IMG/VR virus record: IMGVR_UViG_3300019124_000008
Location: 1 to 61,136 of that record
DNA length: 61,136 nt
Source: a virus
Strand: one strand, 5' to 3'
Numbering within the stretch: position 1 is the stretch's first letter; each line of letters begins with the position of its first letter. The notes below the pieces were generated by a model, which worked only from the letters and a program-made list of their open reading frames with translations, did no database searches and had not been told where the DNA came from. Below, piece by piece: positions 1 through 61,136 of the stretch. A program made the position numbers and the translations under genes.

Positions 1-336
1 CGGCTCCCCTTTTTTATTGCCGGGAATTGAATAGAGGCGCGTCTGAGCGCGTTTCTCGAAAAAAGACGACCGATTACCTTCAAACGTAATTCAAAGCAGC
101 GAGAGACGCCTTTACGCGCCAATATGAAGCCGCTACGGGTTACATTAAAGCGGGAATGCCCGGTCTCGCCAAGGAAGCTGCCGAAGCGGAGTTTTCAATT
201 TTGGGTCATCTGGGTCACGCCTATTATAAATGAACCAAATGAACCAAAGAAGAAAACTTTAGGTTTTTCTTCCAAAGGTTCTTCTTTTAAGAGAAAAGCC
301 GGGGAAGATCACCCCCCCGGCATTTTGGGTCATCTG
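1..336. repeat. Terminal direct repeat, left copy
   Basis: Repeats at 60798-61136 with the same order of bases. The only differences seen are homopolymer lengths: 6 versus 7 T after CTCCCC, and 7 versus 9 C near position 312. It begins inside the terminator that closes the tail operon and contains one full intergenic hairpin (about 199-249) and the start of a second. The simplest reading is a circular or terminally redundant genome opened here by an assembler. Homopolymer-only differences suggest long-read error rather than two diverged biological repeats. A short open frame over 121-240 has no convincing start or ribosome site and is not called. Confidence 0.9.
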
Positions 337-419
337 GGTCAACGCTTACCGGCGTGAACCAAGTGAACCAAAATTTCGTTTGCCGTCACGCTTTCGAGCG
401 CGTCAACCGACCGGGTGAC

Positions 420-784
420 AAATGGGAATCTTGGACACTTTTCCAGTTGGTCAGTTGTGGAAGATCGAAAAGTTTGGACACTTTTTGGACAGTCAGGTTT
501 GAGAAGTGCAGTATTTATCGGGGTGAAAACGCATTTGGCAATATCGTTAGCTTGTATTGCCATAAAATTCTCTAAGTTACGTTATTATGTAAGTTACCTT
601 ATTTTTCAATAATTTAGTTGTTACGGTTTAATGTACCTCAATTCCCCCGACTCCATAAATTCCCCTCGCCTTGGACACTTTTTGGACACAGTGGACACTT
701 TTTTCCTTCCAAAACGGGAAGATTATGGACACTTTCTGCTTCGTTTGGTCGTCGTTTTTCCATAATCTTCCCGATCATATCCAA
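420..784. other. Putative phage attachment region (attP)
   Basis: Non-coding stretch directly beyond the 3' end of the integrase gene. TGGACACTTT occurs at 432, 475, 672, 692 and 726, with related TGGACA copies at 486 and 683. A perfect 13-bp inverted repeat, GGGAAGATTATGG (716-728) and its complement (760-772), lies next to the integrase stop. A class A palindrome (TTACGTTATTATGTAA) is at 577-592. Repeated short sites beside int are what arm-type binding sites of a tyrosine recombinase look like. The crossover core cannot be located without the host attB, and no tRNA-like sequence was recognised. Confidence 0.5.
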
Positions 785-1906
785 CTACCTTCCGTTTAAG
801 GAAAGACCGCGCACGGCATCGAGTTTCGAGTCGAAGGTCGAGTGCGCGTATTTCTTCAAAAGCGTCTCCGGCGCGTGACCCAAAAGCTCGGCGGCGGTCG
901 ATAAATCGACTCCGTTGTGGAGCATCCGGCTGGCGGCGGTATGGCGAGCCGAGTGCGGCAGAACTCCGTCAGCCAATCCCCTGCCGTATGGCACACCGGC
1001 AAACCGGCAAGCCGCTGCAAGCGACCGATAGAGCCACTTGCTTCGGGGGTCACTCTTCCAGCGCGGAAAGACAAATTCGTTTTCCCGCTTCTCGTACCGG
1101 CGGCGGAAAATCTCGAAGACCTCATCGGTCATCGGAACCTCGCGCATCCGGCGGTGATCGGAGTTCTTGCGCTTCAAAGACCGGACTCGAAGAACCCGGA
1201 AATCGAAGTAAACCTGATTCCACTCCATTGAGAGCAGTTCGGCTCGGCGCATCCCGGTCATCATCGCAATCCGCAGAAAGTCTGCCGAATCTTTCCAAGT
1301 GCGGTATCCGCGAAGCAGCAGGTTCGCTTCTCGCGGCGGGTCTTCCAGCACGGCGAGGATTTTATCAAGTTCCGACTCGGTAATCAATTTGGTGCGCGTT
1401 TTGAACGGCGTCGAGATGTAATTGAACTTCGGCACTTCCCAATCGCCGAGCAGTTCCGGGTTGCGGCGTTTAATCTCATGCAGAGCCTTCTTCAAATACC
1501 GCAGATACATATTGACCGTATCCGGCGCGATTCCCCGCTTCGTCTCGGCTTCGCGCAGAGCGTCGATATGCCGCTCGGAAAGACGAGTCAGTTGCAGATC
1601 GGCTGGCAAGCTCGCGGCAAATTCCTCTAACTTGATCGCTCGGAACCGATTCGCCGAACTCCAGAAATCGACCGCTGCCTCGCGGTGTCGAGCCGCCACC
1701 CGCTTAAGCTCGTCCGAGGCGTACAGGCGCAAGCCATCGGACTTGAACGGAATGCCGTGCTTGGTACTCATCCAGCGGCTCTTGAGAACCGTCACGGCAT
1801 TGTCGGCGTCGGATTTCGTTTTGAAGCCGCTTTTTCGGATACGCTTGCCAACCGGGTCGCGCAGATCGTAACCCCAAGTTCCATTATCGAATTTCTTTAC
1901 TCCCAT
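785..1906 (-). CDS. int: Tyrosine site-specific recombinase (phage integrase)
   Basis: 373-residue tyrosine recombinase that would integrate and excise the phage chromosome. The N-terminus (about 1-45) has the small beta-rich look of an arm-site binding domain. A core-binding helical domain follows (about 75-165). The catalytic domain carries Arg220 in TGMRRAEL, a basic beta-hairpin with Lys near 245-247, HSAR (His318, Arg321), His344 in LLGHAP and nucleophile Tyr353. All key residues are present, so the protein should be active. It is the last gene of a leftward group with the excisionase-like, PAS and repressor genes. The likely attachment region lies just beyond its stop. Confidence 0.95.
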   Translation of the reverse strand: MGVKKFDNGTWGYDLRDPVGKRIRKSGFKTKSDADNAVTVLKSRWMSTKHGIPFKSDGLRLYASDELKRVAARHREAAVDFWSSANRFRAIKLEEFAASLPADLQLTRLSERHIDALREAETKRGIAPDTVNMYLRYLKKALHEIKRRNPELLGDWEVPKFNYISTPFKTRTKLITESELDKILAVLEDPPREANLLLRGYRTWKDSADFLRIAMMTGMRRAELLSMEWNQVYFDFRVLRVRSLKRKNSDHRRMREVPMTDEVFEIFRRRYEKRENEFVFPRWKSDPRSKWLYRSLAAACRFAGVPYGRGLADGVLPHSARHTAASRMLHNGVDLSTAAELLGHAPETLLKKYAHSTFDSKLDAVRGLSLNGR

Positions 1907-1938
1907 ATCCCTTGTTTCCCTCGCTTAGACAAAAAATT

Positions 1939-2172
1939 TTAGATTGCTTTTCCATAAATCGTTTCGCGCATCGACGCGGCTTCCTCGATCTGCTCGCGCT
2001 TAAATTCCTCGACTTCCGACCGGACGAGCCGGACAGACCGACCGAGGCGCACCCGGAGAAGCCGAGCGGTTCCCGCCTTTCCGTTATAGACGGTCTTCGG
2101 CGCGAGCCGGAGCATTTCTGCCGCTTCCGCGACGCTGATTAATTCCTGTTGTTGCTGTTGATGTTGTTCCAT
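1939..2172 (-). CDS. xis: Excisionase-like HTH DNA-binding protein
   Basis: 77 residues. After a glutamine-rich start (residues 2-9, a CAA/CAG run) comes one MerR/Xis-like winged-helix unit (about 11-55), with the typical ISVAEAAEMLRL opening, a TVYNGKAG turn and a basic wing. Small proteins of this kind next to int usually bend attP DNA and direct excision. It lies 32 bp upstream of int in the same direction, so co-transcription is likely. The excisionase role is inferred from family and position. A transcription regulator cannot be excluded. Confidence 0.7.
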   Translation of the reverse strand: MEQHQQQQQELISVAEAAEMLRLAPKTVYNGKAGTARLLRVRLGRSVRLVRSEVEEFKREQIEEAASMRETIYGKAI

Positions 2173-2210
2173 ACTTCTTACACGCTCTTACACTTCTTCT
2201 ACTTACCTTC

Positions 2211-3074
2211 TTATCCGATCAAGCCGACTTCCCGGACGCCGCTGATCTTGACTTCGATTTCCTTGTTCTTCGAGACCCGCACGATACCGCTCCACTTGAC
2301 GACGTTGCCGTCATCATCGAGAATCGGCATCGCCGACGACTTGAGCCAGAGCAAGCCGCGCTTGGTGAGCATCGGAAATTCGGCTTCATACGGGTGAAGC
2401 GTTCTGACCGAATGCGACCAAAGCTCGCGCACTTCCTCGCGCCAGTTCGGGTGTATCAGATCGAAGAACCGAAAATCCTCGACGCACGACTCGTCTTCTC
2501 CCCAGATCGACCGGAAATCCTGATGCGGCGGCAGATAGCATCGTCCGTCCGGCGTCGCCTTCCAGAACAACTGCCGCTCCGCGCCGTTCCACGCATCGAC
2601 CGAGCCGAACGTTCGCTTGTCGGCTTGCGTCACCAACCCGACGACCGAGAACCTGTCGGTCAGCGAGCAGTATTCGCGGAACAACGGGTTGTGCGGCTTG
2701 AGATGAAACGTCATTCGGTCGAACCGGACATCGCCGCCGCAGTCGCACGGCACGATCTCTCTGACGACGAGTTGCGAGTAGCCGGATTCACCTTTCGGCT
2801 TGAGAACCATCAGCCGGTTGAGAATCGGCTTTGAGTAGCGGTGCGTGATAAAAATATCACCGGGATGAAAGTCGAGTTGCGCCAGCGATTCGTCGGATAG
2901 TTCGACGGCAAAGCGTCTCTGGACACCCCGCAGCCGCTCGGCGACCGCCGGAATGCGCTTGACCCGATACCATTGCGACTCGGTGGGTTCCGTATCGTAG
3001 ATAGGACTGTTTTTCTTCTCTGAAACTCCGAAAACTGACTGATCTTCGATTTCGGTAAAAAGTGTATCGCTCAT
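2211..3074 (-). CDS. S24 (LexA/CI)-like domain fused to a PAS sensor domain
   Basis: 287 residues without a DNA-binding domain. Residues about 40-155 line up with the C-terminal S24 domain of LexA and CI. Ser63 is followed by Gly-Asp at the same 9-10 residue spacing as the catalytic Ser of LexA, and a later HNPLF and a VVGLV strand match LexA landmarks. The position of the catalytic Lys is Arg105, and no Ala-Gly cleavage site is apparent. Residues about 165-272 form a PAS/PAC domain with FFDLIHPNWREEVRELW, a central EAEFPMLTKRG strand and DDDGNVVKWSGIVRV. It lies between the HTH repressor and xis in one leftward group. Inferred role: a sensory partner of the short repressor, binding a ligand or cofactor. 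Partner and signal are unknown. Confidence 0.6.
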   Translation of the reverse strand: MSDTLFTEIEDQSVFGVSEKKNSPIYDTEPTESQWYRVKRIPAVAERLRGVQRRFAVELSDESLAQLDFHPGDIFITHRYSKPILNRLMVLKPKGESGYSQLVVREIVPCDCGGDVRFDRMTFHLKPHNPLFREYCSLTDRFSVVGLVTQADKRTFGSVDAWNGAERQLFWKATPDGRCYLPPHQDFRSIWGEDESCVEDFRFFDLIHPNWREEVRELWSHSVRTLHPYEAEFPMLTKRGLLWLKSSAMPILDDDGNVVKWSGIVRVSKNKEIEVKISGVREVGLIG

Positions 3075-3144
3075 AAATTATTTATCCCTCTCAAGGTTGT
3101 AGATGTGTATAGACCCGCTTGAATAAAATTAATAATAGTAGTTG

Positions 3145-3588
3145 TTAGTCGTCTTTCAGTTCCTTCATCTCGAAAGGATGCGCTCCGAGAGTCGAATTGG
3201 GAACTTCCCGTTCTGCCTTATAAAGCGGAATAAGCTCCGTATCTTCCTCATCGGACACGCCGACCGCTTTATCTCTATGAGTTGCTTCGATTAAAGATAC
3301 ACGCAGTCGGGTTGCCGGAATTTCAATAAAGATCGCTGTGGGAATAGATGAGCTTAATTTATTTTCCGTTGTTTCCTTTTCGAGAAACATCTCCCCATCT
3401 CCAGTTAAGAGCCAGTTCAGGTTGACGTTCGTGGTTTTTCTAATCTGGACGAGAACTTCGGCACTTGGCATTCTTCCACCGACATAATTTTTAATCGTAT
3501 TATATGGAATATCCGTTAGCCTTGAAATCTCTGCCATATTGTCTGTTCCGCAAACTTCCTGAAGTCTCGTGATAAATTCAGTCGGCAT
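3145..3588 (-). CDS. CI-like repressor, HTH only
   Basis: 147 residues. A Cro/CI-type helix-turn-helix covers about 4-66 (AEISRLTDIPYNTIKNYVGG), followed by the NLNWLLTGDGEM signature common in Gram-negative phage repressors. The usual S24 peptidase domain is absent; only an acidic, probably flexible tail follows. The next gene downstream supplies an S24-like fold in a separate chain. Ribosome site AAAGGAG lies just before the ATG. A leftward promoter can be read upstream (TTGTGT, 17-base spacer, TATAAT, about 3625-3655). It should bind the GCTCA-type operators in the divergent promoter region and keep the prophage silent. Confidence 0.8.
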   Translation of the reverse strand: MPTEFITRLQEVCGTDNMAEISRLTDIPYNTIKNYVGGRMPSAEVLVQIRKTTNVNLNWLLTGDGEMFLEKETTENKLSSSIPTAIFIEIPATRLRVSLIEATHRDKAVGVSDEEDTELIPLYKAEREVPNSTLGAHPFEMKELKDD

Positions 3589-3659
3589 TCTTATCTCCTT
3601 TGGTGTATGGTAGTTAGGTATTTTATTATAATTATATTGTCAAGCTGACACAAGCAGCC

Positions 3660-3745
3660 TGAGTGCTGTTGACAATCTGCTCAATATGAGCTATGATTGG
3701 TTCCGAAGTGGCAGTCAATCTGCTCACATTAAGAAGATAATACAA
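3660..3745 (+). promoter_or_regulatory. Early rightward promoter with repressor operators
   Basis: TTGACA at 3669-3674 and TATGAT at 3692-3697 are separated by 17 bases that contain GCTCA-ATA-TGAGC, a palindrome placed to block RNA polymerase. The sequence CAATCTGCTCA of this site recurs at about 3716-3727, giving a second operator downstream. The divergent repressor promoter lies immediately to the left. This is the classic arrangement of a lysogeny switch. Assignment of the 3145-3588 protein as the ligand is inferred from position. Confidence 0.7.
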
Positions 3746-3810
3746 CCGATAACGCAAAAAAATCAACTAAAACAGGCAGATTTTCAGGGGGAAAATCTAA
3801 ATTAACGACT

Positions 3811-4101
3811 ATGAATAGAAATAAAATTGAAAAGAGTGAAGCAGTTACATCAGACCGTAACAGCTTTCAATTCGTAAGTGAGATTGAAGTGACGACGACG
3901 GCTCGGCAGAAGCCGGACGCGGCGGCGGCATTATTCGACGCATTCGGGGAGTTGCGCGACATTAAACTCGTCACCGGAGAAATGGAAGACACCGAACTCG
4001 CCGATGCCGTCTGGAGAGCCGCCGACCGGGTGCAGATTCTTCTGGAGAATTTCTTCGACTCGACCCAAGAGCCGACCGAAGGGGGTGAGATGGTCGAATG
4101 A
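3811..4101 (+). CDS. Hypothetical early protein
   Basis: 96 residues, first gene of the rightward early transcript. The middle is helical and acidic (DAAAALFDAFGELRDIKLVTG), and the tail is rich in Glu. No family recognised. It overlaps the next gene by four bases (ATGA), so translation is probably coupled. First position after the repressor-controlled promoter is where cro-like or anti-host proteins often sit, but no HTH is visible. Confidence 0.75.
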   Translation: MNRNKIEKSEAVTSDRNSFQFVSEIEVTTTARQKPDAAAALFDAFGELRDIKLVTGEMEDTELADAVWRAADRVQILLENFFDSTQEPTEGGEMVE

Positions 4102-4559
4102 GCGAATTGATTGCCACCGCGTATTCGTCAGACGAGGAACGCCGACGCAAGAACAACACCGAGCGCACTCATTCACGCGACCTTCATTACAGTCAATGGC
4201 ACAGGCGGGTTCACGGACTCGCCTATGTCGATATTGATTCGGTCGAATCGTGTCCGAGATGCCAGCAGCCGATCTGCTTGGTCGAGTTTGCGCGTGATGT
4301 CGGTCAGGATATTACGAAAAAGCGAGCGCACGTTACGCGCAACATCGCCAACCGGCTCGGCATCGACGCCTACGTCGTGCTGTATAAACTTGACGAGCGC
4401 GAGATCGACATTGCCGGGTTCCGCGCCATTCGCATCGCGCCGAAGCGGAGCAAGGAACACGCCTTCACGCCAGCCGGGTGGGGTGAGTATCTGAAGCGGC
4501 TCCAGAGCGAGCATCAGCTTGTCTGCAAGTTCGCCGCCGCCGAAAAAGGGGGAAATTAA
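4098..4559 (+). CDS. Hypothetical protein, possible PD-(D/E)XK-like fold
   Basis: 153 residues. The core WHRRVHGLAYVDIDSVE, then CPRC-QQPICLVEFARD, then KRAHVTRNIANRLGIDAYVVLYK resembles a phage protein family in which an acidic strand (DxDxVE) is followed by a (V/I)E strand and a helix, as in PD-(D/E)XK nucleases. The active-site Lys is not obvious. A Cys-x2-Cys pair near residue 52 could hold metal. Coupled to the gene before it. The nuclease idea rests on visual pattern only. Confidence 0.6.
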   Translation: MSELIATAYSSDEERRRKNNTERTHSRDLHYSQWHRRVHGLAYVDIDSVESCPRCQQPICLVEFARDVGQDITKKRAHVTRNIANRLGIDAYVVLYKLDEREIDIAGFRAIRIAPKRSKEHAFTPAGWGEYLKRLQSEHQLVCKFAAAEKGGN

Positions 4560-4563
4560 AGTT

Positions 4564-4632
4564 ATGAAAGAATTTACGTCCAAAACTGCATTGCGATATT
4601 CGACCGGGTTCGCCGAGGGGGTGAAGTTCTGA
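4564..4632 (+). CDS. Possible 22-residue leader peptide or small protein
   Basis: Short frame beginning five bases after the previous stop. It is preceded by a purine-rich GGGGGAAA stretch, and its stop overlaps the ATG of the next gene (TGATG). It fills the only gap in an otherwise coupled string of genes, which argues that it is translated, if only to carry ribosomes to the next start. No recognisable domain. Confidence 0.35.
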   Translation: MKEFTSKTALRYSTGFAEGVKF

Positions 4633-4967
4633 TGACGCGGTATTCGGATGACGAAATTATGATCTTTGCCGGTCAGGTCGCCGACGCCGTTCTCAAGAGC
4701 CAGCGGCGTGAATACGAATACGCGCTCGACAAGCTCGACGGCTTCGAGGATATGCTTGACGAGGCGCGGAATGCGGCGGCTGACGAAGCCGAACGGGTCT
4801 TGCGCGATTACGACGGAGCGGCGACTTCCCCGCTGCCGAAAAATCTCTTGATGAAAATGGCGTCATCGGCGAGCTACGTTTTCGCCGAGCGGCTTTACCA
4901 TCTGATTCGGCAGAAGTATCCGTCAAAAAATTTTGCCGATTCGTTACGGGAGAACGTAAACGTATGA
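4632..4967 (+). CDS. Hypothetical helical protein
   Basis: 111 residues, strongly helical and acidic (FEDMLDEARNAAADEAERVLRDYDG), with no membrane segment. Its 3' end contains a class A palindrome (4944-4959) and overlaps the dCMP deaminase start by four bases. Function unknown; context suggests an accessory early gene. Confidence 0.7.
   Translation: MTRYSDDEIMIFAGQVADAVLKSQRREYEYALDKLDGFEDMLDEARNAAADEAERVLRDYDGAATSPLPKNLLMKMASSASYVFAERLYHLIRQKYPSKNFADSLRENVNV
4944..4959 (+). promoter_or_regulatory. Class A palindrome enclosing a ribosome site
   Basis: TTACGGGAGAACGTAA. The outer arms match the class A operator, while the centre is GGGAG, the ribosome site of the deaminase gene that starts at 4964. 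An identical 16-mer precedes the gene at 13190. The double use means that a bound protein could act on DNA, or a fold of the RNA could mask the ribosome site. Confidence 0.5.
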
Positions 4968-5407
4968 CGCAAGAGGAAAAAGACAGGTATTACTTGGACG
5001 AGGCTCGGCGCGTTTCGACGTTGAGCCACGACCCATCGACCCAGACCGGGTGCGTCATCGTCAGCGAGGGTATGCTTCTGACCTACGGCTGGAACCATAT
5101 CCCGCGAGGCAAAGCGGAATGGCTCGCCGACCGAGCGACGAAGCTCAAAGTCGTCACTCATGCCGAGATTCACGCGCTCGCCAGCAACGCGGGTTGGGAT
5201 TTGCGCGGTGCGACCGCCTACATTCATCCTTGGCTTCCCTGCGGGAACTGCTTTTCCGCGTTGGTCGGAGCCGGGATTGAACGGGTCGTCGCGCCGAAGA
5301 TGGATGAGGAAAGCGACCGCTACCGGCGGTGGAAGGATGACTTCGATCTCGTCCGTGAATACGCCGCTCACGCGGGTATCGGATTGGTCGAAATGGAAGT
5401 TACTTGA
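4964..5407 (+). CDS. Deoxycytidylate (dCMP) deaminase family protein
   Basis: 147 residues, the usual size for phage dCMP deaminases. Zinc motif HAE (His66, Glu68) and PCGNC (Cys93, Cys96) are intact, with the ST-QTGC substrate loop near residue 25-30 typical of the family. It would convert dCMP to dUMP and feed dTTP synthesis during phage replication. A deaminase acting on another nucleotide is possible. It ends an early gene string that begins at the repressor-controlled promoter. Confidence 0.85.
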   Translation: MTQEEKDRYYLDEARRVSTLSHDPSTQTGCVIVSEGMLLTYGWNHIPRGKAEWLADRATKLKVVTHAEIHALASNAGWDLRGATAYIHPWLPCGNCFSALVGAGIERVVAPKMDEESDRYRRWKDDFDLVREYAAHAGIGLVEMEVT

Positions 5408-5423
5408 AAACGTAATTTTTCGC

Positions 5424-5453
5424 TTGACAAATGATTACGTTCTAGTGTAAATT
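5424..5453 (+). promoter_or_regulatory. Class A promoter
   Basis: TTGACA (5424-5429), an 18-base spacer, TAAATT (5448-5453). The palindrome TTACGTTCTAGTGTAA (5435-5450) fills the spacer and overlaps the -10 box, so its binding protein should repress. It drives the leader RNA and the gene at 5580. Confidence 0.75.
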
Positions 5454-5459
5454 AAACAA

Positions 5460-5562
5460 TGTCAGCCGGGGAATGCTGACGAGGGGTAAAGCGGAAAGTT
5501 CTCGCCGAGCATAGTGATCGAGATTCCGCTAACTTCGGGTCGAGTGCCTCGGTCAAAAAACT
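5460..5562 (+). ncRNA. Structured leader region
   Basis: Three inverted repeats follow the promoter: GTCAGC/GCTGAC around 5461-5480, AGCGGAA/TTCCGCT around 5490-5532, and inside that TCTCG/CGAGA. The region is non-coding and ends about 17 bases before the next ATG. It may be a cis-regulatory leader or a small RNA. It does not match a riboswitch class known to me. Confidence 0.4.
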
Positions 5563-5579
5563 TTGCGGGAGATATGTAA

Positions 5580-5870
5580 ATGGATAAAGAAAAAGAAATT
5601 TTCGGTGCGCCTTTTAGCGGCTTCTACGATTACGACGACTTCGGTGAAATCCCGAACCCGAAGACGGTGCATAAATTTGAAAACGGAATTTTCGTGGAAA
5701 CGGAAAATACAGTCAGCTACTACGGCTTTCGGACGGACACCCTCGCCGATCTCGAAGCGCGTTGGGGAAAATACATCGGGTCGAAGGAATTTACGTCGAA
5801 CCTCGGTGCGCGGGTCTTCAGCATTGCGCCGGGAGTTGAAGTGCTGGTCATCCAGCCGGTCAAGGGGTGA
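5580..5870 (+). CDS. Hypothetical protein
   Basis: 96 residues, soluble, aromatic-rich N-terminus (FSGFYDYDDFGEIPNP), no recognised family. It has its own class A promoter and a structured leader, so its expression is controlled separately from the neighbours. A weak class A site (TTACGTTACAAAGTAA) follows at 5891-5906. Confidence 0.7.
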   Translation: MDKEKEIFGAPFSGFYDYDDFGEIPNPKTVHKFENGIFVETENTVSYYGFRTDTLADLEARWGKYIGSKEFTSNLGARVFSIAPGVEVLVIQPVKG

Positions 5871-5935
5871 GGTTTTGCTTTGACTGATAGTTACGTTACA
5901 AAGTAAAAAAAGTAATGAAAAAGTGAAAAAAGCAC

Positions 5936-5964
5936 TTGACAAAAGTTACGTCGTAACGTATATT
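5936..5964 (+). promoter_or_regulatory. Class A promoter
   Basis: TTGACA (5936-5941), 17 bases, TATATT (5959-5964); the spacer is almost entirely the palindrome TTACGTCGTAACGTA. The leader that follows contains TGTC/GACA and CGG/CCG pairings and a CCGAAAGACA run that resembles the conserved core of the leader RNAs at 24-29 kb. It drives the gene at 6040. Confidence 0.8.
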
Positions 5965-6039
5965 AGAAAATGTCAGCGGGAAACGAAACCGAAAGACAGG
6001 AATCGAAACAAAAAAAAACTTAAAAAGAGAGGAAATCGA

Positions 6040-6345
6040 ATGAACAACAACAAAAAAGAAATGCAGGAACGCTTTGAAGCGATCAAGACGGAACCGACCG
6101 CCGAAACCGCGACGGTCGTCATCACCGGCGGCAACGGAGAAGCCGTGACCTTTGAACTGGCTTACTCGAATGAGTCGAAGATGCTCGCGGTTCACGCATC
6201 CGACGCCGACGAAGTGAACCGGGTGATTCAGGAATCGGACAATCCCCCGCTGTACGCAGTCGCCGCCATGCGCTTTAATCGTTCTCTGAGTCAGCCGACT
6301 GACCCGCTGGCGCAGCTTCTCGCCGCAGTCGCCGCCGGAAGCTAA
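6040..6345 (+). CDS. Hypothetical protein
   Basis: 101 residues. The ATG at 6040 is chosen because it follows an AGAGAGGA ribosome site and lies downstream of the promoter at 5936; the frame stays open further upstream but that part is promoter. Sequence is soluble, with VVITGGNGEAVTFEL and an alanine-rich end (PLAQLLAAVAAGS). No family recognised. Placed directly before the SSB gene. Confidence 0.7.
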   Translation: MNNNKKEMQERFEAIKTEPTAETATVVITGGNGEAVTFELAYSNESKMLAVHASDADEVNRVIQESDNPPLYAVAAMRFNRSLSQPTDPLAQLLAAVAAGS

Positions 6346-6369
6346 AGAGAAAAGGGGTAAAAAATTTTT

Positions 6370-6413
6370 CGCGGGGAGTTACGCTCTAACGTACAATCGG
6401 CGTGACTCCCCGA
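6370..6413 (+). terminator. Hairpin enclosing a class A palindrome
   Basis: CGGGGAGTTACGC pairs with GCGTGACTCCCCG (one G-U), a 13-pair stem whose loop side carries the class A site TTACGCTCTAACGTAC (6379-6394). It is not followed by a T run, so termination is uncertain. It may instead be an RNA control point between the genes at 6040 and 6479. Confidence 0.4.
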
Positions 6414-6478
6414 AGATAAAAGAAAATGAATGGTTGATTTTAACCGACTACTTAAAGTTTAAGGGAGAGAGAAAAGAA

Positions 6479-7165
6479 ATGAGCAACGATTTGGTAGCAC
6501 AGGCTGGCGGCGGCAAGCGTCGTCAATATTTTGTCGGAACGCCTTCGGGTATGTACAACGCGGTTTGCGTCGATGTGATCGACCTCGGATACGAAGTCGA
6601 TGAGTGGCAGGGTCAGAAAAAGGTGAAGCGCAAAGTGCAGTTCGCCTTCCAACTCGATCAGACGATTGACGAGAAGTTAATCAAGAAGGCGAAGAAACGC
6701 GCCGGTCTGCCGGAAAAGCTGGACGAAAGCGACGAGGAACTGCTCGGTAAACCGCTTCTCGTCTTCACGAAGAAGCTGCCGCTCTCGCTGTACGAAACGA
6801 GCGGATTGCGGAAGTTCCTCAATGCGTGGAACGGCGAAGATGTCGGCGACCGCGAAGTGATCGACGGCAAGGATAAAACCTACGTCGGTCGTCAGGCGAC
6901 CCTGATGATTACGGAAGTCGCCGACAAGAACAAGAAGGGTGTTTATTACTCGAACATCGTGGCGATCACGCCGCCTGACGAGGATGCCGAGCCGGTCGTG
7001 CCGAGCGAAGATTACGTTCGCCGGAAAGATCGTGACAACTATCAGGCTCCGCCGACCGAAGAGGAAGCGATGGCGAAAGCCGGTCTTCTGACGGTGGCTG
7101 CTGCGGCTGCTGCCGGAGCCGACGCGGGTGGCAGCGACGACGCGATTCCCTTCGGCGACGAATAG
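6479..7165 (+). CDS. ssb: Single-stranded DNA-binding protein
   Basis: 228 residues from the ATG at 6479, which follows AAGGGAGAGAG. Residues about 15-190 read as an OB-fold-type body (GMYNAVCVDVIDLGYEV, VKRKVQFAFQL, IVAITPP). The end is a long alanine/glycine linker and an acidic tip, DDAIPFGDE, the conserved tail with which bacterial and phage SSBs dock partner enzymes. It should coat single strands at the fork and may serve the YqaJ exonuclease. It lies just upstream of the primase-helicase. Confidence 0.8.
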   Translation: MSNDLVAQAGGGKRRQYFVGTPSGMYNAVCVDVIDLGYEVDEWQGQKKVKRKVQFAFQLDQTIDEKLIKKAKKRAGLPEKLDESDEELLGKPLLVFTKKLPLSLYETSGLRKFLNAWNGEDVGDREVIDGKDKTYVGRQATLMITEVADKNKKGVYYSNIVAITPPDEDAEPVVPSEDYVRRKDRDNYQAPPTEEEAMAKAGLLTVAAAAAAGADAGGSDDAIPFGDE

Positions 7166-7185
7166 GAAAAAATTTTCCTGAATGG

Positions 7186-7201
7186 TCACGTTGTAACGTA
7201 A
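7186..7201 (+). promoter_or_regulatory. Class A palindrome
   Basis: TCACGTTGTAACGTAA directly after the SSB gene and before the intergenic hairpin. No good -35 is placed for it, so it is either a stand-alone operator or part of a weak promoter for the replication genes. Confidence 0.5.
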
Positions 7202-7205
7202 CAAG

Positions 7206-7260
7206 CCGTTTGGGTCATCTGGGTCACCGCTATAAGGGATGAACCAAATGACCCAAACGG
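7206..7260. repeat. Intergenic covarying hairpin, copy 3
   Basis: Arms GGGTCATCTGGGTCA and TGAACCAAATGACCC, flanked by CCGTTT and AAACGG, which extend the stem. Located after the SSB gene and 55 bp before the primase-helicase start. See the copies at 11956, 15443, 20585, 25160, 27239, 31984, 37794, 43737, 49557 and 56043. Confidence 0.85.
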
Positions 7261-7315
7261 GATAAGTCCAGAAAAGGTTTTATGAAGATTCTACTGACGG
7301 AGAACGAAAAAGGTA

Positions 7316-9406
7316 ATGAATAAAGCAAAGGAAAAGAAAATCAATCAGGAAGCGGTCAATCACCTGAACGTGATCTTGGATTCGGTTCCGAAAGACGCTG
7401 GCTACGTCGAAATCCGAACCTTCCCCGAAACCGAGGAAGCGAAGAAGCAGAACAAATTCGGTCGCTCGTACTTTCTGCCGACCGACGCCGCGCCGGAGCA
7501 GATCGAAGCGGCGGTCAGGTGGTCGGAAATCGAATCGAAGCAGGGTCGCGGAGTCTTCGTCGGAATGAATCCCCGGAGCCGCGAGGAAGGAACCAAGAGC
7601 GCGGTCAAGACGCACTCAGCCGCCTTCCTCGACCTCGATCTGGAAAAGCGAGGCATCCGGCGCGAAGACGCGATTGCCGAGATCAAGGAAAACTCGCCGA
7701 TTCCGCCGACTTACATTTCCGAATCGGGTGGCGGTTTGCACGTTGCTTATTACTTTAAGCCGACCGACGACCCGAAGAAGTGGGAAGCTCTTCAGGAAAC
7801 GCTTTACGAGCGGTTCCAGCACATCGGAGCCGACCGCTCGGTCGTGACCGATTCGGCGCGGGTGCTTCGGTTGACCGGGTTTCCGAACTGGAAGTACGCG
7901 GAGCCTCGTCAGGCGCGAATCATCGAGTTTACGCCGATGGAAACGAAGCCGTCGTTCGGCACGGTCGCCGAGGTCTTCGACGTTCAGTTGCACAGCGCGA
8001 GCGGCGAACGCAAGCGTCACGAACTTCCTGAAGAAATCGTTGCCAGCGGCGACGGAGTGCGGTACGAGGGAAGAAACGCGCTGCTGCACAAGGAAGCGAG
8101 CCGTCTGCGCGGTTGGGGTTACGAGTTCGAGGAAATTTTTTCGGCGGTCATGGAGATCAACGAACGACGCGCCAAGCCGCCGCTCGATGAGGATGAGGTA
8201 AGAAACATCGTGCAGTCGGTCATCAAGTACACGCCGAACCACACGCTCGGCGAAGCCGGTACGAAGACGGTCGGAATGAGATTCGGCGATTTTTACAATG
8301 CCGAATACCCGGAAATGGAATACATCATTTACGGCTTATATCCGGGTGAGATCGGAATGGTTCAGGCGAAGCCGAACATCGGCAAAACGACGATGATGCT
8401 CAACGTGGCGATGGCGGCGGCGACCGGAACGGAGTATTACCCGCTGCTCGAAGCCGGACGACCGAAGAAGGTGATGTATCTCGACTTCGAGAACCGCGCC
8501 AGCTTTCTTCAGCTTGATATGAAGAAAATGGCGGCGAACTTCACCGAGGAAGAAAAACGGCTGCTCTTCGAGAACCTCTATGTGATGGTTGACGAGGAAC
8601 TGTTCGGTCAGCCGTTCAGCCTGTCGAATCCCGATCACTTCGAGATTCTGATGGATTTGGCGAAGACGTTCGGAGCCGAAATCATCATCATCGACACGCT
8701 GATTAAGGCTTTTTCGCTGGCGAACGAGAACGACAACTCGGAAGTCGAGCGGGTCGTCAACAAGCCGCTCGATGAACTGGCGAGAAAGACGCAATCGGCT
8801 GTTCTTCTCGTTCACCACATCGGGAAGGCTGGCGAGACGGCAGACAAGTCGAAATTGTACCGAGCGCGTGGCGCAAGCTCGCTCGCGGGTGCGGCACGGC
8901 TGGTTCTCGATCTCGACTCGATGAAAGACGGAAACGGTCGAGCCGTGAAAGATCACGTTGTTCTGAACGTCGCCAAGATCAAAGGCAAGCCGTTCGATGA
9001 CGTTGTGTACGTTCTCGATTTTCCGAAGCGGTGGTTTGAACCGGCTGAAGTGACGCTTCCCGATCAGACTTCGGTTCAGGAAATCGTCTGGAGCGTCGTC
9101 ACCGAGCCGATGCGCCGTGAGGAAATTGTCGAGCGCGTCGTCGCGCAGGGGGTCGATGTTTCCGAATCGACGGTTAAACGCGCTCTGAAGCTCGGAGTTT
9201 CGACCGGACGGATTCGCCGGGGAGTCAAGCAGGGTTATTACGAACCGGCTGACGCGCCGGAGACGGCTGCGGCGGTGGTGGAAGGGGAGCCTGATTCTCT
9301 TCCGCTTCCCTTCCCGGTTGATCGAGAGGCGCATTACGACCCGCAAATCGCGGCAATCGAGTTCGAGGCTTCGGAAATGAATGACGACGAGGGTGTTGAG
9401 GTATGA
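7316..9406 (+). CDS. Fused primase-helicase
   Basis: 696 residues joining priming and unwinding. Residues about 90-215 form an archaeo-eukaryotic-type primase: FLDLDLE (about 103), SESGGGLHVAYYF (about 135) and VLRLTGFPNWK. A PriCT-like helical module follows near 250-305. Residues about 335-570 are a RecA-fold RepA/AAA_25-type ATPase with Walker A KPNIGKTT (about 350-360), Walker B IIIIDT (about 455), a sensor LLVHHIGK, and RARGASSLAGAARL. A winged-helix-like C-terminus (EEIVERVVAQGVDVSESTVKRAL) may bind DNA. It is the replisome core with SSB and the family A polymerase. It overlaps the next gene by four bases. Confidence 0.9.
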   Translation: MNKAKEKKINQEAVNHLNVILDSVPKDAGYVEIRTFPETEEAKKQNKFGRSYFLPTDAAPEQIEAAVRWSEIESKQGRGVFVGMNPRSREEGTKSAVKTHSAAFLDLDLEKRGIRREDAIAEIKENSPIPPTYISESGGGLHVAYYFKPTDDPKKWEALQETLYERFQHIGADRSVVTDSARVLRLTGFPNWKYAEPRQARIIEFTPMETKPSFGTVAEVFDVQLHSASGERKRHELPEEIVASGDGVRYEGRNALLHKEASRLRGWGYEFEEIFSAVMEINERRAKPPLDEDEVRNIVQSVIKYTPNHTLGEAGTKTVGMRFGDFYNAEYPEMEYIIYGLYPGEIGMVQAKPNIGKTTMMLNVAMAAATGTEYYPLLEAGRPKKVMYLDFENRASFLQLDMKKMAANFTEEEKRLLFENLYVMVDEELFGQPFSLSNPDHFEILMDLAKTFGAEIIIIDTLIKAFSLANENDNSEVERVVNKPLDELARKTQSAVLLVHHIGKAGETADKSKLYRARGASSLAGAARLVLDLDSMKDGNGRAVKDHVVLNVAKIKGKPFDDVVYVLDFPKRWFEPAEVTLPDQTSVQEIVWSVVTEPMRREEIVERVVAQGVDVSESTVKRALKLGVSTGRIRRGVKQGYYEPADAPETAAAVVEGEPDSLPLPFPVDREAHYDPQIAAIEFEASEMNDDEGVEV

Positions 9407-10107
9407 CGACTTGGATGAATCCCAGACAGCAGATCGCTTTAAGCGAAGCGAGCGGAGCCGACGTTTTCCGTCAGAGCGTGGCTCCGAAGACTTCCGCCGA
9501 ACGAGTTTTAGCCGAACTCGAAGCGGCGGGAGTCACTCTCGCTCTTCGATTCGACGGAAAGCTCGTTCGCTTCGGCGGCGAGATTCCCGATCACTTGAAG
9601 CCGAAGGTCGCCGAGCTTCGAGCCGAACTGACGGAACTGGCGGCACGAAAACGCGAAGAGCGCGATCTGAAGCTCTCGCAGAAACTTTCGGAATGGCGTG
9701 ATTTTGCGGTCGAGCGTTGGAAATGCGATTTCAGCCGGGTCAACGGACTCGGCGATCTGCTCCGGCGCAAGCTCGAAGACGCCAAAGAGCGTTACCTGAC
9801 CGGGAGAGCCGATCTGAAGGAAGTTTACGAGTGGTTCAATCGGTACGCCAAGGCGCACAAGACGAACTACTTCAACCGCCAGCTTGACGGCGATGCGTTC
9901 CGGGTGAGCCGCCGACCGACGAGCCAGCGGAAAATTCAAGAGGCTTTCGAGGCGATCAGTTGGGATGAGGATTTTCGCGGGATGCGGCGAGTGCGAACGA
10001 CTTCGGTCACGCCGCAGGTGGAAGCTCAACTCGATCAGATCGAACGGATGAAGGTTTATTTCGGAATGAGTGCCGACGATTATATTTTGCAGCGAATTGA
10101 CGAGTAA
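9403..10107 (+). CDS. Protein with TubC-like N-terminal domain
   Basis: 234 residues. Residues about 30-80 (RVLAELEAAGVTLALRFDGK, then IPDHLKPKVAELRAELTEL) match the small TubC-type docking or adaptor domain often seen on phage and mobile-element replication proteins. The remainder is helical and basic, without a recognised enzyme motif. Overlap with the primase-helicase gene suggests a helper of that enzyme, possibly a loader or adaptor. This is inference. Confidence 0.65.
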   Translation: MTTWMNPRQQIALSEASGADVFRQSVAPKTSAERVLAELEAAGVTLALRFDGKLVRFGGEIPDHLKPKVAELRAELTELAARKREERDLKLSQKLSEWRDFAVERWKCDFSRVNGLGDLLRRKLEDAKERYLTGRADLKEVYEWFNRYAKAHKTNYFNRQLDGDAFRVSRRPTSQRKIQEAFEAISWDEDFRGMRRVRTTSVTPQVEAQLDQIERMKVYFGMSADDYILQRIDE

Positions 10108-10112
10108 AAATT

Positions 10113-10691
10113 ATGAGAACGGAAACAATCTTGGGAATGCGACCCGACAATCCGGTTCTTCTGATGATCGACAGATTCGTCACCAGCCGCTCGACCGAAT
10201 ACAAAACGGTTGAACGGCTGGCGTCAAGCGGAGCCAACGCCGAGAGCGTAGCAAAGGCACTCGGAGTCAGCCGCTCGACTTTTCAGAAGAGGATGAAGCG
10301 GGATAGAGAACTGCGGCGGTCTTGGGAACGAGGCGTCGTCGCGTATGCCGAATCGGTCGGAAAAACGACCAAACGAGAAAAGAACGGAAAGCTGATCGTT
10401 TACACGCCGAAGATCAGCGGTGCAGATACGAATGAAAAACTTCAACAGGGGATGGAGAGCGTTTTACGGTATCTTCACGCTTTCGGCGAGAGGTCTTTTA
10501 GCGAAATCAAAAAGGCGGTCAAACTTTCCGCAGATGATTTGTCTGACGTTTTTCGGGAACTGATTCTCGAAACCGGAACGGTCAAGGCACGAAGAGTCGT
10601 CGGGAGCGATGAATTTAGATACTTCGTAAACCCGAAGACGAATTATGTTCAAAGACCTAACAAACGTAAGACAAGCGGATTACCTCAATGA
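10113..10691 (+). CDS. HTH protein with C-terminal winged-helix look
   Basis: 192 residues. A helix-turn-helix is visible at about 44-72 (ESVAKALGVSRSTFQKRMKRD), typical of homeodomain-like or sigma-like DNA binders. A second helical segment (SFSEIKKAVKLSADDLSDVFRELILETGTV) with a beta-wing (EFRYFVN) suggests a winged helix. Five bases after the previous gene, so same transcript. Could be a middle-gene regulator or an origin-binding protein. Confidence 0.65.
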   Translation: MRTETILGMRPDNPVLLMIDRFVTSRSTEYKTVERLASSGANAESVAKALGVSRSTFQKRMKRDRELRRSWERGVVAYAESVGKTTKREKNGKLIVYTPKISGADTNEKLQQGMESVLRYLHAFGERSFSEIKKAVKLSADDLSDVFRELILETGTVKARRVVGSDEFRYFVNPKTNYVQRPNKRKTSGLPQ

Positions 10692-11199
10692 AAAGTATCC
10701 AGAGCGGAAGAAGAAGTCGAAAGCTCGACTGACGGCGCGGTTTATCGTCAACGACCCGAAGCTCAAGAAAAAAGGTCGCGGCTATTACTGGCATTGCGAC
10801 TGCGACTGCGGCGGCTCGCGCTTGGTGAGCGCGAAGGATTTTTCGATGGGAAAGATCACCAAGTGCAAAATGTGCGTTTCGCCGAAGCGGGTCGAAGAGC
10901 AGAAGAAACTGCTCCAACGGCTTCGGGAGATTCGCCGCGATCTTGGCGACGATTGGTATTCGGACGAGTTCAAGCGCGAATGGCGCAACCATCTCGCCGC
11001 CTTTTCCTTCGAGCAGCGGCTTCTCTTCGAGACGATTATGGATGGCAGATCGCACTGGCATTTGCAGATGCAAGCGGTCGATATTGTGATGCGGGAGACC
11101 GACATCGAACTGGAATTGATGAATTACAGCCGTGCGAGGGTGGCTCGCGCAAGGGAGAGATTGGAAAATGAAAAACTGTACCGAAACGAAAAGAACTGA
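10645..11199 (+). CDS. Cysteine-rich putative zinc protein
   Basis: 184 residues. The N-terminal part has HCDCDCGG (about 50-57) and KCKMC (about 74-78), a likely zinc site inside a basic region. The rest is helical with a charged C-terminal helix (RARVARARERLENEKLYRNEKN). The start overlaps the previous gene by 47 bp; no later Met is suitable, because it would remove the zinc motif. Function unknown, perhaps nucleic-acid binding. Confidence 0.65.
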   Translation: MFKDLTNVRQADYLNEKYPERKKKSKARLTARFIVNDPKLKKKGRGYYWHCDCDCGGSRLVSAKDFSMGKITKCKMCVSPKRVEEQKKLLQRLREIRRDLGDDWYSDEFKREWRNHLAAFSFEQRLLFETIMDGRSHWHLQMQAVDIVMRETDIELELMNYSRARVARARERLENEKLYRNEKN

Positions 11200-11431
11200 C
11201 GGAAACTTCGAGACTCGGATTGAAGCGAGCCGGGTGATTACCGAAGAGGCGAAGGCGAAGTCAATCGCCGGTCTCGGAAAGATGTTCAGCGACCCGAACT
11301 ACGCGAAGTCGGTCAACTTCCAGCCGGATTCGCCGGTCTTCAGCGGGTTGTTCATCTTTTCCGCGACGGAAGAGGGTCGTCACTTCTGGGGTCAGATCGC
11401 CTGTGCGCTCGGCGAGACGATTTTCTGTTAG
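11168..11431 (+). CDS. Hypothetical protein
   Basis: 87 residues from the ATG at 11168, which follows GGGAGAG; an upstream in-frame start lacks a ribosome site. Central helix ASRVITEEAKAKSIAGLGKMF, then a hydrophobic FSGLFIFSATEEG strand. Overlaps neighbours on both sides. No family recognised. Confidence 0.65.
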   Translation: MKNCTETKRTDGNFETRIEASRVITEEAKAKSIAGLGKMFSDPNYAKSVNFQPDSPVFSGLFIFSATEEGRHFWGQIACALGETIFC

Positions 11432-11670
11432 TGAGTATGCGAGAGCGATTTTGTCTCGACGGTGAGTTGATCGGAACGGCTCTCACCGAAGCGCAGCAGT
11501 ATTTGGTCAATTATGACGTTCCGCTATCGAAGACGGTCACTTACCATTGGTCGGTTGACGAAAAGACCGTCAGAACGCCTTTAACGGTTCGGTTTCTGCG
11601 GTCGAACAGGTATTCGATAGTTCGCAACTATCTGGATTTTGTAATCCGGCATTTTTTCAGGAAAAACTAA
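11431..11670 (+). CDS. Hypothetical protein
   Basis: 79 residues if translation begins at the GTG that overlaps the previous stop (TAGTG); an ATG two codons later is equally possible. Basic C-terminus (IVRNYLDFVIRHFFRKN). No family recognised. Confidence 0.55.
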   Translation: MSMRERFCLDGELIGTALTEAQQYLVNYDVPLSKTVTYHWSVDEKTVRTPLTVRFLRSNRYSIVRNYLDFVIRHFFRKN

Positions 11671-11687
11671 AGGGAGAGGAAAATAAA

Positions 11688-11948
11688 ATGAAATTTACGA
11701 AAACTATTCGCACGTTAATTGTCGCCATTATTGGAATCGCCTTCGCGCTGTTCGCGCTGGCTTGCAACACCGGAACGAACGTCGTTCGTGAACTCGACGG
11801 CAACGGGAACGTCATCCGAACCTATCAGGTGCGCGGATTTATCGAGTACGACCGGGAAGACGGCGAAATCGAGTTTTACCACAACGGTCGTGAAATCGAG
11901 ATCGAAGACGGTCGCTATACCATTGAGTTTGTTCCCGACAACGACTAG
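11688..11948 (+). CDS. Small phage lipoprotein
   Basis: 86 residues. A basic start (MKFTKTIRT), a hydrophobic helix (LIVAIIGIAFALFALA) and Cys26 in an LALAC lipobox give a classical type II signal peptide. The mature part is about 60 acidic residues rich in beta strands (GFIEYDREDGEIEFYHNG). Small lipoproteins of temperate phages can block superinfection at the host surface, which is a reasonable but unproven role here. Ribosome site AAAGGGAGAGG precedes the ATG. Confidence 0.75.
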   Translation: MKFTKTIRTLIVAIIGIAFALFALACNTGTNVVRELDGNGNVIRTYQVRGFIEYDREDGEIEFYHNGREIEIEDGRYTIEFVPDND

Positions 11949-11955
11949 AAAGCGC

Positions 11956-12009
11956 GGTTCGGGTCATCCGGGTCATCACTATAAGCGATGACCCAAGTGA
12001 CCCAAAAAG
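11956..12009. repeat. Intergenic covarying hairpin, copy 4
   Basis: Arms GGGTCATCCGGGTCATC and GATGACCCAAGTGACCC around a CACTATAAGC tip. Placed between the lipoprotein gene and the membrane protein gene at 12025. Confidence 0.85.
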
Positions 12010-12024
12010 GAAAAAGGATGAAAT

Positions 12025-12324
12025 ATGATTCAACTGTTTACAGCGGCGAGCTTCGCCTCGAAGATCAAAGTTAATTGGGATTTAGTGAAGCTCTCGGCGA
12101 CGGCGTTCGGTCAGATCGCCTTGGTGACGGCGAGCCAATGGCTCATCACGCACGGATATTTTGCGGCGGCGGTCGGGGTCGGATTTTTCATCTCGATCAT
12201 CTGGACGCTCAACATCAAGCGGGTCGCCTTCGGCTGCTGGCGCGAACGGATTGTCTATGCGGCGAGCGCGATGCTCGGAACCGTAGTCGGACTGTACGGA
12301 ACAGATTTTATTTTGGGGAGATGA
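12025..12324 (+). CDS. Small integral membrane protein
   Basis: 99 residues with about three hydrophobic helices: LVKLSATAFGQIALVTAS, YFAAAVGVGFFISIIWTL and IVYAASAMLGTVVGLYGTDF. A single basic loop (NIKRVAFGCWRER) lies between the last two. No recognised family. Its position in early genes beside a lipoprotein suggests envelope modification rather than lysis. Confidence 0.7.
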   Translation: MIQLFTAASFASKIKVNWDLVKLSATAFGQIALVTASQWLITHGYFAAAVGVGFFISIIWTLNIKRVAFGCWRERIVYAASAMLGTVVGLYGTDFILGR

Positions 12325-12551
12325 CGATGGTGAGGAAATTTTTATTAAAAGACGTTACATCGGGTCGATACTATGAAGGCATCGACCGGACTGCTTGGAG
12401 CCACAGCTTCACGGAGAAGGTCGAGGATGCAAAGCTCTTCAACACCTACGAGAAGGTCGAACAAACAGTTCGTGACATCTTTCTCGACGGATACTCGGAC
12501 GATTGGAATAGAATGCTGGCGGTCGAAGGCGTGTTCGTGAGGGGGGAATGA
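12321..12551 (+). CDS. Hypothetical protein, first of a tandem pair
   Basis: 76 residues beginning MTMVRKFLLKDVTSG and ending MLAVEGVFVRGE. The ATG at 12321 overlaps the previous stop and follows TTGGGGAG. The neighbour at 12548 has nearly the same first and last dozen residues, so the two arose by duplication with a diverged middle. Confidence 0.7.
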   Translation: MTMVRKFLLKDVTSGRYYEGIDRTAWSHSFTEKVEDAKLFNTYEKVEQTVRDIFLDGYSDDWNRMLAVEGVFVRGE

Positions 12552-12784
12552 CGGAGATGACGATGGTGAGGAAATTTTTAGTAAAAGACGTTCGCTCCGG
12601 CGAATATTATTACGGCAAGGAAAGGGGAAACGGGTTCGAGTTTGCTCGACTGTCCGATGTGCTTACGCCGCCGCTTTATAGCAGTTATACGCACGTTGAA
12701 AGAGTGATTGAGAAGTATTTTGAAGAAAATCCAATCTCGAACCGACTGCTGGCGGTCGAAGGCGTTTTCGTGAGGGGAGAGTGA
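12548..12784 (+). CDS. Hypothetical protein, second of a tandem pair
   Basis: 78 residues, a paralogue of the preceding gene: MTMVRKFLVKDVRSG at the start, LLAVEGVFVRGE at the end, different centre. Overlaps both neighbours by a few bases. Function unknown. Confidence 0.7.
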   Translation: MTEMTMVRKFLVKDVRSGEYYYGKERGNGFEFARLSDVLTPPLYSSYTHVERVIEKYFEENPISNRLLAVEGVFVRGE

Positions 12785-13200
12785 TGAATGCGATGACTGA
12801 AAAGATTAACGTCTCGACAGCGGAGCCGAAAGCGGTGATTCCAGCCGACATCGTGCGAATGAGCGACGACGAGATCAAGCGCGAGATCGAATCGCGCCTT
12901 CCGCTTCCGGCTGGATTAAACGAACGGGGGATGGTCTTCTACGCCAACCGGGTGATGAAGGAACTCGGACTCGCCGATCTGCTCTACCGTCATTACGTCG
13001 GCGTGATCTGCGGTCGAACGGTTTCGATGAGCGCGGAAGACGATATGAAGTATAAACTGAGCCTTCACGAACTGCTGGCGATCAAGTCGGCATCGCCGAG
13101 AATGAATCTGATTGCGATTCTGCTGGCAGCGCGTGAAGGCTCACGCGAGTCCAAAAATTTTTACAGATTAATTACGGGAGAACGTAACAATGAACATTAA
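12784..13200 (+). CDS. Hypothetical protein
   Basis: 138 residues from the ATG at 12784 (a GTG lies one codon earlier). Mostly helical; includes DDEIKREIESRLPLPAG and a central LADLLYRHYVG. No family recognised. Its end contains a class A palindrome with an embedded ribosome site for the following gene. Confidence 0.65.
   Translation: MNAMTEKINVSTAEPKAVIPADIVRMSDDEIKREIESRLPLPAGLNERGMVFYANRVMKELGLADLLYRHYVGVICGRTVSMSAEDDMKYKLSLHELLAIKSASPRMNLIAILLAAREGSRESKNFYRLITGERNNEH
13172..13187 (+). promoter_or_regulatory. Class A palindrome enclosing a ribosome site
   Basis: TTACGGGAGAACGTAA, identical to the site at 4944. GGGAG is the ribosome site for the ATG at 13190, so operator arms and ribosome site coincide. 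Confidence 0.5.
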
Positions 13201-13537
13201 CTTTGAAGAGCTTTTCAAGCAAGTTCCGGTGACGAAGAAGAGATCGGAGAAAGAGCGCAAATCCGCGCTTCATTTCGCCAGCCGGTTGATCGACCTGATC
13301 GCCGAGGCGAAGCAGAATGAAGTGAGCGATTACGAAATGGTCGAACACGCGCTGACGACGCTCCGCGCCGAGCCGAGCCTTCTTGTCGAGGAAGAGTTCA
13401 CCGCTGCGGGAAGCCGGGTAATCGAGTGGGATGACCAAGGAAAGCCGCTCGCCGCCGAGTATGAGCCGGATGAAGAAGAGGTAATCGGCGAAGCCGACGA
13501 GCCGAAAGGGGGTAAACGGAAAAATGAGCGGAAATAG
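13190..13537 (+). CDS. Hypothetical acidic protein
   Basis: 115 residues. A basic first third (VTKKRSEKERKSALHFASRL), an acidic middle and end (EYEPDEEEVIGEADEPK) and a lysine-rich tip. No family recognised. Overlaps the deoxyribosyltransferase-like gene by 14 bp. Confidence 0.65.
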   Translation: MNINFEELFKQVPVTKKRSEKERKSALHFASRLIDLIAEAKQNEVSDYEMVEHALTTLRAEPSLLVEEEFTAAGSRVIEWDDQGKPLAAEYEPDEEEVIGEADEPKGGKRKNERK

Positions 13538-13982
13538 TCCGACCGTTTATCTTGCCGGAGCGATTACCGGCGAGCGTTACGACGGAGCGACCGATTGGCG
13601 CGAGCGCGTTGCCACCGAGCTTGATTACGTCGGGATTACCGCCTTTTCGCCGATGCGCGGCAAGGAATATCTCGACACGGAAAAGCCGATTGCGGCTGAA
13701 TACTCGGACAGGATTCTCTCGAACAGCCGAGCGATTATGACGCGGGATTTCTTCGACGTTCGCCGCGCCGATCTGCTGCTCGTCAATCTGCTCGGAACCC
13801 GCAAGGCGTCAATCGGAACGACGATGGAGATTGCGTGGGGTTATCAGTTACAGAAGCCGATTGTGCTTGTGATGGAGCCGGAGAACGTGCATAACCATCC
13901 GATGATTCGTGAAGCGGTCGGCTATTGGGTTGAGAGCTTGGACGACGCCGTGTATGTCGCCAAGAGCGTATTACTGCCGTAA
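13524..13982 (+). CDS. Nucleoside 2-deoxyribosyltransferase-like protein
   Basis: 152 residues with the Rossmann-like pattern of the family: VYLAGAI at the start, DFFDVRRADLLLVNLLG, then SIGTTMEIAWGYQLQKPIVLV, in which Glu of TTMEIAWG is the expected nucleophile. The domain is complete in length. Enzymes of this family exchange bases on deoxynucleosides; phage copies occur in nucleotide salvage and base modification. Substrate cannot be predicted. It sits with the dATP/dGTP diphosphohydrolase-like gene. Confidence 0.75.
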   Translation: MSGNSPTVYLAGAITGERYDGATDWRERVATELDYVGITAFSPMRGKEYLDTEKPIAAEYSDRILSNSRAIMTRDFFDVRRADLLLVNLLGTRKASIGTTMEIAWGYQLQKPIVLVMEPENVHNHPMIREAVGYWVESLDDAVYVAKSVLLP

Positions 13983-14013
13983 TGTCGGCACTTTCTGAAG
14001 GGGGTAGAATTAA

Positions 14014-14469
14014 ATGAGTAGCTTATTAGATGCAATCAGACGGGAAGAACAGCAACAACAGGAAACCAAGGCGAAGGTTCTCGGATTCGATTTGGCGACC
14101 GGCAACCCGATCACCGAAGACGATCTGAAAGCCGGGTTCAAGGCTGACGCTGGCAAGGCGAGAATCGACCTCATCCCGGCAGACGTTTTGATGGAACTCG
14201 GCAAGCTGTACGCCAAGGGAGCGGAAAAGTACGCCGACAACAACTGGAAGCTCGGCATGGACTACGGTCGGGTCTATTCGGCGATGATGCGCCACGCTCT
14301 CAAGTTCTGGAGCGGCGAAGAGTTCGACCCGGACGGTCAGCATCATCTCGATTCGGTCATCTGGAACGCGATCACGCTGCGGTACTTCCAGCTTCACCGG
14401 GAAAAATACGCGCAGTTTGACGACCGCAACCGCGAGCCGGTGCGAGCCGAGGAAAAGGGTCAGAAGTAA
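14014..14469 (+). CDS. dATP/dGTP diphosphohydrolase-like protein (DUF5664 type)
   Basis: 151 residues. The signature DAGKARIDLIPADVLMELGKLYAKGAEKY-ADNNW and the later MMRHALKFWSGEEFD and HHLDSVIWNA match the MazG-like all-alpha dGTP/dATP pyrophosphohydrolase family (PF18909). It would trim purine deoxynucleotide pools. Related MazZ enzymes serve phages that replace adenine, but the other genes of that pathway are not seen here. A glutamine-rich stretch lies near residue 13. Confidence 0.75.
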   Translation: MSSLLDAIRREEQQQQETKAKVLGFDLATGNPITEDDLKAGFKADAGKARIDLIPADVLMELGKLYAKGAEKYADNNWKLGMDYGRVYSAMMRHALKFWSGEEFDPDGQHHLDSVIWNAITLRYFQLHREKYAQFDDRNREPVRAEEKGQK

Positions 14470-14491
14470 TTAATAAAAGTAAGAATGAGAG

Positions 14492-14518
14492 ATGCCGGGG
14501 GAAGGCATATATTTTTTG
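14492..14518 (+). terminator. Probable intrinsic terminator
   Basis: ATGCC pairs with GGCAT around a GGGGGAA loop, followed by ATATTTTTTG. It closes the gene at 14014. GGGGAAG can alternatively pair with CTTCCCC just downstream, so two folds compete. The class A palindrome TTACGTTACAGCGTAA follows at 14527-14542, before the phosphoesterase gene. Confidence 0.6.
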
Positions 14519-14526
14519 TCTTCCCC

Positions 14527-14542
14527 TTACGTTACAGCGTAA
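14527..14542 (+). promoter_or_regulatory. Class A palindrome
   Basis: TTACGTTACAGCGTAA about 40 bases upstream of the phosphoesterase ATG. No clear -35 box is seen. Confidence 0.5.
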
Positions 14543-14581
14543 CAACAACACCAAACTTCAGGAAGAGGAATTTTACAACCA

Positions 14582-15433
14582 ATGATTAAACGAGAGTTTT
14601 TTATTTCCGACATTCACCATCCTTACTCGAACAAAGCCGCTTGGAATGTCGTGTTGAAGGCGGCACAAATCCGCAAGCCGGACTTAATTCACATCGGCGG
14701 CGACGGAATGGATTTTCATTCGATCAGCCGCCATCCGAAGCAGCAGATCGAGAAGACGTTTCTGCGCTACGAAATTGACGAATCGAAGATCGAATGGCAG
14801 CGACTAAGAAGTGCCGCGCCGAACGCGAAGATCAATTATCAGGAAGGCAACCACGATGCTCGAATGCGGGTGTACCTGCGCGACCGCGCACCGGAGCTTG
14901 CCGATCTCGATGAACTGCGGCTCGAATCGCTGCTCGGCTTTGAAGAGCTTGGTTTCGAGTTCATCGAGGAATCGGCGAAGTACCGGGTCGGAAAGCTCTG
15001 GCATCATCACGGACATCTGCTGCCGGGTTCCGGCAAGTCGGTCGCCAAGGCGAAGTTTCTCTACACGCACCAAAATCTGATCTTCGGTCATCACCACGTT
15101 CACGATTATTACTCGGTGCGCCAGTACGGGTCGAACCGGCTTTTGCAGTCAATCGCCAACGCGATGCTCTACACCATCGAGCCGGAATACGCGCACCATA
15201 CGAATTGGAACCTCGGCTTTACCGAGATCAACTACGCGACAAACGGCGAGTTTAACGTGATGCAGTACCACATCAACTCGGAAGACGAGTTTGCCTCGGA
15301 CGACGCCGTTCACTACACGGTGATCGAAGGCGAAGTGATCGAGTCTCACGCCGAAGAAAACATCGACCTCAAGCTGCTGCGCTCGAAGCCGGTGTTCTTC
15401 TCGACGCCGAAGATCGAAGAAACCAACCACTAA
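14582..15433 (+). CDS. Calcineurin-like metallophosphoesterase
   Basis: 283 residues with the complete metal-binding set: SDIHHPY (Asp10, His12), GGD (39-41), GNHD (89-92), a HHHGH cluster near 138-142 and GHHH near 164. Family members hydrolyse phosphodiesters or phosphomonoesters; phage versions are common in replication regions, and their substrate is usually unknown. The last 80 residues are acidic and may be a separate small domain. Confidence 0.85.
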   Translation: MIKREFFISDIHHPYSNKAAWNVVLKAAQIRKPDLIHIGGDGMDFHSISRHPKQQIEKTFLRYEIDESKIEWQRLRSAAPNAKINYQEGNHDARMRVYLRDRAPELADLDELRLESLLGFEELGFEFIEESAKYRVGKLWHHHGHLLPGSGKSVAKAKFLYTHQNLIFGHHHVHDYYSVRQYGSNRLLQSIANAMLYTIEPEYAHHTNWNLGFTEINYATNGEFNVMQYHINSEDEFASDDAVHYTVIEGEVIESHAEENIDLKLLRSKPVFFSTPKIEETNH

Positions 15434-15442
15434 GAAAAATCA

Positions 15443-15492
15443 TTTTGGGTCATCCGGGTCATCGCTATAAGGGATGACCCAAGTGAGCCAAA
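15443..15492. repeat. Intergenic covarying hairpin, copy 5
   Basis: Arms GGGTCATCCGGGTCATCG and GATGACCCAAGTGAGCC around TATAA. Lies between the phosphoesterase gene and the gene at 15550. Confidence 0.85.
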
Positions 15493-15549
15493 CTTTCTCA
15501 AATCCAGCCAATTTCTTAAACAAGAAAATAGTTCATTTGAGGAAAATTT

Positions 15550-15750
15550 ATGTCACTCAACATCACGCAATATCAAATTAAAAATCTGCTCGATGACCTC
15601 GCCAATCGGTACGAGGTTGACGTTGAAGAATGTCAGGTCATCATCCGAAACGACGGTTGCATCCAGCTTGAAGCCGGAACCGACATTGACGAGGTATTTC
15701 TCACCTGGTCGGATTTCACGGAATTTCTTACCAATCATTATGACTACTAA
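15550..15750 (+). CDS. Hypothetical small protein
   Basis: 66 acidic residues (EVDVEECQVIIRNDG, DIDEVFLTWSDFTEFLTNHYDY). GAGGA ribosome site. Overlaps the VRR-NUC gene by 11 bp, so the two are probably made together. Confidence 0.65.
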   Translation: MSLNITQYQIKNLLDDLANRYEVDVEECQVIIRNDGCIQLEAGTDIDEVFLTWSDFTEFLTNHYDY

Positions 15751-16276
15751 ACCGAAGACAGTTAAAAAGAAACCGAGACAAGTCAACTCGGAGCATTTGG
15801 AGCAGTCGCTCTTTATCAATTGGAAAGCTGAGGCGATGGAGATGCAGACCGACGTTCGCAAGCGGCTCGCCTTGAAATGGACTCACGCCGTTCCGAACGG
15901 GTTCTACCGGAGCGTTCCGGCACGAATGAAAGCCAAGCGCGAAGGCGTCACCAGCGGGATTCTCGATCTCTGCGTTCCCGCGCCGGAGCTTGCCAAAGGC
16001 GCACGAAATTCGACCGCCTATCACGGCTTGTACATCGAGATGAAGAAGCCGGGGAACAAGGCGTCGGACAATCAGCGCGAGTTTATGGATTACCTCGACT
16101 TGGTTCATTACCGGAACGCCGTCTGCTACACTTGGCAATGCGCGGCTCGGCTCGTTGTCGAGCATCTCGGCTTGACCGAGTACCCGGAAATTCCCGAACC
16201 GGACATCGAGCGCGTCGCTCGGCTCAAGGAACAACTCAAGAAAACCAAGGCGAAAGCCAAAGGAAAAAGCCACTAG
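15740..16276 (+). CDS. VRR-NUC family nuclease
   Basis: 178 residues from the ATG at 15740. VRR-NUC core: REGVTSGILDLCVPAP (metal-binding Asp), then GLYIEMKKPGNKASDNQREFMDYL (Glu-x-Lys of the PD-(D/E)XK site), then VCYTWQCAARLVVEHL. Phage proteins of this family are usually structure-specific (Holliday-junction-like) nucleases used in replication and packaging. A lysine-rich tail ends the protein. It is the last gene before a bidirectional terminator. Confidence 0.85.
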   Translation: MTTKPKTVKKKPRQVNSEHLEQSLFINWKAEAMEMQTDVRKRLALKWTHAVPNGFYRSVPARMKAKREGVTSGILDLCVPAPELAKGARNSTAYHGLYIEMKKPGNKASDNQREFMDYLDLVHYRNAVCYTWQCAARLVVEHLGLTEYPEIPEPDIERVARLKEQLKKTKAKAKGKSH

Positions 16277-16305
16277 AAGTTTCACGCTTCCGGTGGCTTT
16301 TTTCA
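16262..16305. terminator. Bidirectional intrinsic terminator
   Basis: GAAAAAGCCAC pairs with GTGGCTTTTTTC around a 19-base loop. A-rich on one side and T-rich on the other, so it works for both the rightward VRR-NUC gene and the leftward repressor that converge here. The left arm overlaps the VRR-NUC stop. Confidence 0.85.
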
Positions 16306-16336
16306 CTTAAAGGGGATTTTTAAGGCTCTTTTCATT

Positions 16337-16624
16337 TTATTTTTGCTCCGAGTTGCCGTCGTGTTCGACCTTCTCGAAAAGCTCAAACGGCGTGATGCCG
16401 AGAGTTTCGTCCAAGCGGTCGAACGTTTCCAAGCGAACCATCGTCACCTTTCCGTTGAAGAGGTCGCTGGCGGTCTGCTTCGACCCGCCGATCTTCTGCC
16501 ACAGAGCGAAGGCGTGGTCGATTCCCCGCTTCCGTAATGCTTCCTTCAGATTCAGCCGCCACTTGGTGTCGGTCTTGATCTGCCGCCGTTTTTCCACAAT
16601 TTCCCGCACATTTCTCGTAGTCAT
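16337..16624 (-). CDS. XRE-family transcription regulator
   Basis: 95 residues, leftward against the surrounding genes. HTH at about 25-70: RKRGIDHAFALWQKIGGSKQTASDLFNGKVTMVRLETFDRLDETLGI, ending PFELFE. Ribosome site AAAGGA. Its upstream region carries an inverted repeat (ATGCTTAAA 16668-16676 and its complement 16691-16699) that may be its own operator, plus several class A half-sites. As the only other free-standing HTH repressor, it is the best candidate for the class A or class B operator protein. That link is untested. Confidence 0.8.
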   Translation of the reverse strand: MTTRNVREIVEKRRQIKTDTKWRLNLKEALRKRGIDHAFALWQKIGGSKQTASDLFNGKVTMVRLETFDRLDETLGITPFELFEKVEHDGNSEQK

Positions 16625-16659
16625 ATATCCTTTAGTTTCTGCTCCTTCCCTACTACATA

Positions 16660-16892
16660 TTAAAAATATGCTTAAAAATTAAAACAATACTTTAAGCATT
16701 ATTGGTTAGAATATAACATAAGAACGGTTTAATGTAAATGTTTTTCGGTAAAAGTTACGTTAAAAATTCAACATTTTCCCCGTTCTTGCTGCATAGACGC
16801 AAATCTTTTACGTTTTTGCGTAAAAATTTTTTCAAAAAAGTTACGTTTTGACGAAAAAAGTTCTTGACAAAAGTTACGTCCTGATGTAACTT
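16660..16892 (+). promoter_or_regulatory. Divergent regulatory region with class A promoter
   Basis: Rightward promoter TTGACA (16864-16869), 17 bases, TAACTT (16887-16892) with TTACGTCCTGATGTAA in the spacer (16874-16889). Further TTACGTT half-sites lie at about 16754 and 16847. To the left are an inverted repeat (ATGCTTAAA at 16668-16676 and TTTAAGCAT at 16691-16699) and AT-rich DNA expected to hold the leftward promoter of the XRE gene. The stretch contains no gene. Confidence 0.7.
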
Positions 16893-16945
16893 AATAATTG
16901 TCAAGACGACATATCAAAATCTAAATGAAAGGGAGAGAAGAAAGA

Positions 16946-17356
16946 ATGAAAATCAAAGACACGAAAATCAACGGAATCGACATCGCCTTCGGACTAAAGT
17001 ACGGCATCGGCGCGGCGAACCTTCGCAAAGCGGTCGAAGCGAAAAAAGCCGAACGCGACAGCGCGGAAAAAGATGTGGTCGTCATCCCGCAGGGAGCGGT
17101 TCGCCAAGGCAAAGGAACGGTCGAGCATTCGATTGTCCGGTACAAAGGCGAGCAGATCGGAATTATCCAGACGCGCACGACCGATGGCAACCCGCACGTT
17201 GATGTGTTGACGGTCTCGCCGGAATCGGGAGCAAGGCGCGGTCGCCAAATCCGGTGGCTGATCGAACTCGCCGAGCGCGGCAACTGGCTCGAAGAAAACA
17301 AGCGGCTGCAAGAGCGTCAGGCGCGGCTTAGAGCGAGAAAAAATTTTAATCAGTAA
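16946..17356 (+). CDS. Hypothetical protein
   Basis: 136 residues from the ATG at 16946, which follows AAAGGGAGAGAAG; an earlier in-frame ATG covers the ribosome site itself. Basic, with a beta-rich centre (VVVIPQGAVRQGKGTVEHSIVRYKG) and a helical arginine-rich tail. First gene of the operon under the class A promoter at 16864. No family recognised. Confidence 0.7.
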   Translation: MKIKDTKINGIDIAFGLKYGIGAANLRKAVEAKKAERDSAEKDVVVIPQGAVRQGKGTVEHSIVRYKGEQIGIIQTRTTDGNPHVDVLTVSPESGARRGRQIRWLIELAERGNWLEENKRLQERQARLRARKNFNQ

Positions 17357-17392
17357 TAACGGTTTAACGTAACAAGCAAGGGAGAACGAGCG

Positions 17393-17614
17393 ATGAAGAA
17401 AAAGACGGGTACGGTTGACGGACTGCTTCGAGAGGTCGGAGCAGTCTTAATCAGACAGAAAAATCACCGGGTGTACCGACTGCCGAACGGAAGAAATTTC
17501 GTGATCGCAAAATCGGCTTCGGACAAACGAGCGGAGAGGAACAACTTGGCGACCTTGAGAAAGTTAATCGGTCAGCCGCAGACGAAGGGGGTGAGCGCGA
17601 ATGCCGCATTATGA
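17393..17614 (+). CDS. HicA-like dsRBD-fold protein
   Basis: 73 residues. LLREVGAVLIRQKNHRVYRLPNGRNFVIAKSAS and LATLRKLIGQ follow the pattern of HicA-type mRNA interferases, in which a His (here in KNHRVY) is catalytic. No HicB-like partner is adjacent, so it may act in phage control of host or phage mRNA rather than as a toxin-antitoxin pair. Family assignment is by eye. Confidence 0.6.
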   Translation: MKKKTGTVDGLLREVGAVLIRQKNHRVYRLPNGRNFVIAKSASDKRAERNNLATLRKLIGQPQTKGVSANAAL

Positions 17615-17798
17615 TTCGGTGACGCAAGCCGAGCGGCTGGCTCGGCAGAAAGCGGGAGCGGTACGGATGAGTCGGCTCGAATACGTCGAGACGGAATTGA
17701 GGAAACTTTTGAACGTGGCGACCGGAACCGAAATCAAGGGATTGGTTGACCGGATTGTTCACGAAAGATTGGAAAAACGAGTTGGGGGAAATAACTGA
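17601..17798 (+). CDS. Hypothetical small protein
   Basis: 65 residues, helical and basic (SRLEYVETELRKLL, GLVDRIVHERLEKRVGG). Overlaps genes on both sides. Not recognisable as an antitoxin of the HicA-like neighbour, although the overlap would allow it. Confidence 0.6.
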   Translation: MPHYDSVTQAERLARQKAGAVRMSRLEYVETELRKLLNVATGTEIKGLVDRIVHERLEKRVGGNN

Positions 17799-18073
17799 TG
17801 AGCGATTACGGAACATTTCAGCACAGCTTCGGTGAGGAACGGCTCGGTGTCGTGCCGAGCTTTGAAGGCAGAACGGACGGTCTCGAAACGCGGGAAGTCG
17901 GAGACGCGAGACTCGAAATTACGGGTGACGGCTACGGGTTCACCTACATTTACTGCCGCGAGTGCGGGTGCTTCGACATTAACGGAAGCGACAAAAAGCC
18001 GCTGCACTCAGCCGGGTGCAACGTCGGCGAGCGGGAAAGCGCAGTCGGAACGAAGTTTTTAACACATAAGTAA
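17798..18073 (+). CDS. Small protein with Cys pairs
   Basis: 91 residues. YCRECGCFDI plus a later HSAGCNVG could bind one zinc. The rest is beta-rich. Start overlaps the previous stop (TGATG). Unknown function. Confidence 0.6.
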   Translation: MSDYGTFQHSFGEERLGVVPSFEGRTDGLETREVGDARLEITGDGYGFTYIYCRECGCFDINGSDKKPLHSAGCNVGERESAVGTKFLTHK

Positions 18074-18085
18074 GAGGGAGAGTGA

Positions 18086-18601
18086 ATGAAGATGAAGACC
18101 AACGAACAACTGAAGAGAGAATTTTTTGAAGCGTATTTTGCGGGTTTTGCGCGGCGGGAAATCAGACAACTGCTCGACGTTACAGACGAGACGATCTGTG
18201 AGCTTTCAGGCGAGAAGTCGCTGCCGAGCGCGAGCCGGGTTCTTGAAGTTATCGACTTCATCGGCTCGAAGAAGACGATGACGACGGCGCAGCTTCGGAA
18301 GAAGTTCCTTCCGAGGTACTCGTCGGCAAGTCTCGAAAGCATTCTGAGAATTGGTCTCAGGTCGGGTCGGTTAAAGCGAATCGCTCACGGAGTCTATTCG
18401 ACCGACAAGCGACGGAAATCGCTCCCGGTTAAGACGCGGAAGAAGCCGGTCGAACCGGCGGTCGAGCCGCAGCCGATCACGACGACCGGGGAGATTTACC
18501 TGAACTCGATCAGGGAGCAGAGGAAACAGTTTTTTAACCGGATTTTCGGTTGGGTCGGTCTGAGCCGCCAGCCGAGCAGTCAGGGAGCGAGTTTACGATG
18601 A
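18086..18601 (+). CDS. Winged-helix-like protein
   Basis: 171 residues. TMTTAQLRKKFLPRYSSASLESILRIGLRSGRLKRIAHGVYS (about 70-112) has the look of an AbiEi-type winged helix: recognition helix, turn, then a GVY wing. The C-terminal third is basic and proline-rich. It overlaps the polymerase start by four bases. Could regulate, or bind DNA with, the polymerase. Confidence 0.6.
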   Translation: MKMKTNEQLKREFFEAYFAGFARREIRQLLDVTDETICELSGEKSLPSASRVLEVIDFIGSKKTMTTAQLRKKFLPRYSSASLESILRIGLRSGRLKRIAHGVYSTDKRRKSLPVKTRKKPVEPAVEPQPITTTGEIYLNSIREQRKQFFNRIFGWVGLSRQPSSQGASLR

Positions 18602-20583
18602 TTCAAACTGATTACACTTACATTTCGACGCGAACGCATTTGAAACGCTACGCGCCGAAGATCATCGGCAAGCGGGTCATCGGCATCGACATCGAGACGA
18701 AGCCGGACGGAACCGAAAAAGGCGATGCGCGAGACCCGCTTCGCGGCTTCATCCGGCTCATTCAGGTCAACAACGGCGAGGAAAACTTTCTCTTCGATAT
18801 GGATTATCTCTCGAAGGAAGACATCGGCTTTCTCGTCGGGATTATCAACGACGGAAGCGTTTTGAAGATCGCGCATAACGCGAAATTCGAGATCAAGTGG
18901 TTCATGCACCATCTCGGAGCCGAGCCGCGAGCGTTTTTCGATACGATGCTCGCCAGCCAGTTGATCGCCGCCGGAATGCCGGACGAAAACTTCGCGCAGG
19001 TGCGGCACGATCTTGCGGAAGTCGCCTTCGTCTTCGCGGGGATTACGATGGACAAGTCCGAGCAGAAGAGCGATTGGAGCCAGCCGGAATTGTCCGAGAG
19101 TCAACTGCGGTACGCCGCGCACGACATCGAGGTACTTATTCCGATCTGGCGCAATCAGGTCGAGCGATTGAAAGCCGACGATCTCGTCCGGGTGGCGACC
19201 ATCGAGTTCGACGCGATCAAGCCGATTGCTCGGATGGAACTCAACGGCTTTTATCTCGACGCCGAACGCTGGCGCGAGCTTCTCGTCAAGAAGAAGGCAG
19301 ACCTCGCTCGCGTTGAAGCCGAGATGCTCGACATCTTCCAGCCGGGGGTCGATTGGACGATGCCGAACCCGGAAAAGCGCGGCAAGCGACCCGTTAAGCC
19401 GAAAAAGCCGGTCAATCCGCGCCGAGCCAAGGCGAACAAAGACCGGCACGTTGACGCCGGGGAGATGGTCGATTATTCGGTGGCTCTTGAGCATTACGAA
19501 AAGGTCGCGCTTCCCCGCTGGCAAGAGGCTTTCGAGCGGTGGGAAGCGTTGCCTGACGAAGTGACAGCCGTTTTGAACCCGGCTTCGCCAGATCAGATGA
19601 AGCGGGTTCTCAAGAACGTACTCGGCATCGAGTTTGAGTCAACGAAAGAGCAGTTTCTTCTCGAATACGAGCATCTGCCGGAGATTAAGAAGTTGCTCGA
19701 ATTTCGCGGAGCCGAAAAGTCGGTCACTTCCTACGGCGACAACATTCTCGAACTGCTGTATGAAGACAGTCGCCTTCGGTCGGATTTCCGGCAAATCGGC
19801 GCACCTACGGGGAGAATGGCGAGTAAGAACCCGAACATTCAGCAAGTGCCGGGAGACGAAGCGCACCGGCGGTGCTTTCGCGCACCAGCGGGTCGCAAGC
19901 TGATTATCGCCGACTACTCGCAGATCGAGCTTCGGATTCTCGCCGAGTTTGCGCGGGATGCGAATTTTGTCGGCGACTTTAATTCCGGTCTCGACTTGCA
20001 TACGAAGGGTGCGAGCCGGTTTATGTCGATTCCGTATGAGGAAGTCAAGAAAGAGCAGCGCGGCTATGCCAAGCGCATCAACTTCGGCGTCGTGTACGGG
20101 ATTATGAAGCGGCGGCTGGCAGCGCAGCTTGGCATCACGGAAGACGAAGCCGAGCGGCTGATGCGAGCTTACTTCCGCACCTATCCGGGGAACGAGCAGT
20201 ATCTCGAACGCGCTCGCCGTCAGGCGATGGAGCGGCTGTTCGCTCGGACTTCGAGCGGTCGCATTCAGCGGTTCCATCACGACGGAACCCGGAAAGGAAC
20301 CGTCGCGGCAATCGGTCGCAACGGAATGAATATGCCGATTCAGGGAACGGCAGCGGATATGTTCAAACGCGCTTTGTTCCTTCTCGATGAGGCACTCGTC
20401 GGAACAAGCGGCAAGATCGTCAACGTCGTTCACGACGAGATCATTGTCGAGGTTGACGAAGGCGAAGCCGAAGCGGTCGCTCGGTTGGTCGAAGAGGCGA
20501 TGGCGCAAGCGGGTGTCGAATACATTTCGACGGTCGAAGTCAAGGCTGACGCGCTGATTGCCGACGAATGGATTAAGGATTAA
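18598..20583 (+). CDS. Family A DNA polymerase with 3'-5' exonuclease
   Basis: 661 residues from the ATG at 18598. Exonuclease domain with DIET (Asp31, Glu33), AHNAKFEIKWF and YAAHDIEVL. An unusual lysine/proline-rich insert (GKRPVKPKKPVNPRRAKANK) follows. Polymerase motifs A (DYSQIELR, about 439), B (KRINFGVVYG, about 494) and C (VHDEI, about 611) are intact. No 5' nuclease domain, as usual for phage enzymes. It replicates the phage genome with the primase-helicase and SSB. Confidence 0.95.
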   Translation: MIQTDYTYISTRTHLKRYAPKIIGKRVIGIDIETKPDGTEKGDARDPLRGFIRLIQVNNGEENFLFDMDYLSKEDIGFLVGIINDGSVLKIAHNAKFEIKWFMHHLGAEPRAFFDTMLASQLIAAGMPDENFAQVRHDLAEVAFVFAGITMDKSEQKSDWSQPELSESQLRYAAHDIEVLIPIWRNQVERLKADDLVRVATIEFDAIKPIARMELNGFYLDAERWRELLVKKKADLARVEAEMLDIFQPGVDWTMPNPEKRGKRPVKPKKPVNPRRAKANKDRHVDAGEMVDYSVALEHYEKVALPRWQEAFERWEALPDEVTAVLNPASPDQMKRVLKNVLGIEFESTKEQFLLEYEHLPEIKKLLEFRGAEKSVTSYGDNILELLYEDSRLRSDFRQIGAPTGRMASKNPNIQQVPGDEAHRRCFRAPAGRKLIIADYSQIELRILAEFARDANFVGDFNSGLDLHTKGASRFMSIPYEEVKKEQRGYAKRINFGVVYGIMKRRLAAQLGITEDEAERLMRAYFRTYPGNEQYLERARRQAMERLFARTSSGRIQRFHHDGTRKGTVAAIGRNGMNMPIQGTAADMFKRALFLLDEALVGTSGKIVNVVHDEIIVEVDEGEAEAVARLVEEAMAQAGVEYISTVEVKADALIADEWIKD

Positions 20584-20584
20584 C

Positions 20585-20637
20585 GGTTTGGTTCATCTGG
20601 GTCACGGCTATAAGCGATGACCCGGATGACCCAAAAT
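20585..20637. repeat. Intergenic covarying hairpin, copy 6
   Basis: Arms GGTTCATCTGGGTCA and TGACCCGGATGACCC, directly after the polymerase stop. The outer arm keeps one mismatch; the inner arm pairs fully. Confidence 0.8.
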
Positions 20638-20663
20638 CGAAACGAAAGGGAGAGGAAGAAGAG

Positions 20664-20915
20664 ATGATCGAATTTTTAACTGGATTTTTGACGTTTTTCG
20701 CCGCTTGGTACGCCATCGGCATCATTTCGTACCTGACCGGCGAAGCCATTTTCAGCGACGACGGAATCACCTGCCAGTCATTCAGGTCGGCGAGGGTGTA
20801 CGGGTTGTTCGGAGCAGTGGTCACGTTCGTCTTGTTGGCGGCGGCGATCAACCGGCTTGTTTTTTGGGTCAGGCTGCGGCTGCTGACGCGAGGAAGGGGG
20901 AGAAGCATTAAATGA
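20664..20915 (+). CDS. Small membrane protein
   Basis: 83 residues with two hydrophobic helices (FLTGFLTFFAAWYAIGIISYL and LFGAVVTFVLLAAAINRLVF) and a basic tail. Not a typical endolysin-linked holin, because it lies in the early region. Overlaps the next gene by four bases. Confidence 0.65.
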   Translation: MIEFLTGFLTFFAAWYAIGIISYLTGEAIFSDDGITCQSFRSARVYGLFGAVVTFVLLAAAINRLVFWVRLRLLTRGRGRSIK

Positions 20916-21175
20916 GAAGATTTGCAGCAAGAAAATCGAAACAAGCGGAAACCGCTCCGATCACCGGAGACGGCTTGGTCGTGGCTCATTCCGAGTCGGT
21001 CAAATGCGACATCTGCGGCGAGCCGAAGGGAACGCTCTACCGGCACGACGGCAAGCTCGTCTGCTTTCGTGAGCTTCCCTTCAATCTGCGGAGCAATACG
21101 ACCGGAAGGCTCTTAAGATATGCCGTCAGCGGCGTCAAGGCGATCAAAGCGGCGAGAGCCGCCTTAAATCACTAA
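20912..21175 (+). CDS. Small protein with a Cys-x2-Cys site
   Basis: 87 residues. KCDICGEPKGTLYRHDGKLVCF could hold a zinc ion (two Cys, a His and a later Cys). Basic C-terminal helix. Unknown role. Confidence 0.6.
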   Translation: MRRFAARKSKQAETAPITGDGLVVAHSESVKCDICGEPKGTLYRHDGKLVCFRELPFNLRSNTTGRLLRYAVSGVKAIKAARAALNH

Positions 21176-21189
21176 AGCGGGGGGTGTCT

Positions 21190-21507
21190 ATGAAAGATGG
21201 AGAAAAGAATTACTCGCCGCTGGCGATCAACGAATGCGGCGATCTCGGAGTCGCCGTCGAAATCTACCCGGTCAAGCGGCAGAGCGGGTGGGTGATGGTC
21301 TATAACGGGTTCCGCTTCGATGACCCGGAGATGCGCTGGCAGTCGATCAAGCCGGAGATCGTCGGGTGGTACATTGAGGAATCGTGCATCAATCCGCACC
21401 AGCTTGCATTGTGTCCGTGCGACGAAGAGCGGAACGCGCCGAGATGTGCGTATGACCGGGATTGGGATGCGATCTGCGACCGCGAGGAAGAAGCGGGGAG
21501 AGTCTGA
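21190..21507 (+). CDS. Hypothetical protein
   Basis: 106 residues from the ATG at 21190 (a GTG lies two codons earlier). Contains GWVMVYNGFRFDDPEMRWQ and four Cys in the last third (SCINPH, LCPCDE, PRCAYD). Ends three bases before the convergent secreted-protein gene. Confidence 0.6.
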   Translation: MKDGEKNYSPLAINECGDLGVAVEIYPVKRQSGWVMVYNGFRFDDPEMRWQSIKPEIVGWYIEESCINPHQLALCPCDEERNAPRCAYDRDWDAICDREEEAGRV

Positions 21508-21510
21508 CGG

Positions 21511-21903
21511 CTACTCCCCCCAGACATAAATCCGGTAGGTTCCGGGGTTTTCGGCAAACAGGCTGATCTTCGCCGGAACCGCATCGACCACCAAGCTGCC
21601 GTGCCGAGCTTCGTTCAGGATGGAGACCTTGCCGAAGTAGAGCAGGTCGGTTCCTTCGACCGCTTTGACGGCGATGTGCGACCAAGCGGAGAGTCCTTTT
21701 TCCTTTACCGGAGTGGTGGTTTCCAGCAAAGCGTAAATGCGGATTTTACTCAGCTTGGTCGTGTCGATGGTCGCCAAGTGCGAGGGATTTGTCTCGCTCG
21801 CCGATTCGACCTTGACGGCGGCTGACTTGAAAACGAGCGGCATTGCCGACAGTTGGAGCGAAAAAAGAGCAATAGCGATAAACGAAAAAAGCGTTCTTCT
21901 CAT
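21511..21903 (-). CDS. Secreted protein, probable lysogenic conversion gene (moron)
   Basis: 130 residues, the only leftward gene in the accessory region. MRRTLFSFIAIALFSLQLSA is a signal peptide; the mature part is a small beta-rich domain (IRIYALLETTTPV, KISLFAENPGTYRIYVWGE). Its own promoter is read on the minus strand: TTGAAA, 18 bases, TATAAT (about 21914-21943). It has no class A or B palindrome, and the start point falls only a few bases before the ATG, so the mRNA would be nearly leaderless. An ATG seven codons upstream is less likely, because it lies before the -10. Such isolated genes are typical morons expressed in the prophage. Confidence 0.75.
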   Translation of the reverse strand: MRRTLFSFIAIALFSLQLSAMPLVFKSAAVKVESASETNPSHLATIDTTKLSKIRIYALLETTTPVKEKGLSAWSHIAVKAVEGTDLLYFGKVSILNEARHGSLVVDAVPAKISLFAENPGTYRIYVWGE

Positions 21904-21960
21904 AGCGGAAGAAATTATACTCAAACGAGCGGAAGGTTTTCAAGAAAATGCCGTCGCCTT

Positions 21961-21989
21961 GTTGACTTATCAAATAGATTTTGATATAT
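21961..21989 (+). promoter_or_regulatory. Class B promoter
   Basis: TTGACT, 17 bases, TATATT. The spacer is TATCAAATAGATTTTGA, a class B palindrome. It fires away from the moron promoter and serves the genes at 22032-22693. Confidence 0.75.
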
Positions 21990-22031
21990 TTTCTTCTGCT
22001 TTTAATTTTAAGGGAGACGAAAAAATAGACT

Positions 22032-22295
22032 ATGTGGATGATTACGAAAAATTACATTGACGAACCGGAAAGCGTCTTTTGCCGCATCGAATCGTCGGAT
22101 TTTGTGGAAGGCACGAAGCTGACCGAGCAGTTCCGATTGTACGACGACGACGGAAATCTCTACTACGAGGGAGTGTCGAGCGACTCGACTTCGGAACGAG
22201 CCTTCGACCCGCTCGATGACTTCGGAACGCCGAACGCCGGATGCACGACAATCAGATATTACCGAAAGGATAAGGGAGAGTGGGAAATTTTATGA
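22032..22295 (+). CDS. Hypothetical protein
   Basis: 87 acidic residues (FRLYDDDGNLYYEGVSSDST). AGGGAGA lies upstream; an internal ATG at 22038 is an alternative start. First gene of a class B operon. No family recognised. Confidence 0.65.
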   Translation: MWMITKNYIDEPESVFCRIESSDFVEGTKLTEQFRLYDDDGNLYYEGVSSDSTSERAFDPLDDFGTPNAGCTTIRYYRKDKGEWEIL

Positions 22296-22693
22296 TGATG
22301 AGAGAAACTTTTGAAATGTTTTTAAGTACAATCGACGCCAAGGTTCCGAAAAAGACGGTCGGCGACGACGTTTACGTCGCCTTCAGCCAGCCGGAACTCG
22401 ACAATATCCATCAGGTCGCCAATACGCTGCGCGATCAGGTCAGCGGTTGGAGTCGATCTGGCAGACCGAAGGATGAGGAAAATCCGAGCCGCGACAAGCT
22501 CTATCTGCGGAAGTACCGCGCCGACAAGCGCGTTGCCGAGCTTAAAGATCAGATCGCGGCGGTCGAATCCGACCCGAACCGGAAAGACGAATACCGGCTG
22601 CTTGATAAAAAACTCCGCGCTGCCGAGGTCAAGGCGCGGGAAGCGACCAAGGAATTTGAAGACTTTATGGAGACGCTCAAAGAGGAAAGGTGA
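22292..22693 (+). CDS. Coiled-coil hypothetical protein
   Basis: 133 residues. The C-terminal two thirds (ADKRVAELKDQIAAVES through KAREATKEFEDFMETL) are a long charged coiled coil. GGGAGAG ribosome site and four-base overlap with the gene before. Unknown function. Confidence 0.65.
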   Translation: MMMRETFEMFLSTIDAKVPKKTVGDDVYVAFSQPELDNIHQVANTLRDQVSGWSRSGRPKDEENPSRDKLYLRKYRADKRVAELKDQIAAVESDPNRKDEYRLLDKKLRAAEVKAREATKEFEDFMETLKEER

Positions 22694-22703
22694 AACTTTC
22701 CTC

Positions 22704-22770
22704 TTGACATATCAAATACATTTTGCTATATTAATAATCAAGCGGTCGGAAGGAAGATAACCGACCGAGG
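22704..22770 (+). promoter_or_regulatory. Class B promoter with hairpin leader
   Basis: TTGACA (22704-22709), 17 bases holding TATCAAATACATTTTG, TATATT (22727-22732). The transcript begins with CGGTCGG/CCGACCG, a seven-pair hairpin at about 22743-22768 whose loop contains GGAAGG. A class A palindrome (22806-22821) follows before the ribosome site, so two regulators converge on the gene at 22838. Confidence 0.75.
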
Positions 22771-22805
22771 GGAAAACAAACTTCCGAAAATTTTTTGTCA
22801 AGTGG

Positions 22806-22821
22806 TTACATTACAACGTAA
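22806..22821 (+). promoter_or_regulatory. Class A palindrome beside a ribosome site
   Basis: TTACATTACAACGTAA immediately followed by AGGGAGATAGA and the gene at 22838. The same arrangement is seen at 23064-23079. A TTGTCA box 18 bases before TAAAGG could make it a weak promoter; otherwise it is a downstream operator. Confidence 0.6.
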
Positions 22822-22837
22822 AGGGAGATAGACGAAT

Positions 22838-23047
22838 ATGCCGAAAAAACTTGAATATGCAGTGACACCGACCGCGAATAGCGACGCGGAATATTACCGG
22901 AACAAAGAGAAAGCGATAAAGGCGGCGAAAGCGTATGCCAAGCAGACGAAGGAAACCTGCTACATCGACGTAAACGACCTGACGCTTGACGACAGACTCG
23001 ACTATTGGTACACGGTTTCGCCGGAAGGTGTGGTTAAGAAACACTAA
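22838..23047 (+). CDS. Hypothetical small protein
   Basis: 69 residues, a compact sequence rich in Lys and Tyr: NKEKAIKAAKAYAKQTKETCYIDVNDL and YWYTVSPEGVVKKH. Controlled by a class B promoter and a class A site. Size and setting fit early host-takeover or anti-defence genes, but no family is recognised. Confidence 0.65.
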   Translation: MPKKLEYAVTPTANSDAEYYRNKEKAIKAAKAYAKQTKETCYIDVNDLTLDDRLDYWYTVSPEGVVKKH

Positions 23048-23063
23048 AGATTTTGGTAAGAGA

Positions 23064-23079
23064 TTACATTACAACGTAA
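23064..23079 (+). promoter_or_regulatory. Class A palindrome beside a ribosome site
   Basis: TTACATTACAACGTAA, same 16-mer as at 22806 and 24569, followed by AGGGAGATAGAGAGG and the gene at 23102. Confidence 0.6.
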
Positions 23080-23101
23080 AGGGAGATAGAGAGGAAAAAT
23101 T

Positions 23102-23296
23102 ATGGACACCGTAAAAACGACCAATACTAGCAATCGCACATCGCAGACGCAGCGCGGCAGCGCGGCAGGTTCAACCGCCGGATTCCGGTTCTGGGGTTTC
23201 TACTCAAACAACAAGCCGAACCCGGAAGCCGAGGCAAAAGCTCGGTCGATTCGAGAGAGTCTCGAAGCGATCAACAGAAGGAACCGAGGCAACTGA
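23102..23296 (+). CDS. Hypothetical small protein
   Basis: 64 residues. A Ser/Thr/Asn-rich first half (NTSNRTSQTQRGSAAGS), encoded partly by ACTAGCAATCGC, a 12-mer that recurs three times at 26.6 kb. A basic helical end. Unknown function. Confidence 0.55.
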   Translation: MDTVKTTNTSNRTSQTQRGSAAGSTAGFRFWGFYSNNKPNPEAEAKARSIRESLEAINRRNRGN

Positions 23297-23343
23297 TCGA
23301 GCGGGGGATGACTTCCCCGCTCACCAAAGGAAAAGGGGTGATA

Positions 23344-23568
23344 ATGCCGATGATTAGAATTAACAATAACTATTCGATTGACGTTCATTACGACGGCGAG
23401 GAAGTCGTTTACGAGCTTTACGATTCAGCCGATGACTTGGTTTACGAGACCGACGCCTACGGGTCTGCGTGGACGATCACCGAAGACAGTATGCGCGAAC
23501 TCGGCTACAAGCTGATCGGCGAATACGAAGATATCCTTTCAAGCGAGGCAGATAGATATGGCAATTAA
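23344..23568 (+). CDS. Hypothetical small protein
   Basis: 74 residues from the ATG at 23344 after AAAGGGGTG. Acidic, tyrosine-rich (YSIDVHYDGEEVVYELYDS). Resembles small single-domain beta proteins; no family recognised. Overlaps the next gene. Confidence 0.6.
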   Translation: MPMIRINNNYSIDVHYDGEEVVYELYDSADDLVYETDAYGSAWTITEDSMRELGYKLIGEYEDILSSEADRYGN

Positions 23569-23758
23569 CAACAATGAAATGAACCGGGTGATGGTCGCCA
23601 ACTGCGACGGATACGACCACATTCACTGGGTCGCCGAGACGGAACGAGACGCCGAGCGTTACGCCGAGCGATACCGCAAGCGCGGCTGCAAGGCAGAGAT
23701 TCTGACGAAAAAGGAATACTACGCCAAATACAGAAACGGACTGAAGAGGGGTGATTAG
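23558..23758 (+). CDS. Hypothetical small protein
   Basis: 66 residues (RVMVANCDGYDHIHWVAETERDAERYAERY). A strand-helix pattern with charged helix. Overlaps its neighbour upstream; unknown. Confidence 0.6.
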   Translation: MAINNNEMNRVMVANCDGYDHIHWVAETERDAERYAERYRKRGCKAEILTKKEYYAKYRNGLKRGD

Positions 23759-23765
23759 AAACGAT

Positions 23766-24059
23766 ATGAGCAAGATGAATTTTGACAGCAGAATCGAATG
23801 GCTCAGAAGCCGCAACGGAAGCGTCGAGTTCTTCCCGGTCGAAGCGCACGGCGTCAAGCTCGTCCGGGTCGAGGTCAAGATCAGACGCCGGGGAGCCGAA
23901 GAGACGTTCGCCTACGACTTCGCACAGGAATACTTCTACGACGGTATGAGTATGAACATTTCCTACGCCATCCAGAGTGCTTACTGGCAACTCGAAGGGT
24001 CGCAGAAGACGGCTCCCGGCGACGGAGAAAAAATCGCCGCCGAAGTAGAAAGTGCTTGA
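23766..24059 (+). CDS. Hypothetical small protein
   Basis: 97 residues from the ATG at 23766; a GTG at 23751 is possible. Beta-rich basic core (VKLVRVEVKIRRRGAEETFAYDF). Its last codons overlap the -35 box of the next promoter. Unknown. Confidence 0.6.
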   Translation: MSKMNFDSRIEWLRSRNGSVEFFPVEAHGVKLVRVEVKIRRRGAEETFAYDFAQEYFYDGMSMNISYAIQSAYWQLEGSQKTAPGDGEKIAAEVESA

Positions 24060-24085
24060 CAATTAGTTACGTTATGATGTAATAT
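24056..24085 (+). promoter_or_regulatory. Class A promoter
   Basis: TTGACA, 18 bases, TAATAT with TTACGTTATGATGTAA at 24067-24082. It precedes leader RNA copy A and the gene at 24193. Confidence 0.8.
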
Positions 24086-24095
24086 GGTTTCATCA

Positions 24096-24156
24096 ATCGG
24101 GAACGGCTGAACGCGCTAGAGAAAGCCAAAAGACAGTATCGCCAGCCGTTCCGATC
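24096..24156 (+). ncRNA. Structured leader RNA, copy A
   Basis: GAACGGCTG/CAGCCGTTC closing stem (24101-24109 with 24143-24151), extended by ATCG/CGAT. Inside is the conserved core ACGCGCTAGAGAAAGCC, then AAAAGACA. GCU and AGC pair around the six-base loop AGAGAA. Five more copies follow at 24496, 25827, 27595, 27901 and 28705; stems vary in sequence while the core is kept. No known riboswitch or ribozyme class was recognised. Confidence 0.7.
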
Positions 24157-24192
24157 AAAAAATCAAATTACGTTAAACGAGGAAAAATAAAA

Positions 24193-24426
24193 ATGGAAAA
24201 CATACTGCAAATTGATTCGCCGGAAAAGTTCCTGTTACTTGATCTTCTGAAAACCGAAAAAGCCAAGATCGGCAAATACCTGAACGACAGCGCAGCCAAG
24301 ATCGCCTCGGCGAAGCTCAAGGGAAAAGCGACCCATCAGCTTTGGGAAAACCGCTTCGAGAAGGAACGCCAACTGAAGGTCATCGACAATCTGATCGAAA
24401 AGACAAGCAAGTTGCAGACGAGATAA
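24193..24426 (+). CDS. Hypothetical helical protein
   Basis: 77 residues, almost wholly helical and basic (KTEKAKIGKYLNDSAAKIASAKLKGKATHQLWENRFEKERQLKVIDNL). Expressed from a class A promoter through leader RNA A. Unknown. Confidence 0.65.
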   Translation: MENILQIDSPEKFLLLDLLKTEKAKIGKYLNDSAAKIASAKLKGKATHQLWENRFEKERQLKVIDNLIEKTSKLQTR

Positions 24427-24455
24427 AAAATTTCAAAAAAAGTTCGAGCAGGGGA

Positions 24456-24484
24456 TTGACATTTCAAATAGTATTTGATAGTAT
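24456..24484 (+). promoter_or_regulatory. Class B promoter
   Basis: TTGACA, 17 bases, TAGTAT; spacer TTTCAAATAGTATTTGA. Followed by leader RNA copy B. Confidence 0.8.
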
Positions 24485-24495
24485 TAAGAATGTAA

Positions 24496-24550
24496 GCGGT
24501 GATCGACCCGCGCTAGAGAAAGCCAAAAGATAAATTCACTCGATCACCGC
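24496..24550 (+). ncRNA. Structured leader RNA, copy B
   Basis: Perfect ten-pair closing stem GCGGTGATCG (24496-24505) with CGATCACCGC (24541-24550), around the core CGCGCTAGAGAAAGCC and AAAAGATAAATTCACT. A class A palindrome (TTACATTACAACGTAA, 24569-24584) and the ribosome site GAGAGG follow, before the gene at 24605. Confidence 0.75.
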
Positions 24551-24604
24551 CATTTTTAACCAAAGCAGTTACATTACAACGTAAATCTTGAGAGGAAAAA
24601 CGAA

Positions 24605-25153
24605 ATGAAAAACAACGTCGCTATTTTTGAAATTGAAGGTGTGGGTCGGGTGATCGGGGATTTGTCGAACAGCAAGCTGGTTCCGATAGTTCAGTACGAA
24701 GACGGAAATGCCTGTCTCGCCTTGCAGCGGAACGAGTCCGAAGCGGCACAGGTCGGCTACGAATCGGTCGCCATCGCCAACTTTGTCCACGAAGCGGTTC
24801 ACCTGTTCATCGCGCACAAGGTCGGCTTCATCGAAACGTCGGTCGCCTACCGCGAAGGTCTGAAGGCTGATTTCAACGACCCGGAAATTCTCGAAGACGC
24901 CAAATACGAAGAGCAGATCGTTCTCGGCTTTCAAGCCTTCATCAACGACGCGCTCGGCGAGTTTCTCGAAAAGCCGAAGGTCAAGGGGTTCAGCTTCCAC
25001 GTTGTAACTTCGGCGGTCAAGTGGAGCGAGCATCTGCTGGCGGAAAGAGGCTTCAATCAGAAGGAACTGGCTTTCGAGTTCATCAGCCTCTTCCACGATC
25101 AGGTCAAGGCAGACTGCGGAGTCCGGCACAAGATCAGGCTCTCGGAAGATTAA
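24605..25153 (+). CDS. Hypothetical protein with an HExxH motif
   Basis: 182 residues, larger than its neighbours. FVHEAVHLFIAHKVG contains HEAVH, the zinc-metallopeptidase pattern HExxH, within a predicted helix. A possible third ligand was not identified with confidence, and the motif can occur by chance. The C-terminal half is helical with HDQ near residue 167. Regulated by a class B promoter, leader RNA B and a class A site near the start codon. Confidence 0.6.
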   Translation: MKNNVAIFEIEGVGRVIGDLSNSKLVPIVQYEDGNACLALQRNESEAAQVGYESVAIANFVHEAVHLFIAHKVGFIETSVAYREGLKADFNDPEILEDAKYEEQIVLGFQAFINDALGEFLEKPKVKGFSFHVVTSAVKWSEHLLAERGFNQKELAFEFISLFHDQVKADCGVRHKIRLSED

Positions 25154-25159
25154 GGAAAA

Positions 25160-25207
25160 CGGGTCATCTGGGTCATCGCTATAAGGGATGACCCAAGTGA
25201 CCCAAAA
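25160..25207. repeat. Intergenic covarying hairpin, copy 7
   Basis: GGGTCATCTGGGTCATCG with GATGACCCAAGTGACCC around CTATAAGG. The clearest consensus copy. Confidence 0.85.
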
Positions 25208-25238
25208 AGAGAAAACAAAACGAAGGGAGAAAGGAAAA

Positions 25239-25412
25239 ATGAACATATTCGATGCGCTTGCAATCATCATCACCGTCGTCGTCGGCACAGGAATCATCGG
25301 TCTGCTCTTCTGCTGGCTGATCGAGTGGAAGGAACCGAAGCCGATCTACCCGGCTCGCCGGTTCGAGACGGTCGAAGAGGAACTTGAGTTCGAGGCACAG
25401 TTTTACTTTTAA
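25239..25412 (+). CDS. Small single-span membrane protein
   Basis: 57 residues. ALAIIITVVVGTGIIGLLFCWLI is a transmembrane helix near the N-terminus; an acidic cytoplasmic tail follows (FETVEEELEFEAQFYF). Start at 25239 after AAGGGAGAAAGG. Unknown function. Confidence 0.65.
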   Translation: MNIFDALAIIITVVVGTGIIGLLFCWLIEWKEPKPIYPARRFETVEEELEFEAQFYF

Positions 25413-25428
25413 GAGGGAGAGAAAAGAG

Positions 25429-25788
25429 ATGAAAAAACTAACGAAGGAAAGAGCGGCAATCAACTTGGCATCGGAGTTACTGTCGAAGATGGATGGAGAC
25501 GAAATAACAATCAGCGAATATGACCTTGAGGTTTTCGAGTCAATCTGTCTGCTGTCATACGTCGGAAATAAGACGTATGTCGGAATCATCAAACAGGTCA
25601 TTCAAAAGTTGGATGATGCCGAGGCTCGATGGCAAAGGGAAATCGAAGAAGATCAAGTCAGTTATGTTTATTGGGATGACGAGAAAGTGCGCCGAGCGGC
25701 ATTGAAGCTGGCGAGAGCGCAGAAGGAAAAGGTCAATCGGTATCTCAAACCTGAAGACCGATACGAAATCAAGCCGGAATTGACTTGA
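25429..25788 (+). CDS. Hypothetical protein
   Basis: 119 residues from the ATG at 25429 after GAGGGAGAG. Helical with alternating charge (KQVIQKLDDAEARWQREIEED, KLARAQKEKVNRYLKPEDRYEI). Its stop overlaps the -35 of the next class B promoter. Unknown. Confidence 0.65.
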   Translation: MKKLTKERAAINLASELLSKMDGDEITISEYDLEVFESICLLSYVGNKTYVGIIKQVIQKLDDAEARWQREIEEDQVSYVYWDDEKVRRAALKLARAQKEKVNRYLKPEDRYEIKPELT

Positions 25789-25813
25789 CATATCAAATAG
25801 TATTTGATATATT
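25785..25813 (+). promoter_or_regulatory. Class B promoter (best consensus copy)
   Basis: TTGACA, 17 bases, TATATT. The palindrome TATCAAATAGTATTTGATA spans the spacer and the first bases of the -10. Confidence 0.85.
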
Positions 25814-25826
25814 AGTAATCAAGTTA

Positions 25827-25886
25827 GGGGAACGAACCGAACGCGCTAGAGAAAGCCGAAAGACAAAATCACCGGACGGTTCCCCG
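25827..25886 (+). ncRNA. Structured leader RNA, copy C
   Basis: GGGGAAC with GTTCCCC and CCG with CGG, separated by a 3 x 3 internal loop, enclose AACGCGCTAGAGAAAGCC and GAAAGACAAAATCACC. Follows the class B promoter at 25785 and precedes the gene at 25917. Confidence 0.7.
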
Positions 25887-25916
25887 AAAGAAAATCGAAG
25901 CGAGGAAAAACGGAAA

Positions 25917-26225
25917 ATGGCGATAGAAACGAAGGTCAGTCACAGTTACAGAGATTATTCATCGGTTTACATCAAGTGCGACATCTGCGGCGACAAGCAG
26001 AAACTTTACAGCTACGGCAATCCAGCGGGTGCGAGATACGGAAGGTTTTTCACCGAGCAGACGAGAAACGAATTTCACCGGAACCATCCAGAAACGCCGC
26101 ACGAATCGGTCAAGCAAGCCGAGGCAAGCCGGAAGGCAGAGGAAAGGAACAAAAAGGCGGCAGAGCGCGAGGAACGACGCAAGGCGAAGGAAGCCGCGAA
26201 GAGCATTCAGCCGAGCTTATTTTAA
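25917..26225 (+). CDS. Small zinc-finger-like protein
   Basis: 102 residues from the ATG at 25917. KCDICGDKQKLYSYG is a Cys-x2-Cys site and a later FHRNHPETPH could complete it. The last 40 residues are a highly charged helix (EERNKKAAEREERRKAKEA). Probably binds nucleic acid or a host protein. Unknown. Confidence 0.6.
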   Translation: MAIETKVSHSYRDYSSVYIKCDICGDKQKLYSYGNPAGARYGRFFTEQTRNEFHRNHPETPHESVKQAEASRKAEERNKKAAEREERRKAKEAAKSIQPSLF

Positions 26226-26247
26226 TCGAAGGGAGAGGAAAAACGAG

Positions 26248-26565
26248 ATGAAAAAGAACAACGTCAAAGCAACGATAACAACCGCGCCGTACTACTTCGG
26301 GAGCCACACTTGGACGCTCGAACTGACGAAAGACGGACAAACGAAAAGCTACTATCTTGGACAAGATGGAAAGGTCGTCACGCGGCTGCTCGGATTGACA
26401 ATCAATCGGTTCTCGAACCTTATCCGAAACCACGCGAAGCTCGGAGTGAACGCGCCGATTGACTTCAGAAAGCAGAAGGTTCGTGATGCGGTCGGAGCCT
26501 TAATCGTCAAGAGCCTCGGCATCGCCGACTTCCCCGAAAATTCTTGGGATTTGGCGGCAGACTAA
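26248..26565 (+). CDS. Hypothetical protein
   Basis: 105 residues from the ATG at 26248 after AGGGAGAGG. Beta-rich start (ATITTAPYYFGSHTWTLELTKDG) and helical basic end. No family recognised. Confidence 0.65.
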   Translation: MKKNNVKATITTAPYYFGSHTWTLELTKDGQTKSYYLGQDGKVVTRLLGLTINRFSNLIRNHAKLGVNAPIDFRKQKVRDAVGALIVKSLGIADFPENSWDLAAD

Positions 26566-26608
26566 AGATCGGAACTTTGAAAATATGGTATATGGAGCGG
26601 GGGTCGGC

Positions 26609-26686
26609 ACTAGCAATCGCGCCTTCGACAGCCGCTCCAATACTAGCAATCGCGGGGTCGAAAAGGCATCAGCACTAGCAATCGCG
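26609..26686 (+). repeat. Three iteron-like 13-bp repeats
   Basis: ACTAGCAATCGCG at 26609, 26642 and 26674, spaced 33 and 32 bp (close to three helical turns), in a 160-bp stretch between genes. A fourth copy of the first 12 bases is at 23128, within the gene at 23102. Regular phasing on one face of the helix suggests a protein-binding array such as an origin or a transcription control site. Confidence 0.6.
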
Positions 26687-26726
26687 GGTTTGGAAGCCGC
26701 GAACGAATTGAGGGAGATGAGCAGCA

Positions 26727-26915
26727 ATGGAAAAGGAAATCAGAGAACTAATCGAACAGATCGAACGGCGGCGAAAGGAAATCGAGGGAACAGAGCCGGA
26801 GAGCGTTTCGCAAGCCTCGCGCCTTCGGGGAGAAGCCGAGGCTTACATTCAGATCAGCTACCGGCTGAAGGCGATCTTGGTAAAGGCGCGGTGCGCCGGG
26901 AAGAGCGGAAAATGA
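26727..26915 (+). CDS. Hypothetical helical protein
   Basis: 62 residues (KEIRELIEQIERRRKEIEGTEPESVSQASRLRGEAEAYIQI). GGGAGATGAG ribosome site. Overlaps the next gene by four bases. Unknown. Confidence 0.6.
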   Translation: MEKEIRELIEQIERRRKEIEGTEPESVSQASRLRGEAEAYIQISYRLKAILVKARCAGKSGK

Positions 26916-27070
26916 AAGCAGTCGAACAGATCAGAGCGACGACCAGCAACTTCAGCCGAGCCGTGCGGGTCAATACGAAAGACGACCTGCACATTCAGCC
27001 GCGACAGAAGCGCGTCAAGGCACTCCGGCGGTTTCTCAAGCTCGCCGACCGGCTCCAGATCGAAGCCTAG
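26912..27070 (+). CDS. Hypothetical small basic protein
   Basis: 52 residues (FSRAVRVNTKDDLHIQPRQKRVKALRRFLKLADRLQIEA). The ATG overlaps the preceding stop. After the TAG at 27068 the same frame stays open for 42 more codons to a TAA at 27197, so a longer ancestral protein or readthrough is possible. Confidence 0.55.
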   Translation: MKAVEQIRATTSNFSRAVRVNTKDDLHIQPRQKRVKALRRFLKLADRLQIEA

Positions 27071-27109
27071 ATCGTCTATACGGTCTATCGTGAGCATTTC
27101 TGGGTTTCG

Positions 27110-27199
27110 ATGAGCCAGCTAACTTTTTACCGGCTTGCTCTTCGAGGCGACATCTCGAAAGCCGAAATTCTCGACCTCTACCGGGAGACCGCCGGGTAA
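27110..27199 (+). CDS. Possible 29-residue remnant or small ORF
   Basis: Frame starting at an ATG without a good ribosome site, in phase with the gene ending at 27070 (MSQLTFYRLALRGDISKAEI and on). Either a C-terminal fragment separated by a nonsense change or a chance frame. Confidence 0.25.
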   Translation: MSQLTFYRLALRGDISKAEILDLYRETAG

Positions 27200-27238
27200 G
27201 CCGGAAGCCGCCGAGACCTTCGCGCAGCCGGGAGAGCG

Positions 27239-27290
27239 GTTTTGGGTCATCTGGGTCACCGCCATTAGTGCTGACCCAAGTGACCCGTTT
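27239..27290. repeat. Intergenic covarying hairpin, copy 8
   Basis: GGGTCATCTGGGTCACC with GCTGACCCAAGTGACCC. The tip is CGCCATTAGTGC rather than CGCTATAAGCG, so the apex has drifted while the arms are kept. Confidence 0.8.
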
Positions 27291-27485
27291 TTCGTTTCCG
27301 AACCGGAAAACTTCCCCGCTCGCCGCCGGGTGGATGCCGACCCGCACACCAAGCCGGAAGCCGGTAAACGCGCCTGTCGCACGTTGGAAGCCGCCGGGTG
27401 CAGCCACCGCCTACGACGCACGACAAAAAGCCGCCAAACGCGCTCGCAGCCGCCTATGCGATCAGCCGCCGGAATCGCCGCCGCC

Positions 27486-27535
27486 TTCCCCGGCTCGGCA
27501 ATCCGGGGAAGATCAGCCGGGAAAACTTTTTTTTT
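27486..27535 (+). terminator. Probable intrinsic terminator
   Basis: TTCCCCGG pairs with CCGGGGAA around a nine-base loop; a run of T follows about 15 bases later (27527-27535). It insulates the next class B promoter. Confidence 0.5.
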
Positions 27536-27556
27536 CGGTATGACGTAATTTTTTTG

Positions 27557-27585
27557 TTGACATATCAAATAGTATTTGATACGAT
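27557..27585 (+). promoter_or_regulatory. Class B promoter
   Basis: TTGACA, 17 bases, TACGAT; spacer TATCAAATAGTATTTGA. A class A half-site (TGACGTAA) lies just upstream. Confidence 0.8.
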
Positions 27586-27594
27586 TATGACAGT

Positions 27595-27656
27595 TGATAA
27601 CTGATCGGAATGCGGTAGAGAAACCCAAAAGAAAATTTCACTCGGTTAGAGATCGG
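27595..27656 (+). ncRNA. Structured leader RNA, copy D (diverged)
   Basis: Core GCGGTAGAGAAACCC, then AAAAGAAAATTTCACT. Relative to copies A-C the inner stem changes from GCU/AGC to GGU/ACC, a compensatory change that keeps pairing. Outer stem CTGATC/GATCGG is weak (one G-U). Precedes the 46-residue gene at 27704. Confidence 0.6.
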
Positions 27657-27703
27657 CGAAAAGAAAAAAAAATCAACTTGAAAAGGAAGGTAAAAACTAA
27701 ATT

Positions 27704-27844
27704 ATGGATTATTTAACAATTGCTTGCTTGTTTGTCATATTCGCTTTGTTTGTCGTCGCCGCTTGGTGCGATTTTGAGACCGAACAAATTATTGATCGGC
27801 AAAAAAGATCGGCGGCTGTTTTGGAAGGAAAAAATTTTGATTGA
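27704..27844 (+). CDS. 46-residue membrane protein
   Basis: MDYLTIACLFVIFALFVVAA then WCDFETEQIIDRQKR. One N-terminal transmembrane helix and a short charged tail. AAGGAAGG ribosome site, own class B promoter and leader RNA D. Similar in design to the 57- and 34-residue membrane proteins nearby. Confidence 0.6.
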   Translation: MDYLTIACLFVIFALFVVAAWCDFETEQIIDRQKRSAAVLEGKNFD

Positions 27845-27863
27845 AAAATATTGCAAAAAGTAT

Positions 27864-27893
27864 TTGACATAGTGTTACGTTATGATGTAAGAT
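27864..27893 (+). promoter_or_regulatory. Class A promoter
   Basis: TTGACA, 18 bases, TAAGAT; TTACGTTATGATGTAA at 27875-27890, the same operator as at 24067. It drives leader RNA E and the gene at 28017. Confidence 0.8.
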
Positions 27894-27900
27894 GTATTTC

Positions 27901-27958
27901 AGTTAGCAAGCCGAACGCGGTAGAGAAACCCAAAAGATAAATTCCCCGGCTTGCAAAC
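27901..27958 (+). ncRNA. Structured leader RNA, copy E
   Basis: Closing stem GCAAGCCG (27906-27913) with CGGCTTGC (27947-27954), extended by AGTT/AACT across an A-A mismatch. Core AACGCGGTAGAGAAACCC shows the same compensatory inner-stem change as copy D. Confidence 0.75.
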
Positions 27959-27982
27959 TGAAAAAATTTTAACCGTAAAACA

Positions 27983-27999
27983 TATCAAATACATTTTGA
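27983..27999 (+). promoter_or_regulatory. Class B palindrome without a promoter, next to a ribosome site
   Basis: TATCAAATACATTTTGA directly followed by AAGAGAGGAAA and the gene at 28017. No -35 is present. Copies in the same place are at 28791-28807 and 29489-29505. It may act as a transcription roadblock or loop partner of the upstream class B sites. Confidence 0.6.
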
Positions 28000-28016
28000 A
28001 AGAGAGGAAAAAAGAG

Positions 28017-28640
28017 ATGCCAAGAACGAAAAAAACAATTCATACGATTGCCGAATTTAACGGATTTACGAATTTTAAGACACATTGCGGATTGGATATA
28101 ACCGGCAATGAAATTGACAAAGGCGAAAAATTCGCCGAAGTAATCGAAGCGGGAGCCACGAAAAGAGAGATCAGCCGGATTAATTGTCTCGAATGCGTCA
28201 AAAAATATCACGCGCTTTTGCAAGACGAATTTTACAAGCGACATTGGAAGGATTACAGCAAAATCGAAAAAGTTTTTGCCGAAAAGATCGAGAAAGCGGC
28301 GGCTGAAGAGCCGCCAAAATCAGCCGCCGAAAAGATACAGGCGGCGGCTGAAAAATTCGAAGGTTTTACGGCTGATAGTAACGGAAACATTCTGGACATC
28401 AAAAGCGGCTTCGCTGTCTCGGTAAAAGATTTTGGGGAAGACCTCGGCGGCTTGCTCGAATATGTCAAGAAAAACAACCTTTTCATTGGATTTTGGAAGG
28501 ATGCCAAGACGGGAAAAAGATATTTTGACGCGGTTGACATCGTAGAAAAAAGAGAGACGGCAATCGAGATCGGCAAACAAACAAACCAAATTGCAATTTG
28601 GGATTTTGCGCGGTTTGAAGAGATTAGGATTGCATACTAA
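28017..28640 (+). CDS. Hypothetical two-part protein
   Basis: 207 residues from the ATG at 28017. N-terminal part has a possible zinc site (THCGLD and NCLECVKKYHALL). A charged linker (EKIEKAAAEEPPKSAAEK) leads to a C-terminal domain (GFTADSNGNILDIKSGFAVSV, YVKKNNLFIGFWKDAKTGKRYFDAV). AT-rich codons unlike the replication genes suggest transfer. No family recognised. Confidence 0.65.
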   Translation: MPRTKKTIHTIAEFNGFTNFKTHCGLDITGNEIDKGEKFAEVIEAGATKREISRINCLECVKKYHALLQDEFYKRHWKDYSKIEKVFAEKIEKAAAEEPPKSAAEKIQAAAEKFEGFTADSNGNILDIKSGFAVSVKDFGEDLGGLLEYVKKNNLFIGFWKDAKTGKRYFDAVDIVEKRETAIEIGKQTNQIAIWDFARFEEIRIAY

Positions 28641-28669
28641 AAGATTTTCGGTTTGACGTAACTTTTTAG

Positions 28670-28698
28670 TTGACATATTAAATAGTATTTGATACTCT
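28670..28698 (+). promoter_or_regulatory. Class B promoter
   Basis: TTGACA, 17 bases, TACTCT; spacer TATTAAATAGTATTTGA. Preceded by a class A half-site (GACGTAAC). Confidence 0.75.
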
Positions 28699-28704
28699 TA
28701 TATC

Positions 28705-28770
28705 AGTTAAGGCGGTTTGAACGTGCTAGGGAAAGCCAAAAGACAAAATCACCAAGCCGCCGACAGCTAA
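28705..28770 (+). ncRNA. Structured leader RNA, copy F
   Basis: GGCGGTTTG (28711-28719) pairs with CAAGCCGCC (28753-28761), with one G-U. Core AACGTGCTAGGGAAAGCC, then AAAAGACAAAATCACC. A second class B palindrome (28791-28807) lies before the ribosome site. Confidence 0.75.
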
Positions 28771-28824
28771 AAAATTTTGAAGTTAGATCATATCAAATAC
28801 ATTTTGAAAGAGAGGAAAGAAAAA

Positions 28825-29466
28825 ATGAATTTACCGAATTTCGATACTTTAGTTGAAAACATCTTGGCGGTTTATAACCAAGCGGCTGAAATAGAAAAAA
28901 CCGAGTCAATCCAATGGTACGACAGTGCATTTATCGAATGCACCAAGATCGGCGAATTGTTCGGAGTTGACAGCAAAGCGGCAATCGCGGTTTGCGCGGT
29001 TCTCTCGCCAAACAACAATTGGAACCGCAACTTGATTGACCTTATGACGGTTTTACGCGCTTTTGAGAGCGGCAAACTTGAAAAGCTATATAACGAATAC
29101 AAAGCCGGAAAAAAGACGGCATTTCACGCGCTCGGCATTGCAACTTACTCGCCTAATATTGCCAAGGCATTCGAGATTCTAACCGGCAACTTCGATTCTC
29201 TCAAAGGTCAAAAAGTAACGGCTTTCTTTCATAACATCTACTATCCGAATAGCGAGCTTGTAACGATTGATTTTCACGCCTATTCAATAGCGGTCAACTT
29301 TCGTCATACCGCCAAGACTTGTCCGAATATATCGGCGGCTGAAAACCGGATTTTACAGGATGCATACAAGACGGCGGCTGAAAAGATCGGCTTGCTTCCG
29401 AAGCAACTTCAAGCGGTAACTTGGGTAGTATGGCGTCGGCTGCACAATATCAGATTCGCGGGATAA
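28825..29466 (+). CDS. Phage protein, distant DNA-glycosylase-like look
   Basis: 213 residues. Motifs AVCAVLSPNNNWNRNLIDL (about 56-74), ALGIATYSPNIAKAFEIL, LKGQKVTAFFHNIYYP and VTIDFHAYSIAV recall a phage family (I believe DUF7178) in which a helical bundle ends in a conserved V-T-x-D-x-H strand, loosely like HhH-type glycosylases. Catalysis is not demonstrated. AT-rich codons. Controlled by a class B promoter, leader RNA F and a second class B site. Confidence 0.55.
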   Translation: MNLPNFDTLVENILAVYNQAAEIEKTESIQWYDSAFIECTKIGELFGVDSKAAIAVCAVLSPNNNWNRNLIDLMTVLRAFESGKLEKLYNEYKAGKKTAFHALGIATYSPNIAKAFEILTGNFDSLKGQKVTAFFHNIYYPNSELVTIDFHAYSIAVNFRHTAKTCPNISAAENRILQDAYKTAAEKIGLLPKQLQAVTWVVWRRLHNIRFAG

Positions 29467-29526
29467 AAAAAAATTTACTCGGCATTCATATCAAAATCAT
29501 TTTGAAAGAGAGGAAAAATAATCATT

Positions 29527-29631
29527 ATGTTTAGAAAAATTGACAGCGGAAGAGTAACGGCAATCTTGGTTTCTTGGTTTATCTTGTTTCTCATCTATCA
29601 GACTTTCTTGCTTTTGGTCAAATTGGTTTAA
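29527..29631 (+). CDS. 34-residue membrane protein
   Basis: MFRKIDSGRVTAILVSWFIL then FLIYQTFLLLVKLV. One hydrophobic helix with a basic N-terminus. Preceded by a class B palindrome (29489-29505) and GAGAGGAAA, exactly like the two genes before it, which supports translation. Function unknown. Confidence 0.5.
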   Translation: MFRKIDSGRVTAILVSWFILFLIYQTFLLLVKLV

Positions 29632-29648
29632 TCCGATTGACCTTTGAA

Positions 29649-29678
29649 GGGAAGCAAGACAATAGCAACTTGCTTCCC
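29649..29678 (+). terminator. Hairpin after the small membrane gene
   Basis: GGGAAGCAAG and CTTGCTTCCC form a perfect ten-pair stem with a ten-base loop, 18 bases after the stop at 29631. No T run follows, so it may protect the mRNA end or terminate with a factor. Confidence 0.5.
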
Positions 29679-29681
29679 CGG

Positions 29682-29837
29682 ATGAGTGAAGTTTTTTGGT
29701 TTATCGTTTGGTTTATCGTTTTCTTATTGTTTCTTATCGTTTGGTTTATCGTTTTCTTATTCGGACAATCCGCGTACCAAACTCGGTTATTTGATAAAAA
29801 TTTTTCCCCGGATGCTTCCCCGGCTTTGATCGGCTAA
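29682..29837 (+). CDS. Possible hydrophobic protein from a DNA repeat
   Basis: 51 residues; FWFIVWFIVFLLFLIVWFIV is a continuous membrane helix encoded by two imperfect copies of TTATCGTTTGGTTTATCG at about 29701 and 29734. No ribosome site. Either a young small membrane gene or repeat-derived chance coding. Confidence 0.25.
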   Translation: MSEVFWFIVWFIVFLLFLIVWFIVFLFGQSAYQTRLFDKNFSPDASPALIG

Positions 29838-30746
29838 GCGAATAAAGGCGTTTTAAGCGCGTTTTATCTTTCAAGGCATACCAAAGTAAGGCTTTGACGG
29901 TCAAACAGCCGAGAGAGCCGTTTCTGCTCAAATGTGAAGGCATTCCATCAAGGTCAATCGGCGGCTGATCGGCATTGCTTCCCCGGATTGACCAGCCGCG
30001 TTAAACCAAGTTGTTAAACATTTTGAGCCGATTGTTTAACATCGAGGTATAAGCAAAAATTTATCATCCATCAATAAAAATTATAGTTATCCAAGCCGGG
30101 GATGACCTTAAATTTTGCCGGGGGTACACCGACCGATGTGCGAGCTTGCGCGTATGATTTTTGGTTTTCGATAAAATTCCAGCCGCGAGGAAAAAACCGT
30201 ATATACTAACGGATTTACTAACGGATTTACTAACGGATTTACTAACGGATTTACTAACGGATTTACTAACGGATTTACTAACGGACATACCAACGGGTCA
30301 TAAATCAAAGATCGCCACTCACCGACAACCCGAATTTTACCAAAAATCGCCTCGAAATTCAGCGTTTATCGAGCCGCCAAGTCGAATATCGGAACTTCAC
30401 ATCGGGGTTTAACATAATAAGTAACAAATAAGGGTGATACTTGGGGAGAGTATATTATTTAATAAGAGATCAATAAGAGATTACCATAATTTATACTCAT
30501 AAGAGCTACCATAACTTCTCTTTATGGGTAATAAAATCGGAACTTCTCCCTCTTTGGCATAATGGAATTGTCCTCGCGGGAATGATTCAAGAGATTCCCC
30601 GATTGAAAACTCCACACCAAGCAAATGTGGTCTCGAATTGGAGATCACTTCCCCTCACCCATAGCACATCTACTCCTTAACCCACCTTCAACCGGGTCAA
30701 GTTACCTTGCTGGCGAATCGAGCAATTCAACCCCCTCAAACCAAAG
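29838..30746. other. Non-coding AT-rich region
   Basis: About 900 bases with no convincing gene. It contains the 12-bp tandem array (30205-30300) and imperfect direct repeats ATAAGAGATTACCATAA/ATAAGAGCTACCATAA at about 30472 and 30500. It also holds GGGAAT/ATTCCC and CCACA/TGTGG hairpins (about 30579-30640) and repeated TGCTTCCCCGG. Such a region between the early island and the lysis and late genes is a reasonable site for an origin or the late promoter. No standard promoter was identified. Confidence 0.5.
30205..30300 (+). repeat. 12-bp tandem repeat array (possible origin iterons)
   Basis: ACTAACGGATTT repeated six times without gaps (30205-30276), then ACTAACGGACAT and ACCAACGGGTCA as decaying units. 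One unit is close to one helical turn, so all copies face the same side. The array is directly flanked by AT-rich DNA. Apparent reading frames through it (LTDLLTD or SVSKSVSK repeats) are products of the repeat. Confidence 0.75.
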
Positions 30747-30788
30747 AAAGGGTGATTCCCAAAAGGCGGCTTGACCCCTTTTTTTATC
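30747..30788 (+). terminator. Weak intrinsic terminator
   Basis: AAAGGG pairs with CCCTTT across about 24 bases, and seven T follow. It lies immediately upstream of the endolysin gene. Confidence 0.35.
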
Positions 30789-30821
30789 CGATTTTCAACC
30801 ACCGCCAATTTTTCAACTGCC

Positions 30822-31967
30822 ATGATGAAATTCAACCGAAAAAAATTCTTCAAACTCGCCACTCCGATCATCGAGCGAAGCCGGGGAGCCGGACTGCTTC
30901 AATCTCAGGTTGACAATCTCAACCGGCTGCTCGACTTCATCGAACGCGATTCGCGCTTTGCCAAGTTCAGCAAGCGGGTCGCCGTTCGCATCATCGCCTA
31001 TTTTCTCGCTACCGTTCAGCTTGAAGCGAAGACGAAAATGACGATCAACGGAAAGCGCGTCTTCGTCTCGAACTTCGCGCCAATCCGCGAGATGGGTGGC
31101 GACGGCTACCTCAACCGAATGTACGATACGGGTCGCAAGGCGCGGATTCTCGGCAATACGCTCGACGCCGATGGAGACGGAGCAAGATTCGCCGGAGCCG
31201 GGTACGTTCAGGATACGGGTCGCGCCAACGCGATCAAGCTCGGCAAACGCCTCAAGGGAAGGAAGATTCGCCGGAGCGACGTTCAAGGCGACTCGCTCAA
31301 TGATCTGAAGGTCATTGAGGCGTTCAATCGGCTGTCGAAAGGCGCGGATTCCGTTTCGATTGACGAGAACACGTTCGTCGCGGAGCCGGACTTGCGGCTC
31401 GTTCCTTGGGTCAGTTATGAATCGGCAATCGACGGGATGCTCACCGGAAGATTTACCGGACGCAAAATTACCGACTACGTTTCCGAGTCGAGGAACGACT
31501 ACTACAACGCTCGGCGCGTCATCAACGGCGTCGTTCCCGCAGTCGCCGAGGAAATCGCCGAGAACGCACGGAAATTCGAGACCGCGCTGATCGAGTCAGC
31601 CGAGGAAATGGTCTCGGTCAACCCGAAAGAACCGGATTCGATCAGGGTTCCCGCTCCCGCGAGCGATCTGCCGCCGGTCGTCGCCGCGTCGGAGCCGAAA
31701 AAGAACGACGACGATTTTTTCGGGTCGTACATCGACAAGCGAGTCACACCGGAAAACGCCGAGGAAGTCGCCAAGACGGTCGGCAAACCGCTCTGGAGCC
31801 GCATTCTCACTTGGCTCGGCGTTCTCTACGCCGCGCTCGAAGCCGGAAACGTCTATGCGTGGCTCGGCGCAGCGGTTCTCGTCGTCGGTCTCGTCCTGTT
31901 CATCTACCTGATGCGCGAGCCGATCAAGCGGGTTCTCTCCCGCGTCAAGACGAAGATCGTCGGCTGA
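30822..31967 (+). CDS. Endolysin, GH19-like, with C-terminal membrane anchor
   Basis: 381 residues from the ATG at 30822 (ATG 30825 also possible). The N-terminal region fits the lysozyme-like GH19 family: YFLATVQLEA (Glu68, likely catalytic), FAPIREMGG (Glu90), ARILGNTLDADGDGARFAGAGYVQDTGRANA. A variable middle is followed by a transmembrane helix at about 345-364 (WLGAAVLVVGLVLFIYLM) and a basic tail. Family endolysins normally lack this helix, so the enzyme would be inner-membrane bound. It would cut the peptidoglycan glycan strand at lysis. Confidence 0.75.
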   Translation: MMKFNRKKFFKLATPIIERSRGAGLLQSQVDNLNRLLDFIERDSRFAKFSKRVAVRIIAYFLATVQLEAKTKMTINGKRVFVSNFAPIREMGGDGYLNRMYDTGRKARILGNTLDADGDGARFAGAGYVQDTGRANAIKLGKRLKGRKIRRSDVQGDSLNDLKVIEAFNRLSKGADSVSIDENTFVAEPDLRLVPWVSYESAIDGMLTGRFTGRKITDYVSESRNDYYNARRVINGVVPAVAEEIAENARKFETALIESAEEMVSVNPKEPDSIRVPAPASDLPPVVAASEPKKNDDDFFGSYIDKRVTPENAEEVAKTVGKPLWSRILTWLGVLYAALEAGNVYAWLGAAVLVVGLVLFIYLMREPIKRVLSRVKTKIVG

Positions 31968-31983
31968 TGCGCTCCGCATTTCA

Positions 31984-32040
31984 TTTTTGGGTCATCTGGG
32001 TCACCGCTTATAGCGATGAACCAAGTGACCCAAAATTTTT
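31984..32040. repeat. Intergenic covarying hairpin, copy 9
   Basis: GGGTCATCTGGGTCACCGC with GCGATGAACCAAGTGACCC, ending AAAATTTTT. The T run makes this copy resemble a terminator for the endolysin gene. Confidence 0.85.
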
Positions 32041-32079
32041 CCATCAACCAATTCAACTGTCAAGGGAGACGTTACCGCC

Positions 32080-32817
32080 ATGTTTTGGATTATCGCTTCA
32101 ATCGCCTTTGTCATCGCTCTTTTCCTCGCCGCTCGCCACTTCAAAATGAAGAGAGCTGAAAAGAAAGCTCGCCGCCGACTTCCCTTTTACGGAGACCCCG
32201 ATCTGTCTGAGCTTTTCGGGTACGACACGCCGAAGGGAGCTTGGGTCGGAGCGCAGCGACCGCTTACCGCCGAGGAAAAGAACTTCATCTTCCCCCGCAT
32301 CGACGCGGGAATCGACATCTTTCTCGAATCGACCGCAAAGCTCGGCTACACCGCCTATCGGTCGCACCGCGACTTCCAGTTCGTTCTGCTCTCGGACATC
32401 GACCGCGACTCGGAAGGCAACCCGGCGATCAAGCTCCGGCTCGACCCCGGCAATCCTTGGATTGGAACCGAGTACGACAAAGGCGGCTATATGACGGTCG
32501 CCGGACTCGTTCTCGGACTCGGAGACCGGATTCTCACCGACCCGATGACGTTCCTTCCCCTGAACGCCGAGCGCGGAGCCTATTTGGTCGAGTCGGTCGC
32601 CAACGAATGCGAACACATCGGCGCGTTTTTCAACGACCGCGCTCTTTACGAGGAAACTTCAAGAGTTCACTCGCACCCGATCTACGACCGCACCGGCATT
32701 TCTCACCCGTACCTGCGGATTGTCGATACTCTTCGCGGTCTTATCGGACGCAAACGCCAGCCGATCACCTGCGGCTGCGCCGTCTTGGAGCAAAACAATG
32801 GAAAAAATCAGCTTTAA
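32080..32817 (+). CDS. Membrane-anchored hypothetical protein
   Basis: 245 residues. An N-terminal helix (WIIASIAFVIALFLAA) with basic KMKRAEKKARRR inside; the rest is soluble and beta/alpha mixed (FVLLSDIDRDSEGNPAIKLRL, ECEHIGAFFNDR). Position after the endolysin suggests a lysis or envelope role, but no holin or spanin signature is clear. Overlaps the next gene by 20 bp. Confidence 0.6.
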   Translation: MFWIIASIAFVIALFLAARHFKMKRAEKKARRRLPFYGDPDLSELFGYDTPKGAWVGAQRPLTAEEKNFIFPRIDAGIDIFLESTAKLGYTAYRSHRDFQFVLLSDIDRDSEGNPAIKLRLDPGNPWIGTEYDKGGYMTVAGLVLGLGDRILTDPMTFLPLNAERGAYLVESVANECEHIGAFFNDRALYEETSRVHSHPIYDRTGISHPYLRIVDTLRGLIGRKRQPITCGCAVLEQNNGKNQL

Positions 32818-33130
32818 CATTCCGCACATCGTCATTAATTCGCCGCTTCCCGACGACTTGCCGGACGGAGCCTTGGTGCGAATCGGAGACCGGCTTTTCC
32901 TCGCGGTCAGTTCCGGTCAGGTCGCGTCGCCGGAGCCGCCGCCGGTCGAAGAGCCGGTTCTTTTCGCTCTCGCGCTCGACGGAATCGGCTCGCAGATCGT
33001 CTTCGACCGCATTCCGACGCTCTACGACGCGAATTGCTGGACGATTGACGCGGTTGTTCAGTTTACCGAAAACGCCGACACCGGGTACATTGTCGGAAAC
33101 TTCGGCATCTTTTTGGTCGTAAGTGGTTGA
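32798..33130 (+). CDS. Hypothetical protein
   Basis: 110 residues from the ATG at 32798. Beta-rich with a proline linker (SPEPPPVEEP) and a hydrophobic end (GYIVGNFGIFLVVSG). Possibly a small structural or fibre-associated protein. Followed by a strong terminator. Confidence 0.6.
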   Translation: MEKISFNIPHIVINSPLPDDLPDGALVRIGDRLFLAVSSGQVASPEPPPVEEPVLFALALDGIGSQIVFDRIPTLYDANCWTIDAVVQFTENADTGYIVGNFGIFLVVSG

Positions 33131-33146
33131 AAGTTAAGTGAATAAC

Positions 33147-33178
33147 AAAAGGGAGACCTCGATGGGTCTCCCTTTTTT
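33147..33178 (+). terminator. Strong intrinsic terminator
   Basis: AAAAGGGAGACC with GGTCTCCCTTTT around a short loop, continuing into six T. Ends the endolysin-region transcript. Confidence 0.9.
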
Positions 33179-33266
33179 ATTGGAACACACATAGGTTTGT
33201 TAGAATTTTTTCAACTGCTAGAAATTTTCTTACCAATTTTCTCCACAAGGAAGGTTTACTGCCTCA

Positions 33267-34463
33267 ATGATCTATCAAACAACTACCAATTTACAGCAAT
33301 TTTCGTCGGGTTTCCGGCTCATTCTCCCGTTCGATTATCCACTCGCTGGCGGCGTGACCGCCGTCAACGAAACCGGAGACACTTGGGAAATCCGCATCGT
33401 CAAGCCGGACGGCAGTCAGATTCTCGTCAACGACTACGAATTTCCCGACAACTCAAAAGCCGAGATCGCCTGTCTGATCGAACCGCTCAACCTCGACCGC
33501 AAGGGAACCTACTACTATCAGGTCTCGAAGACGACCGGCAGCGCGGTTTTGAAGACTCCGGTACGTTCGTTTGAAGTCAACGCCTCGCTGCCGAACGGAG
33601 TCGTCGCGCCGGTCGAAAGCGGTCTCGCCGATTATTTTCCGATTTACGACTCGACCGGAGTGCTGACGCAATCGACGCTTCGCATCAACGAAAGTGGCGC
33701 ACTCGAACTTGACGGCACGTTGGTCGGCGGAGTCGCGCCAACGGCGTCGAGTGTATTCGGCTTTCCGGTCTTCCCCGACATCGGTCAGCGCGTTTATCAG
33801 TTCGCCACGAACATCCCGGCGGGTCACACCGACGCCTACCTCGTTCCGGCTGGCAAACGCCTCTTCGTGCGCGGCTATCAGGTGAGAAATCTTACTGGCA
33901 CGGCTGGCGCGGCATCGCTTCACATCAAGGACTCAGGCGGCACATACCGCCGGTTCAACCAGCAGAACACGGTCAACGGCAACTCGCATCGAGCCGACAT
34001 CAACCCGTTCATCGTTGAAGCCGGAGAGACGCTTGCCTTTTACTCATCGACCGGAAGCATGAATTACTATGCTCACGGCATTTTAATGGATAACACTTCG
34101 CGCATTAAGCGAGCGGTGGTCGAGCTTGTCAACGGAGATAACACGGTTTATACGGTTCCGTCCGGCAAGCGAGCCTTTCTCAGTTCGCTTACGCTCGGCG
34201 TGTTCGTCAACGTCACGACTCCGCACATCAACGTCATCAACGATTCGGGTTCGACCATCAGCCTGATTCCCTACTTCATTCCGAACGGTGCGACAAAAGC
34301 CTCAATCGGAGCGTGGGGAAGCGGCGTGGCGGTCGGCAACCTCGGAAGCAATACGGCGGCTGCGCCGGAATTGATGAACGCCGGAGACTCGCTCGTCGTT
34401 GAGGCGTCAGTCGGCGCGTCCGGCGCACGGTGCTATATCCTCTACATGGAACTCGACGCCTGA
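33267..34463 (+). CDS. Baseplate or fibre-type structural protein
   Basis: 398 residues, beta-rich. The first 115 (DTWEIRIVKPDGSQILVNDYEF, KGTYYYQVSKTTG) look like the N-terminal domain of baseplate upper protein (BppU-like) used to attach fibres. The C-terminal 230 residues hold two similar beta domains (AYLVPAGKRLFVRGYQVRN and VYTVPSGKRAFLSSLTLGV) and end with a small Cys-containing strand. Likely receptor-side tail protein; family match is by pattern only. Confidence 0.6.
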   Translation: MIYQTTTNLQQFSSGFRLILPFDYPLAGGVTAVNETGDTWEIRIVKPDGSQILVNDYEFPDNSKAEIACLIEPLNLDRKGTYYYQVSKTTGSAVLKTPVRSFEVNASLPNGVVAPVESGLADYFPIYDSTGVLTQSTLRINESGALELDGTLVGGVAPTASSVFGFPVFPDIGQRVYQFATNIPAGHTDAYLVPAGKRLFVRGYQVRNLTGTAGAASLHIKDSGGTYRRFNQQNTVNGNSHRADINPFIVEAGETLAFYSSTGSMNYYAHGILMDNTSRIKRAVVELVNGDNTVYTVPSGKRAFLSSLTLGVFVNVTTPHINVINDSGSTISLIPYFIPNGATKASIGAWGSGVAVGNLGSNTAAAPELMNAGDSLVVEASVGASGARCYILYMELDA

Positions 34464-34508
34464 TTTTGGGTCATTTAACCATCGCTCAAGGAACAATCAA
34501 CATTCATT

Positions 34509-35399
34509 ATGAAGAAGTTATTTTTAATCACACTCTTGGCGGCGACCGCGTTCGTGGCGACCGCCTTTTCACAAAAGCAGAACTCGGACTCGCTGGCAAT
34601 GAGCGATTCGTTCGCACTGATCGACTCAAGTAGCCGAATCGTCTCGCGCTGGTCTTGGCGGCAGTACGACCCAGACCCGGCTTTAGTTGACTTCGGAACC
34701 ATCCACATCGGACTCGCCAAACGCGAACTTTCCGGCGGTCTGAACACGATTTTCGGCAATCAGACGAGCAGCGTCGCCAAGCTGACCGGAGTCAGCAATT
34801 CGCTTTTCGGTTACAACGCCGGGGGAAGCCTCACGACCGGATTCAGCAACGCGCTTTTCGGTCAGTCGGCTGGCGGCTTGACTTCAACCGGCTACCGCAA
34901 CACGATGGTCGGCTTTCTCGCTGGCGGCTGGAATGTTCACGCCGCCGATAACGTCTATGTCGGCTTCCGCGCCGGAACGCAGCAGTCGGCTCGCGGAGCT
35001 TGCGAAGCGAACTTCAACGTCATGGTCGGCATGGAGAGCGGCTATCAGTCGCAGTGCGGCTCGCAGAACACTTTTATCGGACATTTCGCCGGACGCAGCG
35101 CGAACGGCAGCCGCAACGTCTTCATCGGCAAGGACGCCGGACGATTTTTCCAAGGCGACGACCGGCTGCAAATCGCCAACAACTCGGCTCGACCGCCGCT
35201 CATCGACGGATTTTTCGGAAACGAAACCGGCAGTCACGCTTGGCTCAAGATCAACGGCTTGCTCGTTCTCTCGCCGATGACGGTCGCCGCAGGATGCGAA
35301 CTCGGTTCCGTCTCGTTCGATGACTCGTATCTATACATCTGCGTTTCCGGCTCGCAATGGAAGCGACTGCCGCTTGAAGACTTCAAATTTGGGGGATAA
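34509..35399 (+). CDS. Exported fibre-like protein with YadA-head-like repeats
   Basis: 296 residues. MKKLFLITLLAATAFVATAFSQ is a clear signal peptide, unusual for a virion protein. Repeats such as SNSLFGYNAGGSLTTGFSNALFGQSAGGLTSTGYRNTMVGFLAGG follow the left-handed beta-roll pattern of trimeric adhesin heads. A C-terminal globular part ends GSVSFDDSYLYICVSGSQWKRL, common at fibre tips. It may be displayed on the lysogen surface rather than on the virion. A half copy of the intergenic hairpin (34463-34482) precedes it. Confidence 0.65.
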   Translation: MKKLFLITLLAATAFVATAFSQKQNSDSLAMSDSFALIDSSSRIVSRWSWRQYDPDPALVDFGTIHIGLAKRELSGGLNTIFGNQTSSVAKLTGVSNSLFGYNAGGSLTTGFSNALFGQSAGGLTSTGYRNTMVGFLAGGWNVHAADNVYVGFRAGTQQSARGACEANFNVMVGMESGYQSQCGSQNTFIGHFAGRSANGSRNVFIGKDAGRFFQGDDRLQIANNSARPPLIDGFFGNETGSHAWLKINGLLVLSPMTVAAGCELGSVSFDDSYLYICVSGSQWKRLPLEDFKFGG

Positions 35400-35401
35400 C
35401 T

Positions 35402-35773
35402 ATGCCAACTTACACGACTTTACCGCCGGGTGCGGATTTGATGCAGAACAAAACTCACGCCTTTGTCATTGTCTCGGTCTCAGGCGACGTTGACCTCGGC
35501 TATTGGTGGCAGAAGACCGGCGGCTCGGCAAGCGAAAAGCTCAAGGTGACGCTTCTCAAGCCGAACGGCACGACGGTCGAAAAACTCGCCGAAAGCGGCG
35601 AAGTCGATCTTGTCAATACGAACCCGCCGTCGATCAAGGTGCTGATCGCGCCTTCCGACATTAATTTTGTCGGAAATCTGCGGATTTTCGCCGAGTTCAA
35701 AATTGACGACAGTTGGATTCAGTCCGATGTCGTCACGATGTCGGTGACCGACGACCCGATTCCCGAAGCATGA
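35402..35773 (+). CDS. Hypothetical beta-sandwich-like protein
   Basis: 123 residues with alternating strands (KVTLLKPNGTTVEKLAESGEV, LRIFAEFKIDDSWIQSDVVTMSV). Resembles small domains attached to fibres. It begins two bases after the exported fibre-like protein, and its stop overlaps the next start (ATGA). Confidence 0.6.
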   Translation: MPTYTTLPPGADLMQNKTHAFVIVSVSGDVDLGYWWQKTGGSASEKLKVTLLKPNGTTVEKLAESGEVDLVNTNPPSIKVLIAPSDINFVGNLRIFAEFKIDDSWIQSDVVTMSVTDDPIPEA

Positions 35774-36237
35774 GGAAATTTATGAAAAATCTCTGGACGA
35801 AAATTCAACTGGCGTTCTACGCCAACCCGACAATGTGGATTTTCGCCGCCGGATGCCTCTTGGTCGCCTTGTGGATTTATCTGCCACAGGCGACCGACTC
35901 TTTCAGTAAGCGGCGATACGAGCGGAAGATCGAGCGGCTCGATAGAGAAATCGAACAGCTTGACCGCGAGATCGACCAAAAGAAAGATGACGGCATCCGA
36001 AGCGAAGCGAAAGCGGAAGCCTACCGTGAAGCGGCTGAAATCGAATCAGCCGAAACGGGTGCGATCAAACGACAAATCGAAAGGAAGAAACAAAATGTCA
36101 GGAAAATCGAAAACAAAACTGCTGATGACGCTTCTCGCGTTATTGCTGACGATGCTGTTCCAAGCGCAGACGAGCTTTGCTCAAGAGCGAACCGGCTCGG
36201 AGTCCGGTGCGACCTCGACAAAATCCGAAGACGTTGA
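35770..36237 (+). CDS. i-spanin-like protein
   Basis: 155 residues from the ATG at 35770. One N-terminal transmembrane helix (TMWIFAAGCLLVALWIYL) followed by a long charged coiled coil (KRRYERKIERLDREIEQLDREIDQKK). This is the plan of an inner-membrane spanin (Rz). The last 143 bp overlap another gene in a different frame, as in Rz/Rz1 pairs. Family identity is inferred from architecture and overlap. Confidence 0.6.
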   Translation: MRKFMKNLWTKIQLAFYANPTMWIFAAGCLLVALWIYLPQATDSFSKRRYERKIERLDREIEQLDREIDQKKDDGIRSEAKAEAYREAAEIESAETGAIKRQIERKKQNVRKIENKTADDASRVIADDAVPSADELCSRANRLGVRCDLDKIRRR

Positions 36238-36577
36238 GCTTCGTAAGACGTTAAGCCGCGCTCTCGATGTGATCGAAGGCAAGAACCGGGAAATTGCCGA
36301 GCTTAAATCCGTTCAGGCAGACACCGAAGCGGCACTCGCGTCAACCGAGCGGGTCGCCGAATGGCGCAAAAAAGAAGCCGACGCCTACCGAGCGGCAATG
36401 GAAGCCGAGCGCGAGGCGCGTCGAGCGACCGAAGCGAAGGCAGAGCTTACCGAACAGAAATTCCAGAAAGCGGAAGAACGCATCGCAGACCTCGAAAAGA
36501 AACTCAAAAAATCCAATAAAAGGAGTAAAATCCTCGGCGTAGTGGCGGCTGTTGCAGTCAGCTTGCTCGTCTTCTAA
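36095..36577 (+). CDS. Overlapping exported coiled-coil protein, possible spanin partner
   Basis: 160 residues starting inside the previous gene, after AAAGGAAG. Signal-like helix LLMTLLALLLTMLFQAQTSFAQ with no lipobox Cys, a long coiled coil, and a C-terminal transmembrane helix (ILGVVAAVAVSLLVF). The two-ended topology resembles a unimolecular spanin except for the missing lipid anchor. Could pair with the i-spanin-like protein to link inner and outer membranes. Confidence 0.55.
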   Translation: MSGKSKTKLLMTLLALLLTMLFQAQTSFAQERTGSESGATSTKSEDVELRKTLSRALDVIEGKNREIAELKSVQADTEAALASTERVAEWRKKEADAYRAAMEAEREARRATEAKAELTEQKFQKAEERIADLEKKLKKSNKRSKILGVVAAVAVSLLVF

Positions 36578-36598
36578 GAGGATTGGAAAGAACGACCA

Positions 36599-36964
36599 AT
36601 GACCAACGACCCGACAATTACTTCACAACCGACCGAAACCGGCTTCCTCGCCGGTCTTTTGAAATATCTCCCGATCATTCAATGGGTCTTGACCATTATC
36701 TGCGCCGTGTCGATTTATGCCTTGGCGCAGCGGGAGTCACAGACGATTCAGGCACAGGAAATGCGGCAGACGACCGAGCGCGTCAAAACGCTCGAAGGCA
36801 AGTTCCAGCAGTCGGAAATCGACACCGAACGGCGTTTCAGCGAGCTTAAACGCGAAATGATGACCAAGGAACTGTTCGAGGAATTTCGGCGCGGCGACAC
36901 GGAAACCAAACAGCGCATCGAGAAGACCTTGCAGATCATCCTCGAAAAGCAGTCGAGACGGTAA
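36599..36964 (+). CDS. Holin-like or XhlA-like membrane protein
   Basis: 121 residues. One transmembrane helix at about 24-45 (LPIIQWVLTIICAVSIYALA), then a coiled coil (TERVKTLEGKFQQSEIDTERRFSELKREM). Size and placement after the spanin-like pair fit a lysis accessory or holin. Only one helix is seen, so the call is tentative. Confidence 0.5.
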   Translation: MTNDPTITSQPTETGFLAGLLKYLPIIQWVLTIICAVSIYALAQRESQTIQAQEMRQTTERVKTLEGKFQQSEIDTERRFSELKREMMTKELFEEFRRGDTETKQRIEKTLQIILEKQSRR

Positions 36965-36987
36965 CGGGAACCTCGGAACCTCATAGG

Positions 36988-37003
36988 TTACTGTATAGTG
37001 TAA
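36988..37003 (+). promoter_or_regulatory. Class A palindrome variant
   Basis: TTACTGTATAGTGTAA, six bases before the ATG of the ParB-like gene. Overlaps the position where a ribosome site would be expected, and none of the usual GGGAG is present. Confidence 0.5.
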
Positions 37004-37008
37004 TTATT

Positions 37009-37590
37009 ATGAAAAAGATTACGAAAGTCACCGACCTCGACCTCGACCGGCGCAACGCCAATCGCGGTTCGGTGCGCGGAACTGCCGCTTTGGAAGAATC
37101 AATTACCCGGTATGGTGCGGGTCGTTCGGTTCTCGCCGACAAACACGGACGAATCATCGCCGGAAACACGACGACCGAAGTGTATGTCGGGATGGGAATG
37201 GAAGATGTCATCGTCGTTCCGACTGACGGGTCGAAACTCGTCGTCGTCCAGCGCACCGATCTCGATTTAGAGCGCGACAAAGCAGCCAGAGAACTCGCTC
37301 ACGCCGACAACCGCATCAATCAGATCGGCTACACGCCGGACGTTAATATGATCGAAGCGGATATGGTCGCCGGAGCCGATCTCGGCTGGTTGTGGCGCAA
37401 CGACGAGATCGAGGCGATGAAAGGCGTTGCACCGCCGCTCGAAGGCTCGGAGATCGACGCGATTCAGAACATGGACAAACTTCCCCGCTCCGACCGCAGC
37501 GAATACGAATTGACGGTCGTTTGCGAGTCTCAGGCGAGGCTCGATGAGGCGCGTCGGCTGCTTCAGGACAACGGATTCTACACCAAATAA
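37009..37590 (+). CDS. ParB-like nuclease-fold protein
   Basis: 193 residues. The first half has the ParB/Srx pattern: DLDLDRRNANRGSVRGTAALEESITRYGAGRSVLADKHGRIIAGNTTTE, including the GxGR-type loop. The usual HTH of chromosomal ParB is not seen. Phage copies often lie upstream of terminase and may act on DNA ends or regulate packaging. No ParA is present, so partition is unlikely. Confidence 0.75.
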   Translation: MKKITKVTDLDLDRRNANRGSVRGTAALEESITRYGAGRSVLADKHGRIIAGNTTTEVYVGMGMEDVIVVPTDGSKLVVVQRTDLDLERDKAARELAHADNRINQIGYTPDVNMIEADMVAGADLGWLWRNDEIEAMKGVAPPLEGSEIDAIQNMDKLPRSDRSEYELTVVCESQARLDEARRLLQDNGFYTK

Positions 37591-37592
37591 CG

Positions 37593-37778
37593 ATGAACAA
37601 ACAAAACTCCTGTCAAATCCTCAAAAAACAAAGACCGGAGTTGGAGACGGTTCCCTGCTGCCGGAAATGCCACAAACTGCTCGAAAAAACTGAAGAGTAC
37701 GGCTTCTGCTGTACGCTTGACGAGCATTTGAGCCTCTACAAGCCGACAGCGCGGAAACCGAATCCGCTCCGCAGTTAA
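37593..37778 (+). CDS. Small Cys-rich protein
   Basis: 61 residues. PCCRKCHKLLEKTEEYGFCCTLDEH has Cys pairs spaced for a zinc ribbon. Starts three bases after the ParB-like gene. Unknown role. Confidence 0.55.
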   Translation: MNKQNSCQILKKQRPELETVPCCRKCHKLLEKTEEYGFCCTLDEHLSLYKPTARKPNPLRS

Positions 37779-37793
37779 ATTCAACACCACGCG

Positions 37794-37848
37794 AATTTTG
37801 GTTCATTTGGGTCATCGCTTATAGCGGTGACCCGGATGAACCAATTTT
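37794..37848. repeat. Intergenic covarying hairpin, copy 10
   Basis: GGTTCATTTGGGTCATCGC with GCGGTGACCCGGATGAACC. The outer arm has GGTTCA facing TGAACC in place of GGGTCA facing TGACCC, a compensatory pair change. AATTTTT follows. Confidence 0.85.
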
Positions 37849-37866
37849 TCAATTAGGACTAATCCG

Positions 37867-38661
37867 ATGAAAAACGACCAAATCACCAAGACGGACGATC
37901 AAATCATTTTACAGCAGAACGGGAAGACGTTCTACGGGGTGCGAAACCCGAATAAACTCAGCAAGGTTCCCGTTATTTACTCGGACGAAAACGGAAGGCA
38001 GATTTGTTCGGCGCACCGCGCCAACGGTCAGTCGATCTGCACTTCGACGTTTTTGATGAGCAACGGTCGCTGTAAGAAGCACGGCGGGATGACGCCTTCG
38101 GGAGTCGCTTCGCCGCATTTTAAGACCGGAAGGCATTCTCGGAACCTTCCGACCCGGCTGCTGGAGCGGTACGAAGAAGCTCTCGCCGACCCCGAAATGC
38201 ACAGTTTGGAAGCGGAAATCGCGCTCGTTGACGCTCGCATTGACGATCTGCTGCGGCAGACCGACGAAGGCGGTGGCGGCGACATCTTCCTCGAAATCGA
38301 AGACGCATACAAGGCGTTTAATTACGCCTCGCAAGACGGCGACAAAAAGGCGATGCGCGAAAACCTTCGCCGACTCGATGACGCCATCCGGCGCGGTCGC
38401 TCGGAAAGCTACGTCTGGGAAGAAATCCGCAGCCTTCAGGAACAACGCCGGAAGCTCGTTCTCGCCGAAGCCAAGCGACTGCAAATGACCGGACAGACGG
38501 TGACCGTCAAGAACGTCAATCTGCTGATCTCCGCTCTGCTCGATGCCGTGCGTCAGGAAGTCAAGGACACTCGCGTTCTCGCTCGCATCTCGGACGAGTT
38601 CTTCCGCATCGCGCAAGGCTCTTCCGTGCAGCGACAGATCGAGGCAAATTCAAGGGGGTGA
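37867..38661 (+). CDS. terS: Terminase small subunit-like protein
   Basis: 264 residues. A Cys/His-rich start (ICTSTFLMSNGRCKKHGGMTPSGVASPHFKTGRHSRNLP) then RLLERYEEALADPEMHSLEAEIALVDARIDDLL match a protein family found directly upstream of large terminase genes. The helical C-terminus would oligomerise. It should recognise phage DNA for packaging. The role is inferred from family context. Confidence 0.7.
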   Translation: MKNDQITKTDDQIILQQNGKTFYGVRNPNKLSKVPVIYSDENGRQICSAHRANGQSICTSTFLMSNGRCKKHGGMTPSGVASPHFKTGRHSRNLPTRLLERYEEALADPEMHSLEAEIALVDARIDDLLRQTDEGGGGDIFLEIEDAYKAFNYASQDGDKKAMRENLRRLDDAIRRGRSESYVWEEIRSLQEQRRKLVLAEAKRLQMTGQTVTVKNVNLLISALLDAVRQEVKDTRVLARISDEFFRIAQGSSVQRQIEANSRG

Positions 38662-38667
38662 CGATTG

Positions 38668-40332
38668 ATGCAGTTTGTCAAAGCTGGCGTGACGCCGCTT
38701 TTCGACTTGATGAAAATGCAGATCGCCGAAGGTCTGCGGCAAAAGAACACCGCCTACGATTGGGAATCCTACCAAGACGACCCGGTTCGCTTCGGTGAGG
38801 AAGTCTTAGGCGAGACGTACACCGACGACGTTAAAAAGCTGATGTGGTCGGTACGAGACAACCGCGACACGCTCGCAAAGTCGGCGAACGCGACCGGCAA
38901 ATCGCACGCGGCGGCTCGCATTGCGTTGTGGTTTTTCCGTTGTTTTCCCGAATCCCAAGTCTATACCGCAGCCGCACCGCCGGAAGACAACCTGCGGAAG
39001 ATTCTCTGGGCTGAAATCGGTTTGATCGTGGAAAAGCACCCGCACGTTTTCGCCGATCTCAAGGTCAACGATCTGCACATCGTCCGGCGCGACAACCCGA
39101 AGTCGTTCCTGACCGGCGTGACGATTCCGACGCAGGGTACGGAAGCGCAGCGCGAAGGTCGCTTTTCGGGAAAACACGCTCCCTATTTGATGTTCATTTT
39201 TGACGAGGCTGACGCCATTCCGAACGAATGCTACAAGGGAGCCGAATCGTGTATGTCCGGCGGTCACGCTCGATTCCTCGCCATGTTCAACCCGCGCCAC
39301 GAATCGGGGATTCTCTACCAAAAAGAGAAAAAGCGCGTCATTAACGTCGTTCAGCTTTCCGCTTTTCGACACCCGAACGTCGTAACCGGCGAAGACCGCA
39401 TTCCCGGCGCGGTGACCCGCGACAAGACCATCCAGCGTATCAACGAATGGAGCGAGCCGGTGCTGCCGGAAGACCTCGACGCCGATGGCGAGCCGAAAGC
39501 CGGTATCCGCGCCGAGTGCTACATGGTTCCCGACTTTCTCGTCGGCACGACGGCTGAAACTCAGGTCAAGGGAGAGTTTTACCCGCCAATTCCGGCTGGC
39601 TGGCGGCGAATCACCGAACCGTCGTTTTCCTACATGGTCTTGGGTGAATACGCGGCAAGCTCGGAAGGTCAGCTTATCTCCCGCGCTTGGATTAACAAGG
39701 CTCGCGCTCGGTACGATGCCTACGTTTCGACGCACGGCAGAAGACCGCCGAAAGGCATCAAGCCGGTTCTCGGTCTCGACGTTGCCGAAATGGGTGTCGA
39801 TACGAACGTATTGACGGCTCGCTACGGCGGCTACGTCGCCGACAGCTTCACTTGGGGTGACGTTGACGTTGTAAAAACGAGCGAATACGCGGCTGATTAC
39901 TACTTCAACCTGAAAGCCGAATACATGGCGATTGACGGAACCGGCGTCGGCGCGGGTGTCGCTCCGATTCTCGAAAAGGATTGGGGTCGTGAGATCAACG
40001 TCTATTCGGTCAAGATGAACTCACGACCGGAGTTCGAGGTCGAAGAAGGCGAGTTCACGCATATCCGCGATCAGTTGTGGTGGATGGTGCGCGAATGGCT
40101 CCGCACCGATTCCGGCGCGATGCTCCCGCCGGACGAGCGGCTGATCGAAGAACTCACGACGCCGACGTACTCGATTCAAAACGGCAAAATCAAAATCATG
40201 AAGAAGGATGAGATGAAGGAACTCTTGAGCCGCTCACCTGACCGAGCCGAATCGCTCGCTCTGACCTTCTTTAACGAAGTTGTCGAAACTCAATCAGCAG
40301 ACTCGCTGCTTGGAAAAGCACTCAGAGGTTAA
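38668..40332 (+). CDS. terL: Terminase large subunit
   Basis: 554 residues from the ATG at 38668. ATPase: Walker A ANATGKSHAAARIA (about 74), Walker B MFIFDEAD (about 178) and a coupling MFNPRHESG. RNase H-like nuclease: GLDVAEMGVD (about 370), AIDGTGVGAG (about 421) and a later acidic helix. Complete length for the family. It packages DNA into proheads with the portal. Confidence 0.92.
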   Translation: MQFVKAGVTPLFDLMKMQIAEGLRQKNTAYDWESYQDDPVRFGEEVLGETYTDDVKKLMWSVRDNRDTLAKSANATGKSHAAARIALWFFRCFPESQVYTAAAPPEDNLRKILWAEIGLIVEKHPHVFADLKVNDLHIVRRDNPKSFLTGVTIPTQGTEAQREGRFSGKHAPYLMFIFDEADAIPNECYKGAESCMSGGHARFLAMFNPRHESGILYQKEKKRVINVVQLSAFRHPNVVTGEDRIPGAVTRDKTIQRINEWSEPVLPEDLDADGEPKAGIRAECYMVPDFLVGTTAETQVKGEFYPPIPAGWRRITEPSFSYMVLGEYAASSEGQLISRAWINKARARYDAYVSTHGRRPPKGIKPVLGLDVAEMGVDTNVLTARYGGYVADSFTWGDVDVVKTSEYAADYYFNLKAEYMAIDGTGVGAGVAPILEKDWGREINVYSVKMNSRPEFEVEEGEFTHIRDQLWWMVREWLRTDSGAMLPPDERLIEELTTPTYSIQNGKIKIMKKDEMKELLSRSPDRAESLALTFFNEVVETQSADSLLGKALRG

Positions 40333-40346
40333 TCACACACACAACT

Positions 40347-41990
40347 ATGAAACGACTAATTTCCCTTTCCTCGCTCAATTCACCGTTGACGGTCGTCTCG
40401 GCTGGCGACCGTCGTGATGTCTATGCGAATCCGGCAAATCACGCGCCGGATTCGCTCGAAGCCGACCATGCTCACTACAATCAGATGTTCGCCTACTACT
40501 CGAACACGGCGTTCGATGAAGTGGCGAAATGGTCGCGTTACCGGCACAACTACAATCTCTACCGCCACACTCGACCGATCTTCAACCCGGTGACGCGGGT
40601 CATCGACTTTTACGCCGATCATATCTACCCCGGACTGCTCTCGGAAAAAGAGCGCACGGCAGACGGCAAACAAAGCGCGATTCCGTTCGATTTCGACACT
40701 CCGCAGGAAATCCGCTCGGCGGTCGCACAGGCGTGGCAATGGTCGAACTGGCAAACGGGTCAATCGCTGATGGTCAGCTACGCGGCGATGACCGGAGTCG
40801 CGCTCATCGAGGTCGTTGACGACTTCGAGCGCGGTAAGGTGCGCTTTCAGGTGCGCTTTCCGTCTCAGGTGAAATTCGTCCGGCTCGACGCCTACGGCAA
40901 CGTCAAGGCATACGTTCTCGAATACATGACGAGCGACCCGCGTATTGATAACGGTCGGTTTTTCACCTACGCCAAGGAAGTTCAGGAAGACTTCATCGCC
41001 TACTACAAAAACGGTCAGCCGTTCGATTACGGTCAAGGCGCAGTGATCGAGAACCCTTACGGCTTTGCTCCGGCGGTCTGGGTCAAGCATCTCGACATCG
41101 GCACTCCGAAAGGCATTTCGGCAATCCGGTCGTCGCTGGCGAAGATTGATGAAGTCAATTCGATTGTCTCGCACACGGCAGACCACATTCACAAGCAGAT
41201 CAACTCGCCGCGCATCCTGTGGTCGAAGTCAACGATCACGCCACTTTTTTCCGATCAATCGGTCGATTCGTCGGATTTCGACGCTCGGCAAGATCAACTG
41301 CTTTTGAAGGGTCACGAAGGCGGCACGACCGACACGCTCGTCGGCAATCTCGACCCGCAGACGATTATCCCGATTGTTCAGGAAATCCTCGCCGAGATCG
41401 AAAAGGATTACCCGGAAATTACGATGTACGAAAAATTACGCGATCAGAACATCGTCACCGCGCCGGGAGCCGCTCGACTGATGGGAGACGTTGAGCGTAA
41501 GATGAGCCGACCCGCAGCCAATTACGATCTGGCGAACGTCAAGCTCGCGCAGATGGCAATGGCAATCGGCGGCTGGCGAGTGCAGAAAGGCGATTGGGGA
41601 GCGAAAAATAGGTTGACAAGACAGCAGCAAAAATTTCTGCCTTTCGATCTGACGAGCTATAATAAAGGCGAACTCGACTTTTCGATTCAACGCCGCTCAT
41701 TGATCGAGCCGAGTTCGCGGGAAATTGCCGAGGAATTTCAGGTTCGTGCGAACGCTCTCGCCTCGATTTCCGACGTTCTTCCGGTTGAGGAAAAACTTCG
41801 GAAGCTCGGATACCGGGAAGAGGAAATTCCGGCAATCGTGGAAAAACTCAGGCAAGAACAAAACGAGCGCGAAGCGCGGGAAGAACGGCGATTCCAGCGC
41901 GAGGCGAAGTTGAAAGAAAAGCAGAAAAAAGATGGTGAAGGTAACGAATCGAACGATCAGAAAGAAAGCGGAGAAGGTACGAACGGGTAA
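40347..41990 (+). CDS. Portal protein
   Basis: 547 residues, immediately after terL. Sequence such as NPVTRVIDFYADHIYPG, the helical stem region (EKDYPEITMYEKLRDQNIVTAPGAARLMGDVERKM) and the highly charged C-terminal tail (EREAREERRFQREAKLKEKQKK) fit SPP1/HK97-type portals. It forms the dodecameric DNA entry ring. Confidence 0.85.
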   Translation: MKRLISLSSLNSPLTVVSAGDRRDVYANPANHAPDSLEADHAHYNQMFAYYSNTAFDEVAKWSRYRHNYNLYRHTRPIFNPVTRVIDFYADHIYPGLLSEKERTADGKQSAIPFDFDTPQEIRSAVAQAWQWSNWQTGQSLMVSYAAMTGVALIEVVDDFERGKVRFQVRFPSQVKFVRLDAYGNVKAYVLEYMTSDPRIDNGRFFTYAKEVQEDFIAYYKNGQPFDYGQGAVIENPYGFAPAVWVKHLDIGTPKGISAIRSSLAKIDEVNSIVSHTADHIHKQINSPRILWSKSTITPLFSDQSVDSSDFDARQDQLLLKGHEGGTTDTLVGNLDPQTIIPIVQEILAEIEKDYPEITMYEKLRDQNIVTAPGAARLMGDVERKMSRPAANYDLANVKLAQMAMAIGGWRVQKGDWGAKNRLTRQQQKFLPFDLTSYNKGELDFSIQRRSLIEPSSREIAEEFQVRANALASISDVLPVEEKLRKLGYREEEIPAIVEKLRQEQNEREAREERRFQREAKLKEKQKKDGEGNESNDQKESGEGTNG

Positions 41991-42159
41991 TACGCTGTGC
42001 ATGGTGAATGTTGCGGCAGAATCGGTTCCTGATGCGGTCTCGGTGCGAGTCGCGGCTGGATTAGCTGATTCTGCCGTCTTTATGGATGGAAGGTGGATTT
42101 TAGCCGCCAAGTGGAACACTTTGAGCCGAGGGGGATTAGCAACGACGAAGATCGAATGA
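41932..42159 (+). CDS. Hypothetical protein overlapping portal
   Basis: 75 residues, start inside the portal gene in another frame; an ATG at 42001 would avoid the overlap and give 52 residues. VSVRVAAGLADSAVFMDGRWILAAKW is beta-like. Ends one base before the YqaJ gene. Low certainty on the start. Confidence 0.45.
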   Translation: MVKVTNRTIRKKAEKVRTGNTLCMVNVAAESVPDAVSVRVAAGLADSAVFMDGRWILAAKWNTLSRGGLATTKIE

Positions 42160-42160
42160 T

Positions 42161-42940
42161 ATGAACGAACGAAAACTGATTTGGACTGAAGAAGAATTGC
42201 CGCAGGGGTCGGCTGAATGGCTCCGCTGGCGCGAAGGCGGCAACGAACAAAACATCTTCACGCTTGGGGGGAGCGAGGTCGCTCCCCTGATGTATATGTC
42301 GCCTTTCACGCTGCCGATTGACGTTTACAATCAAAAGAAAGGCATCGAGAAAAAGGAATTTTCCGACGCGCAGATGGAAATTATGAACCGGGGGAGTCGT
42401 CTGGAACCGCTGGCGCGTCGGCATTACGAGAACAAGTACGGGGTCAAGGTCGAACAGCTTTGCGCGATTCACCCGGATTATCCTTGGATGCGAACGAGTC
42501 TCGACGGCATTACCGAAGACCGCCGGGTGATTCTCGAAATCAAGTCGCCGAAGAACCTCGCCAACCACGAAAAGCAGACGCGCAAGAACCGGGAAACGAA
42601 GGAACGCGAAGTCGTCGCGTACCGCTACCCGCAGATGCAGTGGCAGATCGCGGTGATGCGCGAACACTTCCCGCAGGTCGAGCGCGTCGATTACGTCTCG
42701 TTCTACGCCGAGGAAAACCCGGACGGAGAACTCATCAACACCGAGATCGTCGTCATTCCGATTCTGCCGGATGAAGGATTTATCCGTGAGATGATTCGAC
42801 GCGCTAAAACCTTCGTATGGCACTTGGAAAACGACGTTCCGCCGCCGCCGACGCTTTTTCTCGAAGACGCGGAGCTTGTCGCCGTCAATCCCCGGACGAT
42901 CAAGCCGGAGAAGCGGTATATGCCGGGTGTGTTTTTTTAA
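42161..42940 (+). CDS. YqaJ/lambda-exonuclease-type recombinase nuclease
   Basis: 259 residues. Family signatures in order: GSAEWLRWREGG, TLGGSEVAPLMYMSPF, GSRLEPLARRHYENKYGVKVE, MRTSLDGI, ILEIKSPKN (Glu-x-Lys of the PD-(D/E)XK site) and YPQMQWQIAVM. It would resect double-strand ends for single-strand annealing. A partner annealase (RecT, Beta or Erf type) was not recognised; SSB at 6479 could help. Its place between portal and scaffold genes is unusual. Confidence 0.85.
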   Translation: MNERKLIWTEEELPQGSAEWLRWREGGNEQNIFTLGGSEVAPLMYMSPFTLPIDVYNQKKGIEKKEFSDAQMEIMNRGSRLEPLARRHYENKYGVKVEQLCAIHPDYPWMRTSLDGITEDRRVILEIKSPKNLANHEKQTRKNRETKEREVVAYRYPQMQWQIAVMREHFPQVERVDYVSFYAEENPDGELINTEIVVIPILPDEGFIREMIRRAKTFVWHLENDVPPPPTLFLEDAELVAVNPRTIKPEKRYMPGVFF

Positions 42941-42947
42941 CAACCTG

Positions 42948-43022
42948 TTACGTTAGAGCGTAAAATTCGGTACACAAGAGACCGAAAATTTTTTGACTTC
43001 TTATTACGCTCTAACGTAACAT
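42948..43022 (+). promoter_or_regulatory. Terminator and class A promoter combined
   Basis: A class A site TTACGTTAGAGCGTAA (42948-42963) is followed by TTCGGT/ACCGAA with AATTTTTT (about 42966-42994), an intrinsic terminator for the YqaJ gene. The last T residues open a class A promoter: TTGACT (42993-42998), 18 bases, TAACAT (43017-43022), operator TTACGCTCTAACGTAA at 43004-43019. It drives the genes at 43048 and 43266. Confidence 0.7.
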
Positions 43023-43047
43023 AGTCTTTGTCAGGGGGAAATGATTT

Positions 43048-43266
43048 ATGCAAGAGACAACGAACGAAACCTTGAAAATGACCGAACCGGAACGAGCCGT
43101 GCGGGTTCACCGGAGCTACAAGACGGTTCCAGCGGGGAACGTCTTCGCCTTTGCGATGAGCGGCACTCGCTACCTGAAGATGGCAGACGGTTCCATCCGT
43201 CGCGTTGACAAGCCGCTCTCGAAGAAAAAGCGGCAGAAACTTTTAAGAGAGGGGAAAGGAAATTGA
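43048..43266 (+). CDS. Hypothetical small basic protein
   Basis: 72 residues (VRVHRSYKTVPAGNVFAFAMSGTRYLKMADGSIRRVDKPLSKKKRQKLL). Expressed from the class A promoter at 42993. Start codon overlap links it to the next gene. Unknown. Confidence 0.6.
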   Translation: MQETTNETLKMTEPERAVRVHRSYKTVPAGNVFAFAMSGTRYLKMADGSIRRVDKPLSKKKRQKLLREGKGN

Positions 43267-43649
43267 TGATTTTACTGACTGTTTTGAAATTTTACTTATT
43301 GTTTCTCGGTACACTTGCCTTTATCCGGCAGATCGCGCTTCTCGCGCACAAGGTCAGCGAGTTTCGCGTCAGGCGCAAAATGCTTTCTCTTTCTTCGCCG
43401 AAAGAGCGGTTGACGTTCCTGATCGAACTGATGAACAAGCGGCGAGCGCAGTGGCAGCGGGTGGCGAACTTCGTCGGCAGCCTCGGCTTGATGAATACGA
43501 AAGCCTACTTCGATCAGCGAATCGCTTCACTCAACATTGTCATTGCCTACGCCGAGGCGATGCTCGCCGTCGCCGAAAAAAGCGATGAGCGGCAGTCGAA
43601 GAACGTGATCGACTTTACCGGGATTCTCCGCAGCAACTCGGTTCACTAA
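43266..43649 (+). CDS. Single-span membrane protein
   Basis: 127 residues from the ATG at 43266. N-terminal helix ILLTVLKFYLLFLGTLAFI, then a basic helical domain (RRKMLSLSSPKERLTFLIELMNKRRAQW). Unknown; its operator-controlled promoter inside the late region suggests early or prophage expression. Confidence 0.6.
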   Translation: MILLTVLKFYLLFLGTLAFIRQIALLAHKVSEFRVRRKMLSLSSPKERLTFLIELMNKRRAQWQRVANFVGSLGLMNTKAYFDQRIASLNIVIAYAEAMLAVAEKSDERQSKNVIDFTGILRSNSVH

Positions 43650-43736
43650 AAGAAAACCTGCCTCGAACCGAGCTTCTCGATCAACCTGCCAAACACTTCC
43701 CGCATTTTATCCCGCCGTAAAAATCCCGCCTTTTGA

Positions 43737-43789
43737 TTTTGGGTCATTTGGTTCATCACTATAACGGGTGAACCAAGTGACCCAAATTT
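43737..43789. repeat. Intergenic covarying hairpin, copy 11
   Basis: GGGTCATTTGGTTCATCAC with GGGTGAACCAAGTGACCC. The inner arm shows the GGTTCA/TGAACC compensatory change. The class A site TTACATTCTAACGTAA (43835-43850) follows before the scaffold gene. Confidence 0.85.
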
Positions 43790-43834
43790 CTTTCGAGAGA
43801 GGTAGAAAATCGGAACTTCTCGCTTCGTGATAAA

Positions 43835-43850
43835 TTACATTCTAACGTAA
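43835..43850 (+). promoter_or_regulatory. Class A palindrome before the scaffold gene
   Basis: TTACATTCTAACGTAA, 47 bases before the scaffold ATG, without a recognisable -35. Similar placements precede the capsid (45069) and tail-tube (48418) genes. Confidence 0.6.
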
Positions 43851-43896
43851 CACTTCAAAAACCAATTCAAGGAAGGAACTTACAAACCGAATTTTT

Positions 43897-44565
43897 ATGG
43901 ACAAGAACAAAGACCAAAAGACCGATGGCAAGGGAACTGCGGCTGACGAGATCGTAGTCGATACGACCGACGCCGCCAATGCTGGTCAGACCTCGGATAC
44001 TTCGACCGATGAATCGAAGGCAGACGAAACGAAGACTCAGCTTTCCGACGAACCGGCGGCAGACGCCGCTGACGGAGAAGACGACGACGATGAGGAAGAG
44101 GATGAAATCCTCGGCGACGACGGTGAAAAGAAATTCACCCAGACCGACCTCAACAAGATCGTCAAGGAACGGCTGAAGAAGGAAAAAGCCAAGAGCAAGC
44201 AGAAACTTGACGCTCTCGCACAGCAAGTCGAACAGCTTAACACCGAACTGTCCGGTTATCGACAGGAAGCGCAAGCCGCTCTCAAAGCCGAATTTGACTC
44301 GCTGGCAGACGATGTGAAGGCACTCGCGCCGGGAGACATCTCCAAGGTCGAGGATGCCGCAACGCTCCGAGCGTGGCTTCCGAAGGCGAAGCAGCTTTCG
44401 GCGAAACTTGTCGGTGAAACGAAACCGAGCGAGTCGAAGCCGGAAGAAAAGAAAAAGGTCGGCAACGTCGAAGACCCCGCGCCTTTAGGCAACGAGCAGA
44501 AAGTCAAGGATGAGAAAGACCTGATCGCTCACGCTCGCAAACACAGTATCTACTCATCATTCTAA
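43897..44565 (+). CDS. Capsid scaffolding protein
   Basis: 222 residues, strongly acidic first third (EDDDDEEEDEILGDDGEKKF), then a long coiled coil (LNKIVKERLKKEKAKSKQKLDALAQQVEQLN) and a basic tip (LIAHARKHSIYSSF). This composition and its position between portal and capsid genes are typical of HK97-like scaffold proteins. Confidence 0.8.
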   Translation: MDKNKDQKTDGKGTAADEIVVDTTDAANAGQTSDTSTDESKADETKTQLSDEPAADAADGEDDDDEEEDEILGDDGEKKFTQTDLNKIVKERLKKEKAKSKQKLDALAQQVEQLNTELSGYRQEAQAALKAEFDSLADDVKALAPGDISKVEDAATLRAWLPKAKQLSAKLVGETKPSESKPEEKKKVGNVEDPAPLGNEQKVKDEKDLIAHARKHSIYSSF

Positions 44566-44602
44566 ACCACACAAAAAAAAAATTTCAGGAGACTTATTAA
44601 AA

Positions 44603-45040
44603 ATGGCAGACATCGCTCTTTTAGCTTCAACCGCCAGCAATAAAGCTGGCAATTCCAACGTAAGCCTGAATGTCGAAGAATCCTTTGAACAGATGACCCT
44701 CATCGCGGCGGCTGATCTTAATGCCGGAACCCCGGTCTATGTCGATAGCAACGGCAAGTTCGCCGAGGCTGACGCTTCTGCGGCTGGAACCGCCGATGTG
44801 TACGGAATTACCGTTCGCAAGGTGAAGGCTGGTCAGGCGGTCACCGCCGTCGCTCGCGGAGTTCTGTCTGGATTCGACTTTTCGGCGCAGTCTTTCGGCG
44901 CACAGATTTTCCTGTCGGACACGGCTGGTAAAGTCGCTGACGCCGCCGGAACCGTTTCCAAGCGAGTTGGTCGGGTTATCCCCGCTCACGGACAGCCTCG
45001 CGGCTCGTCTCTCGCTAAATTGCTTCAGGTTCAATGCTAA
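44603..45040 (+). CDS. Head decoration or stabilisation protein
   Basis: 145 residues, alanine/glycine-rich beta protein (DLNAGTPVYVDSNGKFAEADASAAGTADVYGITVRKVKAGQAVTAVARGVL) of the DUF2190-like type that binds the capsid exterior. Lies just before the major capsid gene. Confidence 0.75.
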   Translation: MADIALLASTASNKAGNSNVSLNVEESFEQMTLIAAADLNAGTPVYVDSNGKFAEADASAAGTADVYGITVRKVKAGQAVTAVARGVLSGFDFSAQSFGAQIFLSDTAGKVADAAGTVSKRVGRVIPAHGQPRGSSLAKLLQVQC

Positions 45041-45068
45041 TCATTGCTTGAAGTTTTTTACCTAATAC

Positions 45069-45084
45069 TTACGTTTTAACGTAA
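45069..45084 (+). promoter_or_regulatory. Class A palindrome before the major capsid gene
   Basis: TTACGTTTTAACGTAA, a perfect inverted repeat, 50 bases upstream of the capsid ATG. No clear -35 box. Confidence 0.65.
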
Positions 45085-45134
45085 ATAGACTCACACAAAA
45101 ACCTTTGACTTTAGGGGGATAACTAAAAACTATT

Positions 45135-46196
45135 ATGGCAGACTTACTTTACGGTTTTACCGGACTTAAAGATGTTGTCAACGAGCGCGTGACCGGCGAT
45201 TTGATCGTTCCGGTGACCGAAGCGATTGATCGCACCATCGAAGTCCACAATAAGGTGACGGAAGATATGCTCCGTCTTTTCACGCAGCCGACGACGCAGT
45301 ACAAAGTGCGTTACAAATCGCCTTTCGCCGCCAAGTTGCAGCCGCTCGATGAATACGGTCGTGCGAGAAAGGTTCGTCAGGCTGGCTACTACGACGTTGC
45401 CTTCCCGATCAAATCAGCGGGAACGGCTCTCGGCGAAACTCGCCTCGCTCTGGCGAAAATGACAATCGGACAGGTCAACGAGCGCATCGCTCTGATCTTG
45501 GACGCCGACAAGCGTTGGCTGCGCGACGAAATCCTCTCCGCATTGTTCGGCAACACCGAATATACGTTTATGGACGAGGAACACGGCGATCTGACGATCA
45601 AGCCGATTGCCAACGGCGACGACACCCGCTACTTGCTTCGGATGGGAGCCGAGCAGGGTGAAACGGCTGACCACTTCCTCTCGATTCCGTCGATGGACGA
45701 CGCGAACAACAACTTCTCGGCTATCCATCAACTGCTGACGAAGAGACCGGAAAACGCTGGCGACGGCAAGGTTATTACCTTCATCCCGACGAACTTGCGC
45801 GACGATGTGGAAAACCTCGCTGCGTTCAAGGAAGCCTCTGACCCGGACATCACCGAAGGCATCGGCAAAGATCGCCTGACCGGAACGCTCAACGCTTCGG
45901 TTCCCGGTGAAGTTCTCGGCAAGGTTTCGCGGAACTGGATTGTCGAGTGGGGTGCGATGCCGAGCGATTATATGATCTCGGTCATCACCAGCGGCGACCG
46001 CGCTCTGGCGATGCGTCAGCACCCGGAAGCCGAACTGCAAGGCTTCTACCGCTCGGCTGACCGCGTTGACTCGCCGTTCTTCGAGTCGCAGTACGAGCGT
46101 CACGCCGGATTCGGCGGCTGGAACCGCGTCAACGTCGTCGTGACGAAAGTCGGTGGCGCGTATTCGGTTCCGAGCGGATTCGAGAGAGTCGGCTAA
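45135..46196 (+). CDS. Major capsid protein
   Basis: 353 residues, HK97-fold type by context and sequence: an N-terminal arm, SPFAAKLQPLDEYGRARKVRQ, a long central helix (LALAKMTIGQVNERIALILDADKRWLRDEILSALFG), VITFIPTNLRDDVENLAAF, and a C-terminal strand (GGWNRVNVVVTKVGGAYSVPSGF). A downstream terminator suggests high expression. Confidence 0.88.
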   Translation: MADLLYGFTGLKDVVNERVTGDLIVPVTEAIDRTIEVHNKVTEDMLRLFTQPTTQYKVRYKSPFAAKLQPLDEYGRARKVRQAGYYDVAFPIKSAGTALGETRLALAKMTIGQVNERIALILDADKRWLRDEILSALFGNTEYTFMDEEHGDLTIKPIANGDDTRYLLRMGAEQGETADHFLSIPSMDDANNNFSAIHQLLTKRPENAGDGKVITFIPTNLRDDVENLAAFKEASDPDITEGIGKDRLTGTLNASVPGEVLGKVSRNWIVEWGAMPSDYMISVITSGDRALAMRQHPEAELQGFYRSADRVDSPFFESQYERHAGFGGWNRVNVVVTKVGGAYSVPSGFERVG

Positions 46197-46224
46197 TCCG
46201 CGAACCGGATGAAGTGAATTAACG

Positions 46225-46263
46225 AAAAGAGGCAGCAGTTTGAAAAGGCTGGCTGTCTCTTTT
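46225..46263 (+). terminator. Intrinsic terminator after the capsid gene
   Basis: AAAAGAGGCAGC pairs with GCTGTCTCTTTT with one mismatch; the T-rich end continues as CTTTT. Often found after capsid genes to enrich their mRNA. Confidence 0.8.
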
Positions 46264-46287
46264 CTTTTACAAAAAGGGAGACAAATT

Positions 46288-46557
46288 ATGCCAAGTTTTG
46301 AAAAGATTGCTGCTCGCCGCTTTGTGGCAATGAAGCGGCTTGAAGACGCGAGAAAGAAACTCAGCGAAAAGACCGGAGTCGAAGTCGCCGCGCCGAAGCC
46401 GGTGAAGACGACCGACCCGGAATTTCGTCAGGTCGTGCAGCTTGAATCGTTCGCCGATACGCTCGAAGCGTTGATCGCCAAGTACGACGAGATGTTCGGC
46501 AAGCTGGCTGCGGCGGCTCCGGCGAAACGCAGCACGAAAACAAAATCACAGGATTAA
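46288..46557 (+). CDS. Hypothetical helical protein
   Basis: 89 residues from the ATG at 46288 after AAAGGGAGA. Helical and lysine-rich (FVAMKRLEDARKKLSEK, SFADTLEALIAKYDEMFGKL). Placed between capsid and connector genes. Confidence 0.65.
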   Translation: MPSFEKIAARRFVAMKRLEDARKKLSEKTGVEVAAPKPVKTTDPEFRQVVQLESFADTLEALIAKYDEMFGKLAAAAPAKRSTKTKSQD

Positions 46558-46576
46558 CCGAGGATAGACACCGCTT

Positions 46577-46951
46577 ATGCCGCAATCAATCAACTTCACT
46601 GACGACGATTTCGAGTATATCCGCGAGATTTGTCAGGTTCCGAACAAGTCCGACTTGATTGTCGATCTCATTACGAGATGCAATGCGCTGAACCCGGCAC
46701 AGGTCACGGCTTGCCAGCGCGACATCGAAAAATACAAGGCGACCGAGTACGGAACCGAAAAATCGAAAGGTGGCATCAAGGGAACGGATTACGACGCCGA
46801 ACGCAACCGCTGTCAGATCACCGCCAAGATGCGCCAGCGGCTCGGCTTCGGCAAAATCCCCTGCGAGTCGCTGCTCGACCCGTTTGCCTTTGCGTCAGCC
46901 ACGCTGCGGATTTACAACCTCTCTTCCGAGGAAGACGAGTACAGCAAGTAA
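46577..46951 (+). CDS. Head-tail adaptor-like protein
   Basis: 124 residues in the usual adaptor slot. Helical start (TDDDFEYIREICQVPNKSDLIVDLITRCNALNPAQVTACQRDIEKY) like gp6-type adaptors, then a middle with KGTDYDAERNRCQITAKMRQRLGFG. Assignment mainly from order. Confidence 0.55.
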   Translation: MPQSINFTDDDFEYIREICQVPNKSDLIVDLITRCNALNPAQVTACQRDIEKYKATEYGTEKSKGGIKGTDYDAERNRCQITAKMRQRLGFGKIPCESLLDPFAFASATLRIYNLSSEEDEYSK

Positions 46952-46967
46952 AGGGGGAACAAGGTAA

Positions 46968-47336
46968 ATGGCAATGGATTTAAGTGCCGTGACGCAAGCC
47001 GAAATGCTGATCGAGCGGCTGACCCAACCGGATAACGTCTCAATCGACTTTATCCAGATCGACCCGGAGACCGGCAACCGGGTGACGCTTCTGTCTTTGA
47101 CGAAATCGAGCGGTCATCATTGGGATTTGACCGAGGTCAATAACATTTACGTCAACGTCGAATTTCTTCGCCTTCGGGTGAAGGATTTTGCCGGGTTCTC
47201 CGATACGCTCGCGGCGACCGAGTTTCTGCGCTATCAGGGATTCGACTACCGCATCCGGCGACAGACGCCGCCGTTTGGAACAGACCGGAACTGGCTTTTC
47301 CGGCTCGAACGGACTTCCGATTTCGAGCGCGATTAA
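46968..47336 (+). CDS. Head-tail connector (stopper-like) protein
   Basis: 122 residues, beta-rich (VSIDFIQIDPETGNRVTLLSL, FRLERTSDFERD). Position second after the capsid fits the stopper. Sequence alone does not prove it. Confidence 0.5.
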   Translation: MAMDLSAVTQAEMLIERLTQPDNVSIDFIQIDPETGNRVTLLSLTKSSGHHWDLTEVNNIYVNVEFLRLRVKDFAGFSDTLAATEFLRYQGFDYRIRRQTPPFGTDRNWLFRLERTSDFERD

Positions 47337-47349
47337 CGATTAACGAGCA

Positions 47350-47898
47350 ATGAAAATCACCTTAAACGCAGTCATCCCGAAGAACTTCGAGTGGATTGCT
47401 CGCATTGCGCGAGACGAGTACTCGAAGACGCTCGCTTCGGCGGCAGAAGGTCAGTACCGGGAAATCGGTCGGCAGTTCGCCGTCGAGGATGCACTCGCTT
47501 CCGGCGAGACTTGGAAATCGTTTCAAACCTCGCCGATTGAAGTGCGCGGCGACCGGATGCAGGTTTCGCTATATCCGACCGGCGACCGAGCCAAGGTGAT
47601 GGCGTTCATCGAGTTCGGTCGGCGACCCGGAAAGATGCCGCCGCCAGCGGCAATCCGCGAATGGCTCGAAGCGAAAGGCTGGATTGGCAAAGGCGAGGAA
47701 GGCACACACGTTGACGCGATCATTTGGTCGGTCGCCAGAGGCATCGGCGAGTACGGCATCGAACCGAAACATCTGCTTGAAAAGGCAGAGAACCGCTACA
47801 AGCCGAACATCGTCCGAATGTTTGAAGCGGCAACTCGCCGCATCGCTCGGCGCGTCAACAGCCGACTCAAAACAAAGTCAACGATCAGGAAGGGTTAA
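47350..47898 (+). CDS. HK97 gp10-like tail completion protein
   Basis: 182 residues. FIEFGRRPGKMPPPAAIREWLEAKGW is the hallmark of the HK97-gp10 family; a helical basic C-terminus follows (RMFEAATRRIARRVNSRLKTKSTIRKG). Bridges connector and tail. Confidence 0.8.
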   Translation: MKITLNAVIPKNFEWIARIARDEYSKTLASAAEGQYREIGRQFAVEDALASGETWKSFQTSPIEVRGDRMQVSLYPTGDRAKVMAFIEFGRRPGKMPPPAAIREWLEAKGWIGKGEEGTHVDAIIWSVARGIGEYGIEPKHLLEKAENRYKPNIVRMFEAATRRIARRVNSRLKTKSTIRKG

Positions 47899-47907
47899 AA
47901 GACATTT

Positions 47908-48387
47908 ATGGCAATTCGAGACAAAGACGTTAAAGACGCCATCGGCGCGATTCTGCAAGCGGGTTCCGGCGCATCGACCCGCATCGTCAAGCGTTGGAAG
48001 CTCGCGCTTTCGGCGCGTGACTGGATGGCGGTGCTTCGTTCGGTGCAGAACGACAAAACGGTTGACGGCTGGTACGTCACCCGCGTCAAGCGGCGGTCGA
48101 AGAAAAAGGGAGCAAATCATTTTGAGTATAATTGGACGTATGCCTTGTGGTACTTCCGCTCTTACTCGGAAGGCAACGCCGCGACCAACTCGGAAGACGA
48201 ACTGAACGAGCTTCTGGAGCGGGTCGCCGAGGAACTCGAAAACGCTCCGAAGCTGAACATCGACGGCAGCGCGGAAATGCAAATTGACGACCACAGCGAG
48301 CTTCAGGTCGAGAACATCGACTTGATCGACAGCAAGGTTCACGTTGCTCAATGCTTCCTGACGGTCAACCTGACCAAGCAGGGGTGA
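47908..48387 (+). CDS. Tail terminator-like protein
   Basis: 159 residues directly before the tail tube gene, the standard place of the tail terminator. Mixed fold with KHW-type basic patch (RRSKKKGANHFEYNWTYALWYFRSY) and a beta-rich end. Assignment from order. Confidence 0.55.
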   Translation: MAIRDKDVKDAIGAILQAGSGASTRIVKRWKLALSARDWMAVLRSVQNDKTVDGWYVTRVKRRSKKKGANHFEYNWTYALWYFRSYSEGNAATNSEDELNELLERVAEELENAPKLNIDGSAEMQIDDHSELQVENIDLIDSKVHVAQCFLTVNLTKQG

Positions 48388-48417
48388 CCGATCACGCAAA
48401 AAATTTTTACCTACCTC

Positions 48418-48433
48418 TTACGTTATAACGTAA
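48418..48433 (+). promoter_or_regulatory. Class A palindrome before the tail-tube gene
   Basis: TTACGTTATAACGTAA, a perfect 16-bp inverted repeat 40 bases before the tail-tube ATG. Confidence 0.65.
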
Positions 48434-48473
48434 TACTCACAACCATTCACACAGACGACTCCAAGGAGAAAAT

Positions 48474-49535
48474 ATGGCAGACAAACTCATTCTGAACAGC
48501 GTCATCGGGGTATCCGCTGAACCCGAAACTACGCTCAACGACATCAAGACAGCGGCGGCTGAGTTTATCGGCGCGAAGACTTCGGCTCTCGACATTCAAA
48601 TTCCGAACATCTCGCAGATTCTCGACGCCGGTTTGATCGGCTCCGGCGACGAGTTCGCGCAGAGCTTCACGCCGGATTACATCGAGCATACGGGAATCAC
48701 CTTCAGCGACCGCCTGAATACGTCGCTGTTCGCCATGCTCATCAAACGCCTGATGAGCGGCATGGTCACGACGACCGAAGTCGATACGGGAGTTTACGAC
48801 CACGTTATCGAAATGAAGGCGTCGAACCTCGACCCGCAGCTTGAAAGCTCTTCCATCGCGTTCGAGCTTGGCGGCTTGGATTTGATCTTAGGCGGAATGG
48901 TCGGCGACAACTGGACGATTCAGGCGTCTTCGGGTTCGGCTCCGACATTCTCGGTTCGCAAGACCGGAACCGGCTATTTCGAGTATATGTCGGCGCAGAC
49001 CCCGGCTTTGGTCGTACCGGCGGCGACCGCTCAGAACTATGTCGGTCAGGCGGCTCAGACGTTCGTACAGTTTAACGACGGAACCGTCTTCGATCTGACC
49101 TCGCTCGGTCGTGTCGAATCGGTCAATCTGCAAGGCTCGAACAATCTTCAGACGAACGACCGGCGTCTCGGCGACAGCCTGAGAGCTTCCGGCGACAACA
49201 AATCCGGCGCGTATGTCCGGCGTCTGGAACGCGGAGAAAGAACGATGAGCGCGTCGCTCGGCGTGTATGTTTCGACCGACCGCAGAGGCTACGCCGCGCA
49301 TTTAGCCGGAACCGAGATCACCAACTTCTCATACAAATCGGTCGGCAACAAGATCGGCGCGACTGCTTACTTCCACGAAGTCGAGTTCACGATGCCGCGC
49401 TCGGTCATCACGACCCCGGCTCTCGGCGGCGACCGCAAAGGCATCCTGACCTTGAACTTCGAGCCGATGATCGCTCCCGGCGAAGACGGAGTTTACAAAT
49501 TCCGCATTCGCAACACTTCGGCGACGCTCGAATAA
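48474..49535 (+). CDS. Major tail (tube) protein
   Basis: 353 residues, beta-rich (TPDYIEHTGITFSDRLNTSLFAMLIKRLMSG, DHVIEMKASNLDPQLESSSIAFELGGLD, FHEVEFTMPRSV). Long for a tube protein, with a probable extra outer domain in the middle (about 140-250). Placed before the tail chaperones and tape measure. Confidence 0.8.
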   Translation: MADKLILNSVIGVSAEPETTLNDIKTAAAEFIGAKTSALDIQIPNISQILDAGLIGSGDEFAQSFTPDYIEHTGITFSDRLNTSLFAMLIKRLMSGMVTTTEVDTGVYDHVIEMKASNLDPQLESSSIAFELGGLDLILGGMVGDNWTIQASSGSAPTFSVRKTGTGYFEYMSAQTPALVVPAATAQNYVGQAAQTFVQFNDGTVFDLTSLGRVESVNLQGSNNLQTNDRRLGDSLRASGDNKSGAYVRRLERGERTMSASLGVYVSTDRRGYAAHLAGTEITNFSYKSVGNKIGATAYFHEVEFTMPRSVITTPALGGDRKGILTLNFEPMIAPGEDGVYKFRIRNTSATLE

Positions 49536-49556
49536 ACCAACCAACATTCAATTCGA

Positions 49557-49609
49557 TTTTGGGTCATTTGGTTCACCGCTATATGCGATGACCCAGATGA
49601 CCCAAATTT
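49557..49609. repeat. Intergenic covarying hairpin, copy 12
   Basis: GGGTCATTTGGTTCACCGC with GCGATGACCCAGATGACCC. The inner GGTTCA faces TGACCC (one T-C mismatch); the outer arm pairs fully. Confidence 0.8.
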
Positions 49610-49654
49610 CAAACGACTTTCAAAAAGGGGAAAACCAAATAGGACTCAAACTTT

Positions 49655-50509
49655 ATGGAACACATTCAAAACGACCAAACGACCAACAACACGGAATTTA
49701 ACACGACATCCGCAGAAAACCCGAAGTTCAAATTCGACTTCGCCAACTTCGAGTCGAGCATCAACGTCTCGACCGACCCGACCAAGCCGAAGATCGGTTC
49801 CGCGAGAATGCGTAAGCCTTCGCTCGCCGAACTGATTACCCGCGAGGAAAAATCCACGACCGAGATCGTTGAGGTCAACAACACCGAAGACAAGATCAAC
49901 GTCGAGGAAGATCGCGGCAACGCTTGGCTCTTCCGGCAGATCGCCACGCACCTGAAAGGCTTTCGCTTGAAAGGCGAGCCGAAGGAAGCGGCGAACGAAT
50001 GGCGCGAAGTGAGCGAGGAATTGCTGGCTCAGATTCCCGCACCCTACGCTTCGGCTTTCATTCGCGGCATTTACCGGGTGACCGCCAAATTCGTTGAAGA
50101 CGAAGACGAAGGCATCGTGCTTGGCGGCACGGAAACGCTGCCGGTCGATCTGATTGTCGGCAGCGAGGAAGACCCGATGTTCGTCATCCGGTTCGACATT
50201 CCGGCTCCCTCGGAATCGGAACTGGCTGAATATGCGGCATTGACCGAGCTTCGCCAGCCGAAGACCGGCTCGAAGAACAAATCGCGCATCGTCGTTGATC
50301 TTAAGCAAGCGGCTCGCTTCTTTGATCGGATGATGGAAAAGGCAGACGCGATGATCTCCGACAACGCGACCGTGCAGGGTAAGACGTTCGCGGAAGTCAA
50401 GGCGAACCCGCTGTCACGCGCCACGTTCCTCGAAGCCGTTGACGCGAACTACAAGCGCAAGGTTCTCGCGGCGGCGATGAGCAAATACTCGGCGAAAGTA
50501 CAGGACTGA
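49655..50509 (+). CDS. Tail assembly chaperone, first frame (G-like)
   Basis: 284 residues between tail tube and tape measure. Acidic with a helical C-terminus (NPLSRATFLEAVDANYKRKVLAAAMSKYSAKVQD). In long-tailed phages this gene is extended by a -1 frameshift into a second frame. The following frame is open from 50443, overlapping the last 66 bases here, exactly as expected. Confidence 0.75.
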   Translation: MEHIQNDQTTNNTEFNTTSAENPKFKFDFANFESSINVSTDPTKPKIGSARMRKPSLAELITREEKSTTEIVEVNNTEDKINVEEDRGNAWLFRQIATHLKGFRLKGEPKEAANEWREVSEELLAQIPAPYASAFIRGIYRVTAKFVEDEDEGIVLGGTETLPVDLIVGSEEDPMFVIRFDIPAPSESELAEYAALTELRQPKTGSKNKSRIVVDLKQAARFFDRMMEKADAMISDNATVQGKTFAEVKANPLSRATFLEAVDANYKRKVLAAAMSKYSAKVQD

Positions 50510-50934
50510 GACAGGCGGTAAGTGACCACGTTTTCAACTATCTCGTCGCAGTTGAAGAAAGCGGCGGCTTCCGCTGTCCGGGTGAGATCGCGTGTCGCAA
50601 GGGAGAGGGTCGCTACCCGCTTCTTTCCCGCGAATCAGACGGTGAGGTAGATGAGAGGACAGGCGAGGCAGACGCATCAATGGTCTGTCCTCAATGTCCT
50701 CTTTTTCGTACCAAGCCGGGAACCGAGCCGCCACACATTACCGCTTCTGTTGCCTACGCGATGAACCACGAAGCCAAGGTGCAGATGGGTTATCGCTTGA
50801 GCGACGAAGATCGGCTGACGCCGATTCAATGGAGTGCCTGTCACGGTTTGATCGCCGGTCGCGCTCGGTTCGATGAGTGGCGCGATGCGGAGAACCGTGA
50901 GGAAATCCAGAAGAACCAAGGCAACAGGCAATAA
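50506..50934 (+). CDS. Tail assembly chaperone, second frame (T-like), likely made by -1 frameshift
   Basis: The frame is open from 50443 to 50934 and has no ATG, GTG or TTG until 50680, yet the sequence before that reads as protein (HVFNYLVAVEESGGFRCPGEIACRKGEG). Two Cys pairs (CPGEIAC and CPQC) span the late ATG, so the whole stretch is one domain. It is -1 relative to the gene before. No canonical X-XXY-YYZ slip site was found in the overlap. Coordinates mark the part beyond the upstream stop. Confidence 0.65.
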   Translation: MRQAVSDHVFNYLVAVEESGGFRCPGEIACRKGEGRYPLLSRESDGEVDERTGEADASMVCPQCPLFRTKPGTEPPHITASVAYAMNHEAKVQMGYRLSDEDRLTPIQWSACHGLIAGRARFDEWRDAENREEIQKNQGNRQ

Positions 50935-51006
50935 TTTCCTCACCCCAAGGAATCTCCCCTCACTCTCCCACATCACTCACCGACAAGGAACTCACCAACA
51001 GCAACT

Positions 51007-54000
51007 ATGGAAGAAAACACCCTACAATTTACGATTGCGATTGAAGGCACGGAAAAGGTTCAGTCCGACCTCAAGACCGCTTTTGGCGGGATTGACAAAG
51101 CGGTCAAAGACCTTTCCCGTAAATCGGTCGGCGACCTTCAGACCATCGGCATCGAGTTGATGGAAGTCGTTGACAAATTCAACCAGCTTTCAAAGGCGGT
51201 CGGCGTTGACCCGAAGTTTCTTCGTCAGATGATTTCCTATATGCGCGAGCTTGAGCGCGAGGAAAACCGCATTCAGGATGCGAGAGCGAAAGCCGCTTCT
51301 CGGTCGAATCAGGCGGAACTGGCGAGAATCAGGGAACGCAAAGCGAATCTCGAAGCGGAGCGAAGAGCCAAGGAAAAGCTGACGCAAGAAGAGATTGCGA
51401 CCGAACGGAAACTGGCGCAGATCAAGATTCAGTCGATGAATCGGTTGAGCCGCATCCGGCAACAGGCTCATACGGAATTTATCAATCAAATCAACCAGCA
51501 GAACAGAAAGATCAAGGAACAGGCAGACAAGCAGATCAAGGAACTCGAACGGATTCTCAACGTCAAGAGCGGCGGCTTCGGCAGCGGCTTTTCGCAAGGC
51601 GCGGCGAACGTCTTCACCGGGAAGAATCACGGACACTTCTCGAACATTTTAGGCGGCTTCGGCGGCGGCGGTCGCATCGGCGGCACACTCGCGGCGGCAA
51701 TGGACGGAGCTTTCTCCGGGTCAGGCGGCGGGATGGCTGGAATGGCTGGCGGTTTAGCAGCCGGAGCCGGTGTCGGCGCGATGATTGCTCTTCTGACTGC
51801 ATACGTTGCGGCAGTCAAAGCGGCTGTCTCGGCGACTTGGGAATTTTCCAAGGCGGCGGTGCAGATGGCGGCTGATTTCGAGCAGACGCTCAACTCGGTC
51901 GCGGTATTTGCTGGCGGCGTCAACGCGGCGAGCGTCGAGCTTGAAAAACTTCACGAAACCGTCTCGAACTCTCCGGGTCTTTCGATTGAAGGCGCGGAAG
52001 AAGGCTACCGGCAGCTTCGCGCTCTCGGATTCGAGGCTGACAACGCTCGGAAATTGATCGAGGGTCTCGGCAACATTCGCATCACTTCCGGCGCGAGCGA
52101 GCAGTCAATCGAGCGCGTGATCGTCAACCTGACGCAGTTACAGGCTTCGACCGCGAGAGCCGGTCAGGATATTAAGGAAATCATTCACGCTTTACCGGCA
52201 ATGCGCGGCATCTTCCGCGAGGCGTTCGGTTCGGCTGACGCCGGTACAATCAAGGCGGCAATCGAGCGCGACGGCGAAGCGGCGTTCAAGAAACTCGCCG
52301 ACGCGATGGCGAATGCCGAAAAAGCGGCTCCCGGCTTGAATACGGCGTTCACCGCGCTTCGCAACGAGTGGATTTTAGCCTCGCGTGAGTTCGGCAAACC
52401 GATCTTGCCGGTCTTGACTCAGGCGGTCATGGATTTGACCGGATGGCTCAAGTCGAACAAGAGCGAGTTCCGCGAATGGGGAATGGTCGCCGCCGAAGTT
52501 CTCCGCGATACGGTCGATCTCGGCAAATGGGTCGTGGAGAACATCGACTACTTTACGCCGGTCTTCCAGATGGCGAAGTCCGTCAAGGGATGGTTCGGCG
52601 TCAAGGATAATTCCGAAGAGGAAAAGCGGATTCGCAATCTGAAGGCGGCTGAAGAAGAACGGCTTCAGGCAATTGAAGACGCGAAAACGAGAGCGACCAT
52701 CGAAGAGGAAAAGCGTCGGCAGAAGGAAATCAAGTCAATCGAGCAGTACTCGAAGCTGCGTCAGCAGACGCTTGAAAACGCCTTCAAGCTCGAAGAAGCT
52801 CGCGTTTCCGGTCTGTCGGCTTATACGGTCGAACAGGAAATCGAGAAGACCCGCTTGCTGTCGGACGTTCGCGCTCGGCGCATCAAGGCGCAGATGGCGT
52901 CGGAGACCGACACCTTCAACAAGCTGATCGCCTTGAACAAAGGCAACAACGAAAAGATTCTCGAACTTGAGATCGAAAAGTCCGAGACGCTCAACAACCT
53001 CAGAACCGAATTGCAGTTGAATGAAATCAACACGATGCAAGCGATTCGTGAGGGAGAGCGTCGAATCCGCGAACAGCGGCGGCAAGACGAAATCGAGTTC
53101 AAGAACTTCCAGTTGAGCGCAGCCAAGTTCAATTACGAACGGGTGGTTGCGGAAGTCGAGCGCGGGTTGAGCAAGCAGGTCATCAGCACGACCTCTGCTT
53201 ATGCGACCTTGCGCGATGTGACCGAGCGTTACTACGACGACGCGATTCGCATTCATCGGGAACAGATGATGCTTCAGCTTGAAGATTTGTCGCTGACCGA
53301 GGCGCAGCGGCGAAACATTCTGGAGCGCGGGTTCCTCGAAGAGCGGCAGTTAGCCGAGCAGAAGAAGAACGCGCTGCTGAAGATTCAGGACGACCAACTG
53401 GCGGCTGAAGAGCAACGGCGCGAGCGCAGTCTCCAGCGGCTCAAGGCGTACTACCAATCGCTCGGCGAAATGGCGAGTGCGGCGGCTGGATTCTTCAACC
53501 CCGAAGGATTCAGTTCGCGGCGGCTCGGAGATTTCCGAGATCAGATTCTCGGCAACGCTCTTCGGCGCGAATCGAACCGTCTGACCGACAATTACGTTTC
53601 GGCTGAAAATGCGTTTCAGACGATGGACAGAGCCTTCTACGGCACGGAACTCGGCGAGCAGCAGCAGAAGGCGTTGGACAAGGCGAAGGAAGCCTCAAAG
53701 CAAGCCTACGCCGAGATGAGCCGCGTCAACCAGCAGCTTGTCGAACTGGAGCGCAACCTGTCACCGGCTTACTCGGAAATGGATAAGCTCGGCGAATCGG
53801 TCAGCAAGGCGGCTGGCAACTTCAAGGCGTTCGATGAAATCCTCAAAGTTTCCATTCGGGAACGTCACCGGCTCGAAACCGAGTCGATGACCAAGGAAAT
53901 CGAGAACATCGAGAAGCGGCTCGCACAGGCTCGGCGCGATTATCAGGAACGGCTCAAGGAAAGAAATGCCGATATGGGTCGCAGCATCGAATCGGTCAAG

Positions 54001-56034
54001 AAAGACTTCGGCTTGACGGAAGACTCGGAGATGGTGAAAACCTACCGCAGCCTTATCAAGCTCAACGAAGACTTTCTCTCGATGTCGAACGCGCCGGACT
54101 TCATCCCGCCGACAGATCGAGCCATTGAACTGAACGGCGAGCTTGAGCAGATGAGGATGAACCTCTTCAACCTCGGACTCAAGCAGCGAGCCGAAGAAGC
54201 CGACGCCTACGCCAACTCGCTTGACGGATTGGCAGAGCGGCTTCAGATGCTCCAAAGCGGCGATGCCGGTGCGGTCAACTCGGTTCTCAATGCGGTCGGG
54301 AAAGACATTCTGCGCGAGCGGATTGCTCTTCTCGAAGAAAACATCGAGCTTGAAGCGCGGATTGCGACGGTCGGCGACGACTCGGCAACCCGCTACCGCA
54401 ATGCGTGGCTTCGTGCGATCTACGACGTTAAATCGGCTTCCGAGCAAGCGCGTGAATCGCAAATCCGCTCGCAGGTCGAGATTGCCGATCAAACGGTCTT
54501 CAACGCCGACCGAGCAAGAGCCGGAATCATGGAAGCGATGGCTGGAGCCAAAGGCTACACCGAAATCTTCCAAGACGCCTTCCTCTCGGTCAACGACGCG
54601 ATTGCCGATGGACTTTCCGCGTTGACCGGCAAGGCGACCGAAGGCTTGGGTGCGTTCGGTCGGGTGCTGTCGGACATTGCGAGCCAGCTTCTTCGGATGA
54701 TTACCAATCGCCTGATGATGCGGGTTCTCGATATGATGCTTCCCCCGACAGCGGGTGTCGCCGGAGCCGGTTCAGGCGGCTTCAAGATCGGAAATATCTT
54801 CCGGGGTATTTTCGGCGGCGGCTCACCGCTCGGCATCAATCTCGGCGGCGGTGCTTCTTCGGGTACTTCAGGCGGCGGTGGTGCGTCGGCTCTCGCGCAA
54901 GCGGCGGCTGGCTGGATTACCGGCGGCTTTAACCCGAACGCCTCGCTCGCCTCGGCGGGAACGGCTGGAGTCGGCAGCGCGTTTGGGTCAATCTCGTCGC
55001 TCGGTAAAAGCGATCTGCTCAGTACAATCGCCGGTCTCAACAGCCGGACTCCCGATTCCGTTCAGGCTCCCGGCGGCGACATCATGCGAACCGCCTTCGG
55101 TCGCAACGGCGCGTTGCTCGGCTCGTCAGGCGGTTGGGGTAATCTGCTCAAATCGTTCGGCGCGATGGCTCCGATGCTCGGTCTTTCGCTCGGCGCGGGT
55201 ATTGGCGGCACATCGGTCGGGGGTCAAATCCTCGGCGGCATCGGCGGTCTTGCCGGTGGTCTCGCGCTCGGCATCGGAACCGGAGCCATCGGAACCGGCG
55301 GCGGCATGATCGGCGGTCTCGTCGGTGCGCTCGGCGGCACGATGGCGGCAACCGGAATCCTCGCGGCGGTCGCGGCTCCGCTGCTGATCGGCGGCTGGCT
55401 TCTGGGAAGAAACAAACGCCGTCGTCAGGAAGAGCAGATCAGAACCGCTCATATTCAGGACGCTCTGACGCAGCTTGAAGACATTCTCAAGCGTGTCCGT
55501 CGTCACGATATGAACGGCGATGAAGCGGTCTCGGCGGCTGAACAGGTGCGCGAAACGTACCGCCAGAACGTCTCTCAACTGAAAGACAAAAAGACGCGCA
55601 ACATCGCTCTGAAAGAGATTAATGACCGCATTAATCCGAAGATCGAGCAAATTCGTGCGGCGGCTCGCGTTGCCGACGAAAATCGGAAGCGGTTTGACGA
55701 CCGCATCCCAGAGTTCGCCACAGGCGGCATCGTTCCCGGTCGTTTCGGTGAGCCTCGCTTAGTCCTAGCGCACGGTGGCGAAATCATTGCGAATCCCTCA
55801 CAGCAGACTCCGGCGTTTCTCCAAGCGGCGGCTGAAGCTGGCATCCCCGGCGTGAAGGGATTCGCGCAAAACGGCGGCGGCAGCAATGCTCCGCAGAGCA
55901 TCAACGTCGAGCTTGTAATCGGAACCGACGCGCAGAACCAACTGTTCGTCAACGGCGCGAAAAGCACCAAGGGTTACAACCTGACGATTGAGCAAACCAA
56001 GAAGGCACAGAAATTCCGAGATGTGACCTTCTAA
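51007..56034 (+). CDS. Tape measure protein
   Basis: 1675 residues, by far the longest gene. N-terminal coiled coil, then a tape-measure core (ADFEQTLNSVAVFAGGVNAASVELEKLHETVSNSPGLS, ALPAMRGIFREAFGSADAGTIKAAIERDGEAAFKKLADAM). Further long coiled coils and glycine-rich hydrophobic segments follow near the C-terminus (about 1400-1480) that can enter membranes. Using the usual 0.15 nm per residue, the tail would be near 250 nm. No peptidase or lysozyme domain was recognised. Confidence 0.92.
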   Translation: MEENTLQFTIAIEGTEKVQSDLKTAFGGIDKAVKDLSRKSVGDLQTIGIELMEVVDKFNQLSKAVGVDPKFLRQMISYMRELEREENRIQDARAKAASRSNQAELARIRERKANLEAERRAKEKLTQEEIATERKLAQIKIQSMNRLSRIRQQAHTEFINQINQQNRKIKEQADKQIKELERILNVKSGGFGSGFSQGAANVFTGKNHGHFSNILGGFGGGGRIGGTLAAAMDGAFSGSGGGMAGMAGGLAAGAGVGAMIALLTAYVAAVKAAVSATWEFSKAAVQMAADFEQTLNSVAVFAGGVNAASVELEKLHETVSNSPGLSIEGAEEGYRQLRALGFEADNARKLIEGLGNIRITSGASEQSIERVIVNLTQLQASTARAGQDIKEIIHALPAMRGIFREAFGSADAGTIKAAIERDGEAAFKKLADAMANAEKAAPGLNTAFTALRNEWILASREFGKPILPVLTQAVMDLTGWLKSNKSEFREWGMVAAEVLRDTVDLGKWVVENIDYFTPVFQMAKSVKGWFGVKDNSEEEKRIRNLKAAEEERLQAIEDAKTRATIEEEKRRQKEIKSIEQYSKLRQQTLENAFKLEEARVSGLSAYTVEQEIEKTRLLSDVRARRIKAQMASETDTFNKLIALNKGNNEKILELEIEKSETLNNLRTELQLNEINTMQAIREGERRIREQRRQDEIEFKNFQLSAAKFNYERVVAEVERGLSKQVISTTSAYATLRDVTERYYDDAIRIHREQMMLQLEDLSLTEAQRRNILERGFLEERQLAEQKKNALLKIQDDQLAAEEQRRERSLQRLKAYYQSLGEMASAAAGFFNPEGFSSRRLGDFRDQILGNALRRESNRLTDNYVSAENAFQTMDRAFYGTELGEQQQKALDKAKEASKQAYAEMSRVNQQLVELERNLSPAYSEMDKLGESVSKAAGNFKAFDEILKVSIRERHRLETESMTKEIENIEKRLAQARRDYQERLKERNADMGRSIESVKKDFGLTEDSEMVKTYRSLIKLNEDFLSMSNAPDFIPPTDRAIELNGELEQMRMNLFNLGLKQRAEEADAYANSLDGLAERLQMLQSGDAGAVNSVLNAVGKDILRERIALLEENIELEARIATVGDDSATRYRNAWLRAIYDVKSASEQARESQIRSQVEIADQTVFNADRARAGIMEAMAGAKGYTEIFQDAFLSVNDAIADGLSALTGKATEGLGAFGRVLSDIASQLLRMITNRLMMRVLDMMLPPTAGVAGAGSGGFKIGNIFRGIFGGGSPLGINLGGGASSGTSGGGGASALAQAAAGWITGGFNPNASLASAGTAGVGSAFGSISSLGKSDLLSTIAGLNSRTPDSVQAPGGDIMRTAFGRNGALLGSSGGWGNLLKSFGAMAPMLGLSLGAGIGGTSVGGQILGGIGGLAGGLALGIGTGAIGTGGGMIGGLVGALGGTMAATGILAAVAAPLLIGGWLLGRNKRRRQEEQIRTAHIQDALTQLEDILKRVRRHDMNGDEAVSAAEQVRETYRQNVSQLKDKKTRNIALKEINDRINPKIEQIRAAARVADENRKRFDDRIPEFATGGIVPGRFGEPRLVLAHGGEIIANPSQQTPAFLQAAAEAGIPGVKGFAQNGGGSNAPQSINVELVIGTDAQNQLFVNGAKSTKGYNLTIEQTKKAQKFRDVTF

Positions 56035-56042
56035 ACGCGAGA

Positions 56043-56108
56043 AAACGACGAATGGCTCACTTGGTTCATCACTATAACGGGTGAGCCAAATGAGCCATTC
56101 GTCGTTTG
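56043..56108. repeat. Intergenic covarying hairpin, copy 13 (long-stem variant)
   Basis: The outer arm is GGCTCA facing TGAGCC, a third pair type at the same place (C-G instead of G-C or T-A). Flanks AACGACGAAT and ATTCGTCGTT extend the stem well beyond other copies. Lies between the tape measure and the L-like gene. Confidence 0.85.
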
Positions 56109-56154
56109 ATACAATAAATATACTTACCGAAAACACCTACCTACCGGAGACATT

Positions 56155-57297
56155 ATGCCAATTGAAAACTTTCCTTCCAGACTTAAAACTCTGCTCGACC
56201 TCGGCTGGATTCACACCTACCCGGCAATCGACATCACGCTCTCGGACGGAACCGAGCTTCATTACTCGACCGTTGACATCGAGTTCGACGGAACTGTTTA
56301 CGAATCGAGACTGAAGTCGGTCGGCGCGATCAAAACGACCTTAAACTCGGCGGTCAACCGCTGCGAGATGAAATTCGACAACTCGGATTTGGCGGTCGGC
56401 GATGCGCTCGACGGCGGCGACATTGACGATCTGCTCGACAACGCCAAGGCGATTGTTTACCGCATTTATGTGAACATCGACAACCATGACGAAAAGTGGC
56501 GCATCGAGCGGATTTCAGGTATCGTTCAGGCGAGTGTCGAAGACGAGTCCGACGAAGTGAATTTGACGGTCGTCGGTCACGCTTATGCCGGTGGCGGCGT
56601 GGCGAAATATACGGTCAAGCGCAACTGCGTCTGGGATTACAAAGATGGCGTCAACTGCCGCTACTCCGGTGCGCTCGCAACGTGCGATCTGTCGTTCGAC
56701 GGAGTGAACGGGTGCGTCGTGCATTTCGGCTCGACCGAAGAGGCGAAGGCGAACTTCGGCGGCGGTGCGCGTGATCTCGATGAGGAAACCCGACAGGCGC
56801 ATCAGTCGAATACGGGGAGCGGCGGCGGAACCGTCATTATCGCTCCCGGCGGCAATTGCTTCATTGCCGGAACGCGAGTCGATCTCTCGAAGAGGCTTTC
56901 GCTTCCGATTGAATTGATCGAGCCGCGCATGACCATCGAATCGGTCAACCGCACGACGTTCTCGACCCGGCGCGATACGGTCGTGGATACGTTCGAGGCT
57001 GACGCCGAGCGCATCGTCATGCTTCAGTTCAAAAGCGGCGTGGAGATTGGCGTCGTGCCGACGCATCCGTTTCTCGTCGCGCCGGACGAGTTCGAGACGG
57101 CAGACGAGCTTTATATCGGCGCGGAACTTCCCCGCGAAATCGAAGGCAGATGGACGACCGACCGATTGATTGGAAAGACGTACCTCGAAGGAAAGTTTCG
57201 GGTCTATAACCTTCACGCGCTTTATAACAACACCTACAAGGTCTTCGGCTTTCCGGTCAAAAACAATAAGTCACCTTACGAAATCAACACTTACTAA
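56155..57297 (+). CDS. L-like tail tip protein with C-terminal Hint domain
   Basis: 380 residues. Residues 1-205 follow the lambda L / DUF2163 (BR0599) type: a beta domain, then Cys158-x9-Cys168-x8-Cys177-x9-Cys187, the set that holds a [4Fe-4S] cluster in lambda gpL, ending FGSTEEAKANFGGG. After a glycine linker a Hint (hedgehog/intein) domain begins at Cys235 (GNCFIAGTRVDL). It has THPFLV near 303 and a closing VYNLHALYNNTYKVFGFPV strand. The usual final His-Asn is VKNN, so splicing is doubtful but thioester-based cleavage before Cys235 is possible. It lies between the tape measure and the hub. Confidence 0.8.
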   Translation: MPIENFPSRLKTLLDLGWIHTYPAIDITLSDGTELHYSTVDIEFDGTVYESRLKSVGAIKTTLNSAVNRCEMKFDNSDLAVGDALDGGDIDDLLDNAKAIVYRIYVNIDNHDEKWRIERISGIVQASVEDESDEVNLTVVGHAYAGGGVAKYTVKRNCVWDYKDGVNCRYSGALATCDLSFDGVNGCVVHFGSTEEAKANFGGGARDLDEETRQAHQSNTGSGGGTVIIAPGGNCFIAGTRVDLSKRLSLPIELIEPRMTIESVNRTTFSTRRDTVVDTFEADAERIVMLQFKSGVEIGVVPTHPFLVAPDEFETADELYIGAELPREIEGRWTTDRLIGKTYLEGKFRVYNLHALYNNTYKVFGFPVKNNKSPYEINTY

Positions 57298-57309
57298 AAA
57301 GGGGAAAAT

Positions 57310-59298
57310 ATGGCAACACTTGAAACCTTTCAGGTCGGCGAGGGTCACTATGCTCTCGCCTACGGCAAGCACATCGTCAAAGGCATTCTCGCCGGGTTGA
57401 ATCAGACCGACCCGAACAACGTCAAGATCAAAATATTGATGGGATTAGGCGAATGGGATGCGATTGAGGAACTCACCTACGAAGGCGCGATCATTAGTCC
57501 GTCGAACTTCACTTTTCACCCCGGCACGGCTTCGACCGGAAAGACCGACCCGCTGCAAGGCGAAGACACGCGCTTTCCGAGCGGCATCTACCATCACCGG
57601 ATTGCCTATTACTCGGCGACACTCCCCGATGGATTAGGCTCGGACGGAACGCCGGACGCGCAACGTGCCATCGCTCGATGCCTTAAAATCAATAACTACG
57701 ACGCAAGCGGAAACCTCGTCAGCTACGGCTACTCGGTCAACCCGGCAGACGTATTCGCCGATCTTGTCAGGCGCAACGCCGAGCGTCTCGGCTACGATTT
57801 TGCGTCGGCGATGGATTGGCAAGCCTACCACGACGCGAGGGTTTACTACGCGCAGACGTTCGCCGTTGACGACGGAAAGTACACGCCGAAGGAAATTCAG
57901 ATCACGCGAGGCTCGACCGGCTCGCTTTCAGCCGGGTTCAGATACTACCGCGTCTCCGCGCTTAAGAACTCCCCTGCCAGCGAATCGGCGGCGTCAGCCG
58001 TCAAGCTCGTTGACACGCTCGCCTCTGGAGCCAATACAATCACTTGGAAGTCGGTCGATGGAGCCGACAAGTATCGCGTGTATTTCGGCTCTTCGCCGTC
58101 GAGCCTTTCGAGTTACTTCGAGACGACCTCGACCGCCTTCACACACTCGACCGATACGGGTGCTTCGTCAGGCACTCCGCTCGATCTGCCTTCGGGTGAT
58201 TGGTCGGTCTCGGCTCCGCGATTCGAGTCGCATCGAGCGTTCACGACGACCGACATTCTGACGGCTGACGCGCTGACTGCCGTGATGTTCGACGCGGCGA
58301 GCGAGTGGACGATGGACGGCGGTAAGTTCCGCATCATCACGCCGGAGACCCGCACAGCACAGCACCGCTTTACTGTCGATAATACGCTTCCGGGTTCGTT
58401 TTCCTACTGGAAAATCCCGCCACGCGAGCGCGTCAATCAGGTCAGCACGGTCTTCCGGCAGCTTGACGACTGGATGAAACCCGGCGAGGATTCCCCGGCG
58501 AACGACTTCGAGGCGCAGTCGAAGTTCGGCATCATCGAAGAACAGCTTGTCTTGGGAAGCAAACGGCGCAACGAGCAACGCCGGATTGCCTTCTGGCGGC
58601 TTGCCGATATGCACCAGCGACCGAGAAGAGTCAGACTCGTCGGCGATTTAAGCAGCCAACATCTTTTGACGACCGATGTCGTGACGGTCGCCGACCGGCA
58701 AGCCGGAGTGCGCGAGCAAAGCACAATGCGAATTTTCTCCAGCCTCTCGGCTGTTTCGGGTCTCGCTCCCGGCGCAGTCGAATGGGTTCTCGAAGACCCG
58801 CACCCGCACGGAAGTTCCGCTTCTCTTAAGGTGACGGCGACTGCCTCGAACGCGAGCTTTTCGGCGAACTTTTCCGCGCCGGTCGTCTTGACGGACGACT
58901 CGATCTTCGAGACGAGCATTTTCGTTGACCCGGAAAACGTACCGACCGAGATTGCCTTCGAGTTCGGGTCGGATAAATCGGTCGTTTCAGCCAGTTTGCG
59001 GGTTCCGCAGATCGTCTCGCAAGCAACAGGCGACGTTATGCGAATCGGCGTCGTTCCCCCGGCTGGCGCGTGGATTCCGGTCAAGTTCGCGCTCAAGGAC
59101 ATCGGCTTGTCGTCCGGCGATGAGATCGGCGAGATCACCGGACGAGTCATCGGCGGCATCGCCGCGTTCACCGAAATGTTCGTGCGCGAGGAAGCCGGAC
59201 GCGATTACAAGATCGTGGAAATCGAAGACAGCGGCGACGAAGCGACCTTCACGCTCTACGAATACAATCCGAACGCCTATTCGGACAACCCAAGTTAA
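57310..59298 (+). CDS. Tail hub / tip attachment protein
   Basis: 662 residues, first after the L-like protein. N-terminal hub-like region, a fibronectin-like insert at about 195-285 (TRGSTGSLSAGFRYYRVSALKN, ITWKSVDGADKYRVYFG), then a beta-rich body with VADRQAGVREQS and a C-terminal beta-sandwich (LKVTATASNASFSANFSAPVV). Probably the J-equivalent or central tip protein. Assigned from order and repeated beta domains. Confidence 0.7.
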   Translation: MATLETFQVGEGHYALAYGKHIVKGILAGLNQTDPNNVKIKILMGLGEWDAIEELTYEGAIISPSNFTFHPGTASTGKTDPLQGEDTRFPSGIYHHRIAYYSATLPDGLGSDGTPDAQRAIARCLKINNYDASGNLVSYGYSVNPADVFADLVRRNAERLGYDFASAMDWQAYHDARVYYAQTFAVDDGKYTPKEIQITRGSTGSLSAGFRYYRVSALKNSPASESAASAVKLVDTLASGANTITWKSVDGADKYRVYFGSSPSSLSSYFETTSTAFTHSTDTGASSGTPLDLPSGDWSVSAPRFESHRAFTTTDILTADALTAVMFDAASEWTMDGGKFRIITPETRTAQHRFTVDNTLPGSFSYWKIPPRERVNQVSTVFRQLDDWMKPGEDSPANDFEAQSKFGIIEEQLVLGSKRRNEQRRIAFWRLADMHQRPRRVRLVGDLSSQHLLTTDVVTVADRQAGVREQSTMRIFSSLSAVSGLAPGAVEWVLEDPHPHGSSASLKVTATASNASFSANFSAPVVLTDDSIFETSIFVDPENVPTEIAFEFGSDKSVVSASLRVPQIVSQATGDVMRIGVVPPAGAWIPVKFALKDIGLSSGDEIGEITGRVIGGIAAFTEMFVREEAGRDYKIVEIEDSGDEATFTLYEYNPNAYSDNPS

Positions 59299-59316
59299 TC
59301 AGTATAAGGAAAAACT

Positions 59317-60780
59317 ATGGCAACCATCACACCAAATTCGATCATTCTCGACGGCGACTCGATCATTCAGCTTACGGGTTCGCAAGCCGGAGTCTGGACT
59401 TCGGACGTTGGCGCGTTCTTTACCGACTCACAGGCGACGATTCCTTACGACGGTACGAGCGCAGTCTCATCCATTTACTTCAAACCGATCAACCGTACCG
59501 TCTCCGGGTCGATCAATATGACGCCGGACGCAACCGCTTCGGTTTCGGTCATCGGCATCTTCCCTGCCGTACCGCATTACCCGCTCGATTGGGAAGGCGA
59601 CAAGCGCGGCGTCGTTCTTTCCCTGACGCGAAGCGGCAAGCCTCGCGGAAGAATCGAAGGAACCGGCGAGTATATGCGCGATTACAAGCTCGTTTTCCAG
59701 AACCGTAAGCCTTGGGAAATTGACGAGATTGAAGCGTTTCACGCCTTCCATCACCCGCACCGGGTCTTCAAGTACCGGAACAAATGGAACAACGTCGAAG
59801 GATTTTTCCGGTTCGATTCGCGTCTTAAGGCGAAAGCCGAATCGCTCGTCAAGGGAAACTTCGAGGTCGCCATCAGTCAGGTTCCCTACGAACTGGCTCC
59901 GACCATCGAATCGGTTGCAACCGACAACACGCCGCCATCGACTCCGGCAAACTTTCAGGCGACTTCGCCGACACCGACGAGCGTCGTCTGTTCGTGGAAC
60001 GCATCGAGCGACAACATTGCCGTCAAGGGGTACAAGCTGGAGATCGACGGAGTTGAATACGATGTCGGCAATTTAACCGTAGTCGGAACGACCGTCGCCG
60101 CCGGAAGCAGTCACCGCTACCGGGTCAAGGCATACGACGCGGCTGGCAACGAATCAGCTTGGTCGGTGATGCACCGGATTACCACAGCCAATACCGATTC
60201 GTTCGCTCCGAGAATCGAGATTACGTCTCCGGCTGGCGGTGAGCGGTACTACGGCGAATCGGTTCCGCTTTCGGTCTCGGTCAGCGACCCGAACCTCGTC
60301 GGAGTCCAATGGATGATCGGCGGCGACAGTTGGGGAGCGGAAAAGACAATCGCTCCGTACTCAGGCGATGCGATTGACACGACCTCGCTTCCGGCTGGCG
60401 AATATACGATCACCGCCATTGCGCGGGATTCAGCCGGAAACAAGGCATCTCATTCGGTGCGGGTCTATTTCAATCCGAACCCGGATACGGAAAACCCGAC
60501 CGTCTCTTGGCACTACCCGGTTCCGAGTCAGGTCGTCTCGGATACGATTCAGCTTCAGGCGGTCGCCGACGACAACGACAAGGTACAGAAGATCGACTAC
60601 TTCTACTACGACGGAAGCGGCTTTCCGTATATCGGGTCGAGCTTTACCGCTCCGTACTACCCGGTCAACTTCGATACGACCGGAGTGCCGAACGGAACGC
60701 TCACGCTCTCGGCAATCGCCTTCGATCAGGCGGGAAATCCATCGACGGCTGACTTCGTGACGGTCGTCGTCAATAATTAA
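59317..60780 (+). CDS. Tail fibre protein with FN3 and Ig-like domains
   Basis: 487 residues. Residues 1-200 form a tail-attachment domain (DWEGDKRGVVLSLTRSGKPRGRI, EIEAFHAFHHPHRVFKYRNKWN). A fibronectin type III domain follows (about 208-292: PPSTPANFQATSPTPTSVVCSWNASSDN). Then come two bacterial Ig-like domains (APRIEITSPAGGERYYGESVPLSVSVSD and PTVSWHYPVPSQVVSDTIQLQAVADD), each ending in AGN. Such domains bind carbohydrate or host surface weakly. Last gene of the tail operon. Confidence 0.8.
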   Translation: MATITPNSIILDGDSIIQLTGSQAGVWTSDVGAFFTDSQATIPYDGTSAVSSIYFKPINRTVSGSINMTPDATASVSVIGIFPAVPHYPLDWEGDKRGVVLSLTRSGKPRGRIEGTGEYMRDYKLVFQNRKPWEIDEIEAFHAFHHPHRVFKYRNKWNNVEGFFRFDSRLKAKAESLVKGNFEVAISQVPYELAPTIESVATDNTPPSTPANFQATSPTPTSVVCSWNASSDNIAVKGYKLEIDGVEYDVGNLTVVGTTVAAGSSHRYRVKAYDAAGNESAWSVMHRITTANTDSFAPRIEITSPAGGERYYGESVPLSVSVSDPNLVGVQWMIGGDSWGAEKTIAPYSGDAIDTTSLPAGEYTITAIARDSAGNKASHSVRVYFNPNPDTENPTVSWHYPVPSQVVSDTIQLQAVADDNDKVQKIDYFYYDGSGFPYIGSSFTAPYYPVNFDTTGVPNGTLTLSAIAFDQAGNPSTADFVTVVVNN

Positions 60781-60785
60781 CGTTT

Positions 60786-60812
60786 CGGGGAGTCGTTCGG
60801 CTCCCCTTTTTT
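60786..60812 (+). terminator. Strong intrinsic terminator of the tail operon
   Basis: GGGGAG(TC) with (GG)CTCCCC around GTTC, followed by seven T. Its right half is also the first bases of the window (position 1), showing that the window was opened here. Confidence 0.9.
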
Positions 60813-61136
60813 TATTGCCGGGAATTGAATAGAGGCGCGTCTGAGCGCGTTTCTCGAAAAAAGACGACCGATTACCTTCAAACGTAATTCAAAGCAGCGA
60901 GAGACGCCTTTACGCGCCAATATGAAGCCGCTACGGGTTACATTAAAGCGGGAATGCCCGGTCTCGCCAAGGAAGCTGCCGAAGCGGAGTTTTCAATTTT
61001 GGGTCATCTGGGTCACGCCTATTATAAATGAACCAAATGAACCAAAGAAGAAAACTTTAGGTTTTTCTTCCAAAGGTTCTTCTTTTAAGAGAAAAGCCGG
61101 GGAAGATCACCCCCCCCCGGCATTTTGGGTCATCTG
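60798..61136. repeat. Terminal direct repeat, right copy
   Basis: Right-hand copy of 1-336, three bases longer through homopolymers. Nothing else is present between the end of the last tail gene (60780) and the end of the window except the terminator at 60786-60812 and one intergenic hairpin (about 60997-61048). Joining the two copies gives a circle of about 60.8 kb, in which the tail operon runs toward the attachment and integrase region. Confidence 0.9.

Follow-up and report, generated by a model that had tools for sequence, protein, structure and literature searches.

A CI-type repressor gene beside a gene for an S24-like/PAS protein: a candidate two-protein lysogeny-control module in a phage genome

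In most studied prophages, DNA damage leads to induction through self-cleavage of the S24 domain. The locus analysed here raises the question of how lysogeny might be controlled when a CI-type DNA-binding domain is encoded by one gene, and an S24-like fold joined to a PAS domain by the next. The window, by which we mean the whole stretch of virus DNA that was analysed, comprises 61,136 nt (IMG/VR record IMGVR_UViG_3300019124_000008, positions 1 to 61,136). Its first 336 bases recur at the 3' end with 99% identity (1-336 versus about 60798-61136), the copies showing homopolymer differences, and this terminal repeat makes it probable that the record spans a whole genome of about 60.8 kb with a circular or circularly permuted form, the class given in the record being linear. 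Four closely spaced genes form a leftward array at the left end of the window, encoding the HTH protein, the S24/PAS protein, an HTH_17 protein and an integrase. The features of this array and of the adjoining control region are as follows:

785..1906, minus strand: tyrosine integrase, 373 aa, final gene of the leftward array (domain matches)
1939..2172, minus strand: HTH_17 excisionase-like protein, 77 aa, next in the leftward array (domain matches)
2211..3074, minus strand: 287-aa protein, S24-like (LexA/UmuD-type) plus PAS_3 (profile and Pfam matches)
2280..2516, minus strand: PAS_3 domain, residues 187-265 of the 287-aa protein (Pfam)
2625..3005, minus strand: S24-like domain, residues 24-150 (profiles, alignment and model)
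2760-2762 and 2886-2888, minus strand: codons for Arg105 and Ser63, respectively, of the 287-aa protein
3085-3092, minus strand: RBS of the gene for the 287-aa protein, GAGAGGGA (read from the sequence)
3145..3588, minus strand: predicted CI-type HTH repressor, 147 aa (Pfam and PHROG matches)
3595-3601, minus strand: RBS of the HTH gene, AAAGGAG (read from the sequence)
3625..3653, minus strand: candidate promoter of the HTH operon, TTGTGT-17-TATAAT, 9/12 (by eye)
3669..3697, plus strand: strong sigma-70-like promoter, TTGACA-17-TATGAT, 11/12, candidate early lytic promoter (promoter scan)
3679..3691, no strand: perfect palindrome GCTCAATATGAGC in the spacer of that promoter, candidate operator
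3716..3734, no strand: degenerate second copy, CAATCTGCTCACATTAAGA, of CAATCTGCTCAATATGAGC, whose first copy starts at 3673

The original prediction, which took the first two genes of the array for a lysogeny repressor split in two, gave the ORFs 3145-3588 and 2211-3074 their correct coordinates and strand. They adjoin on the same strand with a gap of 70 nt and each has a good RBS. A frameshift or a broken single gene was ruled out, since the two RBSs are separate and nothing S24-like is encoded across the gap in any frame.

The HTH protein is a predicted DNA-binding repressor of the CI type. Its residues 5-68 match the Pfam family Phage_CI_repr (4.4e-10), and the protein also matches the transcriptional repressors of PHROG (1.9e-12); it carries the CI/Cro HTH domain expected of a CI-type phage repressor. 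The claim that the protein is devoid of a peptidase domain was confirmed. On the other hand, the protein does not end after the WLLTGDGEM motif, as had been stated: the motif occupies residues 59-67 and is followed by about 80 more residues. This tail contains ELIPLYKAEREVP, whose weak resemblance to the opening strand of an S24 domain was given little weight, being matched by 39 of 5000 shuffles and seen with one of the three profiles tried. The closest phage relatives of the HTH protein retrieved by tblastn are single-chain HTH-S24 repressors of the Mu-like/RcWaterboi type, which have in common with this locus the HTH domain and a repressor gene facing a divergent operon. In these repressors the S24 domain belongs to the same chain, whereas here the HTH protein stops at 147 aa without the S24 domain present in its CI-type relatives, and the S24-like fold is found with PAS on a second gene.

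The strong rightward promoter occupies the interval that separates the HTH gene from the first gene read to the right and points away from the former, so that the palindromic candidate operator overlaps a divergent early promoter. The leftward candidate promoter has a perfect TATAAT at 3625-3630 and a -35 element below the scan threshold. As far as can be read from the DNA, this is the layout of an ordinary CI-type switch, in which the palindrome at 3679-3691 would be the site of the repressor. The order of the genes and the candidate operator are in keeping with the lysogeny switch of a temperate phage.

The presence of a full PAS domain in the 287-aa protein was confirmed by its match to PF08447 (PAS_3, residues 187-265), which scores 35.5 bits against a Pfam cut-off of 25.6; judged by this match, the domain is genuine beyond reasonable doubt. 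Matches to the PAS family name no ligand. A domain search of the 287-aa protein found no kinase, cyclase or other output domain 3' of PAS_3, which would therefore have to act through the neighbouring domain. In ICEBs1-type elements a cI-like HTH repressor, ImmR, is controlled by the product of the neighbouring gene, ImmA (PMC10233336 and related papers). ImmA is a metalloprotease, whereas the 287-aa protein showed no metalloprotease domain in a domain search at E values up to 5.

The other, N-terminal half of the 287-aa protein had been proposed to line up with the C-terminal domain of LexA/CI. The Pfam S24 model does not match residues 24-150, so that the S24-like call lies below Pfam detection and the likeness emerged from sensitive methods, pointing to LexA/UmuD rather than to CI. 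UmuD was the sole match among the 18,950 models of NCBIfam (residues 31-165, E 0.032, model positions 27-112 of 115). A LexA/UmuD profile, built from the LexA and UmuD of E. coli together with 30 S24 proteins of a single bacterial phylum, matched this half with p 2.2e-5, none of 3000 shuffles scoring as well, and the hhalign probability was 73% with this profile and 83% with phage repressors added. Since the profile of Mu/CI-type repressor C-domains was much weaker (p 0.009, reached by 30 of 3000 shuffles), the resemblance appears to be on the LexA/UmuD side. AlphaFold2 was uninformative from the single sequence (pLDDT 33); from an alignment with 30 UmuD-like proteins taken from viral contigs it gave a model with a mean pLDDT of 61 and core blocks at 74-80. 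In a PDB search with this model, LexA, UmuD and lambda CI account for every one of the best 40 matches (lowest E 3.3e-4), in agreement with the fold proposed. The model depends on the alignment, whose UmuD-like rows bias it toward the UmuD fold; the sequence statistics have no such dependence. Support for a LexA/UmuD-type fold, drawn from the two kinds of profile comparison, the UmuD match and the PDB matches, is indirect.

Ser63, Gly72-Asp73 and Arg105 are all present as described. The alignment with the UmuD-like proteins runs ungapped from Ser63, in register with their catalytic Ser, through Gly72-Asp73. Arg105 had been assigned to the place of the catalytic Lys; there is indeed no Lys, but that column of the alignment is occupied by Ser100, and by Arg105 if the strand is shifted. 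Moreover, residues 24-40 lack the usual Ala-Gly/Cys-Gly cleavage segment (VPAGFPSP in UmuD), most of which has been lost. Both the Lys and the cleavage site are needed for self-cleavage in the established chemistry of the S24 family. Because both are missing, self-cleavage has probably been lost, as had been supposed, and we do not file the 287-aa protein among the self-cleaving S24 proteins, of whose defining features it retains the catalytic Ser and, on indirect support, the fold. Its likeness to LexA, UmuD and lambda CI extends to the fold, Ser63, the Gly-Asp motif, the L-x-P-x-N-P and V-x-G-x-V strands and a Ser63-to-Arg105 spacing of 42, between those from Ser to Lys in LexA (37) and lambda CI (43). 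It differs from them in the absence of the catalytic Lys, the cleavage segment and a DNA-binding domain on the same chain, and in the addition of PAS. To judge from the sequence, an S24-type fold with PAS beside a short HTH repressor is an unusual combination.

The original prediction had also suggested looking for the same gene pair in other prophages. No relative with both genes was found among phage records, viral contigs and sampled genomes, the pair being seen in one genome only. The 287-aa protein had no match among 50,697 phage records at E values up to 1, and neither the whole protein nor its halves found relatives in scans of viral contigs or bacterial genome contigs, which were seeded on exact short words and so miss distant relatives; the viral contigs likewise contained no relatives of the HTH protein. 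Plasmids yielded only the PAS domains of other proteins. In genomes sampled from two phyla (sets of 297 and 396 for the first, 395 for the second) the PAS matches all lay in long frames, none shorter than 498 aa. Several apparent matches were discarded as chance: three hits of the S24-like fragment in sampled genomes, of which one fell in an ABC transporter and two had no convincing frame, and two matches that consisted of a 20-residue resemblance inside an unrelated protein. Relatives of the terminase occur in 28 viral contigs (42-54%), which share with this phage no more than scattered genes for structural proteins or nucleases and therefore say nothing about the switch; the PAS protein had no relatives in 18 records or genomes reached through the terminase, nor did the HTH or PAS protein match any of 16 viral records among the terminase relatives, most of them fragments. 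Given the limited sensitivity of these scans, the absence of relatives is weak evidence. Nothing relevant on PAS with S24, or on phage-encoded PAS in prophage induction, was found in the open-access literature.

The composition of the two genes bears on whether they are parts of one repressor. The HTH gene and the operator region form a low-GC island at about 3000-3900 (about 0.37-0.47), and the GC3 of the HTH gene (0.43) is lower than that of any other among the 67 ORFs (mean 0.64, SD 0.08), whereas that of the S24/PAS gene (0.73) is ordinary for the phage. Because of this difference the two genes probably have different histories, which speaks against their descent from a single repressor that came apart. 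What stands of the split repressor is that the HTH and the S24-like fold are on two chains, with PAS fused to the latter; a common origin of the chains is disfavoured by their GC3 values. Phages often swap their immunity regions as cassettes. If this one was exchanged alone, the partners of the S24/PAS protein would have to be many different repressors or else another molecule, e.g. host LexA.

The explanation that we prefer, tentatively and at less than even confidence, is that the S24/PAS protein acts as a regulatory partner of the phage HTH repressor in a lysogeny-control module. The short CI-type HTH protein would repress the rightward early promoter by binding to DNA; the downstream protein, from the same gene array, would be a separate, non-cleaving regulator that most likely acts by protein contact, its S24-like half docking on the repressor, helping or hindering the assembly of the latter on the operator, and its PAS half making this contact depend on a small molecule or cofactor. 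That the two proteins touch, with what effect, and that a signal is involved are inferences, and sensing by PAS and induction through it are likewise putative. The S24 fold dimerises in LexA, UmuD and CI, and a partnership is economical because the HTH protein lacks a C-terminal domain and the next gene supplies this dimerising fold together with a PAS domain without output. Against it, the pair comes from one genome only, with no conserved linkage in support, the sharp break in composition between the HTH gene and its neighbour would fit an immunity cassette swapped by itself, and UmuD-like rows steered the AlphaFold2 model. The S24 half is also nearer to LexA/UmuD than to CI, so that a host protein may be what it naturally pairs with. 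A target of this kind, an S24 protein of the LexA/UmuD type, is possible though doubtful: the phage protein would be a non-cleavable subunit forming mixed dimers, which couples the phage to the SOS response or shields it from it, with the HTH protein repressing alone. Besides the closeness of the fold to LexA/UmuD, two things speak for it: of 60 genomes sampled from one bacterial phylum, 56 encode S24 proteins, and there is a precedent in the temperate phage GIL01, whose gp7 is reported to bind host LexA, to strengthen the binding of LexA to DNA and to inhibit LexA auto-cleavage (PMC4551915). GIL01 resembles our candidate in a two-protein control that includes an S24 protein, and differs in that the partner is host LexA and that the abstract describes no PAS protein (PMC4551915). 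The position of the gene within the repressor-integrase array suggests instead a role in the phage switch. That the phage repressor is put ahead of a host protein with such restraint reflects a contact that is only a candidate, a pair seen once and the break in composition.

Other readings are less probable. Lysogenic operons often carry accessory genes, and with the HTH protein as sole repressor the S24/PAS gene could be one of these, apart from the switch, altering for instance host signalling. The composition break and the PAS matches, which are to PAS domains of large bacterial sensor-type proteins, agree with this, but we consider it unlikely, as the protein has no effector domain and an S24-like domain beside a CI-type gene would be a striking coincidence if the two were unrelated in function. 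It is tempting to speculate on a two-chain, signal-gated repressor, with the HTH subunit on DNA and a cleavage-dead S24/PAS subunit responsible for oligomerisation and for sensing a metabolite or cofactor. In this picture, which we regard as decidedly unlikely, the HTH tail ELIPLYKAEREVP would dock in place of the partner's missing cleavage-site strand, and induction would be chemical rather than RecA-driven. An antirepressor that strips the HTH protein from the operator when PAS is occupied would have an anatomy identical to that of the preferred partner, and in phage VP882 the PAS receptor VqmA acts in the lysis decision by triggering the antirepressor Qtip (PMC8284805). Yet a protein sharing the array of the repressor would be made during lysogeny and need strict ligand gating, and VqmA is itself a DNA-binding transcription activator, so we hold this to be very unlikely. 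Most improbable is that the S24-like similarity arose by chance and residues 24-160 adopt another small beta fold; Pfam silence, the uninformative single-sequence model and the use of UmuD rows in the better one would fit, but three sensitive sequence tests concur on family and register, and the spacing from Ser to Gly-Asp is ungapped.

If the 287-aa protein is indeed a regulatory partner of the repressor, the S24 fold would have been kept, its chemistry dropped and a PAS sensor attached, i.e. a fold re-used for another signal, and this phage, like VP882, might let the chemistry of its host bear on the decision to lyse. Both encode a PAS protein linked to that decision, the link here being a candidate; unlike the 287-aa protein, VqmA is a single-chain PAS-HTH activator that works via a separate antirepressor and has no S24 fold (PMC8284805).

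Elsewhere in the window, an imperfect palindrome of 48 bp, of about TTTGGGTCATCTGGGTCAcCGCTATAAGcGATGAcCCAAgTGACCCAA and with two GGGTCA-type half-sites per arm, occurs in 13 copies (200-247, 324-371, 7209-7256, 11958-12005, 15444-15491, 20587-20634, 25159-25205, 27241-27288, 31986-32033, 37797-37844, 43738-43785, 49558-49605 and 56052-56098). The copies are spread genome-wide, mostly 2-7 kb apart, several of them directly upstream of rightward genes; none was found in 5 shuffles, and the exact 15-mer core was present in none of 266 comparison loci. It could be a dispersed operator ('stoperator'), a promoter or a partition site, the last option being touched by a ParB-like gene at 37009-37590. 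Genes for nucleotide metabolism at 4964-5407, 13524-13982 and 14014-14469 (dCMP deaminase-like, nucleoside deoxyribosyltransferase-like and dATP/dGTP diphosphohydrolase N-terminal domain) may be a sign that nucleotide pools are altered or the DNA is modified. Finally, the tail-region protein encoded at 56155-57297 contains a candidate Hint/intein-type domain, recognized by eye, from GNCFIAGTRVDLSKRLSLPIELIEPRM to near VFGFPVKNNK.
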